A stretch of 64,000 bases of DNA, taken from Coniochaeta sp. PMI_546. Taxonomy: Eukaryota > Ascomycota > Sordariomycetes > Coniochaetales > Coniochaetaceae. Below are positions 1-64,000 of the stretch, in pieces. Position 1 is the stretch's first letter. Every line of letters begins with the position of its first letter. The notes beneath the pieces are model-generated. The model saw only the letters and a program-made list of their open reading frames with translations, had not been told where the DNA came from and ran no database searches. The stretch is from assembly GCA_021432605.1 (NCBI GenBank), contig MU271150.1, positions 806,001 to 870,000 of the forward strand, read 5' to 3'. Both the position numbers and the translations under genes were made by a program.

Positions 1-1725
1 TTTACAACCCAGGCCCGCATGATCGGATCTCATATTTAGACTGTCCTGTAAAGCATCAGGATATACAGCTGCCCGAGCTAGAAAGTGCACGTCACATTGT
101 CGGATGGTGTCCCGAGGCAGACTGCAACATCGGTAAGACGTCTCTATTCTGTTATACACTCCGATCACTTAGGAGTATAGTAGCTAGTACATTACATTTC
201 CAACAAGTTTAGTCTGGGTTCATGGCGCTAATTTGACGATCTTATCCTAGGCACTCGGTCAGCCAACTATTCCGTGAAAAAGTCAGGGCTTCCAGGAACG
301 TACTCCGGCTGCGCCCTAGAGAAGGTCGAGATTCAGGGGGGCCAGTTCATCATGGGGACAGCGTCGTTCAGCGTTGGCAACAGGGAGAAACCGGTCCACA
401 TTTCCCGATCCGGATACATGAATAAGATGCAGTGGATATCCTCGAAGCATGTCATTTTCTGGGACGAAGCGGAGAAGCGAGGATGGCTTGTCAACGGGGC
501 GAGAGCCCTACTGCACCTACTTCGGGCATCCCTGGAATATAGCAAAGCCAAGTTCAAGTCGGCTTTCCTCCTGGATCCGAAGGACTTGGCGGACATTGCT
601 TCCGCGACTGGCTCGCAGTCCGCCTTGGATGCTCTATTGGACCAGAAAAACCGAACACTTCCGCTATACGTGGATAAGACCGAGGTCTACGAGGAAGAGA
701 CCAGAAGCAAGATTGCAGGAGTATCGACGGTCGAAGTGGTTACCAAGCGGCACACGCGGCACTATCGTTTGGAGGACCGGGTAGAACACATCTACAATGT
801 GATGGAAAAACTTATCGACCATCAAGCTGATATTGAACGACGAAGCGGACTGCAGATGAAGCCCAGACCGAGGAGGCAACTAGAGGGCTGGGACTTCAGA
901 GACTTGGTCACCGATGGCGATCCCTTCTTCCCAAAAGTCTCAACACTGCAAACCATAGGTAAGGGCTGGGTTGACCTGACCCGAGCCATCCACGCCGTAT
1001 GCTTGTTCGGTCGGGGATTCGGCGAGATGATACAGCCCAGACAGAAGTTCACGAATGTCTGCACTCGCTGGAGCCGGCTCCCCGTCGATAGGTACTACCT
1101 GGCGGCCTGCGTTTCGGATATTAAGGAGATTATCGACAGCGACGGGGACGGCGCCGCCAATCCGATGAAGATCTGCGACGGCATGCTCTGGCATATGAAG
1201 CAGACCATGTTCCAAGCATGCCCTTGCACGAAAGACGCTACGTCCAAGCATCATGACCCGGTCCAAGTGCTTTTTCCCAAAGCCTTTACCTCGCTGCTTA
1301 AGCCGAAACCTCAAGTCGGCCTAAAGGATCGAGGCGCAGTCATTTTTGGCCACAATATGAATCTTCACTGGCACTGGAGAGATCATGACGGTCCCGTCAA
1401 GGGTGACCCTCCTCTGGTTGAGCCTGCCGCTGTATCAACCAGCGACAGCAGTGTTGGGTCGATTCTAGAGTCGAGCCAGGAGCCGTCATCGAGTAGCGGG
1501 GTGGACGGAAGTCGGTCAAGCAGCGACAAGTTCTTGAGAAGTGACACGACGCCTTCTAGCATACCCTCAGCGGAACTCTTAGCACCTGGTGACGGTGTGC
1601 AACGGCCGGTAAGCGAGACGTCAACCGATCTGGAGGACAAGAAGCCAGCTGGCTCCAAACGACCTCTGCTAGAATTGAAGTTGCCTGTATCGTCTATCTA
1701 CAAGAGGTTGAAGTCCAAAAAATGA
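1..1725 (+). CDS. Hypothetical fungal protein, 3' part (5' end outside window)
   Basis: Two exons are visible: 1-132 (open to the window edge, frame starting at base 3) and 251-1725, joined across a 118-base intron with donor GTAAGA and acceptor CCTAG. The join restores a continuous frame (...EADCNIG-TRSANYSVKKSG...), so the GTG near 274 is not the start. The visible part is about 535 residues. The first 350 or so look like a folded domain with conserved-looking Trp and Cys positions (HIVGWCPEAD, GWLVNGARALLHLLR, CDGMLWHMKQ, ACPC). The last 130 are low-complexity Ser/Pro/Asp-rich and end in a basic stretch (KRLKSKK). I see no signal peptide or membrane segment. The style matches large unnamed proteins common in Sordariomycetes, but I do not recognise a named domain and assign no function. 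Gene reality is well supported; identity is unknown. Confidence 0.8.
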
Positions 1726-2462
1726 GCATAGTCTTCTTGTCTTTATGGAGATGGCTCCTGTCAAGGCAGTTAAACACTCTCACGGGGCTACATTCATGTT
1801 GTCCAGACGTGAGATACATAGCGTCTTTTCATAGACATCCAAGCGCAATGTAGCTCATATTGAAGTAAACCCTAAGTCTATTCTACTTTATTTTTTGGTA
1901 AGCCTAAATAGCCGATGGGAATTGGCTCCAAAGAGATCTACTCTTCATGTCTTAGTGCACCTCCGGACCGCAAAGAACAGCCAGGCGCGCCCGATATGCC
2001 ATGGAAGAGCCCGGCCAAGAATATCGTGAAGTATATGCCCAAAAGACGCACTGGGATCCAGGCGGGAGGAGCAAAAGGGATGAATTAGGGACTACTTCGA
2101 CAACTTCACACAACTACCAAGCGATCAAGGCAATTCCTTGTTCACCAATACTGGCGTATGCACTATCATTAGTCTTAACCTGGTATAGCTGAGGATAAAG
2201 AAACCTATACAATGCTTGCATGCCTGTCGTTCTGACTAGTTGGGACGTATCGTATACGGCGGGTGTTCATGTGGCCATTTGCCACCGTGATATTGACGAT
2301 ACTAGAGAAGCCGGGCGAGCTCTTGCAAACTCTAGGGCACTATCATGTTTATTTTTCTTCTTCATCATGATCGAAGTCTAGGTGGTTCGTGAAAGGACCG
2401 AACAAACTCCGTGAGGGCAATCGAGACCGTCCATACTACAACACCACGCAAAGACAATCAAA
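1726..2462. other. Intergenic, convergent 3' ends
   Basis: This stretch lies between the stop of the left-edge gene and the stop of the aminotransferase. A 63-codon open frame at 2001-2192 has no family resemblance or splice context. I see only presumed 3' UTRs. Confidence 0.5.
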
Positions 2463-4396
2463 TCAACCCATACAAAAGCTCTCCCGAACAGCCTCGCCGA
2501 ACCTACGAATAGCCTCCGTCATGTTCTCCGGAGTGGCGGCAGCATAGGTCGCGCGGAAGAACAAATCAGTTGGGACGGTGCCGTGCTCCGCCCTGAACCA
2601 GGACCCGCGCCCAACGAGCACACCTTTCTTGATGCAAAGGTTGAAAATCTCCTCCTCGATTTCCAGAATACTGCGCTTCGCAGCGTCAGGATGGCGAGTG
2701 TGGTCGACCTTTAGCCAGTGCTACAAAATTGTTAGCTTCATTTTCGCATAACCGCAGGCAAAATAGGGGCAAAGAAGGGGCACTCACAAACATTCCCGCT
2801 GCAGGCGGCGTCCAGCTGACCACGTCCCCAGGCAAATACTGCTCACACGCCGCCATAAGCGTATCTCTTCTCCTCGTGTACTCGAGCCTCAAGTTCATAA
2901 GCCACTTGAGATACCCTTCATGGCCCCACTGCTCATCGAGCAACTTGAACAATATCGCCTGCGAGAACCCGCTTGGCCCCTGATTGCACACCTCGCTGTG
3001 TCGGATATACCGCTCAATAATCTGCTCCGAGGCTGTGACCCAGCCCAGCCTCGAGCCCGGCACGACAACCTTGGAGAAGGAATCCATCCTCAGCACTCGT
3101 CCATCCACATCCAAGCTGAGTAGCGAGGGGATAAGCCCCTCAAGAAAATCGTCCACCGACTTCGGCGGCGGTACACCTTTCGTACCAGCGCCGGTATAAG
3201 GCTGCATCTGCAGGAAATAATATGGCTCGTCCTCAATGATAAAGACATCATGCTTCTGGCAAACAGCATAAACGTCCTTCCTCCTCTGTTCTCCCATCGT
3301 AGCCCCCGTCGGGTTCTGCCCACTCGGCACAGTATAGAGCAAATGTGGCTTTCTCGCCCCTCTGGCCTTTGCGTCCCAGTTAGTCAGGATCTCGTCCATG
3401 CTCTCCGGCAACAGTCCCTGTTCGTCCATTCGGATTCCAAACACCTTCGCCCCGAGCGGCGCAACCGTTTCCAGCGCGGTAGCAAAGCTGTACTCCTCCG
3501 TCAACATGCTGTCACCCCGCTCCTTGTCAAGAAACATCCTGAGCGCCTGCTCCAGCGCCGCCGTACTCCCCACCGTCAAACAGCTCCGCCAGTCCTTATA
3601 CGGCGGATCGCAGACGAGCTCGGTGTGCTCCGTCACCCAGCGCATCATCTGCGCGGAGCCCGTCGCCTGACCATAATTGAGAGCTATCGACAAATCGTAC
3701 TCCGCGCCGTCAGGACGGTCCTTTTGCTCGGCGACGTCGTATTTGCCCATGGTCACCGTCTGCCCGTGCGCGAACGTCTCTTCCTCGGAAAAGTGGCCAA
3801 TCGGGGGGACCTTCACGCTGATGGACTCGAAGGGGAAGTTTTCTGCGCAGGGGAGCCCGCCACCCAGGGAGATAAGGCCGGGCTTCTTGAGGTGCTTTGC
3901 TGCTTGTTTCAGGACACAGGGTTCCCGGAGCAGAGACTCTTTTGTGAGGTGGTCTGTCCTACGTCAGCACGGGACGGTTTTGTCTGCGGATAGGGGGAAG
4001 AAAACATACGGTCCCATCTTTTTGCCTTCGGTTTGCCGATTGACTAGAGTATACTCATCAACACAAGCTTTACGTGGAATCTGAGAAAAAAAGCTAACAT
4101 ACCGGTGCTTTGAACATATCACTATCAGAGTATGCAGCCGTGCCGGCAACCAGCTTCCCGGCCTTGGCGCGCCGCTCGAGGATATCGCCGAGGCTCGTCG
4201 AGTGCTTGGCATTATTTACTGGTATAGGTTCAGCATTGGGGAGCTTAGCTGCCGTCCCAATTGCTTCCGACGAGTCTTTGTTCTTGCTGTGGAATCGGCG
4301 ACTTTTGGCGGTGACGCATGCCACCTCTGATGGGGGGGTCTGTAAGCTCCGGCTTAGACGCCGCAGGGACGTCTGCGAGCCCGTGACGCGCCTCAT
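2463..4396 (-). CDS. Aromatic amino acid aminotransferase, Aro8-like (PLP-dependent)
   Basis: Four exons on the minus strand: 4396-4103, 4043-4010 (only 34 bases), 3953-2788 and 2720-2463, giving 583 residues. It is a fold-type I PLP aminotransferase of the Aro8/2-aminoadipate (KAT II) group, which moves amino groups between aromatic amino acids or 2-aminoadipate and 2-oxo acids. Visible landmarks are the N-terminal RWDHHLTKES block, GLISLGGGLP, the PSGQNPTG loop, IIEDEPYY, and the PLP lysine in DSFSKVVVPGSRLGW (about residue 404). The C-terminal block HWLKV...LFFRATYA completes the domain. The chosen ATG opens an Arg/Ser-rich, acid-poor leader (MRRVTGSQTSLRRLSRSLQ), so the protein is about 80 residues longer than cytosolic Aro8 and is probably imported into mitochondria (inference). 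Aminoadipate or kynurenine aminotransferase are alternatives within the family. Confidence 0.93.
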
Positions 4397-6133
4397 GTTG
4401 CCTGGCTGTTTGGGGAAAAGGAGATACCAGAATAGCTTGGGTTGGAACTTGAACAGGTGAAGAAGCTCTAACAAGAGAATGAGTAAACAAGAGTCAAGAT
4501 ATATGCAGTCCAAGACACGGGCAAGTGTGAGTCAAAGATAGGTTGATTGGAGTGAGGAAGGTACGCCCTTTGGACCCCTAAATAACAAGATAAGATAAGA
4601 GCTCCGATGGCGGGGCCCGCGGTGCATCAACCGTAGGTAACCGCAGCTGCTGGGAGGAGCAGTTCACCAGATCATGGGTTCAAAGGACCCGGGCATTGTA
4701 CGTAAAAATGACAAAACAAAGGGCTTGAGCTTCTACTCGATCAAGATATATGCTGTAATACTTGACTGTTCGCGAGCGATGTCCGGCGAAGTGCTCATCA
4801 AGGCTTAGTCAGCAGTCTGGACTGTGTCACTTGATTATTCACCGCTGGATAGTGCTGCATAAATTGTGTACACAGGTATAAGATCCGCGATCTTAAAATG
4901 CTCCCTATTGCACGAAAGGTTATGTAATGTACAGTAGGTGTGATGGAAGTGTGCCCAAACTCCAGATGCGATGCCCTTGCGCATATCAGTAGTGGCTGGC
5001 ATCGATTCTTCGACCACGTATGAGGTCCAACAATGACCTCGTAGGCACTGTAAAAAACAGCGTCGGCTGTACAGAAACCATGCATCCAATAGACGCTTGC
5101 CGGAGACGAAAATTTGAGGCCAAATGCCCGCAACAGTAAACGGAGTTGAGCGACGGATCGTTGTCCCTTCTCCACTTGCAAAGCCGTCGTACCATTCCTG
5201 AAATCATCACTTGGCAGTCAACCCTTTTGACCGACCGGATGATAGAGTACCAGTTAAAGCATGAAGATCCGCGAAGGATGTCATTGCTCCGAGTGCACTT
5301 CATTGCCGGTAACACCTCTCTCAGTGTCTGAGTATTGTCGACCTCTACGCTTTTGCTCCCATCACGATAGATCTAGCGTGCATCCCTTGAACCTGATGGA
5401 GTAGCTGTTTTTGTCATGTCCACCTGGTTGTCTCAAACAAGAGGTGTGTCCGGGCAGATCATCAGTTGCTAGCTCCTCGACTCGAGTTCCATGTTTGTGC
5501 CCCTAAACTTCTCGTTCGTATGGTCGTGCTCATAAATGTTAGAAAGAAAGCCATTGATGGCTGGACACCGACTTCTATAGGAAAATGTAGCTTGAAGCTC
5601 TCTCTTGATTGGTCACAAACGTGACTTGTCGCTCGTCTAGTCGTCAAATACCCCCGTCGCTTTTATGCTGGAAAACATGCAGCGGCCAGGAAACAAAATG
5701 CCAGTCAAGGTAAAACGAGGCCGCTTCCGCCGTCTGAATCTAGCCCTTATCTAGTTATGGGCCACGACGCCGGAGAGGTTTAGTCGTTCCGGAATAGTAT
5801 TATGACGGCAGGGTGAAATCGACCACGATTTATCGACGGATCCCGAGGAAAGACCCGCAGCACGAGCACAGAGCTCAATAAGGTCGACCATCAGGTTACC
5901 ATATCAGACGTAAGTTGTCTCCTTTCTAGAGACACTGGATGCTGGCTGATGGCGTGCATGAGAAACACAGTCGTCCTGAGGACCAAAAGGACAGTCCCGA
6001 GGCAGTAACAACCGATAACGTCGATCACAAATGAAAGCCAAGTCTCGGTCACCCCAAAAGTGGCCATCGCCAAAGACTGTGGCACATAGTGAGACTTTGT
6101 ATAATAGTACAAGTAGATGCGAGTCGTGGAGTG
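4397..6133. other. Long intergenic region
   Basis: This holds the aminotransferase promoter and the 3' flank of the membrane-protein gene. Short open frames (for example 4798-5181 and 5462-5647 on the minus strand) show no family resemblance and no consistent splicing. I see no RNA gene or repeat. Confidence 0.5.
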
Positions 6134-7066
6134 TTAATCGTGCGACCCAAGTAAAGGGGCGCGTGATTCCAAGGCCCCATCTAACGACGGGCGGACCTGG
6201 CCAAGCTCCATGTCGGCTGCTGCACCATACGCATCTGCTCCGCGCGTGGTCATGGATTGGTAGCGTTCAGGTGTAAATCGGCCCAGACCAAAGCCCGAGT
6301 TGCCAAAGATGATAGCAGCCTGAGGGTGACGACTGGCGCCATCGAGGTTTCTAAGGGTGTATTCCGTGGCACCGGAACCACTCTGCACAGAGGGTGGGGA
6401 TCCAGATCCAGGACCCATATGTTGAAAGTTGCTGGGGTCATTGCGATATGACTGCGATGGAGGCCTAGGTTCGGACCATGCCAATGAGGCTCTGCTGCTC
6501 CGAAAGGGTGCGGACGGGAGCGCGGCATCCGAGCCGCCATACACCTGGGTGCCGACAGGATACTGGTTTCGAGGAATACAAAACGGGATATCGTCAATGA
6601 CAACGGTGAGAAGACAAGCAAAAACAACGTATAACGGAAGCCAAGGTATCATGTCGCTTTTGTTTGAAGGAGCACCGGCAAGAACGACAACGAGGAGTAT
6701 AAAGAGACCCACTGCAGCCGTATATCGACCAAACCTAAAAGGATGTTAGCACAGCTGATGTGTAGCCAGTACATGCGTCTCGCTCACCTTACGAAAGGCT
6801 TGGGGTGCAGAGCAAGGAATGTGATTAGGCTTAAAACCAAGATGGCAAGAGTTCTGAAATACAGTCAGCGACAGTGAGACGGAGCAGAAGGCAACGACTA
6901 ACAAAGCGCGGAATGGTAGTCCTTCAGCGTGAGCAATTGGGAAGAGCAAAGCAGGCCCAATCATGCCGCCGGCGGACAGAATCTTTCCGACCTGGCAGGC
7001 ATGGGGGCAGCGGCTTTCAAGTCGACGAAATGACTCTAACACCTCCATGCTTTCGTTGCCAGCCAT
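6134..7066 (-). CDS. Hypothetical four-helix membrane protein with long soluble tail
   Basis: Three exons: 7066-6903, 6853-6788 (66 bases) and 6734-6134, giving 276 residues. The middle exon encodes one almost pure hydrophobic helix (TLAILVLSLITFLAL), and splicing both introns aligns four hydrophobic segments at about residues 35-50, 56-70, 83-97 and 107-123. A Pro/Ser/Gly-rich tail of about 150 residues follows, probably cytosolic. Intron donors are GTTAGT and GTGAGC. The ATG follows an upstream stretch I could not splice into an earlier coding exon, but a further 5' exon is not excluded. I do not recognise the family and infer no function beyond membrane location. Confidence 0.65.
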
Positions 7067-8022
7067 TGCCAGGGTCGTTGCTGTGCCTCTGAAACGGCGT
7101 CCGTCAAGGTCCAGTCACCAACAGCGTAGCCGCCCGGCGCATAAAGCGAATAATAATAAACAGAGAGCCGGCCCGAAGTGAAGAAATGATGTGTCAACCC
7201 GTTGTTGGTTTGAGAAGCTGATTAGACACTAGCGAAGATGATGTGAACAGACAGGTCAGGCATAAACTGAAGATGCCGGGAGATCAGGTTAATGGAAGGG
7301 ACGCTGGGATGATATGAGAGAGGAGTGAGTCACTAGGGGGCACACAGCGTCTCCAGTGGAAGAACAGATAAAGTAATCGATAGATAGAAGTGCGACGAAC
7401 TTCCCCAGTTTGGCCAGTCGATAATGTCCTAGAGACACAGGAAACGGCAAGTACTTGCTCCGCCTCGGTCCCGTCCCTCAGAGGGGAAGAGACGAGAGCT
7501 CAGATCAGTCTGCATGTCTCCGCCCCGTCCGCCTTGGATGCCTTCTTTGCGCGTTGATCGTAAGAATCGCCATTCAAGTCACCATTGGACGTTGATAAGG
7601 GTCACACACTTGCGCTTGATGAGAGTGACTGCGATGCTACGCCCTGCTCCAGTGATTCAGCAACGCACCACCTCGCACCAGCCAGTAGATAATTTATGCA
7701 GCCCACCCAGTGGTAACTCTCGTGTTCTCGTACGCCCTGCCGTTGTTTGTGCATCCCACAAGAGGCCTAGCGCCGAGATAGATAGCTATCATGAGATCAG
7801 CCGGCTGCTCAGCCGGCTGTAACAACAAAGCGCGCATTACTGTGCAAGGTGAAAGCCGTATCGGTATGGTGGTTGGGAGAAAGTATTTGATCCCCCTCAG
7901 AGCCGCTGCAAGTACTCCCGCTGGCCCTAAACTCTGTGGGAGAGATATGGTGGCCTCATACTGATTGATATCTCTCCTCGACTGACGTCGGTCGCCCTTG
8001 CGTTGAGTTATTCGCATCTCAA
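7067..8022. other. Divergent intergenic region between two membrane-protein genes
   Basis: This is the shared upstream region of the minus-strand gene ending at 7066 and the plus-strand gene starting at 8023. There is no coding signal. A short inverted repeat (gatcagccggctgctcagccggctg) lies near 7794-7820, and I assign it no function. Confidence 0.45.
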
Positions 8023-8596
8023 ATGAACTCGCAGTTCTCTTTCCCTTTTAAACCGCCAGAACAGGCATCCCCACAGAAGTATCGGTGGGAACGGGTGCTC
8101 GAGATCGTTGAAATTGGACCGGCGAGCTTATGTTCGTTGATATTATGGCAGTATGCAGGACAAGTCGAAACACCACCCGACTCTAGATATGTTTGTTTGC
8201 ACCTGTCGGAACATTGTATTTCCCCAAGCTGACCTGCCATCACAGATCGATCACAGCCAGGTCACTGGCCATGTATTCATAGACGTGCCACGTCATCCCG
8301 CACCTAAACTGGTGCTCATCTCAGCTCTGGGATTCGGGTGCTGTGTGTCGTCATTCGGGTACAGGCGGCAAAGAGAGAATCCATTCCAGGTCGTGGTCTT
8401 TGCTCTCTTTGTCGGGACGGTGGCTACCGTTGCCTACGGGTTAGGCGAAAGTCCCGACATGATTCTCCTGGGCTATTTGCCGTTTGCAACGTGTGCGGCC
8501 ATGGTCTCCAGCATTGGTGGCCATGCCATGTTCAGGTGGACAAGGTCCGAGAAAAGGAGCAAGATTGAATGTCAGGAGAAACCTCAGCTGCTCTGA
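8023..8596 (+). CDS. Hypothetical small membrane protein
   Basis: The best model has two exons, 8023-8150 and 8257-8596, giving 155 residues. The 106-base intron starts GTATGC, carries CTGAC at 8229-8233 region and ends CACAG. It joins ...SLCSLILW to HQVTGHVFIDVPRHP in one frame. Hydrophobic segments lie at about residues 60-78, 87-106 and 112-132, with a possible partial one before the splice. The tail is basic (RWTRSEKRSK). A single-exon alternative starting at 8153 would give 147 residues but an implausible leader. I do not recognise the family. The hydrophobic pattern and the clean splice support a real gene; the 5' end is uncertain. Confidence 0.5.
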
Positions 8597-9805
8597 TCCA
8601 TATGTCGCCCGCGAGGCAGAGAGGACTTGAGCGGTGTTACATTCATATTTAAGGACGTGTTTTCCCTAAGGCGGCCATAAGTACACAACGTCATGCCGAC
8701 ATGTCGAAACAGGCCTTTCTTTTATAAACGTTAGGCCCTAGAGGTCTCGTCTGGCCCCCACTTGGTGACCGGTCATCTATATGTTCGATTCAGACTCAGT
8801 GTTATCGAGGTATTCAGCCTCGTTTAGGATCTCCGGTGTTCTGAACAGCTGTTCAGACAGGGCTTGGCCCTCAGGAAGCGCCAGTGACGAGGGAGAATAA
8901 TGTGACAAAGATGCAATGTTTGTTCCTTGGCAATCGGAGAACCGAAGTATTGCTGTCGTGGACACACCGAACGTCGCAGAAAGGTTGCGTCTCCGACACG
9001 AGTTGTCGCTTCACATGAAAAATGTCGCCTTGCCCAAGTTGAAGATAATGGTCGCAGTACTGCGTTTGATCGCCAGCACAGCGACATAGGACCAAACGTC
9101 GAATTATTGTGACGTCGGAGATGCTTAAAGACACAATCTCCCTGAGGTAGGCATCATCAAGCACCCGCCTGTCCAGGTCAAAGGTTTGGTTGTTGATATG
9201 ACGACGTCACTGATGAAATTGCAAGCGTTGGAAGCGGGCGGCTGTGGCTTGACTTCCGCTACACCAGCCACCACAACGCCAAAGCCAGCCACTTATGAGC
9301 CATCCAACATGGATTGGCCCCACTACCAGCCACTCTTTTGCTCTCCCAATGCAGTCGGCCAAGATGAAGAAACGCATGTCGTGAGGCCCAACCTCGTACA
9401 AAACACCATCCCCTCAAGCAACGACGGGCCAATTAGACCAACCATGGCAACGCGTACACACGCTATTCGCTCGTAGAGACCCAGCTCTTGGTCTAACGGA
9501 CCCTTGTACTCGTAACTGATGACGATGCTTGGGGGCTGGAATAAGTGGTAGAAGATAAGGTATACTCCAGGGTCGCTGCAGGAAACAGTCTTCTTCTTCC
9601 CGTCTCTTCTGTTACATCACATGTTTCTATTCTGCTTTTAGCCTACACCACCACTATTCCTGGAGCACTTCGCATCCCTCGAGTCCGTCGAGTCGAAGCC
9701 TGAGCCCCAACCAACACCAAGGCTTGTGTTGTCTCCAAATCCAATCCTATCCATTGTGTCCATTGTGTCCTTTGTCCGCCGTCCATCCACAAGCCACCGC
9801 ACAAC
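8597..9805. other. Intergenic, upstream of the Crh-like gene
   Basis: There is no convincing gene. A 96-codon plus-strand frame at 9186-9476 is Thr/Pro-rich and lacks family resemblance. The last 200 bases are pyrimidine-rich with repeated CATTGTGTCC (9751-9771), typical of a strong fungal promoter or 5' leader. Confidence 0.45.
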
Positions 9806-10998
9806 ATGGTAACCGCAAGGTTACTACGGCTGGCTGCCACCGCTCTCCTCACAACCATAACATCCGCACAAACATGGTCATCATGTAATCCCTTAACCTC
9901 ATGTAAGTCAAGTACCCTGTCCAAAGCTCAACGGCCCCCCTTACCAAGCTAACAATCCTTATAGCAAGCTGTGCAGACGACACAGCCCTCGGCATGTCAA
10001 TCCACGTCGACTTCACCAAAGGCGCAGTGAACTCCTTCGTCGCCTCAGGCGGCACCCCGACATATGACAGCAGCGGTGTAAAATTCACAGTCGCCAAGTC
10101 CGGCGACGCACCCCAGCTTACCTCCCTATTCTACATCATGTTCGGCCGCGTCGAGTTCACCATGAAATCCGCCCCCGGCGCCGGCATCGTCTCGTCTCTA
10201 GTCCTCCAATCCGACGACCTCGACGAGATCGACATGGAATGGCTCGGTGCGGACGACACAGAGGTCCAGACAAACTATTTCGGTAAAGGCCAGACGGGCT
10301 CGTACAACAGGGGTCAGTTCAACCCGGCCGCCAACAATCAGGGGAGCTACATCACATATACGATCGACTGGACGGCAGACCGTATTGTCTGGTCTGTCGG
10401 CGGTACGGTCGTACGGACGCTCAGCTACAACGATGCGAACGGGCAGTACCCGCAGACTCCCATGCAAGTCAAGTTCGGCTCTTGGTCCGGCGGCGACTCG
10501 TCGAACCCGGCAGGGACGATTAGCTGGGCCCGCGGGCCCACCGACTACAGCAAGGGCCCCTTTAGCATGTCCGTCAAGTCCCTCGTGGTGACCGACTACT
10601 CCACCGGCAAAGCCTACCGCTACGGCGACACAAGCGGGACGTGGCAGTCCATCGTCGCCGTGGACGGCAAAATCAACGGCAACGTCGGCAACGCGGGCAT
10701 CCAGACCGTTACCGCTACTGCGGCCGCTGCTACGAACACGGCCGGCCAGTCTGCGCCCACGGTACCGGTCGGCGGTATCGGCAAGGGGAACACGGCCACC
10801 CAGACCGGGTGGCCCTGGGTCTCGAGCGGGACTGCGACGGCCAACGCTGCTGTGCCCAGTGGCTGGAGAATAACGCCCGAGGGGAAAATCGTGCCGATTG
10901 TGCAGAGTGCAGCGTACTCTGTGCGGTCGCCACATTTGATCTTACTGGTTGGCCCGGTTATGCTGGCGTTGTCTGCTGCCTTCGCTGGTCGATGGTGA
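9806..10998 (+). CDS. Crh-type cell-wall transglycosylase (GH16), GPI-anchored
   Basis: Two exons, 9806-9902 and 9965-10998, giving 376 residues. Crh enzymes join chitin to beta-glucan in the fungal wall. A signal peptide (MVTARLLRLAATALLTTITSA) is followed by CNPLTSSCADD, the small Cys-containing start seen in Crh proteins. The GH16 catalytic motif DEIDMEWLG is intact, with E120, D122 and E124 as nucleophile, helper and acid/base. VQTNYFGKGQ and YTIDWTADRIVWSVGG are typical of the fold. A Ser/Thr/Ala-rich stalk and a hydrophobic C-terminal end (LILLVGPVMLALSAAFAG) mark GPI attachment, so the enzyme acts at the plasma membrane or wall. The intron falls right after the signal-peptide region. 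I do not see a chitin-binding CBM18 domain, so it is closer to Utr2/Crh1-type members without one. Confidence 0.93.
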
Positions 10999-12048
10999 CT
11001 GAAATGACCTAGCGAGATGGTGCTTTTGTTGTCTCTATCATGGCGGTTGCTGTACATACACAAGTGATATTACGCGGATACCAAAGCGAAGGAAAAGCAT
11101 TCCGGCATTCTGTTGGTTAGGATAGTATCAAGCATTGAGCGACGCTCAAACAGGCGTTTTAGATGGGTTAGGGATACATGGGTGGCATTTACACGGCTAG
11201 CTGACTAGATAGATTGACCTCACGCTTCACGAGGATGGACTACATATTACGATGGGCATAATACCGGGACATTAATTACTACATACCACATACTACACAC
11301 TACTTGCCATTCTCCAAAGCAGAAGCCAACCTGTAGCTTTCGTGAAGTGCCTCGCGACTTTGAGCTCCCGCCAGATGTGTCTCCTTGCGCGGCAAACCAA
11401 TGCTGAATTTGGAAAGGAAAATGCTCACAGAGGCCTACATAAGATGGTGCCCCCTTGGATCTTGCCTCTTTTCCTCCAAGGTGCGTCGCTCAGAGGATAT
11501 ACTGCCTCATCGCCGAACGCAAGAGGGCTATACCAAACTGCCAGCAAGCCATAATATGTTCAATGTATTGGCGCAGCCTCACGTGCCATCGCGAAAGTGG
11601 TAGTTCCAGACGTTCGTGATCACGAACATGGGACCTGAAGACGCACACAGAAAACCCTGTCATTAGATATGCCGAGCATTTATCAGTCAGCAGGTAGAGG
11701 AAAACAGCGCGCAGCAAGCATCTCTTGATGATGACTCATTTATCGCTATGTCTATGTACAGGAGATACCCGAGTGTCTCCAGCATGCCGACTCGCCAATG
11801 ACCTTTAACCCATCTCCCAGCGGATGCCAACTCTAGTCCCCCCCCGGGAAACCCCTCAACTGCATAGTCAGCGCTGTTGTCGAAGAAACAAACACAAATG
11901 CCACCCGGATGCTGATAAAGCAGAGCATGTGCTCCGCAAAAGCAACGGAAGTAGTGTTGAATATGTTACACAGTTGCATCCTTGCCCCAGATCTGGTCGC
12001 CGCCGAAGGACAGTCTATGTCTTGAGTGTGTGGTTGGCGTCTGAAAGC
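10999..12048. other. Intergenic, convergent 3' ends
   Basis: This contains the 3' flanks of the Crh-like gene and of TOP1. Open frames near 11342-11717 are short and overlap on both strands without family resemblance. I see nothing else. Confidence 0.5.
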
Positions 12049-15000
12049 TTAGAACTCCCAAGTGGTATCGTCGCCGACCGACTCGATGGCCCACTTGAAC
12101 TTGTCACGCAGCGTCTTGGAGAAGATCTTCTCAATGCCAATCTTGAACTTAGCGCAAAAGACAACGCTGAGACGAGGGTCGATGTAGTTCTGCCCAAGTT
12201 AGTAAAAGTCAGCAAAGCCTTGGTCGGGGATGTACTCACAATCTTGGAGGTACCCAAAGCGACCTCCTTGTTACCCTCACGATCGGCGGACTGCAGCTGC
12301 AGAGTCTGGATGCGCTCCTCAAGCTTCTTCACGCTGTTCTCCAACTTCTCGATTGTCGGGCTCTTGCCCTCCGCCTCGACCTTCTTGGACTTGTTCTCCT
12401 TCTTGAACTTGGCCTCCAGCTCGTTGGCGGCCTTGAGACGCTCCTTGAGCTCCTTCTCAGGCAGAGGCCTCTCCTTCTCCGCAACCCGCTTCTCGTTCTC
12501 CTTCTCAAACTTCTTCGTGATCTTCTTGCGCTCCTCCTCCACCAGGAACGCTTGGTGTTCATGGATCCAGGTCTCGTCCAGGTCCGGGTCGAGCTCGAAG
12601 AACTCGGCGCCCTTCTTCTTCTTCATCTTCGGGTCAACGTCGAGCATCATCATCTTGGTCCGCCACTTCTGGTACTTGAGGCCCTTGATACGATCGTTGA
12701 GTTTCTCCATCTGAGTTTCGTGGGCTGCTCCGACTGTCCGCTTGTGGTTGCAGAGAATAGCTACCTCGCGATTGCAGTCGTTATACAGCTTGATCTTCTC
12801 CGCATCACTGAGCTTTTTGTCCACAGGGAGCTTCTGAAGAAGTTGGGACATGGTATATGAGGCGTTGTAAGTACGGAAGACCTTTGCGGTCAAGCCTTCC
12901 ATGTAGCTCGAAAGATGCTTGTTCAGTTGGGTAGTCTAGGTACTGTCAGTTTCTCGCTCACCTCTAAGGACCAGTGGAACTTATCACTCACCGTCAGCCT
13001 ATCGAAGATGTCGTCGCCATCCTCCTTTGGCGGCTTCTTGAACATCTTGAGGTTCTTGAAGACTTGTCGATCTACTGTGAACTCATTGTAGAAACGAATA
13101 CTGTCTTTACCGAGGAAGTCAAAGATGACGGTGTTCGGTTCCTTTAAAGTGACGTGCTCATACTTGAGAGAGCAGCAACCAACAGTCTCGGCTTCGTTGT
13201 CCGTGTCCTTCTCATTGCCAGCTCTGAGGGCAAACTTGTCAATGAGATACATGGCAGTAGCTCTCTGCCGATCTGCCATGACGTCGCTCTTCAGATCCCT
13301 CTCGTAATCCTTGCGGATCCGATCGATGTGCTTCTTGAGGTTACGAGCCTTCTCAAACTTCTTGAAGTCGGCCTCCTGCTTCGTTGAGCTGTTCGCGGAG
13401 AGCATGACGTATTTGTAGTTGCCGTTGACGTTCTCTTGCCACATAGCCAGCCACGTCGCTTTGTTGTCATGTTGAACCGCCTTCCACTTGTGGCCCGCTG
13501 GTGGCTCGGGTACCTTAGCCTCCTTGCCAATGTTGATCGTGACCTGTTCTGGCATGACTCGCTTCTTGACTTTGCCTGTCTTCGGATGGTCGCCGCGGCC
13601 ACGGAACAGTCCTGGAGGTTCGACTCTCATATTGCCGACTTTCTCTTTCCGTCCGTCCCACTTACAGTACATGTAAGGGGCCTCGCGCGCATCCTTCTCG
13701 GCCTTCTCAGCCTTCTTCTCTGCAGCAGGGCGGTTCTTCTTGGCCTCCCTCATTGCATCATAGTACTCGAAGATGGGCTTGAAGTCGAGTTTGGAGAACT
13801 CCTTGATATCGACCTTGTTGCCGTTCTGATCCTTCGCGCCACCTGTCTTCTTGAGGACATCCTTGAAGTCGTTGAAGAAATTCTTCTGGAACACGGGATT
13901 CTCCACGTTGTGGGTGGAGTTGAGCATGGAGCCAAAGTACGTCGCAACTTCCTCGGCCTCAACATGGAGCTCGAGAGGCTTGCCGTCGTAATAGAGTTTG
14001 ACGTTCTTGGGAAGCGGCTTATATGGATCGGCGAAGATGACACCGTTGTGTTCAAGTGTCGTCCATTTGATGGAGTCATCTTCCTTCTTTGGCGCATCCC
14101 ACCATCGGTATTCCTCCTCTTCTTCATCGCCTTCGCCGGGCTCCTCGCTCTTCCCTTTCTTTGGTGTCGCGGAACCCCTCTTGACAGATGCGCTCTTGGC
14201 CGGAGCGGCCTTTGTCTTGGTCGCCGGGGCGGCCTTCTTCGCCTTCTTGGCAATGGGCGCGTCCGAGTCCGAGTCCGACTCTGCCTTTTTGATTCCGTTT
14301 GTTTTCTTGCCTGCACTTGCACCGGCTCCGTTCGACAGTCGCTTTTTCGGCTTGGCAAGAGGTTCGTCATCAGACTCATTCTTGATCGCCTTCTTAGGTG
14401 TCGACTTCTTCGTTTTGGCCTGGAGTGCTTTCGCTTCCTTGGCAGCAGACTTCTCGATGCTGGCCTTCCTTTGCGCCAGTTTGGTTCCTAGGGGTTCGTC
14501 ATCGTCGGATTCGTCGATAACGGAGGTGTCCTTGATCGACGGAGGCAGTTTTCCGTGCTTCTTCTTGCTAATCGGCTCGTCATCACTATCGACCTCTTTT
14601 TTCTTGTTTGATTTTTGGCGTTTGGCCTGGTCATCCTAGTCAGCTTACTGTCCTCAAGCGTTCTGCATATCCAGGCGGTGACTGGCATACCAGAGGAGCA
14701 CCATCACTATCATCGGAGTCATCCTTGTAGTTCACAGCTTTTCCGATTGAAGAGCGCGACTTCCGCTTAGTCCCGTTTGTCGCGGCATCGATATCCATAG
14801 AATCGTCATCAATGGGGCCATTACGAATCGAAAGACCGGGCGGGGCAGGTCGTGCCCTAGAAGCGGACTTGTCGAGGGCTCGATCATCGTCCTTGGAGAT
14901 CTTTGCGTTTGAGACTAACAGGAGCATTAGTGGATGTAGGAGTAAGACCATTGTATTGTCAACTAGTGCAGAGGGTATCGGGTAGTTGCTGAGAACCGAG

Positions 15001-15137
15001 ACGACACGTCAACCTGGCGAGGCGCGCCCCCTCGTGTGATACAGAGGGTGAGAGGTGGAGAGGGGGTTTGGATGATGCTTACTGTGTCCGTTGGACTTTG
15101 CCAGAGGCATATCGTCGTCCGAGCTGACGGAGGACAT
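12049..15137 (-). CDS. TOP1: DNA topoisomerase I (type IB)
   Basis: Five exons: 15137-15083, 14914-14691, 14635-12992, 12935-12240 and 12189-12049, giving 919 residues. The enzyme nicks one DNA strand through a 3'-phosphotyrosine, swivels and reseals it, relieving supercoils in the nucleus. The first 300 or so residues are a disordered, Lys/Glu/Ser-rich tail with repeated DSDDEPL-like acidic patches and nuclear-localisation-like lysine runs. The core starts at YRWWDAPKK and [20 protein letters not shown], continues through the linker coiled coil, and ends with the active-site tyrosine in [15 protein letters not shown] (about Y875), at the start of the last exon. [26 protein letters not shown] is the expected core/linker boundary. 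All junctions keep phase. The gene is head to head with ATP synthase gamma, with 652 bases between the two ATGs. Confidence 0.97.
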
Positions 15138-15789
15138 GGTGGCCAAGGGTGCACAGGGCGAAAGTCGCGACAAAGTTGAAGAACAAAGGGAACGTGCGAA
15201 GGGGACGGCCGTGGGACGCGGCAAAATATGCGGTTTTCTGAAGATTTCAGGTCTAACTCTGAGGATGTAGGGTAATGGATTGGGGGAGCAACGGGTGAGA
15301 AACCCAGCCCGCTGTAGTGAACGAGGCAGAAAGGGAATGTGAAAGGATCGAGAGCGGTAAATAGGGCCGTCTAAACGATGGAAAGAAGGGCAATCACTAC
15401 TGTAAGCCTGGGGGGAACGAAGTTATTTCTATTTGCAACCTAGCGCTGCCCCACTGGCGTAAGTCCAGTGCGATCGTTCCAATCCATTCGATTGCCTCGA
15501 GTACAGCTAAGGTAACTTATGTAAGTCAGAGTTGGAAGGTATGTGGTGTGGTACCTACCGTCTCGCCCAAAGCACGTGACCCGGCTAGGTGGGAATAGCC
15601 GGAAAAGTGACGAGAATACTTTGCGGAGCTTGAATGCCGCAGAGCAGGAACGAAACCTCGAAACCTCTTGCCGCCTTCAATTGACATTTCCACCAACCCA
15701 ATTGATCCACGTCCGGTCAATTGGTCCTTGATCTTAATTGTGGTCAGCCATTCAGGCACTCCCTCGAAACCACATCCACCCTCGACAAG
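15138..15789. promoter_or_regulatory. Bidirectional promoter region of TOP1 and ATP3
   Basis: Both start codons face away from this 652-base stretch. CCAAT-type pentamers occur at 15698-15702 (CCAAT) and 15720-15724 (ATTGG), about 70-90 bases before the ATP3 ATG, a usual place for Hap-complex control of respiratory genes. The sites are seen; their use is inference. Confidence 0.4.
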
Positions 15790-16974
15790 ATGCTGTCAAG
15801 AGCTGCCAGGCCGGCTCTGAGGGCCGTTGCGACCCGGTATGTTTTCACCGTCACCACCGCAGCTTCACAGGTCTCGATTGCGGACCCACGAGGACAAGAA
15901 CCGGAGGAGAGGGAGGGAGACAGTACCTCGATATTGATGAGAGATGGATTGCGTTGCCTATATCTATCGAGGCTGGGACTAACCGAGACTGCCGCGAGCT
16001 AGACCCGTCGCCCCTAATGCCGCAACCTTCGCGACGCTCCGAGAGATCGAGGGCAGGTTGAAGTCCATCCGCAACATCGAGAAGATCACCAACACCATGA
16101 AGATCGTTGCCTCGACCAAGCTCAACCGTGCCCAGCGTGCCATGCAGGACTCGCGCGTCTACGGCAACACCTCGAACAAGGTCTTCGAGTCGGCCGAGAC
16201 CAAGCCTCTCGAGGGCGAGGGCAAGAAGAAGCTCCTCGTCGTCTGCAGCTCCGACAAGGGTCTCTGCGGTGGTGTCCACTCTGGCCTCAGCCGTTACATC
16301 CGTCGCCGCGCGCTCGAGGACCCTAACTTCGACCTTGTCATCATCGGCGAGAAGTGCAAGGCCCAGCTCAGCCGTACCAACGCCCAGAACATCAAGCTCA
16401 GCTTCTCCGGCGCCGGCAAGGACGTCCCCACCTTCTCCGACTCCCAGGCCATTGCCGACCAGATCGTGCTGCTCCCCGGCGACTACGCTGACGTCGAGAT
16501 CGTCTACAACAAGTTCGTTAACGCCACCAGCTACGAGCCCACCACTGTTGCGGCATTTTCCGAGGAGGCCATCGTTGCTTCTGGTATGTTCATATCTGCG
16601 GAATAGATGCTACATATCATGCTCCGTGTGCTTACTATTTTGAAACAGCCAACTTCGCCGCTTTCGAGGTCGATGAGGAGCTCCTCGGCAACCTCCGTGA
16701 ATATGCTCTCGCCAACTCTCTCTACTGGGCTCTGTGCGAGGGCCACGCCTGCGAGATCTCTGCCCGCCGAAATGCCATGGATGTAAGTTTCATTGCAAAA
16801 TATAACATTCCAAGTAGAAGGTGAAAGCTAACTCACGTCAAACAGAACGCCTCCAAGAACGCCGGAGAGATGATCAACAAGTACCAGATCCTGTTCAACC
16901 GTACCCGCCAAGCCGTCATTACTGGCGAGCTGGTCGAGATTATCACTGGTGCTACCGCCTCGGAGGACATGTAA
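15790..16974 (+). CDS. ATP3: Mitochondrial F1-ATP synthase gamma subunit
   Basis: Four exons, 15790-15836, 16003-16583, 16649-16782 and 16846-16974, giving 296 residues. Gamma is the rotating central shaft of F1 that couples proton flow to ATP synthesis at the inner mitochondrial membrane. The leader [16 protein letters not shown] is a typical Arg-rich import sequence, and the first intron cuts it off from the mature part. The N-terminal helix signature [28 protein letters not shown] and the C-terminal helix [32 protein letters not shown] are both intact, as is [11 protein letters not shown]. Length matches the fungal family. Codon use is strongly C-ending, as expected for a highly expressed gene. 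Confidence 0.97.
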
Positions 16975-17618
16975 ATATAGCCAGCGCAGCGAAGGTCGAA
17001 AGACAGGAGGATGGAGGAGTTTTCGTCGAAAAGACTTCCCTTTGTATCAAAGTAGCCGAGACCCTCAATGTACCAAAGCCTTGAAATAGTTGTGAGTTGT
17101 TCATATACCGGTGTGCCACTTTACTCTGCTTCCATTTCGCCATGGCCACCGGAATGGATACTGTTGACTATTTTCCCTCGACCCGACATACCAGACTCTG
17201 TGTTGGGGTTACCGACAGAAACACCTGTCCGAGGTTACTTGGTAGCTACAGTCGCTGATGTTTGAACCCGCTCAACATCAGTTTCGTCATGCTGGGCATA
17301 CCGCAGGTTTCATATATACCTCATGTGTAAGTGATTATCTTACGCCGGCTTCTAACCTGCATATGTGAGGACTCTCTAGCAAGAAGTACATATCCTTATG
17401 CAGGAACCCTCGATGCTATATGCGCCACCAAACACCCCGTACCTAGCAAGCAACATACATGCAAGACCGCGAGAACCAAGGATCCCGTTCCGCCGCAACA
17501 ACAAACGCCTCAAGTGCAGCAAGCAATGACTATGTATAAAGCAAGCAGCCACGCGAAGCATATATAATGAACAGACCCCACTAAGCAAACCCATCCACCC
17601 TCTATCGCATTCCTCATC
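16975..17618. other. Intergenic, convergent 3' ends
   Basis: This is the 3' flank of ATP3 and of the LSD1-type gene. No gene is visible. Confidence 0.5.
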
Positions 17619-20600
17619 TCACCCCTTCATATCAACATCACTCCCCTCGCTCTCAGCATAACTCTCAACCCGCGCCTTACTCCTCCTCCCCACCTCCCCT
17701 TGGTCGCTCGGACCAGGCACAAACGGATGATCCCTCTCATACTCCGCCTTCAGCTCCAGGGCGCGCTTGTCCCACTCCCCGGCCCTGGCATTGAACTCCT
17801 CCAGCGTCTTCGCGTACGCGGCCTTCTGCTCCGCCGCCAGCGCCTCGTACGGCTTCCTCTCGTCGGGAGGGCAGTCCCGCCACATCTTGGCAGACATGAC
17901 CCTCACCTCATTCGCGCTGGCTTTACCCTTGCCCGGGCGGCGACCTTCTTCGCACTTCTTCCTCGCGGCGTCGAAGTGCTGCTTGGAGTAGAAGAGATAG
18001 GCGTTCATGGCCGGCTTGGCGGGTTTGAGCGGCCGCAGCCCGATCTGGGCCACGATATGGTCCCACATGGCGATCTCGTAGGCTTCGACGCGCGCCTGCG
18101 CGGGGTCTTTGTCCGCTGCTGCTTTGCGCTTGAGGCTGGCTGATTCGCGGGGGAGGACGAGCGGGATGGGTACGTCGATGGGGCCGAGTATGCGGTCGAG
18201 CACTTCGGATGCGGCGCGTAGGCCGGTCAGGTATGCGCCGTGCACGGTGGCCGGGTGCGCGCCTGTTGTGTGCTCGCCTGCGAAGAAGAGGTTGCCTACC
18301 GGTCGGGCCATGATATCGTAGTCGTCTGCGTGCATGTCTGGACCTGCGGAGGAGTAGCTGCCCCTTGCGAACTTGTCGGACGCCCAGCGCGTGACGACCG
18401 TTTCGATCGGGTCTGGCACGGCAGGCCCGAAGACGCTGCGGAGGACTCGGGTCGCTTCGGCCACGAGGTCGTCGTTGCAGGTCTGCTCCGTGTCGAAGCC
18501 GGCGTCGCCGGCCATGAGCGCCAGGAGACAGGGCAGGCCGCTGGTGTTGGACACGTTGAACCACTGGAAGAAGCGGCCTCGCTGGGAGGCGTAGTCGGTC
18601 TGGTTGAGGCTGTGGCGGCTGGGCGGGTCGCGTAGGACGCCGAAGATGTCGCGGTCTTGGTTCCAGAAGGGCTCTTCGTAGACGAGGATGACCTTGTTGA
18701 GGACGCCGAAACCGAGGCGGGTGATGGCATCGGTCTTCCAAGATGGTAGCGGCGGGTCAAACGCGACGTTGCCGTGCTTGAGAACGCCAAGGGGAATGGT
18801 ACTGACGACGTAGTCTGCTTCGATGCTGAAGCCGTCTTCGCACTCTACTGTTGCGCGGCCGGAGTTGTCTGGGGTATATCTTATCCTCTTGACGGGTGAC
18901 TTTCGTCGTACGTCTAGAGGCGTGGGGCAGAGCATGAGACCACGCGGTACGCTCTGGTAGCCACCGACGATCATACTGTGCTTGCCCTCCCATTCGTTGC
19001 CGGCGTCGATATCCCAGCCAGGAAGGCTCAGTTGGTTGTAGTTGGTTGCATTGCTGTACTCTAGGTTTGCGACGTGCCAGTTTATCAACCTGAAATCTTG
19101 TGGATTCAGGTCGACGATCTCCTTAAACTGGGAAATAACATCATCAGTGACAGATCCCAGTGTCGCACCTGGCATCTTGGTTGGGAGTTCTAGATCGATA
19201 TCCCGGTCATCAGTTACACCAGGCTTCAAGGCCCAGCCCATCAGTTTCGCCTTGTAGGATGCCTTGAGCGTGCCAGGTGTGCCTGGCTCGACGTGGACTT
19301 TTCCTGTTAGTCTGTCTGAAGAGACAGGGACAAGATCGACTTGTGGAGCAATGTTTTGCTCTGATACGGGTGGCGCGTGAGGCTGCGCAGCTGTGGTCTC
19401 TTCGACGATCGCTATCGTCTTGTTTCCTTCTGCTGAACTATCTTTGCCTTCGTCGATCAGGTCTCTGTTACCCTCGATGAGTTTGGAGGGAGTTGACTTG
19501 AACTTGAACTCGCTCACACGGTCGAGGCAGTCGTTGAAGAGCTTCTCAACCAGTAAGTCCCGTGCCTGGTCGACCGGTTTGCCATTTGAATCATAGATTG
19601 TCGTTTCCGAAAGCAGGTTGTGGTAAGGGAGGCTCAGCTGTCCTCTGACAATGATATTCAACGGGTTGCCTCTGTCGAACCCGGTAATAATCATGCCTCC
19701 CATCTCAGCGGTAAAACGCTTGCCTTTAAGTCCGGACGAGTGTTTGTTCGGCTTAGTTTTGAAGGCCCGTGAGTACACTCGGCCTCCTATCCTGTCTCTA
19801 CCCTCTAGAACAATTACTTCCGGAAGCTCTTCTCCCATGTCGCGAAATCTCTTGTGATAGTGTTTACCCAGACCTTCAAGCTGCCTGGCACAGCTTAGAC
19901 CGGACATTCCGGCACCGACGACCACAATCGTCTTCCGTTTCTCCTTCTTTGGGGAGGCCTGGTTCTTCGGCCGCCGGGCAGACTTGATTTCGAGGCAGCC
20001 AAAGTTGATGAACCCCCTCCGCACCAGCCAATCGAAACTGACGTTAGCTACGTCAAACCACCGACTGTCTTTTGCGCAGCCGATGGCTTCCTCTCTCGTA
20101 ACGGGAATCTGCGGGTTCCTCACCCACAATCGCAGTATCCCGTTCCGGATGTTGAGATACGTTGTGACTTGAGCATGGCTAATATGATCGCGGAGAATCG
20201 TATATTCTTCCTCATGTAGAGCATATGGGTTCAGCCTCGATGATTCGGCGGCGGCAATGCACTGCATTGCGTACTCGTGTGGCGCCAGATCAGAAGGTAT
20301 GGATACCTTTGGCCGGACATCATATTTCCTTCTCGGTATTTCTCGAGCTCTGGCAATAGGCAAAGGTGGAGGAGGTTGGTTGGGGAGCTCTCTTGAGCTA
20401 TCGTTGTCGACTGGGGTAGTAGCCTTGCTCGACAAGGTTGATAATGGGGACGAGAGTCCAGAGTGGTCCGAAAGGACCGACATTGACGACCCGAAAGACG
20501 AGTTCCTGGCATCTTCAGTCACCACTGGGTCCGGTTGTGATGTAAGCGCACTTGGTTGTGGTGTTGGAGTCGGAGGACTGTTCCCAGCGTATTAGAGGCG

Positions 20601-20753
20601 GCCAGCCAAGAAAGGTGCTCTAAAAGAACGGATTCCGGAGGAGCAACAAACATCGCGGTGAAGGGCAATAATAGGTACATACCTGACAACATCACTAGGC
20701 ATTGGGGTCGACCCCGGTGTGTCAACCGGGGTCTCACTGTCGGTGATATCCAT
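17619..20753 (-). CDS. LSD1: LSD1-type lysine-specific histone demethylase (SWIRM, amine oxidase, HMG box)
   Basis: Two exons, 20753-20683 and 20577-17619, giving 1009 residues. It is a FAD-dependent amine oxidase that removes mono- and dimethyl groups from histone lysines in chromatin. After a Ser/Pro-rich tail, a SWIRM domain spans about residues 121-219 (APHEYAMQCIAAAESSRLNP...VSFDWLVRRGFINFGCLE). The FAD-binding VVVGAGMSGLSCARQL follows at about 242-257, and the oxidase domain runs to the conserved FAGEHTTGAHPATVHGAYLTGLRAA. An HMG box (about 871-960; KPAMNAYLFYSKQHF, MWRDCPPDERKPYEALAAEQ) lies at the C-terminus, the arrangement known for fungal LSD1 proteins and absent from animal ones. 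A 160-residue spacer rich in Glu, Thr and Pro interrupts the oxidase domain where LSD1 has its tower insertion. The final acidic tail is disordered. Confidence 0.94.
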
Positions 20754-21888
20754 TTGATCTGTCCAAACGATGATTTCGGCGGCAATCTCTTCCTCAACGC
20801 CTGCTAGAGACTTGTTAGTGAGACTTCCAATGAAGGCTGGAGAGAAAATATACCTTGTGCTGTGGCGGAGACCTCTTTAAGGTCAGCTGTGGAGGGTGTT
20901 GTTGCAAGTTGTGAATTGAGCCCCTGTAAACCCTCTGCCATTTGTTTTCCTAGCCCAGTCTCTTGTCCAAGCAGGGCCCGTGAACCAATTTCCATGACTC
21001 TGAGGGCCAATTTGACGATCTTGGTTGCAATATATCGAATATAGGAGGATGGTCAAGGGGTGTTCATGGCCGTCCTCCAGCAGGACCATCGTTTCGCTTG
21101 TAAGTGGCACACCACAAGCCGGAGACAGACGGTCGTGAGAAGCTGGATCCCTGGTCGCTATATAACTAGCAGGACTTGGTTATCTGATTCACAGACATCA
21201 GCATTGTGTCTGACATGGCTCAGTAGGCTTGTGGTACAATATAAGAAATGGAGATGACGGGGAAGGAACTAGTATGTACCTCGGGTTCGCATATCGTCTC
21301 CATTCGGTATGAGTTTGACGAGTTTGGGCTTAAGGAGACTCTAAACCGACAGGCAGATGTCATATATCATTGATTGAGTATCAAATGGGCTATGGGATTT
21401 TGATATTGAGACAGATTGGGCTCTCTTGAGACGCTGATGTTCGCTCTTGGGGGACGTTCGGCCAAGAGCGAGCGACATGGGTCCGGATTTTAGCGTTTTA
21501 GCGCTCTGAATAGTACGGTCATCACGTGAGGATCCCCTCAGGGACACCTCCTGATCCGGTCTTTCTACATCAGCCCTGGACATCGCTTGACCGTCGCAGT
21601 TGCAGGTTAACAAAAGAATTAGCATAGGACAATTGAGACCCATTTCCTTGCAAGTTCGAAGATATATCACTGCAGTTTGTATCTCCTGCCTTTGGGCGCA
21701 TTCAGTAGTAGTTTGCCAGCCCAGGTATTGCTCCTCTCCTCTCTCGTGTCAATCCTGATCATCACAGCATCGCATGACGGAGATCGATTTGTGTGTTGGC
21801 TCGGCAAACGGCAGCCCCAATCTTGTGCTTGTATCTTCCTGGCATTCATCATCCGACCAGGTCTGAGTGCGTCCACCGGTTTGTTTGA
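20754..21888. other. Intergenic, LSD1 promoter and VPS33 3' flank
   Basis: I find no gene. Small open frames occur on both strands between 20800 and 21880 with no family resemblance. A non-coding 5' exon of LSD1 may lie near 20800-21050 but cannot be shown from sequence. Confidence 0.45.
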
Positions 21889-24225
21889 TTAGGTACCAGC
21901 TTTCCCAAACGCCTCCTTCTCTATGGCTGCCTCCATCATGCGATTTCCGCTAATGATCGACGTCGTGCAGATAACGATGTTTCTTCGCGCTGTATCAATA
22001 TCCAAGATCAGTACTCATACGTGTAGGAAATTGAGGACAATATCTCCAGAGAGTTCGGTTAGGTGACACACCTGCTTCCTCTTTCGCAATGAACCGAAGA
22101 GCTGCAATCTCAGTAAATGTTATGCCACCGACGAATACAACAAAGACCGTCTTCTTATCGCTTCCTCCAGACAAGAGCGCTCTCGCCTTCACCGCCTTAT
22201 CCTCGCCTTTCTGCAACTCGTCGAATGTCTGACCTCGAGCATGCTTCACCGCATCATCGAACCCCCGCCATCCCTGTGCGCCTCCAGCAGCGGCCACCGA
22301 GCTCGTGACACCGTTGCCCTTGGTGATCCGGAGGAGGTACTGCTTCTGCAATATGCACTGGACGAGGCGGATCGACAGCGGAGCATATCCGCTGTACACG
22401 TAGGCAATATCGTTGGGATCGTGCTCCTTGACCTCGTCGTTGATAAGCCGGAGCTGCTTCCGGAGGTAAGTGTAGTTGGTTTTGGTGCCTGTCGCTCCGG
22501 CCGCAGCAGTCATCGGTATCATGGAGGCCAAAGGTGAGGACCTGGAGAGGAACAACTGCAGTTTCTCAAGGCTGTGCAACGTCAGGATGTGTTGGTATCC
22601 GTACCCCTCCAAGATGAGGCGCCTAAAGAGGTCAAACTCTTTCGCTTTGATTCCGCCGGATATAGTCGAATATAAGCATAAAAGGCGCAAGACCTCCGAT
22701 AAGGGTGTATTGCGCGCAATAAGCTCTTCGATGATATCGAACTGAGTTGACGGGTCTGCCCCTGCTGCCAGATTTTGCTGCACCTCCAGGATTCGACCAA
22801 ACTCTTCCGACTGTGTCTTCTTCTTGATCTCTTCGGCCAAGGCGATGTGGGTCTTGAGGCTCTGTTGCTCGGTTTGCAGTGCAGGAAGCTTGGTGACGAA
22901 TTCCCTAAGCTCCGCCGTGGTGTGTGAATTATGCCTGCTATCCAGGTCTGTCTTTAAGCGGCGAGCCACCTTGCCGAGTATGTTTCCGACAACAGCGAAA
23001 TTGGTATCGCGGATTTGTTCGAATAGCTTGTCGGAAGAGTCAAGTTGGATCTTTCGCGTCCTTCCTTGCGGATTTGCTGCCGCCGTTGCGGCGGCGCCTT
23101 GTTGCTGCTGCTGTGGCTGTTGTTGGGCTGGAGCGCCAATGATAGTCGAGTCGACATCTGTCTGATTATTCTGGATCCCAAATACCTCGTCTATCAGCCC
23201 TTCGTACGTGAGCTGCGTTAGTAACGGTGTGACGAAGTCAACCTCACGATCAATAATTATGAGACTCTCCGTTGTTGTGCTAGGCGTGAGTCCGATCTTG
23301 CCGGCTTCGTTTGCACCTTCACCGGCAAGTAGCTCCTGGCGCATTCGGGAAAGCAGCTCAGCAACTCGCTTGGCGTTGTCGCCTTTACCTATTATTCGAG
23401 GGAAGAGGCCATGCTTTTGTTGGATGCCCATCAAGGCACGAGCAAGCATGAAAATGGATGTCGGATCCTTTGACAAATACAGATCTTTGAATGAATCGTC
23501 CAGCTCCAAAGACAAGACATCTTTATCCAACGGGAAAAAGTAAAGAGGGAGTTCGGCAATCTCTGCATCACCGAGTACACCCAGTTCCTCGAGGAGTTTG
23601 TCGGAGACCAGTGTGCGCCTGGGAACCCAGAAGATGTAGAACTCGTGGCCGGTTTTACTCTCGCGTTGTAGGCGTTTCATGTGATCTGGACAAGGTTGTC
23701 AGCACGTTATGTTGGCGCCTACGACAGGTCTGGCAACCGAGATAGACGCTATGGGCCGTGCAACTCTCATATCATCCATATTGGCTCGTTGACTGACAGC
23801 GAAGAGTGAGGCGATCCCAACGCAGCCTACTTCGTGAGCCCTTCGGGGGAGTTTCAGGGAATGGGTGAGGGGAACGCATGCTAACCTGCTATGGCCTGAA
23901 CATTTCGCTCAGAATCGCCCCGAGCAATGAAGACGACGTTTCGCTGGCTGGTATCCGCATTGTTGCTGTCCAGAAAGAAGAACTTCTCGACCCCGTAGTC
24001 TCGCAGTGTCGAGGCCGTGACTATTGCGCCGACAGGGCCAGCCAGGTTCATTTCAATCACCAGGTTCTTCTTTCCCCGGACCTAACACTTGGGTTAGCTG
24101 AACTACCTCATGGTACACGCAGGGACCGACAGGGAAGCCTTACTTACTCCCTCGAGGAGATAGAGCAGGTCCTTGCGGGCCTTGTCCCTTATCTGTTCCG
24201 TGTCGAATCCGACATGAGGAGCCAT
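21889..24225 (-). CDS. VPS33: Vacuolar protein sorting protein 33 (Sec1/Munc18 family)
   Basis: Four exons, 24225-24148, 24081-23886, 23685-22072 and 21989-21889, giving 662 residues. Vps33 is the SM protein of the HOPS/CORVET tethering complexes and helps SNARE pairing in endosome-vacuole fusion. The order fits the family: RDKARKDLLYLLEG start, GVEKFFFLDSNN, IFWVPRRT, the SM hallmark LIIIDREVDFVTPLLTQLTYEGLIDE, DSRHNSHTTAELREFV, ILEGYGYQHILTLHSLEKLQLF, and the C-terminal VFVGGITFTEIAALRFI. The end is reached only through the last small exon (RRNIVICTTSIISGNRMMEAA). A Gln/Pro/Ala-rich insert (about 279-300) sits in the loop after the hallmark and is probably a lineage-specific disordered stretch. 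The start ATG is followed directly by the family's N-terminal helix. Confidence 0.95.
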
Positions 24226-25041
24226 GGCGCCGAGCTCTCCATACGGTGTTCTGAGCGATCAGTGCCCTCGCTCAGAATTATATGCTGAACTTGACAGAGC
24301 TGTGGGGGAGGGATTGGAGCTGTTGGTCAGATTTCGTGTGTAGGAAGAAAGGTAATGACGCGTGAGGGTACATGTAGGAGCTCATTCCTGTGGAGTCAAA
24401 GCTCGAGCGTCGGATCGGCAGTCGGTGTGCTTCAACACCGAGGTTTGGGGTTCTTCATATTGGATAATCGCATAAAATCTGTCCGATGTTGATTGATTAA
24501 GTCCCGTCGCCATTCCAGATTCATCAACAGTTACGTTGTCTTATCGACAAGACTTATGACTACAAACACTGTTCAGCTTTTTCTTGAACAACTTCACAGC
24601 TCTGAGGGGATCGCCTCAACAAAGACTAGCCCTTACCGTCCAGTACTTCATTCAACATCGGCGATACGTCCCTCGCCGCCCGATGTTTGTCGACAACTCT
24701 GATATGTCAAAGACGTTGGCAATGTGATGGAAAGAGGGCTGTCAAGGTTTTTTTGACGCTTTATCAACCGTCTTGCTATGTAAGTCTTACAAAATCAAAC
24801 GAGTCTTATAAGCAATGCCTCAACCCTGTCAGCCGGAAAATAGCCAGCCTGAAGAACACAATGATGAGCTCTCCGGCAACGCAGAAAGCATGATCCTGCA
24901 ACCAACTCCAAACCGAAAAGCCTCAGCTTCTTCGATGCAAATCCGTATATTCATCCAATCCAATCCACGCGATAAAAACTCGACGCCATACCCTAGACTC
25001 CAAGGCCAGACACCGACGGAGGCACCTGGCGATGGCCATGA
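24226..25041. other. Intergenic
   Basis: VPS33 promoter and the 3' flank of the E2 gene. I see no gene; the open frames at 24493-25063 are short and composition-driven. Confidence 0.45.
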
Positions 25042-25658
25042 CTACACGGTGTTATCGTGGTAATAGAAATCGATGTCCTTCGGCCTCTGTCGGTTGCCCC
25101 TGACAAACTCCTCGTCTCCCGGAGGGCGCTCGTTTTTGTTGTTACCCGTCAACATGCTCTGGATACTCATGCACACGCTCTCGACGTTCTGCACCGGACT
25201 CCAGCCCTGCGTTCCCAGGAGGTCCAGACATATAATGCCATTGGAATATATGTGAGGATGCATGGGGATCGGACGGTCGTCTTTCTTAACAAAGGTCACT
25301 TCTGGGGGTTCTGGCAACATGCCATCAGCTGCCGCCCGTGCGCGTGCAACAGGATATTGAGTTGTGGGTGTATGGGCAAACGTACCGATGGGATATGAGC
25401 TGCCGAATTTGAACTTTAATCGGTAGGTCTGGTCTTGGTAGAGCGGGTTCTTGTCGAGAACTCGGATGTCGAGAAGCCACTCTTCGAAATTGTCGGCCGA
25501 GACCAGGGTGATGCCCGGCGGTAAGCTGCTGTTGATCTAGATGCGCCAGAATCAGTAGCTGAACACATAGGTTCGCGTGGGCGAGGTGGTTGTCACTCAG
25601 CATAGCTCACTTTCTGTAATTCCTTGCCAAGGCGCTTCGACGCGAAATTGGCGACCAT
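25042..25658 (-). CDS. Ubiquitin-conjugating enzyme E2, UBE2W-like
   Basis: Three exons, 25658-25611, 25536-25386 and 25310-25042, giving 155 residues, the normal size for a bare UBC domain. The N-terminal helix (MVANFASKRLGKELQK), the beta-sheet (GITLVSADNFEEWLLDIRVLD, YRLKFKFGSSYPIEPPEVTFV) and the active-site region HPHIYSNGIICLDLL are in order; the Cys in GIICLDL is the thioester site. In most E2s this region begins His-Pro-Asn; here it is His-Pro-His, which is the UBE2W pattern, and WSPVQNVESVCMSIQSML matches UBE2W as well. UBE2W attaches ubiquitin to disordered protein N-termini instead of lysines, so the same chemistry is likely here (inference). Introns have GTGAGC and GTACGT donors. 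Confidence 0.9.
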
Positions 25659-27816
25659 GTTGACGTGTTGGGCGAGAGACCAAAAGTGATAAGAGCCTCA
25701 AGGCTGAGAGATGAATCGAGGCAGGCAGCCGGACCGGGATGTCGGGGACGGCGGGGTCTCGCGATGATCGTTGAATGTGGGGGTGGTTTAGTGTGGGGTT
25801 GGCATGTGTTAAAGAGGTCAGGTCGTAGCTGTGAGGTCTACCAAAGCCATTTGTATCTTGAGTATGGCAGCCTTATAATGCGCGAACTGGGAAGTGAAGT
25901 TTGAAGTCGATGGGTGAAGTTAAGAACCGCTGAGGAAAGCGTTTGCAGGGAGCAAGGTTTACACGTGTAGGAGACTGCAATGCACGTACCTCTCTCTCTA
26001 CATCGGGCGGGTATGGGCCCCCAATCAAGGACTGCCTACCTTAGGTACGTAGTTGAAGTCACTCCGTCAGATTGACGCCAACTGGAAGCGGCCTTGCGAC
26101 AAGCGTTTGTAGCCTGCAGGTAAAGCGGGAAGGAGCTGTATACATACCTTACTGCAGTACCTAAGTGCTGCGTCGATTGGTTACCTCACTTCAACTGGAT
26201 ACACTTACTACTTGCAGACTGGAAGATGAAATAGACGCCGAGAGCTATTCACGACCATTACTGTTCCATGAGGTTTCACAGGGGAAAGGACGTCCCATAG
26301 AATCTCTCAATTCAGATCAGACAAGCCTGCCCGGTAATTCATATGGGCTGTTCGCCCTGTGCGGCGCTTGTTGCTGCTTCCTCCAAGCATGAATCGCAAT
26401 GAGAGTAATCAAGTCTTAGTTACCCTAAAACTTGCCCTAAGCGAGATCTTATGGACATACCGACCTCAACACGCGAAAGAAGAGTATTCAAAGTCAAAGG
26501 AGCGGACTCAGGTCTCCTTTCATCAAGGCCGGTGCTCCAGTCTGCTCTCCTGCACCTGGGGCGATGTGGCAGTGCTCTGACGAAAAGTGGCTCTGTCTGT
26601 GGCTCAAATACCAAAACGAGGATTCAGGGGATGAGAACAGGAAGATGGAGCTCTACCTAATGACTGCTTAGGTGCTGTATTTGGGCTCATTACATATTTC
26701 ATGCTAAATGAATCCAAATTTGAGTGACGTCTCGCTTTTCGCTGCAGGAGTGTTATCTACCTCAAATGGCCTGAAGGACGAGGTACCCCTTTTGGTAGAC
26801 TTACGCATGTTAGTGAATTGATGGCTCTGCCACCTCTTCACTTACCTGTCAACTACCGGTACCTTGCTGTGGTTACCATAGGAGTCATTTAGTAGTCTTG
26901 CCGCCTCGCCGCATTGTAGAGCCCCGTCAGTTCTGCGTACCAGACCAGGGTAACATGGGGAATCCTACAGCAGGTCTACCATAGTAGATGTGTGTACCTA
27001 TCTTGCTATTTCAAGGCAGCCTTCGAAGCTTACTGGTAGCTTTTTAGAGTCGGATACCGAAGTACCCTGTCATCGTGCTTGCCTTTTTATGGTGACGTTG
27101 AGTCGTTGACCCAATTAAAAGCGGGGCAACTTGGTCCCTGACTGCGTGCCCCTCCACCTCGCGCCCCTCCTTCTTGAAGCGAGAGGGCTGAGCTCCAACA
27201 CCCCTCTCACGAGCTTCAGCCCAGCCGCATTTGTTAGGTCGATCACAAGGCTTCTTCCACATATCTCACTTGGTAGTTTGTTGCGCTCTCTCCACCTTTC
27301 GCACAGCCTACTTACCTAAGGGCCTCGCTATCCTGCTCCCTCTCAAACTTAAATTTGGAAGAGCTCACAAATATCAGACACTGGATCTGTTGTGCTGGTG
27401 GAACCTGAACTTGCTTTACAAGAAGCCACTTCGCATCCCAAGCAACGCATCTCCCTCATATCTTCTTTGGCCAATTACCCTTCCCAGGTACTCTTCGTTC
27501 GCCGTCTCCCGTCACTGCGCTCTATCCGTCGCTGGACTGACAACGCTTCTCGTAAGGCTGCTCGTCCGTTCGTACCCTTATCTTATCTGTCCAGCCAGCT
27601 CGGGGCATACTTCCTCGCACTTCCTACCTCCCGTCCTCACCTGTCGGCGCTTGGTCCTCAGCCGCTTCTTCTCTTCTTCCTGATCGCAACAGGGGTCCAT
27701 CCACCCGTGACACCTCCTCCCCGTGTGATATCTCCGCCCTAAGTGCAGGGCAGGACCATCGACTCTATTGTTCCCCTTCGAGTATCTTCTTTGTGTTTCT
27801 CTAACAGCTCGACGAG
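25659..27816. other. Long divergent intergenic region with scattered TACCTAAGG-like motifs
   Basis: This lies upstream of both the E2 gene and the CaM-kinase gene. It contains several short motifs of the type taccttaggtac / gtacctaag / ctaccta (near 26034, 26158, 26655, 26746 and 26845), a pattern found dispersed in many Sordariomycete intergenic regions. The stretch 27231-27742 is pyrimidine-rich with overlapping open frames and is best read as the kinase's promoter and long 5' leader. Confidence 0.4.
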
Positions 27817-29421
<1,605 letters not shown>

Positions 29422-30925
29422 ACAACCGAGGAACAGAGTGCGAATTTAAGCCGTGCAGGAACAAGATGTGGCAGGCCATGTGTTGGACTGGAGGACGGGA
29501 GGAGTGTCAATTTGGATGTGAACGCGAATTGGAAGCCACGGCAGCTCCAGCCAGGGTGCCTGTTGACTTCTCAAGCACAGGATTTGTGCAAATTTTATTT
29601 CTTTCACTTCTCCATCGAGAGAAGATACTGCTGTTTGAAGTAACAGCGATTCAGATAAGTGGGAAACAATTCGGCACGCCCATTATAGGATTTGGCTCTC
29701 GTCGGTATATGGACACATATGGCTGCTGACTTGCCGTGCCATCACCTCCCAATATTGCAGTGCATATGTGCGATGTCACCGTATCGACTACCTTTGTATG
29801 TGCCTCTCTGTGGTTGCTCGTGCGGCTTGCGCCTTGAGACCAGTGTACCATGTAACAAGTCTTCTCCGAAAGTCGACAAAGCTCTCTCATCATTCTCTGG
29901 CACCTCGATCAACGCAACATCGCCGCTGCATAGCGTTACGTCCTATGCAAGTAGACGGCACACACGACTCAAGCAACACACTATGCGGAGAACACGCGCT
30001 ACCACTATCAACAGCGGACGCGCTCAGAGATATATTTATATCGCGCCTAAAGAAGCGTAAATATGACAAACCCCCGGGGCTCCCAACCCTTCGGCACCCT
30101 CAATTCAGTCCAGGTCCTGCAATCTTTGCTTCGCAGATCTCCAGACCTGGCCCACATCCGAGCGAAAAGCCCTCTCTGGCGTGTTTGAGGAGACGCGTTT
30201 GCGGAGACCTGAGGAATCACTCGCAAGGTCTGCCCAGCCTCAACAAAAAATCAATACAAACATCATACTGTATGTACCTGACGTAGTCCAACAGCATTCG
30301 TATCGATGGGGCAACCCATGCGGCCTAAGCCCAGGATACCCTTACGACCACGTTCGCGCAATATTTTCACCGTCTTTGTCACTCGGACACCGGTCCGCCG
30401 ATGAGCTGGGAATACTGCGGACTACGCTTATGGGGGTCAATGACGCACTTGCGGGGGCGGTGGTACGAGGTCTCAGGATCCAGATCTTAGCTGACGGCTA
30501 TGGCTTCAGCTGAAGAGAGGAAACACGAGCGAAGGCAGATCATTATACGTTGGTTTCGTCTTGACGGTAAGTGACGAAGCAGACTATGTACAGATCATAG
30601 AATAACAGTGTCAGAACAACCGCCATGCTTTTAGCCCCATGACACACATACAAGAAGCCGAATCGCTTCGCAAATCCCAGTCCAGTGACTGTCTGGCCAA
30701 CAACCAGGTATGTGTACAGGATACCATCACCTTTGTTCTCGCCGGAACACCATGTCCATCCCAATAATAACAGATTCCTACCCATCCTTCCAAGAACTCC
30801 TAGTAGATATGATACCATCCATATCCCTGTCCCTCATTTGATCAAAACATAAAAGCGTCGTAGCGTACATCATAGTATGCCAGCCGATATAAAAAGTACA
30901 AGTCATCCACATGCAAAGCTCCAGC
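29422..30925. other. Intergenic, convergent 3' ends
   Basis: No gene is supported. Open frames at 29692-30286 overlap in two phases with no splice logic, and a hydrophobic minus-strand frame at 30543-30818 lacks other support. The long gap may include extended 3' UTRs. Confidence 0.45.
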
Positions 30926-32194
30926 CTACGGCTCCAGCTCAGCCAACACCTCCCGCGCAAGCTCCTCGTACCGCCGGCTATCGAACCGCTTCCTCACCCA
31001 CCCGTTCTTCCGCAACCGCTCGATGCGCGCCTGCTTCTCGGCGGCACGTGCATCGGCATTGGCCTTCTCGAAGGTGGGACTCTTGGGACTGGCCGGGCTG
31101 CTCGGTCGGCTGCCCATGTCTGCCGCTAGGACCAGTTGCGCTCCGAGGTTCTGCGAGTGGCTGGCCAGCTGAGAGCGGAGATCCGAGAGCGTCTCGTTGT
31201 ACCGGTGCACGCTGCGCTCGACGCGGAAGAGATCGTCTCCCTCCTCCCTCTCAGGAAGCAGAGGCAGGTCTGTCGCCACGGGAGGGGGCCGCAAGCTGGA
31301 CTTGGGCGGCGGGGGTGGTGCGGGCAGGTCGCGCAAGCTAGCACCGGCTTGGAAGTACTCGTCGTCGAAGCCGAGGGTGGGCGAGTCGGGTCTGATGATG
31401 GGCTCCGGAAATCGAAAGTTGGCGGCCGCCTCCCGTTCCTGTTCCTCGAGTTCCTTGGCACAGAGGGGCAGGGAGAAGGAGACCTTTTTGCCTCTTTTCT
31501 GGGGCAGGCGGCGTGGTGATGACTGCGGTGTGGATAGCTCGTCGAAGGAGTAGATTGATGTCGTGGGTGAGGGAGCGCTGGTTTCTGCCGTCCAGGTGCG
31601 CCCCGAGCTCACGGAGCTGAGGGAGCCGACGGAGTCCGAGGGTGAGTGGAGGCTTGGGGGGGACGAAGAGCTTACGGAGCCTGATCGGGTCTTGATGGCT
31701 ACCGAGTCCTCGGCGGCTCGGATGAGGGACGTTGCGCGGTCGTAGTGGGTTCGTGCTTGTTGTAGGAGAGCGGCTCGGTACGGAGATGTCAGGGGTAGTG
31801 GCCGGGTGCACATCTCCATTGACGCGGCGGCGTAGAAGTGAAGGTAGATGAGGTATGCGGGCTCCACTTGCGATGCATCCTTGAGGTTGTCTAGGATCTC
31901 AGCACACCTTGCCGAGCATGCCCGGTATCTCCTGCTCATGTGCTGTCTCTTGACCTCCGAGATGGCCTTCCTCCATTCTGCCTGTGTGTAAGGAATGACT
32001 GGTAGATTCGCTGGTGGCAGTTGCGAATATCGTTTGGGTAGGTTTGGCCTCGGTGTCTGTACGGTTCCTGTGCTTGCACTACGCAGATGGCTTGGCTGGA
32101 AGCTTGTGCTGGTGCTTGGACTCGTGCGTTTCGCCGGCTCTGAAGGCCTGAGCATCAATGGTATTAAGCCAGGCATGGTTGAGATTGGTGACAA
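30926..32194 (-). CDS. Conserved-type fungal hypothetical protein with RVxF-like (PP1-docking) motif
   Basis: A single exon of 422 residues; a second in-frame ATG seven codons in (at 32176, MPGLIPLMLRPSE) may be the real start. The middle (about 73-155) is a predicted helical domain, EWRKAISEVKRQHMSRRYRACSARC, EPAYLIYLHFYAAASMEM, with a TPR/MIT-like feel, ending in ARTHYDRATSLI. Next come a Ser/Pro-rich linker, KRGKKVSFSLPL at about 237-248, a Pro-rich run and a basic C-terminal helix (NGWVRKRFDSRRYEELAREVLAEL). KKVSF fits the [RK]-x0-1-[VI]-x-F docking motif used by protein phosphatase 1 regulators and sits in a disordered region, as such motifs do. I know of no named family, so a PP1 or signalling role is only inference. 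Confidence 0.8.
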   Translation of the reverse strand: MSPISTMPGLIPLMLRPSEPAKRTSPSTSTSFQPSHLRSASTGTVQTPRPNLPKRYSQLPPANLPVIPYTQAEWRKAISEVKRQHMSRRYRACSARCAEILDNLKDASQVEPAYLIYLHFYAAASMEMCTRPLPLTSPYRAALLQQARTHYDRATSLIRAAEDSVAIKTRSGSVSSSSPPSLHSPSDSVGSLSSVSSGRTWTAETSAPSPTTSIYSFDELSTPQSSPRRLPQKRGKKVSFSLPLCAKELEEQEREAAANFRFPEPIIRPDSPTLGFDDEYFQAGASLRDLPAPPPPPKSSLRPPPVATDLPLLPEREEGDDLFRVERSVHRYNETLSDLRSQLASHSQNLGAQLVLAADMGSRPSSPASPKSPTFEKANADARAAEKQARIERLRKNGWVRKRFDSRRYEELAREVLAELEP

Positions 32195-35100
32195 TCACTG
32201 GTCTAAGTCCACAATGGGAAGAAATTCTGGTGGTATAACCACAGCACGTGGAAGCTCGGTCGTCTCGGAGGTGAACTTTGTCGTGCCAATGTGATACCGC
32301 CTCAAGCGGTGCTCTCCATCAGCATGCACGCTGCCGTTCTCTGCTAGCCGACGATCCCCAAGAGCTGCCTCGCCTGGAACTCGCTAAATCCTGAGGGTGT
32401 TGTCGAGCAGGGACTTCCGAAGCTAGAACGATAGAACTGGCGGCAGACAAGGGCCTTTTTCTTTGTTTGACAGATGCCTTCCAGAAGATACAAAGTACCC
32501 AGACACAACGTTCTGGAACTGAAGACGGAGGTATAAGTGGTCGATATGATCGCCGACGCTGTGACGATGAGGCTGGTCGTGCAGCAACCCGGGAAGCGAA
32601 CTCTGGGTCAGGAGAACTGACAGTATTAAGATATTAGGCTGATAGGTATGTTGACGACAGCAAAGATTCGGATTTGCGAGACAAAACGTCCGCAGGTTGG
32701 TAACTCGAGGATGAAGCCCGGCAATATGATTGGCAAAACACGGGCCGGGTGATGTGAGTATCTTGAGACACAGGAAGCACAGGGAGACACAATGCTGAGC
32801 CGGGAAACGACAACGAGCGTAAATGGCAAGGAATCACAGGGCAGACACCACTGTAGCTGAACCCTGTGGCTAGGTCCTGACGTAGACTGTACAACTGTGT
32901 CAGATAGAAGGCAGGGAGGGTTCTTATTAGAAGAGGGATGCCGAATGAGGGTAAGGAGAGTGTAACAAGGCGGTGTTAGCCTCTTCGGTAAAGACTGGCT
33001 CGAGGGATAGCGATTGACGGCCACGAATCTGCGGCAAGGAGACTCTAGACTAGACAGATCATCCAGGCAATGTTATAAGAGACTTAATAAGAGGGATATA
33101 GATAGCTAGAGTGAGAAAGAGAGAGAGAAACATTGTTTCAGAAAAAGAACATATCCTGAAGGGGAGGAAGGACGGTTTTCTCTATCCTTCTGACCGTCCT
33201 TCTTCCCCTTTCCACTGATCAGTGCAGCTGTGCAGACACGAGTTGAGGCGCATTGTCCACCTTACTAGACCCATCCATATCAGCGTGTTTTTCCCTTTCG
33301 GTCCATGTCCATCGCGCTTCAACACCGCGTACGTGGGCCAAATTTTGCTTTGGCTGCTCGAGAGATCCAATTTTGTCGCGTCAATGCAGTCCGTGAGAGG
33401 TTGCAGAAGGAGAAAGCTGTGGGTTGTGGAGATGGGCCAAAGCCACGTCAAGCAAACTATTGCGCGGTACGTACCGAAATTGAGCTGATGAGGGCCCGAA
33501 CCACTGCAGGGGACGCCAAATCTGACGGGTCTAACTGATAGCCCCCTGCCACGCTTGGGGCGCGCTTGCACAATCCCTGCAGAAGATCGCTCTAGTGAGG
33601 CCGACGGGAGGCGCTTTCGCTGCAAGGAGTCTTCCATCACCATGTGGTCTCGGGAGCTTTGGCTTGATTTCAGAACGCTCAGTTCGTGAAACAACTTCTC
33701 AAGGTGACGCACAGATATTCACACTGCAGTTTGTGAACCCTTCGCCGTCTGCTAGGTCCGAGTCACTGTCACAACGGTACGACCATCTGACGTCCGTGTG
33801 ATACCTGCTGTTCACCGTTGAGGATGTACTTGCACAATCCAAGAAGGTTGTACAGTGCATAAGGTAGCCTTTGTTCGTAGCCAGGCTCCCTCCACGTGCA
33901 ACTTCTCTCTTTTGAGTCAAGCAGAGCCCATTGGATATGGCATTATGGTTGTAGCCGGGAAATAGACTCCCACAATATTTGAACAGTGGCTCGTGCAAAA
34001 CGCCGCAATAACCGTAAGATGGCCGCAATCATAGAACTTCAATGTTTCATGCGGCAACTCCTGGGAGCAGCTTGGTGACAGGCATGGCAATGCAATAGAT
34101 GTACAACTGTACCTGCTACTGGTCACCGCCCCTCCTTATCACAGACCTTATCCCCCACCATATACTACCTTACGGAAGGGACACAGATACGTAGTTTGAA
34201 CGTATAGTCTGTCGAAATCCGGGGCTCAATTGTTGAGCGGCAAGTTGGCCAGTCATTGGATGTTTGTGACGAGCTTCCCCCGCGATCGTCCAGAAATCAT
34301 ATCTATGATGAGTGGTGAGGTGGCCGGTCCAAATCCAACTGCAAAATGTCTATCGTACTCTCGAAGTTTGGACTCATTGAAGAACGATCTGGCCGCAGGA
34401 TTGACGTCGTAGAAATGGTTGTGACTCCATGCTTCATTGAATTGGCTGCCCCCGTCCTTGTGTGATTGCAACGGCACGGATCGCCTCACCAAATCAGCAA
34501 GGGTAAGATCACAGATAGCTCCTTACCTGACCTCTGCCATAGCCATGTGTCGGTTTCGTTGATCCATTCTAGGGGAATCATATCAGGGAGCCTGCGAGCT
34601 CCATACTTGCCAGACGACCAGATATAAACCCCCAATAGCTGCACCCGAGAGGGTGGTCACGCCCCTCTGTAAGACTTGTTGCCACGCAAGTGTAGCACAG
34701 GTGTATGCGTGAGGTAGCCAATGCAGTAAATATTTAGGAAAGAGTGGTGGAAGCCCTCTTTGGCGTTGCTGTTGCTATATCTTGTCAAGCACTCGCGTTG
34801 CCGAGTCCCGGGACTTAGTCCATCGAAGTCCGTGGCCTGTATATTCGATGTCACTGCCCTCATTGCGGACCGGGTAGAGTCTATTTGGCAGCCAGGTCCC
34901 ACATGCGACTTGGTGAAAGTCTCTTTGCTGTGATCAGACAGGTCCTAGCTCAGAGCTAACCCTGCAACATCGGAACTGGACGTGGTAACTGCATCTACAT
35001 GTATCGAGCAGCTGCAATAAGTGCGCTATTCTTGACAGAAAAAGAAAGAAAAGAACATCGCTTGCCTGAAGCTGCATTGCCTAGTGTGCGGGGAGGGGCG

Positions 35101-35429
35101 AGTGTCCCGCGGCAAAGACGAAATGATGGTTCAGGGTGGTGAAATATGTGATGGCGGGATCTCGAGGCTTCCTCAATGATCCATTTTTCATACGTCAACA
35201 CAACACAGGATATCCGGGGACAAGTCTTCAGGGATGACCTTTGCAAATCGAATGCGAACTCTGGGGACAACTGGTGTTCCGTCCCTCGACATGTCCTGGC
35301 GAGGAACATTTTAGTGGCAGGAGAATGAATGGCCTTGTGAAAATCAATTCTCCGGACTTCGAGATATCGACGAGGCATACTATGTAGATAGACGTGCAAC
35401 GCCAAGAAACAGAGACTAAGTTCTAGCTA
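32195..35429. other. Long gene-poor stretch
   Basis: No intact gene is visible. Open frames at 33182-33712 and 34995-35405 (both minus) have no family resemblance and are not joined by plausible splicing. A strong hairpin is listed separately. Confidence 0.45.
33161..33208. repeat. Inverted repeat (hairpin), 16-base arms
   Basis: The arm at 33161-33176 (ggggaggaaggacggt) pairs with 33193-33208 (accgtccttcttcccc) with a single G:T position and a 16-base loop. It lies in a gene-poor stretch, far from any annotated 3' end. It could be a structural remnant of a small element, or a purine/pyrimidine-rich chance fold. Confidence 0.6.
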
Positions 35430-36240
35430 ATAGGCATCGTCCTAATTAAGTCTGGAAAGAGTTGCTTATTCCATTGGCTCAGAAAAATGTTTAATGTACG
35501 CAGTCTGCCTTGAGGTATGCTTAAGTCCAGACGAGCAAACACCCCACAGAAAGTGCGTGCATCGTCCCATGTCAACGTCACCGACTTCCATGTCTCAGGG
35601 GTAAGGTAGTTTCTTTTCCCCATCATTTTCTGCCTCCGTCGAGTCCTTATGATGGTAATTTGGATGCCTATTTTACTGTGGCACGGGTAATTGTTGGCGA
35701 CATCCGCAATGTCTCCAGGAGCTACACTAGGCATTCCAGAGCGCCTCGTTTACCATAGTTGTCGTGGGCCGGATGCCATTCATGCCCCTTCGGGTTTTTT
35801 CGAGTAAACGAAACCGGTCGACATCGGATCCAATCCGACACGCATCAATCACGCTGCCGGTCCGATGGTGAGTCAGACGGGCAGACCCAGAGGCTGAATT
35901 TGATGTTGTCAAGGCCAGTCGCCACGATCTCCCGGGACGGACTCCGGCAGGTAGTATTGCCAGCAAATTAGCGGAGCCCGGAGTGAATGACCACCCCGAG
36001 CTTACCCTGGCGTTATCGAAGGTTTCAATTGGGCGGCCGTGGCGGCGTTGCAGCGAAGATGTGTAGGTCCCCAACTGCCTTGTTGCCGCCTCCTCGGCAT
36101 ACCATACGCTATCTGGTTTGGCGCCGATGTTCTGCAGTCTCATGTTGTCGTTGGTTAGCGAGATCTAAAGCCGCCAAGTGTCCCTTGGGTACATCGAGAC
36201 ACCCGTTTACCTATTTGGTCAAAGGCGCGTACTCCTGTAC
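35430..36240 (-). pseudogene. Probable decayed host gene of unknown family
   Basis: Protein-like segments appear one after another on the minus strand but in different frames. They are NMRLQNIGAKPDSVWYAEEAATRQLGTY near 36143, FTRKNPKGHEWHPAHD near 35790, and NYPCHSKIGIQITIIRTRRR followed by LDLSIPQGRLRTLNIFLSQWNKQLFPDL between 35700 and 35440. The order and spacing look like one protein, but stops and phase changes separate the pieces and good splice sites are missing, so at least two breaks are likely. I do not recognise the family. An unusual multi-intron gene is the alternative. Confidence 0.4.
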
Positions 36241-36534
36241 CAAACACAGGTGACGGCTTGAATTGTGGTGGCCTAATTGACAACCTCAATCTTTTTCTAC
36301 TGTTCTCTGTATCCTCTCTATTTAATATGAAAGCGTGATGGCAGGTTAGCTATATAGCGTTCTTCACGTCTTGAATTCATACGCTCCTTCAACTTCCATT
36401 TATTATCTGTATTCTATACTTTTAAGATCTGACGACTGGGCGCAAAGGAGTCGCCCCCACCCCCGTTCTCCTCGGTGCGGTATCTTGAATTGCTCTGAGA
36501 AGGTCCACCACCATAATCGAAGTTCATCGCTGCA

Positions 36535-39500
36535 ATGGAGTCCAATCCAGAAAAGACAGCTGGCGAGGGATTGCACCAATCGAAGGAATCAGAGCCGACA
36601 AGTACTCCTTCGTCCAAGGACGGGGACAAGACCATCGAGGTGAAGGCGAGGCCTGAGAGAGAGGCAAACTTCAAGGACTACCTGAGGATCTTCAGCTATG
36701 CGAATAAGTTCGACTATGCCTTGATGCTGGCTGGTGCCATCGCCAGCATCGGTGCTGGCATAACCCTCCCATTAATGAACGTTGTCTTTGGCAAGTTGGT
36801 TGGCAACTTTAGCAGCTTTGGAACTCCTGGAGGCACTCCGGATCTAGATGCGTTCCGGACGACTCTCAACAAGCAGGCCCTCTACATATTTGGGCTCTTT
36901 ATCGCGCGCTTCGGTCTGAACTACATCAACAAGTTCTGCTTCCGCCTGATCGGGATCCGCATGTCGGCGGGTATCAGGCTGCATTACCTGCAGTCCCTAT
37001 TCGGTCAGACGATTCACGTCCTCGACTCGATGCCCTCGGGCGCTGCGGCCAGCACCATCACCGCAACGGCTAATACGCTTCAGCTCGGCATATCTGAGAA
37101 GCTGGGGACATTCATCGAATTCACCGCCACCATCGTCTCGGCCATTATCATCGCTTTCACATACAGCTGGTCACTGACTCTTGTCACCGCTTCTGTGATA
37201 CTCTTCATCGTCCTCGTGCTGTCCATTCTACTTCCTTTCATCATCAAGGGCATGTCCAACGTCACCAAGGCCGAATCGAAGGCAAACTCCATTGCTACGG
37301 AGGCATTCAGTGGTATCCGTATGGTGTCTTCTTGTGGGGCAGAAGCTCGTGTCGCCAGCCGGTACTCTGAATGGGTACGAAAGGCGGAGTATTACGGACT
37401 GACTACGTCGCCGCTGACGGCCATTCAGTTTGGAATGATATTCTTCTCCATGTATGCGATGTTTGCCCTGGCCTTTTGGTACGGCACCAAGTCCTACGCC
37501 GAGGGTCATCTTGGAAGCATTGGAGACATCATTGTGGTTCTGATGTCTGTCATGATGATGGTTATGTCGCTTGAGCGGACCTCGACGCCGCTGATTGCCG
37601 TGTCTAAGGCCATGGTTGCTGCGGCCGAATTCTTCACCATCATTGACGCACCACGGCCTGAGATTGGCAAGCTCGAAGACCCAGATGTCAGCGCCAGTGA
37701 CGATATCGTCTTCACCGATGTGACGTTTGCTTACCCCAGCCGCGCCTCGAAGAAAGTTCTGGATGGTCTGAACTTGCGTATCGAGGCCAACAAGAACACC
37801 GCCATCGTCGGTCCTAGTGGCTCAGGGAAGAGTACCATTGTCGGACTCATCCAAGGGTGGTACACCCTACACGACCAATACGTCATTGCCAAGACCGTTG
37901 AGAAGGACAGGAAGAAGGACAAGAAGAAGAAGAAGAAGAAGAAGGGCAAGGGTGATGAGACCGAGGAGGAGGAGGAAGGCGAAAGCCTGCCTCACAGCAT
38001 TGAGGAAGTCGGGCCTCCAGTCGAACTCAAGGGTACCATCTCGACCTCTGGCCATCGGTTGGATGAGATCAACATCAAGTGGTGGAGGTCGCAGATTGGG
38101 TTGGTCCAACAAGAGCCATTCCTATTCAATGACTCGATCTACAACAACGTATCAGCTGGGCTGATTGGCACCGACATGGAGAATGCCTCAGAAGAGGAAA
38201 AGAGACAGCTAGTGAAGACTGCGTGCACCGAGTCCTTCGCTGATGAGTTCATCGACCGCCTCCCGGATGGGTACGACACGCAAGTTGGTGACCAGGGCAC
38301 CAAGCTCAGTGGTGGACAGAGGCAGCGTATTGCGATCGCAAGGAGCATCATTGCCAAGCCGAAGATACTCATTCTCGATGAGGCCACGTCGGCGATTGAC
38401 GTCCGAGGAGAACGTATCGTCCAACAAGCGCTAGAGAGAGCTTCCAAAGGTCGGACGACAATCACCATTGCCCACCGGCTGTCGACCATCAAGGACGCGG
38501 ACAGGATTGTGGTGCTTCAGAATGGCAAGGTTGCCGAAGAAGGCACGCATGAGAGCCTTCTCTCAAACCCTGATGGCGTCTACTATGGTCTCGTCTATGC
38601 TCAGAAATTGTCGCTCGGTGACGGCGAAGATGACGGGCCCATGCACGAAGAAGACATTGGTGATATTCTCGAACGCGAAAAGAGTGCTGCAAGGTCAGAA
38701 GCGGCCGAGGAGAAAAAACCTGCGATGTGGAAAGAGCGGAATCTCATCAACGGTTTCGGAAAGCTACTCGGCGAGCAGAAGACCAAGATACCATTGTATA
38801 TCATTGCTCTTCTCGGCGCGGCTGGTGCTGCGGCTGCGGTGCCGCTTCAAGCTTACTTGTTTGCAAAGGTGTGTTTCCCGGAATCATACACGAGCTACGG
38901 TAATGTTGCCGTTGCCCAGTGCTAACAAGACTTATCTAGATCATTAATGTGTTCTCCCTGACGGGTCAACAGTTTCTCGACGAAGGTGCCTACTGGTCCA
39001 AATGGTGGGCTGTGCTCGCTGCTGGCGTCGGCCTAAGCTACTTCACAACTAGTATTGCCTCTACGAACTGCGAACACTCGATAGCGGCCGTATATCGACA
39101 GCAGTACTTTGAGTCTCTACTATTTCAGAAGACTTCCTACTTCGACCAGGAAGACAATTCGACGGGCCAACTCTCGGCCAGGCTTTCTGGCGATCCTACG
39201 GCTTTAAAGGAACTTCTCGGACTCAACATGATGATCATGCTCGTTGGCATGTTTACCCTTGTGGGAGCGCTAGCCATCTCTTTTGCGTACGGGTGGAAGC
39301 TAGCTCTTGTAGCTCTTTTTGTCACCATCCCGCTTGGTGTTGCGTCGGGCTACTTCCGTGTCAGGTACGAGCTCCAGTTCAACGCCATGAACGAGGCCGT
39401 CTTCTCCGAGAGCTCCAAGTTTGCCGCCGAGTCGATTGGTGCCTTCAGGACCGTCAGCTCGCTCGTAATGGAAGACAGTATCATCAGAAGGTATCAGAAT

Positions 39501-40694
39501 CTGCTCGACGGCCATGTCACGGCCGCGTACAAGAAAGCACGGTGGACGACCATCATCTTTGCGCTCTCCGACAGCGTAAGTTTGGGCTGTCAAGCTCTGG
39601 TGTTCTGGTACGGAGGTCAGCTGCTGATGTCGGGCGAATACAATGTCACTGCGTTCTTCGTCACCTACATGGCGGTGATTCAGGGAGCGGAGTCGGCCGG
39701 TACATGGCTCAGCTTTGGCCCTAATGCGGCCCAGGCTTCCGCGGCGGCCAACCGTATTCTGAGCATTCGCGACACCAAGAATCTCGACAGCATCTCGGCC
39801 AATGAGCAGGTTCCCGACACTGACGGCGGTGTGAAGATCGAATTTCGGGATGTTCACTTCAAGTACCCTACCAGGGACATCTCCATCTTCAAGGGTCTCA
39901 ACCTCACCATCGAAAAAGGCCAATTCGCCGCACTAGTCGGCGCCTCCGGATCCGGAAAGACGTCCATCGTGAGCCTGCTAGAGCGGTTTTACGACGTCAA
40001 TAAGGGAAGCATCCTCTTCAACGGCAAAGACATCACTCACATGAACCTGTACGAGTACCGCAAACTCCTCTCTCTCGTCGCTCAGGAACCGAGTCTCTTC
40101 CAGGGAACTATCAAGGAAAATATCCTGCTTGGCGTGGACCCCGCAAGCGTCACGGACGAGCAACTCTACCAAGTTTGCAAGGACGCCAATATCCATGAGT
40201 TCATCATGTCACTGCCGGACGGCTACAACACTAACATCGGTAATAAAGGCGTAAGCTTGAGTGGCGGGCAGAAGCAGAGAGTTTCGATTGCCCGTGCTTT
40301 GATCAGGGACCCGCGTGTCTTGCTTTTGGATGAAGCGACCAGCTCGCTCGACTCTGGTAAGATACTCGGTTCCGCCGATCCTTGAGAAGCTGTTCGTTTG
40401 TACTAATGACGCCATACCCAACAGAAAGCGAAAAGCTCGTCCAGGCAGCGTTTGAAAGAGTCGCTAAGGGGCGGACGACCGTTGCTGTGGCACATCGGCT
40501 GGCTACGATCCAAAATGCCGACATCATCTACGTCCTTGGCGAGGGCAAAGTGCTTGAGAGTGGAAGCCATTCTGAGCTTCTCAGGCACAAGGGAGTGTAT
40601 TATCACATGGTATTTCGCTCTTTACTCCTTACGACGTCTGGCCAGCGGCAAAGCTAACAACACGCAGTGTCACAACCAGGCACTCGACAGGTAG
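36535..40694 (+). CDS. Full-size ABCB (MDR/P-glycoprotein type) multidrug transporter
   Basis: Four exons, 36535-38868, 38940-40356, 40425-40609 and 40668-40694, giving 1320 residues in a (TMD-NBD)x2 layout. The family exports lipids, peptides or xenobiotics across the plasma membrane using ATP. The first TMD starts near residue 60 ([22 protein letters not shown]). NBD1 has Walker [10 protein letters not shown] (426-434), signature [14 protein letters not shown] (about 591) and Walker [13 protein letters not shown]2 begins near 755. NBD2 has [24 protein letters not shown] and [12 protein letters not shown], the last split by intron 2. An unusual 54-residue charged insert (a run of nine lysines in a row, then Glu-rich; about 446-499) sits between Walker A and the Q-loop of NBD1. 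The last exon adds only CHNQALDR. Confidence 0.96.
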
Positions 40695-41130
40695 AGCATA
40701 TAGCACGGGACTTAGACGGTAGAATACGGCATCGGTTCGGCCGAACATGGGTGGAAAGGTAGGGCACATATTAGGCAACCTAGCTGTGTATTGCAGGGTT
40801 CCATTCTCCACACCATCAACAGGATCAGGATATTGTAAGTCTTTCAGCGAGATAAATAGGATATCACACTCTCATCCTGCGTCTATAACCAGCCTCGTCT
40901 CTTTCACCTGACCCTTGACGTGACTTGTGATCTACCTGAGTGGACCACCAATTCGGGCTACTGCAAGCTCGTAGAAAAGAAGTCCATGCCTCTCAACCAA
41001 CTAACTCTACTTCCTGCTGTCTCCAAGTAACAATACCTCTATATCCTATACTCCTCTAACCTGGATTTGCATCCTCGTCCCAATCAACAATCTAGTAGTC
41101 CTTCTCCACATACACGCACCTCTTTACTCG
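40695..41130. other. Intergenic between tail-to-tail genes
   Basis: 436 bases shared by the 3' flanks of the ABC transporter and the hydrolase. Nothing else is seen. Confidence 0.5.
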
Positions 41131-42399
41131 TCAGGCATCTATCCCATTCCAAAACTCCTCCATGACCTGAACAGCCTCCCGAGCATGCGTCATGGGGAAA
41201 TCATGCCCACCCTCGACCACCCTCCACATGACCCTCTCCTCCCCGCCCAAGAGCCCAAGGCCATCCTCACGATACCCCTTCTCATCCACGACCGTGTCTT
41301 TGCGCCCAAACAACAAAGCTATGGGCACCTCCGTCTTCGCCAGCTTGGCATAGGCCTCATGCTGGCCCATGAGCGGCGCGTCTCTCAGGCTCGCCATAAA
41401 CGCCGGAATGAACCCCGCGTGATGCTTGACCATCCACTGCACATACCTCAGCACCCGTACCTCCAACCTCGTCGCAGGGCGAAGTTCCCCCGTCGTCTCG
41501 TCGTCCGCAGCCTCGGCCAGCGCCGCGTCCAGCGGATCTCTCTGCCTTCCCTCCTCACTCCCAAGCAACAACTCCTCCTCCCCGGTCTCCCCACCCTCCT
41601 TGCCACCCTTGACACCGCTAGCAATAGGCCTCTGAAGCCTCTTCCTCGTCAGAGCGCCCAGCACCCGCTCCGGCACAAACCCGCTCCTATACACGAAGTT
41701 CGGCAACTTCCCAAACCTCTCCGGCCTGATCAGTCCAGCCGGCGCGAGCAACACCAGGCTCTCCACCATGCCCGGGAAGGCCGCCACGAAGTGCGTCGCC
41801 ACCCCGCCGCCCATGGAGTACCCGACCACCCTGACCCGGGCCTGCCCTCCCGTCCAGGAGAGCGGGGACGACGCGAGCGCCATCAGCGCCTGAGAGACGT
41901 ACAGCCTCGCATCGTGGGGGAGGTCGGACGGGGTGTCGGAGAACCCCCGGCCGAAGAGATCGAACAGCAAGACGCGATGGCCCGAGGCCACGAGGGCGTG
42001 CGCGATGTGCGTCAGGGTCTGGCACGAGGTGGATATGCCGTGCAGGAGGAGGGCCTTTTTGCCGGAGGTGGGTCCCCATTCGTAGACTCTGATGGAGCCG
42101 TACTTGTCATGCTCTCTGTTAGCAAAAGTGAAATCCTCCTCCTAAGTAAAATATGACGTGGGGGGACAAACCGGAGTCTCGACGTCTCGTGCGCCGGGGA
42201 AGGCGTCGGGCTTGTACTCTAGAGCCTCGAGTTCTGCGGGCGTGAGGCTGGGGATCACCGTGCGCAGGGGACTCTTGAGGATTTTGGGATGGCGAGGGTA
42301 CAGGGTGAAGCGCAGGAGGGACAGAGTTGCTATGGTCGCTACGGCTGTGGAGGCTATAATGGCGGCGGTGTTGAGGCCTGGAGTTGGCGACGACGCCAT
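41131..42399 (-). CDS. Alpha/beta hydrolase, membrane-anchored
   Basis: Two exons, 42399-42172 and 42111-41131, giving 402 residues. An N-terminal hydrophobic segment (about 12-33, AAIIASTAVATIATLSLLRF) probably anchors it in a membrane. The hydrolase core shows the oxyanion-loop LLLHGISTSC, then LFDLFGRGFSDTP, the nucleophile elbow VVGYSMGGG (Ser about 175), the acid in LLFGRKDTVV (Asp about 348) and the base in VVEGGHDFPM (His about 379). A charged Gly/Glu/Lys-rich insert (about 240-270) sits in the lid region. The acceptor chosen (gagag then CAT) is the only one that keeps frame through HDKYGSIRVYEWG. The substrate cannot be told; ABHD6/epoxide-hydrolase-like serine esterases are the nearest shape. 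A GTGA tetranucleotide run (about 42401-42420) lies in the 5' leader. Confidence 0.92.
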
Positions 42400-43038
42400 C
42401 TTGTGAGTGAGTGAGTGAGTGTATGTATGGTGGGATTGACGGTTGAAGGGATCCGATGAAGAACAAGCGCGTTTAAGTCCGTGTCAGCTTATCGGCGCAA
42501 AACCTCCACATTTATACCAGTGCTTACAGCGCAAGAAAAGAGAAGAACAGGCCTCCGAGGCTGATAAGGATGATGAACGTGAATGAACAGTGTGACTGTG
42601 TCTCCGGGTCGTGACCTCGACAAGGTGAGGTGAGGTGTGATGCGGCCACTTGCTGATTGTCACAAATCAGCGCTGAGAGCAGCCCACGTGGCGATGCGCG
42701 ACTGATTGGTGAAGCAACAGAGTTCGGCGACCAGGGCACTTTTGTTGAGAGCCGCCGGACGTTACACAGGTGCACTGCAATCTTGGCCCTCACGAAGGCA
42801 GCGGCTGGCACAGCCTCAACAATCCAACACTTCGATGCAATCCGACAAGCTATAATGACCTACTATGGCAACCATTCACATGCCGCATGCTGCAGAGACG
42901 TACAGACCACTGAAACACCTATCTAAACACGAGTTCGCAGACAACAGGGGGTATAAATATAGGAAATGCCCTCCGCCCATGCTCCCATAATCCAGAATGA
43001 TTCCATATAACAGACACCATTTTCACACACATCTCGTC
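42400..43038. other. Intergenic
   Basis: Hydrolase promoter and the 3' flank of the transcription-factor gene. A short (GTGA)n run is next to the hydrolase start. No gene. Confidence 0.5.
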
Positions 43039-46000
43039 CTACCCAAGTCCAACCGCCCAAGCCGCATTCCCCAGCTGCTTGAGCAAATGAATGATGTTAT
43101 CGCTAATAGGCGGCAGCCCCTCCTGCCCATCGATAAAGTTGGCCCGCAGGATCTCTTGCGCGACCTCCATGCAGCTCTTCGGGTCCGTGACGAGGCTTTC
43201 CGACACCGGCGCCGACGTATCCAGACTCTGAGGACCGCAGACCGCCGCCCGGCCCTGTCCGAACCCGATGAAGCGCTGCACCGGCGCCGAGTCCTCGCCG
43301 TCGAGATACACCACCTCGTATTTCATCAAGCCCGGCAGCGAGCTGCGCCGCGCCGCCTTGGTCACGACCCCGTGCGCCCAGAGACAGAGTGCTGCGTGGT
43401 GGACGGCGACGGCGTAAAAGTCTTTCAGGTGGCCTGGCGGGAATAACTTGGCTTGTCGGAGGATCTGGCCGGCGTGCCAGAGCGCTTGGCGTGCTTCTGC
43501 GCTGTCCGACCACTTTTGCAACGTCGGATAGATCCTGCGTGCTTGATCGTCGCCCTCCTTGCCGGCAAACAGTTGCAAGTCATCCAGAGAGACGTGTAGA
43601 TTCAGCTGCAAAAGATGGAGTACCAGGCTCTCCTGCGCCGACATGGCATCACGCCACGCCGAGACGACTAATTGGAAGTTCTGCAGCAGTTGGCACAATT
43701 CCTGATGTCGCGAGCTGAGGAGGAGGTTCGGGTTGCTGGAGTAGTTCGGCCTGTCTGCCTTGACACGGAAAACCGAGTTTAGCTGCCGGTATTCCCAAAT
43801 CAGCGCCCAGAAGCCGTGAAGATAGACAGAGATGGCAAACTGCATATCAAGCCTCTGGTGGTTGGCTGTTAGCAAGTTGATATCTCGCAGAAGATCGCCC
43901 AGAGACGGCGCCCGCTTGCCCTCCCCGGCACCCGCCTCAAGGTATCGCATCTTAAACTCTTGCGCCGTCTTCGCGAACCAGAGTTCTTTCGAGCACGGTA
44001 ACGGCAGCGTTAGTTCTGCGTACGACATCGACATGTTGTTGAACTGCGTCATCGACACCTGGGCGTCCCGGAGGTAGGCGTGGTAAACCAATCTAGAGCG
44101 CATAAGCATCCTGTTCACAACATGAAGAACAGATAGGAAACAAACCTCTTCCACGCCTCAAGTTCGCTCCACTTCCTCCATTTCTCCTCCAAGACCTTGC
44201 CCTCATCTGTAGGCTCTATCACCAATTGTGGGTAGTGAGATCGCTGAAACTTGCCCCGATACCTCATCATCTTTATGTGGTCAGTATGAGAGCCACAGCA
44301 ATTGCCATTCACGTAGAGCTTACCGCAATTGGTATGTTCAGATCTACATGACTGGTTAGCTTCCGGTCTAGTCTCATATGCTCTGGCGCGACTTACGGCA
44401 CTCTGCAATCTCCATCTTCCGTCTGTTACCGCTCCAGAGTCCGACGTCCTGGACCATAATCAGTGCCTGGACAAGACTGATATCGGCAATGGTCTTGTTG
44501 TTCTCCTCGAACTAGTAACATGTATTAGTAGTCTTGTTCGCTTGACACCCGCGAGAATGATATTGAACCAGACGAAAGTGCATAGACCGCGCACTCACTC
44601 TTGTAGGAACCGTTACGCCTATGTACCAGATGTCAGTGTATATGCCTCTGCGGTCATGGTCTTGAACCACTTACGGACTGCCTCCTGAAGTGCAAACCCA
44701 AAGCGGCGAAGCGTCGGAATCGGAGCCAGTACGGCACCAGCAGAAGCTGCCATCGCGAGCCACTCTGGCCACTGGTTATTTAGGGAGAATGTCGGGTAGT
44801 GGATAAAAGACGAGACCTGGCACATGTGGGATGCCAGGAAGATATGGACCCAGGAGTCCATGACCTCAGTGGATGGAAACGACGATGCGACACGGGACAT
44901 CATATTGTCATTGCGACAGGTGCTCAGCACGATAGCCAAGATCTTGTCGCGGCCAGCCGAATACAAGGTCTCGCTGACAACGGGATCTTTTCTCAACTGT
45001 CGACAGTGTAGTCGCGCAGCGCCAGCGTCCCGGGAAGGCAACGGCAAGTTACCCTGCTCGTTGAACCCGGTGTCCGTCTTTTCGGGATTGAAACGCCACG
45101 GCGACTTGGTCCATATTTGCACCAGCCGCTGTCGCATCTTGTCCATGTCTGGGGCTGGGTCTTGCGCTTTCGACTGGAGTCCTGCTGTGTTAGGGTCTTG
45201 ACCAAACATGTTGGCGTCGATGTTCCAGTGGTCCAGAAGACCAAAGTCTATGTCGTTGAGCTCCAGGTTTGCGTCGTCGCAGAAGTCCAGGACCGCAAGT
45301 CCTTGGGCTTCCGCATATCTGGTCTGTTCACCAAGTGACTGCTCATACAGCACATCGCGTAAGAAGTCAGAGAAGGGAAGTTTTGCCACTTCGACCATAG
45401 CTTGACTTGGGAATGGTTGCTGAAAGGTGTCCGAGTTGCTGTGATCCATCATGGTCTCCGGCGTTAATAATTGCGGCTCGTCTTTCAATGGTTGGTTGTT
45501 CGTCAAAGACGGGGTCTGAGCCAGGAGCTGTGCGTTAGATTGATCATATACCGTCGACGGCACTCCGATGGGCACTGGTACTTGGGAGGTTGGAGCAACA
45601 TTGTAGTACGCTACATCTGGGCTTGCATGCTGAAGTGTCTGAGGCTGCTGGGACTGCTGGGACTGAGGTTCGGCAGTACGAGCTTTGGCCGAGAGGTGGA
45701 GCAGATGCATCGCCGCATCTTCCGAGGAGCCATACTCGCAGTTCAAGCCCCTGTTTTTACATCGAGTGCAACTGGGCTCCGCGTCAGTGATTTTCCGGAT
45801 TGACATCGACAGAGGCAATAGACTTACGGTTTCGTCTCTTCGCACTTGACTCGGGCCTTAGCACATGCCTGACAAGCATGAGCCACACGGCCAGCGCCAG
45901 GAGAGGCGCTGATGCGTCTTCGCTTGGTACCGTTGTCGTCCGAGTGGTTCGTACGGTGCCTCTTGAGGAGATCCGCACGAGAGAATGCTTTTGAGCATAT

Positions 46001-46485
46001 CTAGGCATATAACATATGAGCCACAAGGTCTGCATCCACGGGAGCGAGGGTTGACTTTACATCGCATTGGAAGCGCTTTCCGAGAGTATGAGTCGCGATG
46101 TGCCTCTACTTCATGTTAGGGTATTGTATATACAAGCGCCAGCAGACCATACCTGTAGATGCTCTGGGCGAGAATAGCGTTCTAGCACGAGTCAGTGACA
46201 TTGGTGCCGAGGAAAAAGGGGTTGGACCGACGCACTTAGACAGTCGGCGCATTGGTAGAGTGACTGCGTCGATGAGTGATTACGAGGGCCTTGGGAGCCA
46301 GGAGCTGGCGACCCGGTGCTGTTAGGGATGGTGAGAGGGGGTGAGGCTGCCATCGGTGCCAGTGGGCCTCTGTTTGACGGAGGCGGTCCGAGTGCCACTT
46401 GTGCACCGAGTGCTGGTGTTGCCGGGGTGAAGACGGAACGAGTAGCATCGGTATGGTGGATGAGATTAGCTAGTGGGCTGGCCAT
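43039..46485 (-). CDS. Transcription factor with two C2H2 fingers and a Zn2Cys6 cluster
   Basis: Ten exons: 46485-46236, 46181-46153, 46105-46061, 46000-45828, 45771-44675, 44618-44599, 44511-44397, 44343-44324, 44270-44146 and 44110-43039, giving 981 residues. Finger 1 is CADCLKRYSRPEHLQRHIATH (C79, C82, H95, H99) and finger 2 is CDICSKAFSRADLLKRHRTNH (C107, C110, H123, H127). Each finger is put together from pieces of different exons. The binuclear cluster follows: C151, C154, C161, C167, C170, C177 with canonical spacing and basic residues between. The rest is a fungal-specific regulatory (middle homology) domain with Gln-rich linker. Combined C2H2+Zn2Cys6 proteins are a known fungal class. 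It could control the metabolic genes to its right, which is inference. An earlier in-frame ATG at 46644 would add 53 residues. Confidence 0.9.
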
Positions 46486-49036
46486 TGTGTTGTCCGTCCC
46501 CGGTGACCAGGTGTGCTCAGGGTCTCGGTAAGGGGGGCAACGGTCCGGGTGGCCAACACGAGCTCGCGGCAGCGAGGACACTACCGGGTCTGCGTCGACG
46601 GGAGTAGTGAGCCGTGGCTGGTGCTCAACTGAAAGTGCACCCAATTATGTCAGAAACAGGTCAATTGCCGTCCGCTATTGAGGCTCTGCCATTTGGTTAC
46701 TAGTCTCTCGTGATCTGCACCCAGTGCATTGGTAGATCTGATAGCCGCGTCTTCGGATAGTGGGAGGATGTCGGAAGGTGGTTCGAACGATGTCGTGCAC
46801 GAGGATTTCTGGCAGTTGATTCCCAAGTGGCTACACGTAGGTAGCGCCAACTTAGACTGGGGGTGTGGGCAATGCCGTCAGTTAAAGCTAAGCAGGCTAA
46901 GGTACCTTCAGTTCACAATTACGTGGAGAGAGCTGAAGGCCGCCAAGACAGCCGGTGTCCAATCTTTTGATCTGGGGGACAAGAAATTCTGGATTTCCGC
47001 GATACAGAGGTGCACAAGGCTCATTAAGACTCAACAAGGTTATGGCCCACCTTCAGCATCGGTGCTGTCTACAATAACCCCCGAGGCGTTTGGTGTACAC
47101 TACTGTTAAGTAGTTGAAAGGCTTGCTGGTTGGGACGCCGCTCCAATTAGGTCGTATACCATAGCAAGTCAGATGCCCTCCCCTGGTGTACGCCTAGAGC
47201 GACTGAATCCAACAAGTGGAGCTCGATGTTGCATTTCCGCAGTAAGCTATATGCACTTCCGTATTACGGGAGTTGCCGGTGTATTTCACGCAGAACTCCC
47301 GTCGGCTTCACGACAAAATCTGTACTTCATACAAGTACTTCTCTTGTTCAAGCCACTGAAGTAAAGGACTGGCTTGCGGATTACTCAGAACCTCGAGTTC
47401 TGGGCCAGCCCGTGTCAACGGTGACTTGTTGTTCCTGAAGCGCGATATTGTCCAGTCTGGACATGATCTCCGAGGAATGGGCAATTCCATGCAGTCTTGC
47501 CACATCCGGACCCTGAATCTGGGACTAAGCGACCGAGGACGCGTAACACTCAATTTGGCCTTTGCGCACTGGGCGCTGACGCAGCTTCGAGTTTCACTGG
47601 CGCTCTCTTACTGCGTAGTGTGTAGGTACTTCTAGGCCAAGTGCGTTGGCGGCATATATAGGGACACCAGGGATTCGTGATTGTGCGTCGTCACAGTCGT
47701 CTCGGACGAATATGCACATTTCCACCGCGCGTGCATCCAATCTTCGGCGCCAGCGCGGCACAGTGCAGCAGTGCAGCACTTTATCTGCCCCAGGGGAGCT
47801 CCCGCATGGCTTCTTTTGGCTACCACATGCACAGCGCAGCTCTGTGAGCAGTCGGGAACGCGGACGTACATATCTGTACTTCAGAACTGGCCCTGCAACG
47901 AAACTGTATAGAAGCTTCAAAACATCAATGTGATATCATGATTACCTTTCGCGGTCCTTTACGCTTCGCGTTATTGAAGTGGGTGAGCCCCCGGAGTCTA
48001 GACTTTAAGTCTAATCTCATGCTGCTGTGTCAGCAAGTGCTGTCCATTTTGCCAAGACCGGAGTTCTGATCAGCTGTCAGTTAAAGTCACTGCTAATCTC
48101 ACAACTCTTCTTCTTGGACATGATCAGACCCATGTGGCGTTCATGAATGATTGTCGCCCTGGGCACTTGAAATGATGCGTCCCAACACGCTGCTAGCAGA
48201 ATATGTGATTCTTCCTCCGACAGCTTCTGAACCACTTCATCTTCATCGTCCACACATGGCGCGGTTCTGTTTCAAGGCATATTCGACTGTACCTTGCTGT
48301 TAGTCTCATTCCTCCTTGACGTTCACAGGGTCGGAGCCGCTCACACTAGCCGCAGCCACCGGAAGACCACGCCGTCTGCAATCCTTATGACCCTGTGCCA
48401 GTCTGGGGAAAACAACTTGCGGGGTAGAACGATCTAAAGAAGCTTGCTCGAACATCGCGAGTGCTCAACCTCTCACAAGCTTGGAGACGCAGGTCGTCCC
48501 CGGAAAGTGGGCGCCAACCCACCATTTGCGTCTTAGTGTCCACCATCCCCAGGTTTACCCCAAGGTCGAGTCTCGCAGACGCTTGGCCTCCCCGGAAGTC
48601 GACGACCCCACTGGGCCCAAAAGAGTCTTTGCGCCTGGGCCTTGATGCATTCTCGGTTGTTGTAAACACACGCTTATTGTTGGGAAAGGCGAGGCTAAAC
48701 GGTCAAGTCAACCGGAAAGGGGGGCCACGTTGAGGGTTGTGTCGACGGCCGGCAAGGGTTGCGGATTGCTGGAGACAGCGTTGCAATACCAAAGTGTTGG
48801 CGATTGGTTTCGACTTGACTGCAGACCACCCCTGTCTTCTGATATTCAAACTGCCATAATAGGCCCGCGACCTCTTCTCTTCGAGTTGCTCGAGATCTCA
48901 GCTATCCTCGAGCAGCCTGGTCATTATCTATGATAAGGCTAGAGTTGTACCACGCTACGACCTCCGACAAATCTTGTATCAACCTCCCTTAGACAATTAC
49001 TCACCGCTGTAGTTTCATCAGATCACCATTCACACC
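46486..49036. other. Long divergent intergenic region between regulator and MFS transporter
   Basis: This is 2.5 kb upstream of both genes. The 126-codon frame at 46729-47109 and others near 47600-47930 and 48461-48733 have no family resemblance. The region is large enough for a shared regulatory region or an unrecognised decayed gene; I can support neither. Confidence 0.4.
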
Positions 49037-51009
49037 ATGGCCGACCCGGACGCCGTTGCTCCCGCATTGAAGGCCGACCAGGAAGACGAGAGTCTTGAGG
49101 TTGTGCGCAAGAGGACCTTGGGCAATGTCCGCCTTCGCCACCACCAGACGAACGAGATCATTCAGATTCCCACCCCTTCCAATGATCCCAATGACCCGTT
49201 GAACTGGTATGCATATGTTTGTTCCATGGATACTCGATGCCATATTCTTACATAGCTTCACAGGCCACAATGGTACAAGTGGTACATCGCGACGGGTATG
49301 CTCCCTCTACTGAGTAGTTCTGGGTCAGAGTCGTAGTCACTAACATGGCACGGAATAGTCATCTGTATTGCCATGATGATGTGCAACTTCCTCGCGGCCG
49401 GACCGACCATTGCCATCGTCTCAACTACCATGAGCTTCTTCCCCGGTGCCAATCCGATGACTGACCCGGCGTTCTTCGCCTCCTCGGTCGGCAAAGTGGC
49501 TTACTTCTTCACGTCTACGGCGCTCTTGCAAGGAGTCGGAAACTTCTTCTGGGTGCCTGTTGCCAACAAGTTCGGTCGTCGTCCGACCTACGTGATTAGC
49601 TACGTTATATATACAGTAAGTCTTGGCCAGGACCTGGTGTCACAGATAGCATGCTGACCAGAGCAACACTAGGCCTGTGCCATCTGGCTTATCTTTGAAC
49701 ATTCCTTCAATGGCTTCCTTGCCGGTCGCATCCTTATGGGCTTTGGCGCTGGAGCGGCTGAAACAATCGGTAAGTTAGGAAAGCGGCGAGTTACAAGTCC
49801 TGCAGGGCGCTCAAGGTTCGTTCGCTGACATATCGCTTCATAAGCCCCGGTCACCATTGCGGACATCTTCTTCCTCCACGAGCGCGGCGCCGTCATGGCT
49901 CTCTACACATCATTCCTTTCCGTCGGTGTCGGCTTCGGCATGATCATCTGCGGCCTGATCACCATCAACCACGACTGGAGAGTGATCTACCAAGTAGCCT
50001 CGGCGCTGATTGGCTTCGTCTTGCTTCTTGCCTTCTTCACCTTCCCAGAGACGGCATACATCCGTGAACGCGAGCCGCTTCTGGAGGATATCCGCCGCCA
50101 ACCATCTTCCGTGGGCGAGAAACCGGATGTCTCGGCCACTAGCGACGTCGAACATGCCGCCCGTCCCGTGCCCCCGAAGCAGTCGTACTGGGAGTCACTC
50201 AAGATTTTTCACCGCACCCTAACGGACGAAAGCTTCCTCAAGCTTGTCCTCCGACCCCTGGGCCTCATCTGCTTACCGCCTGTCCTATGGGCTGCCCTAG
50301 TTGAGTCTGTGACCATCGGTTTCCTTGTCGCCGTGACGTCCAACGTTGACGTAGCCTTCGAGGCTGCGTACGGCTTCGAATCTTGGCAGGTCGGTCTCTG
50401 CTTCATTGCTGCCATCATCGGGTCGATCATCGGCATCCCGGCCGGTGGCCACTTGGGGGACATGACGGCGGACTTCTTTACGAAGCGGAACGGCGGGATT
50501 CGCGATCCCGAGATGCGTCTGCCAGCCATGATTCCTTGTCTTATCACCACGCCCTTGGCGCTTGTTCTCTACGGTGTTGGTATCGAGCACAAGCTGCACT
50601 GGATCTGTCCGACTATCGGACTTGGGCTTTGTGAGACTCCCCCTTACCCCGAGACCCTCGAATAATCCGTTAGACTAACTCGGTTTCAGTGAACTTCTCC
50701 ATCGTCCAAGGCACCAATATTTGCCTAGTTTACGTTATCGACGCATACCGACCTGTGGCTGGTGAGGTCACACTCGCCGTCATGGGCTTCAAGTCGATGT
50801 TTGGGTTCCTCCTCTCCTTTTACACGAATCAGTGGGTGGCCTCGTCGGGATACCAGAACGCCTACGGAGTCATGGCTGCTATCGCTGCCGCCGTGATCCT
50901 TATGTTTTTGCCGCTGTACTGGTGGGGGAAGAAGATCCGCCACGTCACCTGGTCGTGGCCTGTTATCTCTTACATCCACTGGGACGATGATCGGGAGGTG
51001 GGCGAGTGA
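49037..51009 (+). CDS. Major facilitator superfamily transporter (DHA1-like)
   Basis: Six exons: 49037-49206, 49264-49295 (32 bases), 49359-49615, 49673-49769, 49845-50630 and 50690-51009, giving 553 residues with about 12 hydrophobic helices. The cytosolic N-terminus ends in PSNDPNDPLNWPQWYKWYIA, the entry common to fungal DHA1 drug/metabolite:proton antiporters. The loop 2-3 motif PVANKFGRRPTYVIS, GRILMGFGAGAAETIAPVTIADIFF in the helix 4-5 region, and FPETAYIRER at the end of the first half are all typical. A long central loop of about 70 residues separates the halves, and GIPAGGHLGDMTADFF resembles the second-half GR repeat. The C-terminus is charged (HWDDDREVGE). Its place beside the SDR, monooxygenase and cupin genes suggests it moves the cluster's substrate or product. 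Confidence 0.93.
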
Positions 51010-51525
51010 TCTGGACAGGAAATGTGTTCTATCATGGCGGTCTGTTCTGAAGCGGTTTGGTTAGTGCTCAGCAGCTCGTGTATCTTCCTTGCAGCTAGTT
51101 TGGAAACATCCGATTCACAGGAAGGCCCAGAAATTGACATGTTCTCTCTTTAACACTGTGCTGTGGACGGCACCATACTTGTCACCATAGATATGACATT
51201 TTCATTCTTCACTAAGGTCGCATCAGTACCGCTAGGCTCCTCCCTGCACCGGTACTCAGGTTAAATCACGTCCCTTCATACTGTGAAATGCGCGTGTTAT
51301 AGTGGTCTATTTGGCAGAACGCCAGACTACTTAACTACCTCGGGATATACAGATCTGTTGGTCCCTTGGGGCAGATGTTCGTGTCCCCGAACGAACTGAC
51401 AGCCATGTCAGACCAGGTTGCAAAGCCAAAAGGCAAGTACGAAACTGGGGGGCCGTAGAAGACACCACGCAGAGTCAAATGTGGTAGTCTGATCACTCTT
51501 TTTGTATTTACTTTCTACTTTCGAA
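51010..51525. other. Intergenic, convergent 3' ends
   Basis: 3' flanks of the MFS transporter and the SDR. Nothing else is seen. Confidence 0.5.
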
Positions 51526-52460
51526 TTACAATGCCATGCCGCCGTCGATAACGGCATTCACTCCGGTCACACTCCGACTCCGCGCAAAACAAAGAACCTG
51601 CTCAGCGACATCCTTTCGGTGATGTTAGCCATGGTGTCCGCCTGCAATTGGAGCGAACAAATACTTACCTCGACAGTGGCAAGACGCTTCAATTTGGTGC
51701 GCTGCTTCATCTCTTCTTGCTTTTCGAGCGGGAACTTGAGTCCCCATTCCTGTTTATTTTAGCATCAGATATCTCACTTGCAACAAAAGGGAGTACTTAC
51801 CGTCAGCATCAGTCCTGGAGCCACGCTGTTCACCCGTATCTTGGGGCTTGCTGCGATTGCCAGGCCCTTGACTAGGTGAATCTGAGCCGCTTTCGTTACG
51901 GCATATGCCTACCGTATCTGTTAGCACCCAGCTGTAGCGCATCACATCCTCGATTTGGGTGAACTCACCATAGAACTACCGCTGAACTTGACGCCAGCCA
52001 ATGAGGCGGTCGTGATGAAAGCACCCTCGGTCTCGTCAAGATACTTCTTGGCAGCATGCATCAGCCACAGATGCGACTTGACGTTCATGTTGAAGCACAA
52101 ATCCCAGTCCTCCTCGTCGACATTATCATCCAAGTCGTTGATGTTCCTCATTCTTGTCCACCCACCGTTCGAGAAGACAATGTCAAGTTGACCCATGGTG
52201 GCTACAGACTCCTCAACGAGCCGGCGGATGTCACCCCTCTTGGAGAGGTCGGCCTGGACGGCATGATAGTCGACCCTACTTGTATCACCACTCGCGACAG
52301 TTGAGATGGACTGCAGTTCCTTCACCAGGGTCTGGGCTCTCTCAGCGTTACTGGCGTAGTTCACCACGACGCGGATGCCGTTCTTTGCAAAGAGTCGCGC
52401 CGTTGTTGCACCAAGACCCGCAGTGCCTGCTGTTATCAGGGCCACGAGAGGAGTTGACAT
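51526..52460 (-). CDS. Short-chain dehydrogenase/reductase (classical SDR)
   Basis: Four exons, 52460-51969, 51908-51801, 51749-51669 and 51612-51526, giving 255 residues, the classical SDR size. It is an NAD(P)H-dependent oxidoreductase for alcohols or ketones. The cofactor fold starts at ALITAGTAGLGATTARLFA, a TGxxxGxG variant, then NGG in IVFSNGGW in place of NNAG. The catalytic Ser is in TTASLAGVKFSGSS and the YxxxK motif is AYAVTKAAQ. RVNSVAPGLMLT and VTGVNAVIDGG close the domain. VVVNYASNAERA after beta-2 has no acid that would reject NADP, so NADPH is the likely cofactor (inference). It is divergently placed from the monooxygenase-decarboxylase gene with 1.07 kb between the two starts, and the two may be controlled together. 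Confidence 0.93.
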
Positions 52461-53531
52461 TATCGTTTACTGAGGTCTTTTTGCAATCTTCAATTCGCAA
52501 CTTCGCCTGACTTGGGTGGTCATAACGACCGACTACAAACAATGCCTCGGATGTCCCTTCAAGACATCGGTCAAGGATACTACGCCGAGCTTACCAATTA
52601 GTTCCGCGCTACGGAGTTCTTGTCGGTACCACAACGCTATTTACCTTCCCGGGATACATGGTCGACTGTGTTGGACCATGTGCTGGTTGAGACTCGAGAC
52701 TCAGTCCAGGGACCCGGAAAGAATGCCGAATACACAACACCAGCGCACAAGTTTCCGGCTTCTAATGTTTACGCTTCTTGATCTCGGATAGAATGGATGA
52801 AATAAGCTTCGGCACCCAAGTCCAGCACGCTAGATACAGTGGCTACCGGTGCTAGAGTAGCTCGTTTCGGGAGTGCTTCCCCCACGTCCCGACGCTGAAC
52901 ACCCCTCGTTCCCCAGCAAAGCTGTATGATAGTAGCGCATACCTTGTCACCACCGGACCCCTCCTCCACCTTTCTCCTCCACCTCACTCCAACTTCACTC
53001 CCCTCCCCACCATTTGGACCTCGATGAACCAAAGATAGGCGAGGCTGTTGCCTACAACGGACACTAGACTCGTGGTTCGTATTGTTTGGCAATACTATGC
53101 ATGCGACATGTCGTGCGAGGTGACAGGGTTCTTCCTGCAACGCTAGCTGTTACCGCACCCTTGCACCACGACCCTTCGTGTCAATGTGGGCAGCCCGCGA
53201 TCCCCAAGCCGGAATAAACCCAGAGAGAGTCACCACGATTGGACTGCCTCTCTTCTGGCTGTCTGGGACCACCGGAAGATATCCGAGATGGACAAGCGTT
53301 GCTCTCGGAGCCGGGACGATTAGATGGGAACTGAGTACGGACAAGGAAGGGAGTTGGTCAGCCAATATGACACCTCTTGCTTCCTCTCCTGATTTAACTT
53401 GTTGTCGATTTTTGCGTAACCATTCACACATATTCTTCTACTTCCTCTGCTGTGTGGTTACAGTAAGTCTTGTCCTTCAGTTGCTTGACGTTGTCCAATC
53501 TTAGACTCTTCTTCTACTCCTTGCCAACTTG
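52461..53531. promoter_or_regulatory. Divergent promoter region of SDR and monooxygenase fusion
   Basis: 1071 bases between two outward-facing start codons. A pyrimidine-rich stretch (ctcctccacctttctcctccacctcactcc, 52966-52995 region) lies in the middle. No coding frame shows family resemblance. Co-regulation is inferred from arrangement only. Confidence 0.4.
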
Positions 53532-55977
53532 ATGGACACTGTGAAAGCGGTCGTGAACGGCCATGTGCCGCTCACCAACGGTGACCATGAAGGCCCAAAG
53601 GATGGGTTCAGCCCTCTAGTAGACGAGTGCGAGACACCGCTGAAGATTGCTATCGTTGGAGCTGGGATCGGGGGTCTCAGCGCTGCCATCGGTCTGCGCC
53701 GCAACGGCCATGAAGTCGAGGTTGGTTCCGTGCTTTCTCCATCTGAGGCCCAGTAGAGGAAACTCGTACCTAACTCGAAGTGAAGCTGTACGAACAATCA
53801 CGGTTCGCAAACGAAGTCGGCGCAGCGGTCCATCTAGCACCAAATTCGAACGGTATACTACGGAGATGGGGCATATACGCCGAGGAGTTCGGCGGCAACC
53901 CAATGAGCCACCTCGTCGAGTTCTCGATGGATGGCCAAGTGATGAAAAAGGCTGATTTGACGGGACCCAATCAACGTTGGCAACATCCGTGGCTCCTCGT
54001 TCACCGTGTCAGTCTGCACGACCAACTTAAGAAACTAGCTACATCAGAGGACGGTGCCGGCATCCCTGCAAAGCTACATACAGCAAGCAAGGTCGTCCAG
54101 ATCAATCCTGAGGAGGGCACTCTGACTCTAGAAAATGGCGAAACTAGCACTGCGGACATCATAGTGGGCGCTGACGGCGTATATGTATGTCGAACCCCTG
54201 ATCCGAGTGTGCAGACTTCCACTAATGTCGAATAGTCCTTGACGAGAAAGTACATCAAGGACACGAAGCCCTTCAGCTCCGGAAAGGCGGCCTTCCGCTT
54301 CCTTATTCCACGCTCCGTCGCCGAGGCGGACCCGGTGACACAGCCGCTTGTAGCGGACAAGGGCGCCCTTCTAATGTGGTATTCGGACGACAGGCGGATA
54401 GTCATGTACCCTTGCAACGACAACGAGATGCTGAATTTCGTGTGTATTCACCCGGACACAGAGTCCCATGCAACTAAGTGCGATGGTACGTGCGACTGCA
54501 ATGTGAAGTCCGGAAAAGAGGCTAACAGACAGCAGAATGGAACAAGCAGGCGTCCATTGAGCAGGTTCTGAAGGTTTATGAGAACTTTGATCCCGCCATC
54601 AAGGCTCTGATCAGCAAGGTCGAGCCATCGTCGATCAAGGTTTGGCAGCTGTTGGATATGGAGACGCTGGAGACGTGGACCAAGGGGAAGCTGGTTCTGC
54701 TCGGTGATGCCGCTCATCCGTTCACGCCTCGTAAGTGAGCATCCGATCAGAGGAGTTCCATTGTTTGCTAATGACCTCAAGACCAGGGTCAAGGTGCCGG
54801 GCAGGCAATGGAAGATGCTGCAGCTCTGACGGTGGTGCTACCACGCGGCACAGCACCTGAAGCTATTCCTGAGCGGCTGAAACTCTACGAGGAGATCAGG
54901 TACGAGCGAGCACACGCCATCCAAGATTACTCTCGCAAAGCAGGCCAGAACATGGTGGCAGGAAAGCCCGCAATCGATAGTAAGCCCACTCCCACCCCAA
55001 GCCCCTGAATCAGCCAAGGTTGACAAAACTCAGTGATGCAATACACAAACCACAACTTTGGCCACGACGAGTTTGACCACGCCTCCAACATCTTCAAGCG
55101 CTGGAAGTGGGCCAAGAAACCAGACATGTACTGGCGCATGCCGATCGCCTTCGGACCTTTCCCTGGTCCTCGCATGGATGCCTACGGCCGCCGCCGCCTA
55201 GCCGACGGGCCAACCAGGCGCTTCACCACCACCTCCATCAAATTCAAGACCTCGCGGACCTTTTTGGAAACCATCCTGCCAACCTCGCAATTCAGCTTTG
55301 CGTCGGCCGACACGGTCGCAACAGCCTCCTTCTCCGTCACGCGCCTGGACAAGATGGCCTGGCTGGGCGGGCAGGGCTACACCCATCTCGGCCTGTACGT
55401 CCACGGGGTGCAGTACACCAAGAAAGACGGCAGCACCATCACCGGAACCTACCTGCCCATCCTGTTCGAGAGCCTGACGGACCCGATCGTCTCCGGCCGG
55501 GAGGAACTGGGCATGCCGAAGCTCTTCTGCGACATCGAGATGCACAACCGCTCCCGCTCGTGCCACATCGCGGCCTCCTGGCGCGGGGCGACGTTCGCCA
55601 ACCTGTCCCTCTCGGATCTGGCCGAGGACGACCCGGCGACGGAGCACGGTACCATCGGCGGAGAGGCGGACTACGGGATCTTGGTGTATCGGTACATACC
55701 CGCCGTGGGCGAACCGGGCAAGGCGGACGCGGAATATGCCTGCGTGGTGCCCCACGAGGAGGAGGCCAAGGTGCAGAAGGCCACGGTGGAGAAGGTGTGG
55801 CGGGCGAGGCCCGAGAAGGCGAGTGTGGATATCAAGGGGTTGGACTGGGATGCGCTGCCGACGCTGCATCATGTCACTGATGTCCTTGCGCAAATTCCGG
55901 TGTATGAGGTGCTGGCGGCCAAGGTTGTTGAGGGACGGGGAGTGCCGGATGTGATGGCTGCTAGGAGGATTGAGTAG
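53532..55977 (+). CDS. FAD monooxygenase fused to an acetoacetate-decarboxylase-like domain
   Basis: Six exons: 53532-53720, 53786-54184, 54236-54485, 54536-54730, 54782-54979 and 55034-55977, giving 724 residues. The first 420 are a class A flavin monooxygenase of the salicylate-hydroxylase type: FAD motif IVGAGIGGLSAAIGL (about 41-55), DG motif IIVGADGVYS (about 190), and GD motif LLGDAAHPFTPHQGQGAGQAMEDAA (about 335-360). Such enzymes hydroxylate aromatic acids with NAD(P)H and O2. From about 450 the chain becomes an acetoacetate-decarboxylase-like barrel: LDKMAWLGGQGYTHLGLYVHGVQY, LPILFESLTDPIVSGREELGMPKLF, with the Schiff-base lysine expected in GMPKL (about 573). No stop, splice failure or second promoter separates the halves and the last intron lies before the second domain, so the fusion looks real. 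Hydroxylation coupled to decarboxylation is inference. Confidence 0.93.
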
Positions 55978-56764
55978 GATGAGAACGCAAGAGGGTGGGT
56001 GCAGGTGCTGTCCGGGGGTTTGGTTGAGGTCTTCTCATAGGCTTAGGGCATTTCTTCTCATTGATAAGATATCCGGCGATATAGACTTGAATGCTGAACT
56101 CCCCGCCGCTCTTGACTATACACATTAGAACCCACTCACAAAGATTTGGCGTGCATGTTGAATTCTACTACCTCTTGGTACCATGACGACAGAGACTAAG
56201 TGACGTGACTTTACAACTTCCAGTGCTGTCTGTTCGCCATATCCCATGTGCGTAACACTCTGCCGTCTTCACTGGCGATAGTGGTCGACATGTCTGTACC
56301 ATATTGGGTTTGAACTTCAAAGCGCCATTGTCAGGAGGGGATGACCATACACCCCACCCCCCTGTCCGGTATAGGAGAGCGAGTGCATCCCCCGCCGGCT
56401 CCACTAGCGTGTGCCCGCCACTTTCCGAAACCTGGGGAAGCTGTGAAGCTATTCAGTGATTGCCGAAAGGTCTGGCCGCGAGGAGGACGAATCAGGGGAG
56501 ACAGCAGACATGATGGTTACCGTGAACAGATATCTTACCGTTACAAAGTAAAGGCGAAGCAGCGAGTAATCTTCATTGGTCAACCGCTACTTCTATATGC
56601 CAATCTTTGTTGACAACCATATCTCTCCTCTTAAACCCAACACGAAGTAAACGTCTCCAGAAGCACTCGTTAGACCAAGAGATCGTCTTCTCATCTTGGA
56701 CGATAAATCAGTGATAACCGCACCAACAACACTTACCTATCTATCAACCTTCCCAACGCCAGCC
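55978..56764. other. Intergenic before the cupin gene
   Basis: Same-strand gap between the fusion gene and the cupin gene. A TTG-initiated extension of the cupin frame (from 56696) is non-coding leader. Nothing else is seen. Confidence 0.45.
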
Positions 56765-57322
56765 ATGTCTTTGCAACCAAAGGCCAGCCCCCTCCGGGAC
56801 ATCCAGCGCTTCATAACCACCCACGACGCCTCGGGCGTCGCCGTCTTCGACACCACGATCCCGGAGTCCCCGCCAGCCAAGGTCATCGAGAACGGCGACA
56901 AGTTCATCCTCGGCTACGCGACCAACCAGACGCCCGTGGATTTCGACTCGGATCTGCCCACCTACAACGCCTACCTCTCCGACCTCCCGGGCGTGATGAT
57001 ACCCGGCGGCACCGTCCTGCGGTTCGTGGACATCCGGCCCGGGGGCGAGAGTCCGATGCACCGGACCGTGAGTCTGGATTACGGTGTTGTGATTGAGGGG
57101 GAGGTTGAGCTGGAGCTGGACAGCGGGGAGAAGAGGCTGATGAGGCGCGGGGATTGCAGTGTCCAGCGCGGGACGATGCATATGTGGAGGAACAAGAGTG
57201 AGACGGAGTGGGCTAGGATGATGTATGTGCTTCAGGAGGCGAGGCCGATTGTGGTGGGGGGAAAAGAGCTGGGGGAGGATTACGGAGTTGGGATGGGCAA
57301 TGTCAGGGCTAGTGGGCATTAG
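56765..57322 (+). CDS. Single-domain cupin protein
   Basis: Single exon of 185 residues. Cupins are small beta-barrels that usually hold a metal ion and act as dioxygenases, isomerases, dehydratases or decarboxylases. The barrel core is RFVDIRPGGESPMHRTVSLDYGVVIEGEVELELDSGE (motif 1) and RGDCSVQRGTMHMWRNKSETEWARMMYVL (motif 2). Motif 1 keeps one His (MHRT) with Asp in place of the second His and no motif Glu, while motif 2 keeps His followed by Asn. This HRT-x-S-x-DY form is common in fungal stand-alone cupins next to oxidoreductase genes. It lies 0.8 kb after the monooxygenase fusion on the same strand, so a shared pathway is likely. The ATG at 56765 is the first in frame. Reaction unknown. 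Confidence 0.9.
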   Translation: MSLQPKASPLRDIQRFITTHDASGVAVFDTTIPESPPAKVIENGDKFILGYATNQTPVDFDSDLPTYNAYLSDLPGVMIPGGTVLRFVDIRPGGESPMHRTVSLDYGVVIEGEVELELDSGEKRLMRRGDCSVQRGTMHMWRNKSETEWARMMYVLQEARPIVVGGKELGEDYGVGMGNVRASGH

Positions 57323-58060
57323 ATGAGATGTGTAATCTCAATCTCATATCGAGGCCGTACCTATATGTACAGAGAGTATACAATGCCATGTCATGCCATT
57401 TCAGTCATCAGATTCTCTCTCTCGAGAACAGATATGTATACACCAGGAACGTGAAAGGCAGAAGTGTAAAACGAAGCTATTCACAAGGTCGAAATGAGCA
57501 CTCTGAAAGTCAAGTGGCTGCTGACCATGAGCTCATAGGGTGCCAGTCTATTTGTAGACTAGCGGCTATGCTAAGCGAGCTGCCGGGGCCTCTACTAGCG
57601 TCATGAAGTTGTGATAAGCCTCCGATAAGGTGGCGGACGGGCAGACGGCAAGACGGGGTGCCCTCGTCTCGCGTGCCTCGTTTCGTCTGACAACTCGGTT
57701 GCCAGATCCGACCTGTCGACGTCCTTTATGACAAAACAGAAAGCTACTGGGAGGTGGCTGAAAAGTCTGGGTGTTTCGTAACTAGGTGTAAGTACAGTAC
57801 ACTACGCTCCAAGAAAGAAGCTGGTGGCTGTTTATCCTTCAGGCTCTCTCTCGGCAATGTCAGGCGACCTCGGAAACTTGCTAACTGTTTGTTTGCCTTG
57901 CTTATTTGCTTAGTTAAACCTTTCCATAGCCTTCGTCCTGATCCGAACTCGTCCACTCCAGGTCAACAGCCTTGCCGCCGTCTGGTTCCAAAGCTGGAAA
58001 ACTCTAAGTCAAACTCTGAACTCAACACAACCCCAGCGGACGGGGCCTTCATGCAAGACC
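57323..58060. other. Intergenic
   Basis: 3' flank of the cupin gene and promoter of the FYVE/RING gene. Short frames only; nothing supported. Confidence 0.5.
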
Positions 58061-59853
58061 ATGTCTTCATCCGGTAACAATCAAGGCTCAAATCCCAGCG
58101 ACCCTATAGACCTCCTTAGCTCGTCTCCGGAGACCCAAAGGACTCGCCAAGCAGCTCATATAGCATCTAACGAGTCTGACGATGGCGCGTCCGTTATAGA
58201 ACAGGCTAGTCGAGTCTCCCAACCTTCAATCCGGCCCAAGCGAGAGTCGGCCAGTCCAGACGACGACACCGATAGCGATCTGGGCTATCGACGGACCCGC
58301 ACTTTCAGAGGGGGCAACAGGGACCGGTCGTCAAGCTCCAGTGGCCAGGGGAGTTCAGGTCCAGCACCGCAGATCCCAGGAACAGCTTCGAATCCCATAA
58401 TTGTCGGCGGGACTCCAAGCCTGCCAGTTCAGCTGCAGCAGGATCATGAACCTGGCCCGTCGCGGACTAGTCAGGACATCCCCGCAGAGCTTTGGAGGAG
58501 GAATAGCAACTACACCGCTGCCAACCCTTACCCACCGATTCGTCCCGCAGCCGGAGCTAGCCAGTCAATGTCTAGACCAGCACAACCGTCCGGAACGCCA
58601 GCAAGGCCGGCTCCAACAAACCCGCGAATGACAGCCCTACCAGCCGTTTCACTGCCCAGGTGGCAGCCTGACGCCGAGGTCACATATTGTCCCATATGCC
58701 ATACACAGTTCAGCTTCTTTATCAGAAAGCATCATTGCAGGTTTGTTGCTCCCAGTCAGGTCTTCCGCTACTTATGGCTGTCCTAAATGCTCATACAACT
58801 CTAGAAAATGCGGCCGAGTCGTCTGTGACGCATGTTCTCCCCATCGTATTACCATACCATATCAATACATCGTGCAGCCGCCCGGCACCCCTCGCATATC
58901 CCGTGGTGAATACCCAGCCTCGCTGATAGCAGGAGAAGGCGGATACGCAGACTTCAGCGGCCTCGGCGGTGGCGAACGAGTCCGACTCTGCAACCCTTGT
59001 GTTCCAGACCCGAACATAACTCCCCCACAAGCACAGGTTCAGGATGCCGCGTCGGCAAGTGGCGGTCACGCTCGGTCGCAGAGTACCATCAATCAGCCGC
59101 CAGCCAGCCACACACCTCTTATGAACAGGTTGAGCGCCTACATGGGATCCTACAATCAGACACCCGAACAATTTGCTAGGGGCAGGAGTGTCACTATAGT
59201 AAGCCCGCTTCCCCACGCGTGGTGCTTACGGAGATCAGAACTGACACATCCCCCAGGGTAACCAGTCAAACCCAGCCTCACCAGGTCCAAACCCCCCTTC
59301 ATACGAACCGCGGCGCCCAGTGCGGCCAGGCCGCGCTCCAGCCTCAGCCCGTCCATACCAAGGCCTAGCCGCGGAATCGTCACCCGTCTTAGCCTCGGGC
59401 TCTGTGCCCGGCGGCAGCAGCAGCAGTCGCAACAACCGCGCCCTCCCAGCGGTACCCCAGCCCCAACCTCGGCGGCAGATCCCAGAAGAAGACGAATGTC
59501 CCGTCTGCCACCGCGAGCTACCCTCCCGCACCCTGCCGGACTTCGAGGCCCAGCGCGAGGCGCACATAACCGCATGCATAATGTCCCACAGCAGTACTCC
59601 GACCCGAGGGACGGGCGTCCCCTCCCCATCATCTCTCCTGCCGCGTCGGACGGGCATGTTCCCCTACAAGGCGACGGAGAAGGACTGTGTTGATTCGGCG
59701 GAATGTACCATTTGTCTGGAGGAGTTCGAGGTCGGGGTCGATATGGCGAGGCTGGAGTGCCTCTGCCGCTTTCACAGGAGGTGTATCAATGCTTGGTTTG
59801 AGAGGCATCCGGGTCAGTGTCCCATGCATCAGCACGATGGATATGGGTTTTGA
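58061..59853 (+). CDS. FYVE and RING domain E3 ubiquitin ligase, Pib1-like
   Basis: Three exons, 58061-58740, 58805-59198 and 59257-59853, giving 556 residues. A disordered Ser/Pro-rich first 200 residues lead to a FYVE finger: WQPD, then CPICHTQFSFFIRKHHCR, spliced to KCGRVVCDACS. It has the basic RKHHCR patch that binds phosphatidylinositol 3-phosphate on endosomes and vacuoles. After a Pro-rich linker with a CPVCHRELPS zinc-knuckle-like segment, a C-terminal RING reads CTICLEEF...CLCRFHRRCINAWFERHPGQCPMH, where the last ligand is His rather than Cys. FYVE plus C-terminal RING is the Pib1 layout, an E3 for endosomal and vacuolar sorting. Intron 1 cuts the RKHHCR arginine codon, and the splice restores it exactly. 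Confidence 0.92.
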
Positions 59854-60758
59854 GAGGACTTGGAGAGATGGGCTCGTCTGAGTACGAAGAGCGATCTGGC
59901 GGAAGTGAATTACGAGATGTTATGAACACTTGCTTGGAACGATAGGCTTGCATCGATGGAGCCCGTGTGGTGCCTTGTTTTTTATTGTGTTCAGAGGCCT
60001 TGAGGGGAAAGCAGGGCATCTGCGGCCGACGCGAAGTATGCTACTTGATTGCTATCACTCCTCAATTGCAGAGATCTGGCGTTTATAGGTGCAGAGCATT
60101 CTTGTCTTTGTTTCTGGGTGTGGGATGCATGAGAGGAAATAGGGGGTTAGATGTGCACGGCCTGCACCTAATGAGATATACCATGACAAAAGATCCGACC
60201 ATGGACCAGACCATATTCAGTCAACCATAAGAGACAAGACGAAACCTGTAATTGTTGCATCCGATATCTAGCATCCGAGAAACTTCGTCCCGGAGACCAA
60301 ACCCTGCTTACACCGGATGGATACAGCATCGCTTCGCTCTACCTTACGTCGACAACGGACAAAAATCTCCAGACGACTGCGTGCAACAAAATCCTTCTCA
60401 CTCATCAGCCTGGCAAATATGCCAGGGACATGAGCCTGTACACGGCGACTCTCGTTGCCCGACGATTCCAGGATTAGACCGCTTCATGATCTCAAAAGGG
60501 TATATTCGTCTCCAACCACTAAGCAAGCTCTGAGCGTCCAGAAGACGATCAACCTCACTCTGGCACACGTCTACATCGCCTTGATATGGTTTCTAGAATG
60601 CCGTTGATTTTTTTTCTTTTCTGTCGCATGCTAATCCGTGTAACGAACAATATAAACCCGCCTGGATACCGGTGAATGCTGATTAGCGCCTGAACTTTTC
60701 TCTTCGTGTAAATACACTCCATTGAGAAGATGAACAATGTCCCTGAAAGCCTCAATGC
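59854..60758. other. Intergenic, convergent 3' ends
   Basis: 3' flanks of the FYVE/RING gene and of cytidine deaminase. No gene is visible. Confidence 0.5.
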
Positions 60759-61416
60759 TCAAGCATGAACTCGTGTAGCTGCATTCTCTGTCGAACTACT
60801 ACGGTCAATCTGTAGGTGTTCTGGTCCGAAAGATAGAGGGAGAAGCTGGCACGGGTGTTAGTATCATGTCAAACACATGACCTGTATGAGAACTGAGGCA
60901 GCGGAAATCGAACTCACGTCTTCCAAACGAAGCACGACATAGTCCAAATTCTGGTCGAACATCAAGATAGGCATGGTCAAATCGCAGAACTCGCGAATGC
61001 TAGCATGTGTTAGTCAAACTGCCGGTATATAGAAACAATAAAAGGCTAGAGACATACAACTGCCTGCACATGCCACACGGGCTCGCAGGCGGCGAGATAT
61101 CCGTGGCGACGGCTATGACCTTGAACTTGCCGCGGTGTCCCTCGGTCACCGCTTTGCCGATGGTGACACGCTCCGCACACGTTCCGACGGGGTACGAGGC
61201 ATTCTCGACGTTGGCGCCCGTGAAGACGGAGTCATCGGCCGTGAGAAGGGCACAGCCGACCCGGAAGTTGCTGTAGGGGCAGTAAGCCACGGACTTGGCT
61301 TCGACAGATCGTGTGCGTAGCTCCTCGAACTGGTCGAGTGAGATGTTGTTGTCTTTGCAGGTTGCTGATACGTGCTCGCTGTTTTTGCTCGAGAGCACGT
61401 CGATGGAAGGGGCCAT
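60759..61416 (-). CDS. Cytidine deaminase
   Basis: Three exons, 61416-61058, 60999-60918 and 60845-60759, giving 175 residues. It is a zinc enzyme that turns cytidine and deoxycytidine into uridine and deoxyuridine in pyrimidine salvage. The substrate entry AYCPYSNFRVGCALL, the catalytic GTCAERVTIGKAV (zinc Cys and catalytic Glu) and PCGMCRQF (the other two zinc cysteines) are intact, and FTGANVENASYP fits the tetrameric CDA family. Splicing restores REFCDLTMPILM and then LLPLSFGPEHL, the family C-terminus, followed by a short extra tail. The first ATG in frame is used (MAPSIDVLSS); the eight codons before it start with TTG. Confidence 0.95.
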
Positions 61417-61846
61417 TGTGACAGTTTGTTTCGGTATCAAGTTGAGGTGGATCTGACGTTAAGAATGGGACCGTCGATTGACTTATATATGATTCTTTTT
61501 TCTTCAAAACGTCCCCTCAACAAATGCGTACGGATATAAGTGAAAATGGTACCTGCATATTCACTGTCTCCTTCCGAATGCAGCAGCTGACGTCGTGCGT
61601 ATCTTGAAGCTATCTAATCGATAAAGGCCCCCACTAAGGTAGGCCCTAGAACTACAGTACCTGTACTAAGGTAAAGTAGGAGCTCTCTCCAATCTACCTA
61701 CCCCTCAGTCGCTCTCAATGCCGCATCTGCCCGCTTTACCATCACATGCCCTCAGATTGGGGTTATCAACGGGTTCATGACACTATCACCACAAGTCAGT
61801 ACCAGTGCTGCATCATGTACGGCGGGCATTGCTCGACGGATTATAC
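61417..61846. other. Intergenic with TACCTAAGG-like motifs
   Basis: Contains the cytidine deaminase promoter. Motifs cctaaggt-like on either strand (ctaaggtaggcc, gtactaaggtaaagtagg, ctacctacc) cluster at 61633-61705, like those in 25659-27816. Confidence 0.45.
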
Positions 61847-63164
61847 TCACGATGCTCCTCCGTCAACGACAATGTTGGCACCCGTGACGTACGACGAGAA
61901 GCCGCTAGCCAGGAAGCCTGCAACGCGGGCGACCTCCTGCGGCCGGCCTGACCTCTCCAAGCCGATAGTCTTTTCCTGCGCCTGTCGGGGTCAATATCAG
62001 CCATTTTCTCCCTTCTCAGGGGAAAAAACAATCGAAGCATGCGCCGAAGTTACACCCTACTGACCTCTTTAGTCTGCAAGCTCGCCGGCGGGAACTGCGC
62101 CGTCAACCCCCGCATATCGGCCTAGAGATGTCACTGTCAGCACCAGCTCTTGCATACCGCCAAAGCTGAATAAAGTCCCCCGTCCTTTTCCAACTCTATC
62201 CTCACGAAGACAAGAAGAAGGGGGGGAGGGGGGGAAACACAAAACTCACCCCTTGCAAATCAACCCCGACATCCACCTGCCCGGGGCTGACAGCGTTAAT
62301 CCTAACCCCACTCCCCTTCAGCACCTTGACACCCGCCCTCACGACCCCCATAGCCGCATGGCAGGCCATGGTATAAGCCGGTCCCCAGCACCCGCCATAG
62401 CCGCCCGCCACGCTGGCCACGACCACGATGCTCCCGTACTTCTGCCTCTTGGGGCTGGCGTTGGGATACCCCCACTCCTCCCCCGAGGTCAGTTTTCCCA
62501 TGGCGGCGGGCACGTGCTTGAGCGCGAAGAAGGGCGCGAGCGAGTGGGCCTCGAAGCACCGCGAGAGGTCGTCAGGGGTGGTGTCGTGGATTGAGGCCGG
62601 TCCGAGCAGGCCCGAGGAGCACACCCATACGTCCAGGCGGCCGAAGGCCGCGAGGGCTTCGTCTATGAGGGCCAGGGTGGCGTCTTCGGAGGTCACGTCG
62701 AAGGGGTAGGGGATTACTTTGGTGTTGGGGTTGGTTTGCGAGAGGTGCGTTACGAGAGTGGTGTAGGAGGTTGGTGAGGCGGTTTTGTCGCATGCTGGGG
62801 CGGGGGAAAGAAGAAGAGGTGAGTGGGAGTGGGATCTGAAGGGAGGGAGAGAGCGGTGGCGGACGTACCGTAGATCGAGGCTGCGCCGTGGGCTGAGAGA
62901 CATGTGAGTACGGTAAGTCAAATACGTAGGTATGAGTGAAAGGGATCATGGTACTCACCAGCAAGCTCTTCGATGATGGCTTGGCCGACGGGCTGTGAAG
63001 CCCCCGTCACGACGCAGACGAAGCCGTACTGGAACGAGAGAGTAAGTCGGAGTCATACAAGACCAGGGAGGGCATCATCGAGGTTTTCGAGACGTTCGAG
63101 GCGGGTAAGCACTTGCCAGCTTGCCGTCTGCACGGTATGGGCTGAAGTCCTCGGTGGTATCCAT
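61847..63164 (-). CDS. Atypical short-chain dehydrogenase-like protein (YxxxK lysine absent)
   Basis: Six exons: 63164-63117, 63028-62959, 62892-62869 (24 bases), 62794-62250, 62121-62065 and 61981-61847, giving 292 residues. The first intron needs a GC donor (aagctg/GCAAGT) because no GT donor keeps the frame into [15 protein letters not shown]. The SDR fold is clear: [50 protein letters not shown] and [11 protein letters not shown]. Two key points depart from active SDRs: the tyrosine motif reads YTMAC, with Cys where the catalytic Lys should be, and the glycine-rich turn has Pro at the second Gly. NADP binding or catalysis may be weak or altered, so a non-enzymatic role is possible. Some fungal SDR subgroups share the YTMAC-H pattern, so this is not simply decay. 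Confidence 0.9.
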
Positions 63165-63895
63165 TTTCGTCGGTTCTAGTCAGTAAGATCACTCTTCTTG
63201 TCCCCAAGGCAAGTCAATTGGAGATTTGGTTTGTTGTAATAATGAGCAGGTGTATATCACACGAACGAGCTTGTCGAACAGGAACGATGAGGCGCAGGAA
63301 GACAGATCAATTGTACGAGATTGAGCGTCCGCAGTCTCAATAGAACAGTATTTCCCGCAATTTCAAAGCATCTAGTCTAGACCCTTGGGGTAAAAGGACA
63401 TGCTTTTCTTCTGGCTCTTGTTATCCCAATGGCTGCTATTCGCAGATATGAGCTTCTCCGAGGCGCCACTGAGAAACGATAACTCGCCTGCTCAGGGCGC
63501 TGCAAGATAAGAGATAACGAGCCGATCAGTGTTAGTCAATGCCGCTAGGTATGCCGCTCCAGACCATCTTGCATTGTAGCCGTTGATGACATGGTATTGG
63601 ACAGTGAATTGTTGATCTAGGACATATATGACGTAGAATAGGTGGTCAATAGCAGTGGTGCAGAGTTCAGAACATGGCTCATACATATGCAATTCATTGT
63701 AAAAGTTGTGTTTTACACGCGAGAACAATCTCTGTCCATGCTCATGCTTAGTTTCCTCCTTGTGGGAACCAAAACTACCATAATAGGGTATCTCGTGCTT
63801 AAAATGCAAGAGTCCAGATCGCAATGCTTGCCTGCTTATATGCATCCTCCTCTTAATGTCATTCCAGTCGTTTTTTGATCCGTATATACTCATAA
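63165..63895. other. Intergenic near the right edge
   Basis: SDR promoter and the 3' flank of the edge gene. The 135-codon minus frame at 63492-63899 has no family resemblance. Confidence 0.45.
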
Positions 63896-63968
63896 TCATC
63901 TCACTTCTTCAGCCCTAGCCGCGAACTCTTGACCGGCGCCGGGAGGCATTGGACCAGCCGGTCCCGAT
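63896..63968 (-). CDS. Probable last exon of a gene entering from the right edge
   Basis: On the minus strand an intron end (gctgac branch, tatttcag acceptor at 63969-63970) is followed by a 73-base open exon ending in TGA at 63898-63896. It reads SGPAGPMPPGAGQEFAARAEEV plus R, a Pro/Gly/Ala-rich tail with no recognisable domain. The branch site, pyrimidine-rich acceptor and stop fit a terminal coding exon, but only one splice site is in view. Confidence 0.35.
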
Positions 63969-64000
63969 CTGAAATAGGTCAGCATATCAATTCCAAACTA

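What the first reader, a model, noticed from the sequence alone, without database searches (positions are those of the whole stretch)
53532..55977. Flavin monooxygenase fused in one chain to an acetoacetate-decarboxylase-like domain
Six exons splice in phase into a 724-residue protein. The salicylate-hydroxylase-type FAD motifs are complete (GxGxxG, DG, GD), and they are followed by a full ADC-like barrel with the expected Schiff-base lysine in GMPKL. Hydroxylation of an aromatic or enolised beta-keto acid, followed by decarboxylation on the same chain, would be a neat tandem reaction. I know the two families separately but not a characterised enzyme with this combination.
Basis: partly seen in the sequence, partly recalled or inferred. 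Interest (0 to 1): 0.75.

Follow-up and report, generated by a model that had tools for sequence, protein, structure and literature searches.

The report
Fungal flavin oxygenase with lysine-enzyme tail
A fungal-looking gene joins an oxygen-using flavin enzyme for aromatic acids to a second, decarboxylase-shaped enzyme domain in a single protein; the join looks real, but the second domain keeps only one of the known catalytic residues, so its reaction is open.

Summary
In detail: six exons (53532-55977, +) splice in phase into 724 residues, with FAD_binding_3 at 38-393 (E 5.7e-24) and ADC at 470-708 (E 6.8e-17). Exon 6 carries the linker and the whole ADC part in one frame; its model matches ADC-superfamily structures. 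Splicing is inferred, not seen. The tandem hydroxylase/decarboxylase reading is only partly supported. Of five C. acetobutylicum ADC catalytic positions, only the Schiff-base lysine (K573) is kept. The FMO half is nearest to hydroxylases named as decarboxylating by themselves, but has Arg where 5 of 5 shown relatives have His. The ADC half belongs to an FGPxxGPR subfamily of free-standing proteobacterial proteins; on two related Rhizobium/Agrobacterium plasmids it sits in an aromatic-cleavage-like operon with a separate FAD_binding_3 monooxygenase. The fungal neighbours are an SDR, a cupin, an MFS transporter and a probable regulator. Most likely it is a bifunctional enzyme of an aromatic-acid or quinone pathway, with the second reaction unassigned. 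No described enzyme of this kind turned up in the searched papers; no fungal genome collection was available.

The parts
53532..53720 (+). exon 1: N-terminal extension and start of FAD domain (aa 1-63, GAGIGG at 43-48)
53786..54184 (+). exon 2: FAD domain (aa 64-196, GADG 191-194)
54236..54485 (+). exon 3: R250 in place of a His shared by the 5 solved relatives shown; Y254 kept
54536..54730 (+). exon 4: FAD domain with GDAAHP (336-341)
54782..54979 (+). exon 5: last stretch of clear FMO homology
55034..55977 (+). exon 6: FMO tail/linker (aa 411-437) and whole ADC-like domain (aa 438-724), Schiff-base lysine K573
51526..52460 (-). SDR gene divergent from the fusion gene; exons 51969-52460, 51801-51908, 51669-51749, 51526-51612; 255 aa
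   Evidence: SDR-type NCBIfam models match below their cut-offs
56765..57322 (+). single-domain cupin gene (Cupin_2), 185 aa
49013..51009 (+). MFS transporter gene, exons not resolved; only the piece 49844-50662 was tested (MFS_1, 1e-17)
43042..46056 (-). probable regulator gene, exons not resolved; cysteine/histidine-rich finger-like stretches read by eye; Fungal_trans match in 43042-44157 is under its cut-off (20.3 against 23 bits); no Pfam match in 44622-45857

Best explanation
One gene encodes a two-domain enzyme of a small gene cluster for an aromatic acid or a quinone-like compound. The N-terminal group A flavin monooxygenase uses NAD(P)H and O2 to hydroxylate a (hydroxy)aromatic acid, probably at or next to the carboxyl-bearing carbon, giving a hydroquinone, catechol or cyclic keto acid. 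The C-terminal ADC-superfamily barrel binds a keto-acid intermediate of the same pathway as a Schiff base on K573 and breaks a C-C bond: decarboxylation of a (vinylogous) beta-keto acid, or a retro-aldol/hydration step. The neighbouring SDR and cupin act on the same intermediates. Shown by computation: open spliced frame, both domains, fold, lysine position, subfamily, neighbours. Inferred: splicing, substrates, the reaction of each domain, and that the cluster genes share one pathway.
For: Splice model and domains. Solved FMO relatives act on aromatic acids: 8x38 (5.4e-50), 8gsm (5.3e-49), 5eow (by the depositors' names). Exon-6 model: mean pLDDT 78.4, 156 of 313 residues at 90 or more; Foldseek top hit 3cmb (2e-19), then aldolase-dehydratases, ADCs and MppR, 24 chains at E 6.5e-10 or better. 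Lysine in 29 of 29 aligned rows, window included. The ADC half groups with 12 bacterial rows (support 100/99); FGPxx[GS]PR is in 13 of 13 rows of that group and 0 of 20 others, also after extending those 20 frames upstream. In 2 of 14 loci of this group (related R. leguminosarum and A. vitis plasmid operons) a FAD_binding_3 monooxygenase gene lies next, or next but one, to the ADC gene, with a VOC protein (best model HpaD, below cut-off) and a FAA_hydrolase. A dehydrogenase gene lies within 1.2 kb in 8 of 14. In the wider set an SDR match is within 1.2 kb in 41 of 67 loci, 38 of 41 same strand, against 19.2 by random placement. The asperpentyn cluster combines an oxidatively decarboxylating FAD monooxygenase, a cupin and an SDR (PMC12356543, passages).
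Against: No transcript and no fungal homologue could be examined. R250 replaces a His found in the 5 of 5 relatives shown, so the decarboxylative mechanism may not apply. Four of five ADC catalytic positions are changed. The window FMO finds no relative in 0 of 61 fetched loci (flanks up to 6 kb) and 0 of 6 more; the two loci with an FMO are one lineage and their FMO is only 22-23% identical to the window's. The window SDR is only 23-28% identical to bacterial ADC-linked SDRs, SDR genes are common, 5 of the 41 near cases supplied the SDR queries, and 38 of the 61 loci are methanogens by title, so cases are not independent. In one search the query proteins came from five of the 14 loci themselves. 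The ADC row is a long branch (1.79), and its place inside the group is unsure. The N-terminal part of the ADC half, with FGPxxGPR, is modelled with pLDDT under 50.
Confidence: 0.55

Rival explanations
1. One reading: the FMO hydroxylates an aromatic or enolised beta-keto acid and the ADC domain decarboxylates that very product on the same chain, like a classical ADC.
For: Both domains are present with the lysine in place. Ipso-hydroxylation of an ortho-hydroxy acid does give a beta-keto acid (salicylate-hydroxylase chemistry, recalled).
Against: R29, E61, E76 and K116 of ADC are not kept. The nearest solved FMOs are named as decarboxylating by themselves. In the plasmid operons a VOC gene and a FAA_hydrolase gene accompany the pair, which points to a later step.
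Confidence: 0.2
2. The ADC-like domain acts several steps after the FMO (after ring opening or quinone formation) as a Schiff-base hydratase/aldolase or decarboxylase; the fusion serves co-expression, not channelling.
For: Operon order VOC - FMO - (MFS) - ADC - FAA_hydrolase on the Rhizobium/Agrobacterium plasmids; fold neighbours include aldolase-dehydratases; a cupin and an SDR flank the fungal gene.
Against: No ring-cleaving dioxygenase was named among the 10 window ORFs tested (other ORFs were not tested); the cupin is not assigned to a reaction.
Confidence: 0.3
3. Two separate genes or a gene-model artefact: the FMO ends in retained intron 5 and the ADC half starts at an internal ATG (55036 or later).
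For: Intron 5 lacks the CTRAY branch-like motif and an in-frame ATG opens exon 6. The bacterial relatives read are free-standing.
Against: Phase is kept; only about 135 bp lie between residue 410 and the ADC homology; 26 residues of open frame in exon 6 precede the ADC homology.
Confidence: 0.06
4. The ADC-like domain is catalytically dead and works as a binding or oligomerisation module.
For: Loss of four of five ADC catalytic residues.
Against: The lysine is kept in all 29 rows compared, and the GREExG context in the window; the rows of the same group lack the other residues too, yet sit in catabolic-looking operons.
Confidence: 0.1

Closest known systems
Decarboxylative 4-hydroxybenzoate/vanillate 1-hydroxylases (PDB 8gsm, 8x38); VibMO1 and AtyG (named in PMC12356543)
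   Same: 8x38 and 8gsm are the best solved relatives of residues 36-396 (E 5.4e-50 and 5.3e-49); FAD motifs; Tyr at 254.
   Different: Arg250 in place of the His in the five relatives shown; extra ADC-like domain. VibMO1 and AtyG sequences were not compared.
ADC-like protein of Methanoculleus marisnigri (PDB 3cmb)
   Same: Best sequence and fold match of the C-terminal half; lysine.
   Different: Free-standing; of the group without FGPxx[GS]PR (3cmb sequence seen); function not established as far as I recall.
Acetoacetate decarboxylase (PDB 3bh2, 3bgt)
   Same: Pfam ADC, fold, K115 position.
   Different: R29, E61, E76, K116 not kept.
ADC-superfamily aldolase-dehydratases and MppR (PDB 4zbo/4zbt/6eej, 5upb, 4jm3/4jmc/4jmd)
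   Same: Fold; Foldseek E from 6.9e-13 to about 1e-10.
   Different: 12-14% identity; catalytic residues not compared.
Plasmid operon GST - VOC - FAD_binding_3 hydroxylase - ADC - FAA_hydrolase of R. leguminosarum (L095) and A. vitis (L093)
   Same: Both domain families close together as separate genes; ADC 29-30% identical to the window's.
   Different: FMO is of the 3-(3-hydroxyphenyl)propionate hydroxylase type, 22-23% identical to the window FMO; not fused.
Asperpentyn (aty) cluster: AtyG FMO, AtyE cupin, AtyC SDR (PMC12356543, passages)
   Same: FMO + cupin + SDR gene set.
   Different: The passages seen describe no ADC domain on AtyG; orthology not tested (no sequences held).

Membership tests
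Group A flavin monooxygenase (FAD_binding_3) | Pfam model over its cut-off; GxGxxG, DG and GD motifs | tested here: met
Salicylate 1-monooxygenase (TIGR03219) | score over curated cut-off 446.35 | tested here: not met
   141.2 bits
Decarboxylative 4-hydroxybenzoate/vanillate 1-hydroxylase | His four residues before the Tyr (HxxxY) | tested here: not met
   R250/Y254; 5 of 5 relatives shown have His; its catalytic role is recalled
Decarboxylative 4-hydroxybenzoate/vanillate 1-hydroxylase | oxidative decarboxylation of the aromatic acid | not testable with these tools
   needs an assay
ADC superfamily | Pfam ADC over cut-off and ADC fold | tested here: met
   62.2 bits against 29.8; Foldseek
ADC superfamily | Schiff-base lysine | tested here: met
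   K573 aligned with K115; Schiff base itself not shown
Acetoacetate decarboxylase proper | R29, E61, E76 and K116 (roles recalled) | tested here: not met
   F474, S509, H528; next residue after K573 is Leu (ungapped reading; MAFFT put a gap there)
FGPxxGPR bacterial ADC-like group | clade membership and FGPxx[GS]PR | tested here: met
   long branch
FMO-ADC fusion in one transcript | both domains in one mRNA | tested here: inconclusive
   frame and splice sites only; no cDNA

The most novel reading that the evidence does not exclude
A single-chain oxygenase/Schiff-base lyase: the flavin domain dearomatises an aromatic acid into a cyclic keto acid, and the lysine barrel captures that unstable product for a C-C cleavage that classical ADCs do not perform. 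The barrel descends from a bacterial stand-alone gene of catabolic operons that became fused to a fungal monooxygenase.
Probability: 0.2. Interest if true: 0.65.

Novelty: new variant of a known kind. Interest (0 to 1): 0.45.

Why it matters
It joins two enzyme families in an order for which the papers searched gave no described example, and it makes a testable prediction for an unassigned ADC-like group: that these lysine barrels work on products of aromatic hydroxylation or of dehydrogenases. If direct transfer occurs, it would be a useful one-pot hydroxylation and C-C-cleavage catalyst. If not, it still points to aromatic metabolism as a place to look for the function of this group.

Tried and rejected
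Whole-genome search of the window's own assembly: none held. Long open frames of 405-666 aa around some bacterial ADC genes looked like fusions; reading them showed non-homologous stretches in front of a normal start, so I rejected them; the 74 frames measure 75-356 aa (recounted). FMO near bacterial ADC genes in general: 0 of 61 loci and 0 of 6 with the window FMO as query; a link appeared only in the plasmid operons. Viral contigs: 1 scan, no relative. PDB match for the 81-residue stretch across the junction: only two chance hits at E 1.3 and 1.6, so the tail is not tied to solved FMOs. The second structural aligner (pdb_via) was not available. Paper searches with no hit. Paper searches with hits, of which I saw only the listing (20 of 79, 20 of 41, 20 of 79, 15 of 30, 10 of 3,602, 4 of 4); none of the listed titles and abstract starts describes this fusion, and the listed papers hold 'acetoacetate decarboxylase' 0 times. 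Passages of PMC6934579 and PMC10960036 name fungal 'acetoacetate decarboxylase' genes without architecture. Horizontal transfer of the ADC half is suggested by its single exon, its higher GC3 and its place among bacteria, but the tree held no other fungal row, so it is untested. The SDR link is weakened by the commonness of SDRs, shared ancestry of the loci and low identity.

Full report
Observation. Pfam gives FAD_binding_3 (38-393, E 5.7e-24) and ADC (470-708, E 6.8e-17), both over cut-off. The window reads as filamentous-fungal DNA (short GT-AG introns in the two genes I spliced); this is inference, since the organism is not told and no genome is held. Exon 6 holds the linker and the entire ADC half. 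A retained intron 5 would stop the FMO at 55006-55008. About 135 bp separate residue 410 from the ADC homology. I take the fusion as very likely (about 0.94), without transcript proof.

FMO half. The best solved relatives are 8x38 (decarboxylative vanillate 1-hydroxylase), 8gsm (4-hydroxybenzoate decarboxylase), 8r2t (FAD-binding domain protein), 8rqh (tropone 2-monooxygenase) and 5eow (6-hydroxynicotinate 3-monooxygenase). NCBIfam models match broadly but far under their cut-offs; the best is 3-hydroxybenzoate 6-monooxygenase, 185.6 against 459 (25 of 90 matches shown). In the five printed alignments a His four residues before a Tyr is present in 5 of 5; the window has R250 and Y254. That this His is catalytic is recalled, not tested. 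So the scaffold is that of decarboxylative hydroxylases, but the chemistry may differ.

ADC half. A profile of 29 sequences (window plus 28 from bacteria and archaea) finds 3cmb (3.9e-113) and the ADCs 3c8w, 3bgt and 3bh2, four distinct sequences in all. K573 aligns with K115 and is Lys in 29 of 29 rows. R29, E61 and E76 fall on F474, S509 and H528. The residue after K573 is Leu; MAFFT put a gap before K116 and paired it with R585, so Leu574 is my ungapped reading. That these are the ADC catalytic residues is recalled. The exon-6 model has mean pLDDT 78.4 and pTM 0.77; its residues 1-46 and 53-57, that is the linker and the first part of the ADC half with FGPxxGPR, are under 50. Foldseek ranks 3cmb first (E 2e-19), then aldolase-dehydratases, ADCs and MppR; 24 chains have E 0.001 or better, the weakest 6.5e-10.

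Relatives. A scan of genome contigs gave 61 loci with a relative, 22-31% identical, 38 of 61 methanogens by title. Genome searches found closer ones, rarely: 4 of 396 genomes, 2 of 398, 2 of 99, 5 of 385, 1 of 398 and 3 of 297; queries and E-value limits differ, the centre genomes are counted, and some genomes recur. Those I read are free-standing. Plasmid records gave 8 hits, of which I opened 6: five alphaproteobacterial hosts and one Burkholderia. In a tree of 33 rows chosen by me, the window falls with 12 bacterial rows (100/99), and FGPxx[GS]PR separates that group, 13 of 13 against 0 of 20. Two of those 20 rows had been cut short; with the frames extended upstream the count stays 0 of 20. 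The window's branch is long and its place within the group is unsure.

Neighbourhoods. In 67 prokaryote loci (61 and 6 fetched later) an SDR match lies within 1.2 kb of the ADC gene in 41; 38 of 41 are on the same strand and 34 of 41 within 150 bp, against 19.2 near cases expected by random placement of the ADC in the same loci. 5 of the 41 supplied SDR queries, and many are related methanogens. For the window's group I looked at 14 loci (the 12 of the tree plus L087 and L088, kin of L086) with proteins taken from some of these same loci as queries: a dehydrogenase (SDR or 3-hydroxyacyl-CoA-dehydrogenase-like) within 1.2 kb in 8 of 14 (L076, L081, L086, L087, L088, L089, L090, L100); a DAO-type flavoprotein upstream in 3 of these (L086-L088); a FAD_binding_3 monooxygenase in 2 of 14 (L093, L095); none of these in 4 of 14 (L091, L092, L094, L099; L092 shows only about 1 kb on one side). 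The two plasmid operons also carry a VOC protein (best model HpaD, 93 bits against 321.4), a FAA_hydrolase and a GST. Their proteins are 80-94% identical where compared, so they count as one case. This is the strongest outside support for a link between FMO and ADC-like activity, although the monooxygenase there is of another type, 22-23% identical.

Fungal neighbours. Divergent SDR 51526-52460, cupin 56765-57322 (PDB 3es1, 8x0u), an MFS transporter and a probable regulator. The asperpentyn cluster also combines an FAD monooxygenase that oxidatively decarboxylates a hydroxybenzoate, a cupin that makes an epoxyquinone, and an SDR (PMC12356543; passages). Similarity of gene set is a lead, not a test.

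Conclusion. The likely function is a bifunctional enzyme of aromatic-acid or quinone metabolism. The hydroxylase role is well supported at family level; the second reaction is unassigned, with a Schiff base on K573 as the best guess. Literature: in the library searched, no paper holds both 'acetoacetate decarboxylase' and 'salicylate hydroxylase', nor the term sets. The library lacks most subscription journals and no fungal genome set was available, so the architecture may be common among undescribed fungal proteins.

Noticed in passing
L093:1508-9198, L095:2525-7740: Plasmid operon with GST, VOC protein, 3-(3-hydroxyphenyl)propionate-hydroxylase-type FMO, ADC family protein and FAA_hydrolase: an unassigned aromatic pathway with an ADC-like enzyme.
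   Followed up: partly
L001-L061 (36 loci of the SDR-near list): 3cmb-type ADC-like genes of methanogens and other prokaryotes are often followed at once by an SDR gene on the same strand.
   Followed up: partly
   Followed up: no
window 56765-57322: Small cupin with MHRTxSLDYG and QRGTxHxWRN; where the usual metal motif has a second His (HxH, recalled) it has Thr.
   Followed up: partly
window 43042-46056: Regulator-like gene whose pieces seem to join a C2H2-like finger stretch with Zn2Cys6-like cysteines (read by eye, no Pfam hit over cut-off).
   Followed up: no
window 53532-55977: GC3 0.64 in the first 430 codons and 0.83 in the rest; all five introns lie in or at the end of the FMO half.
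   Followed up: no
window 36517-40382: ABC transporter ORFs, with ABC_membrane and ABC_tran in both 36517-38922 and 38940-40382.
   Followed up: no
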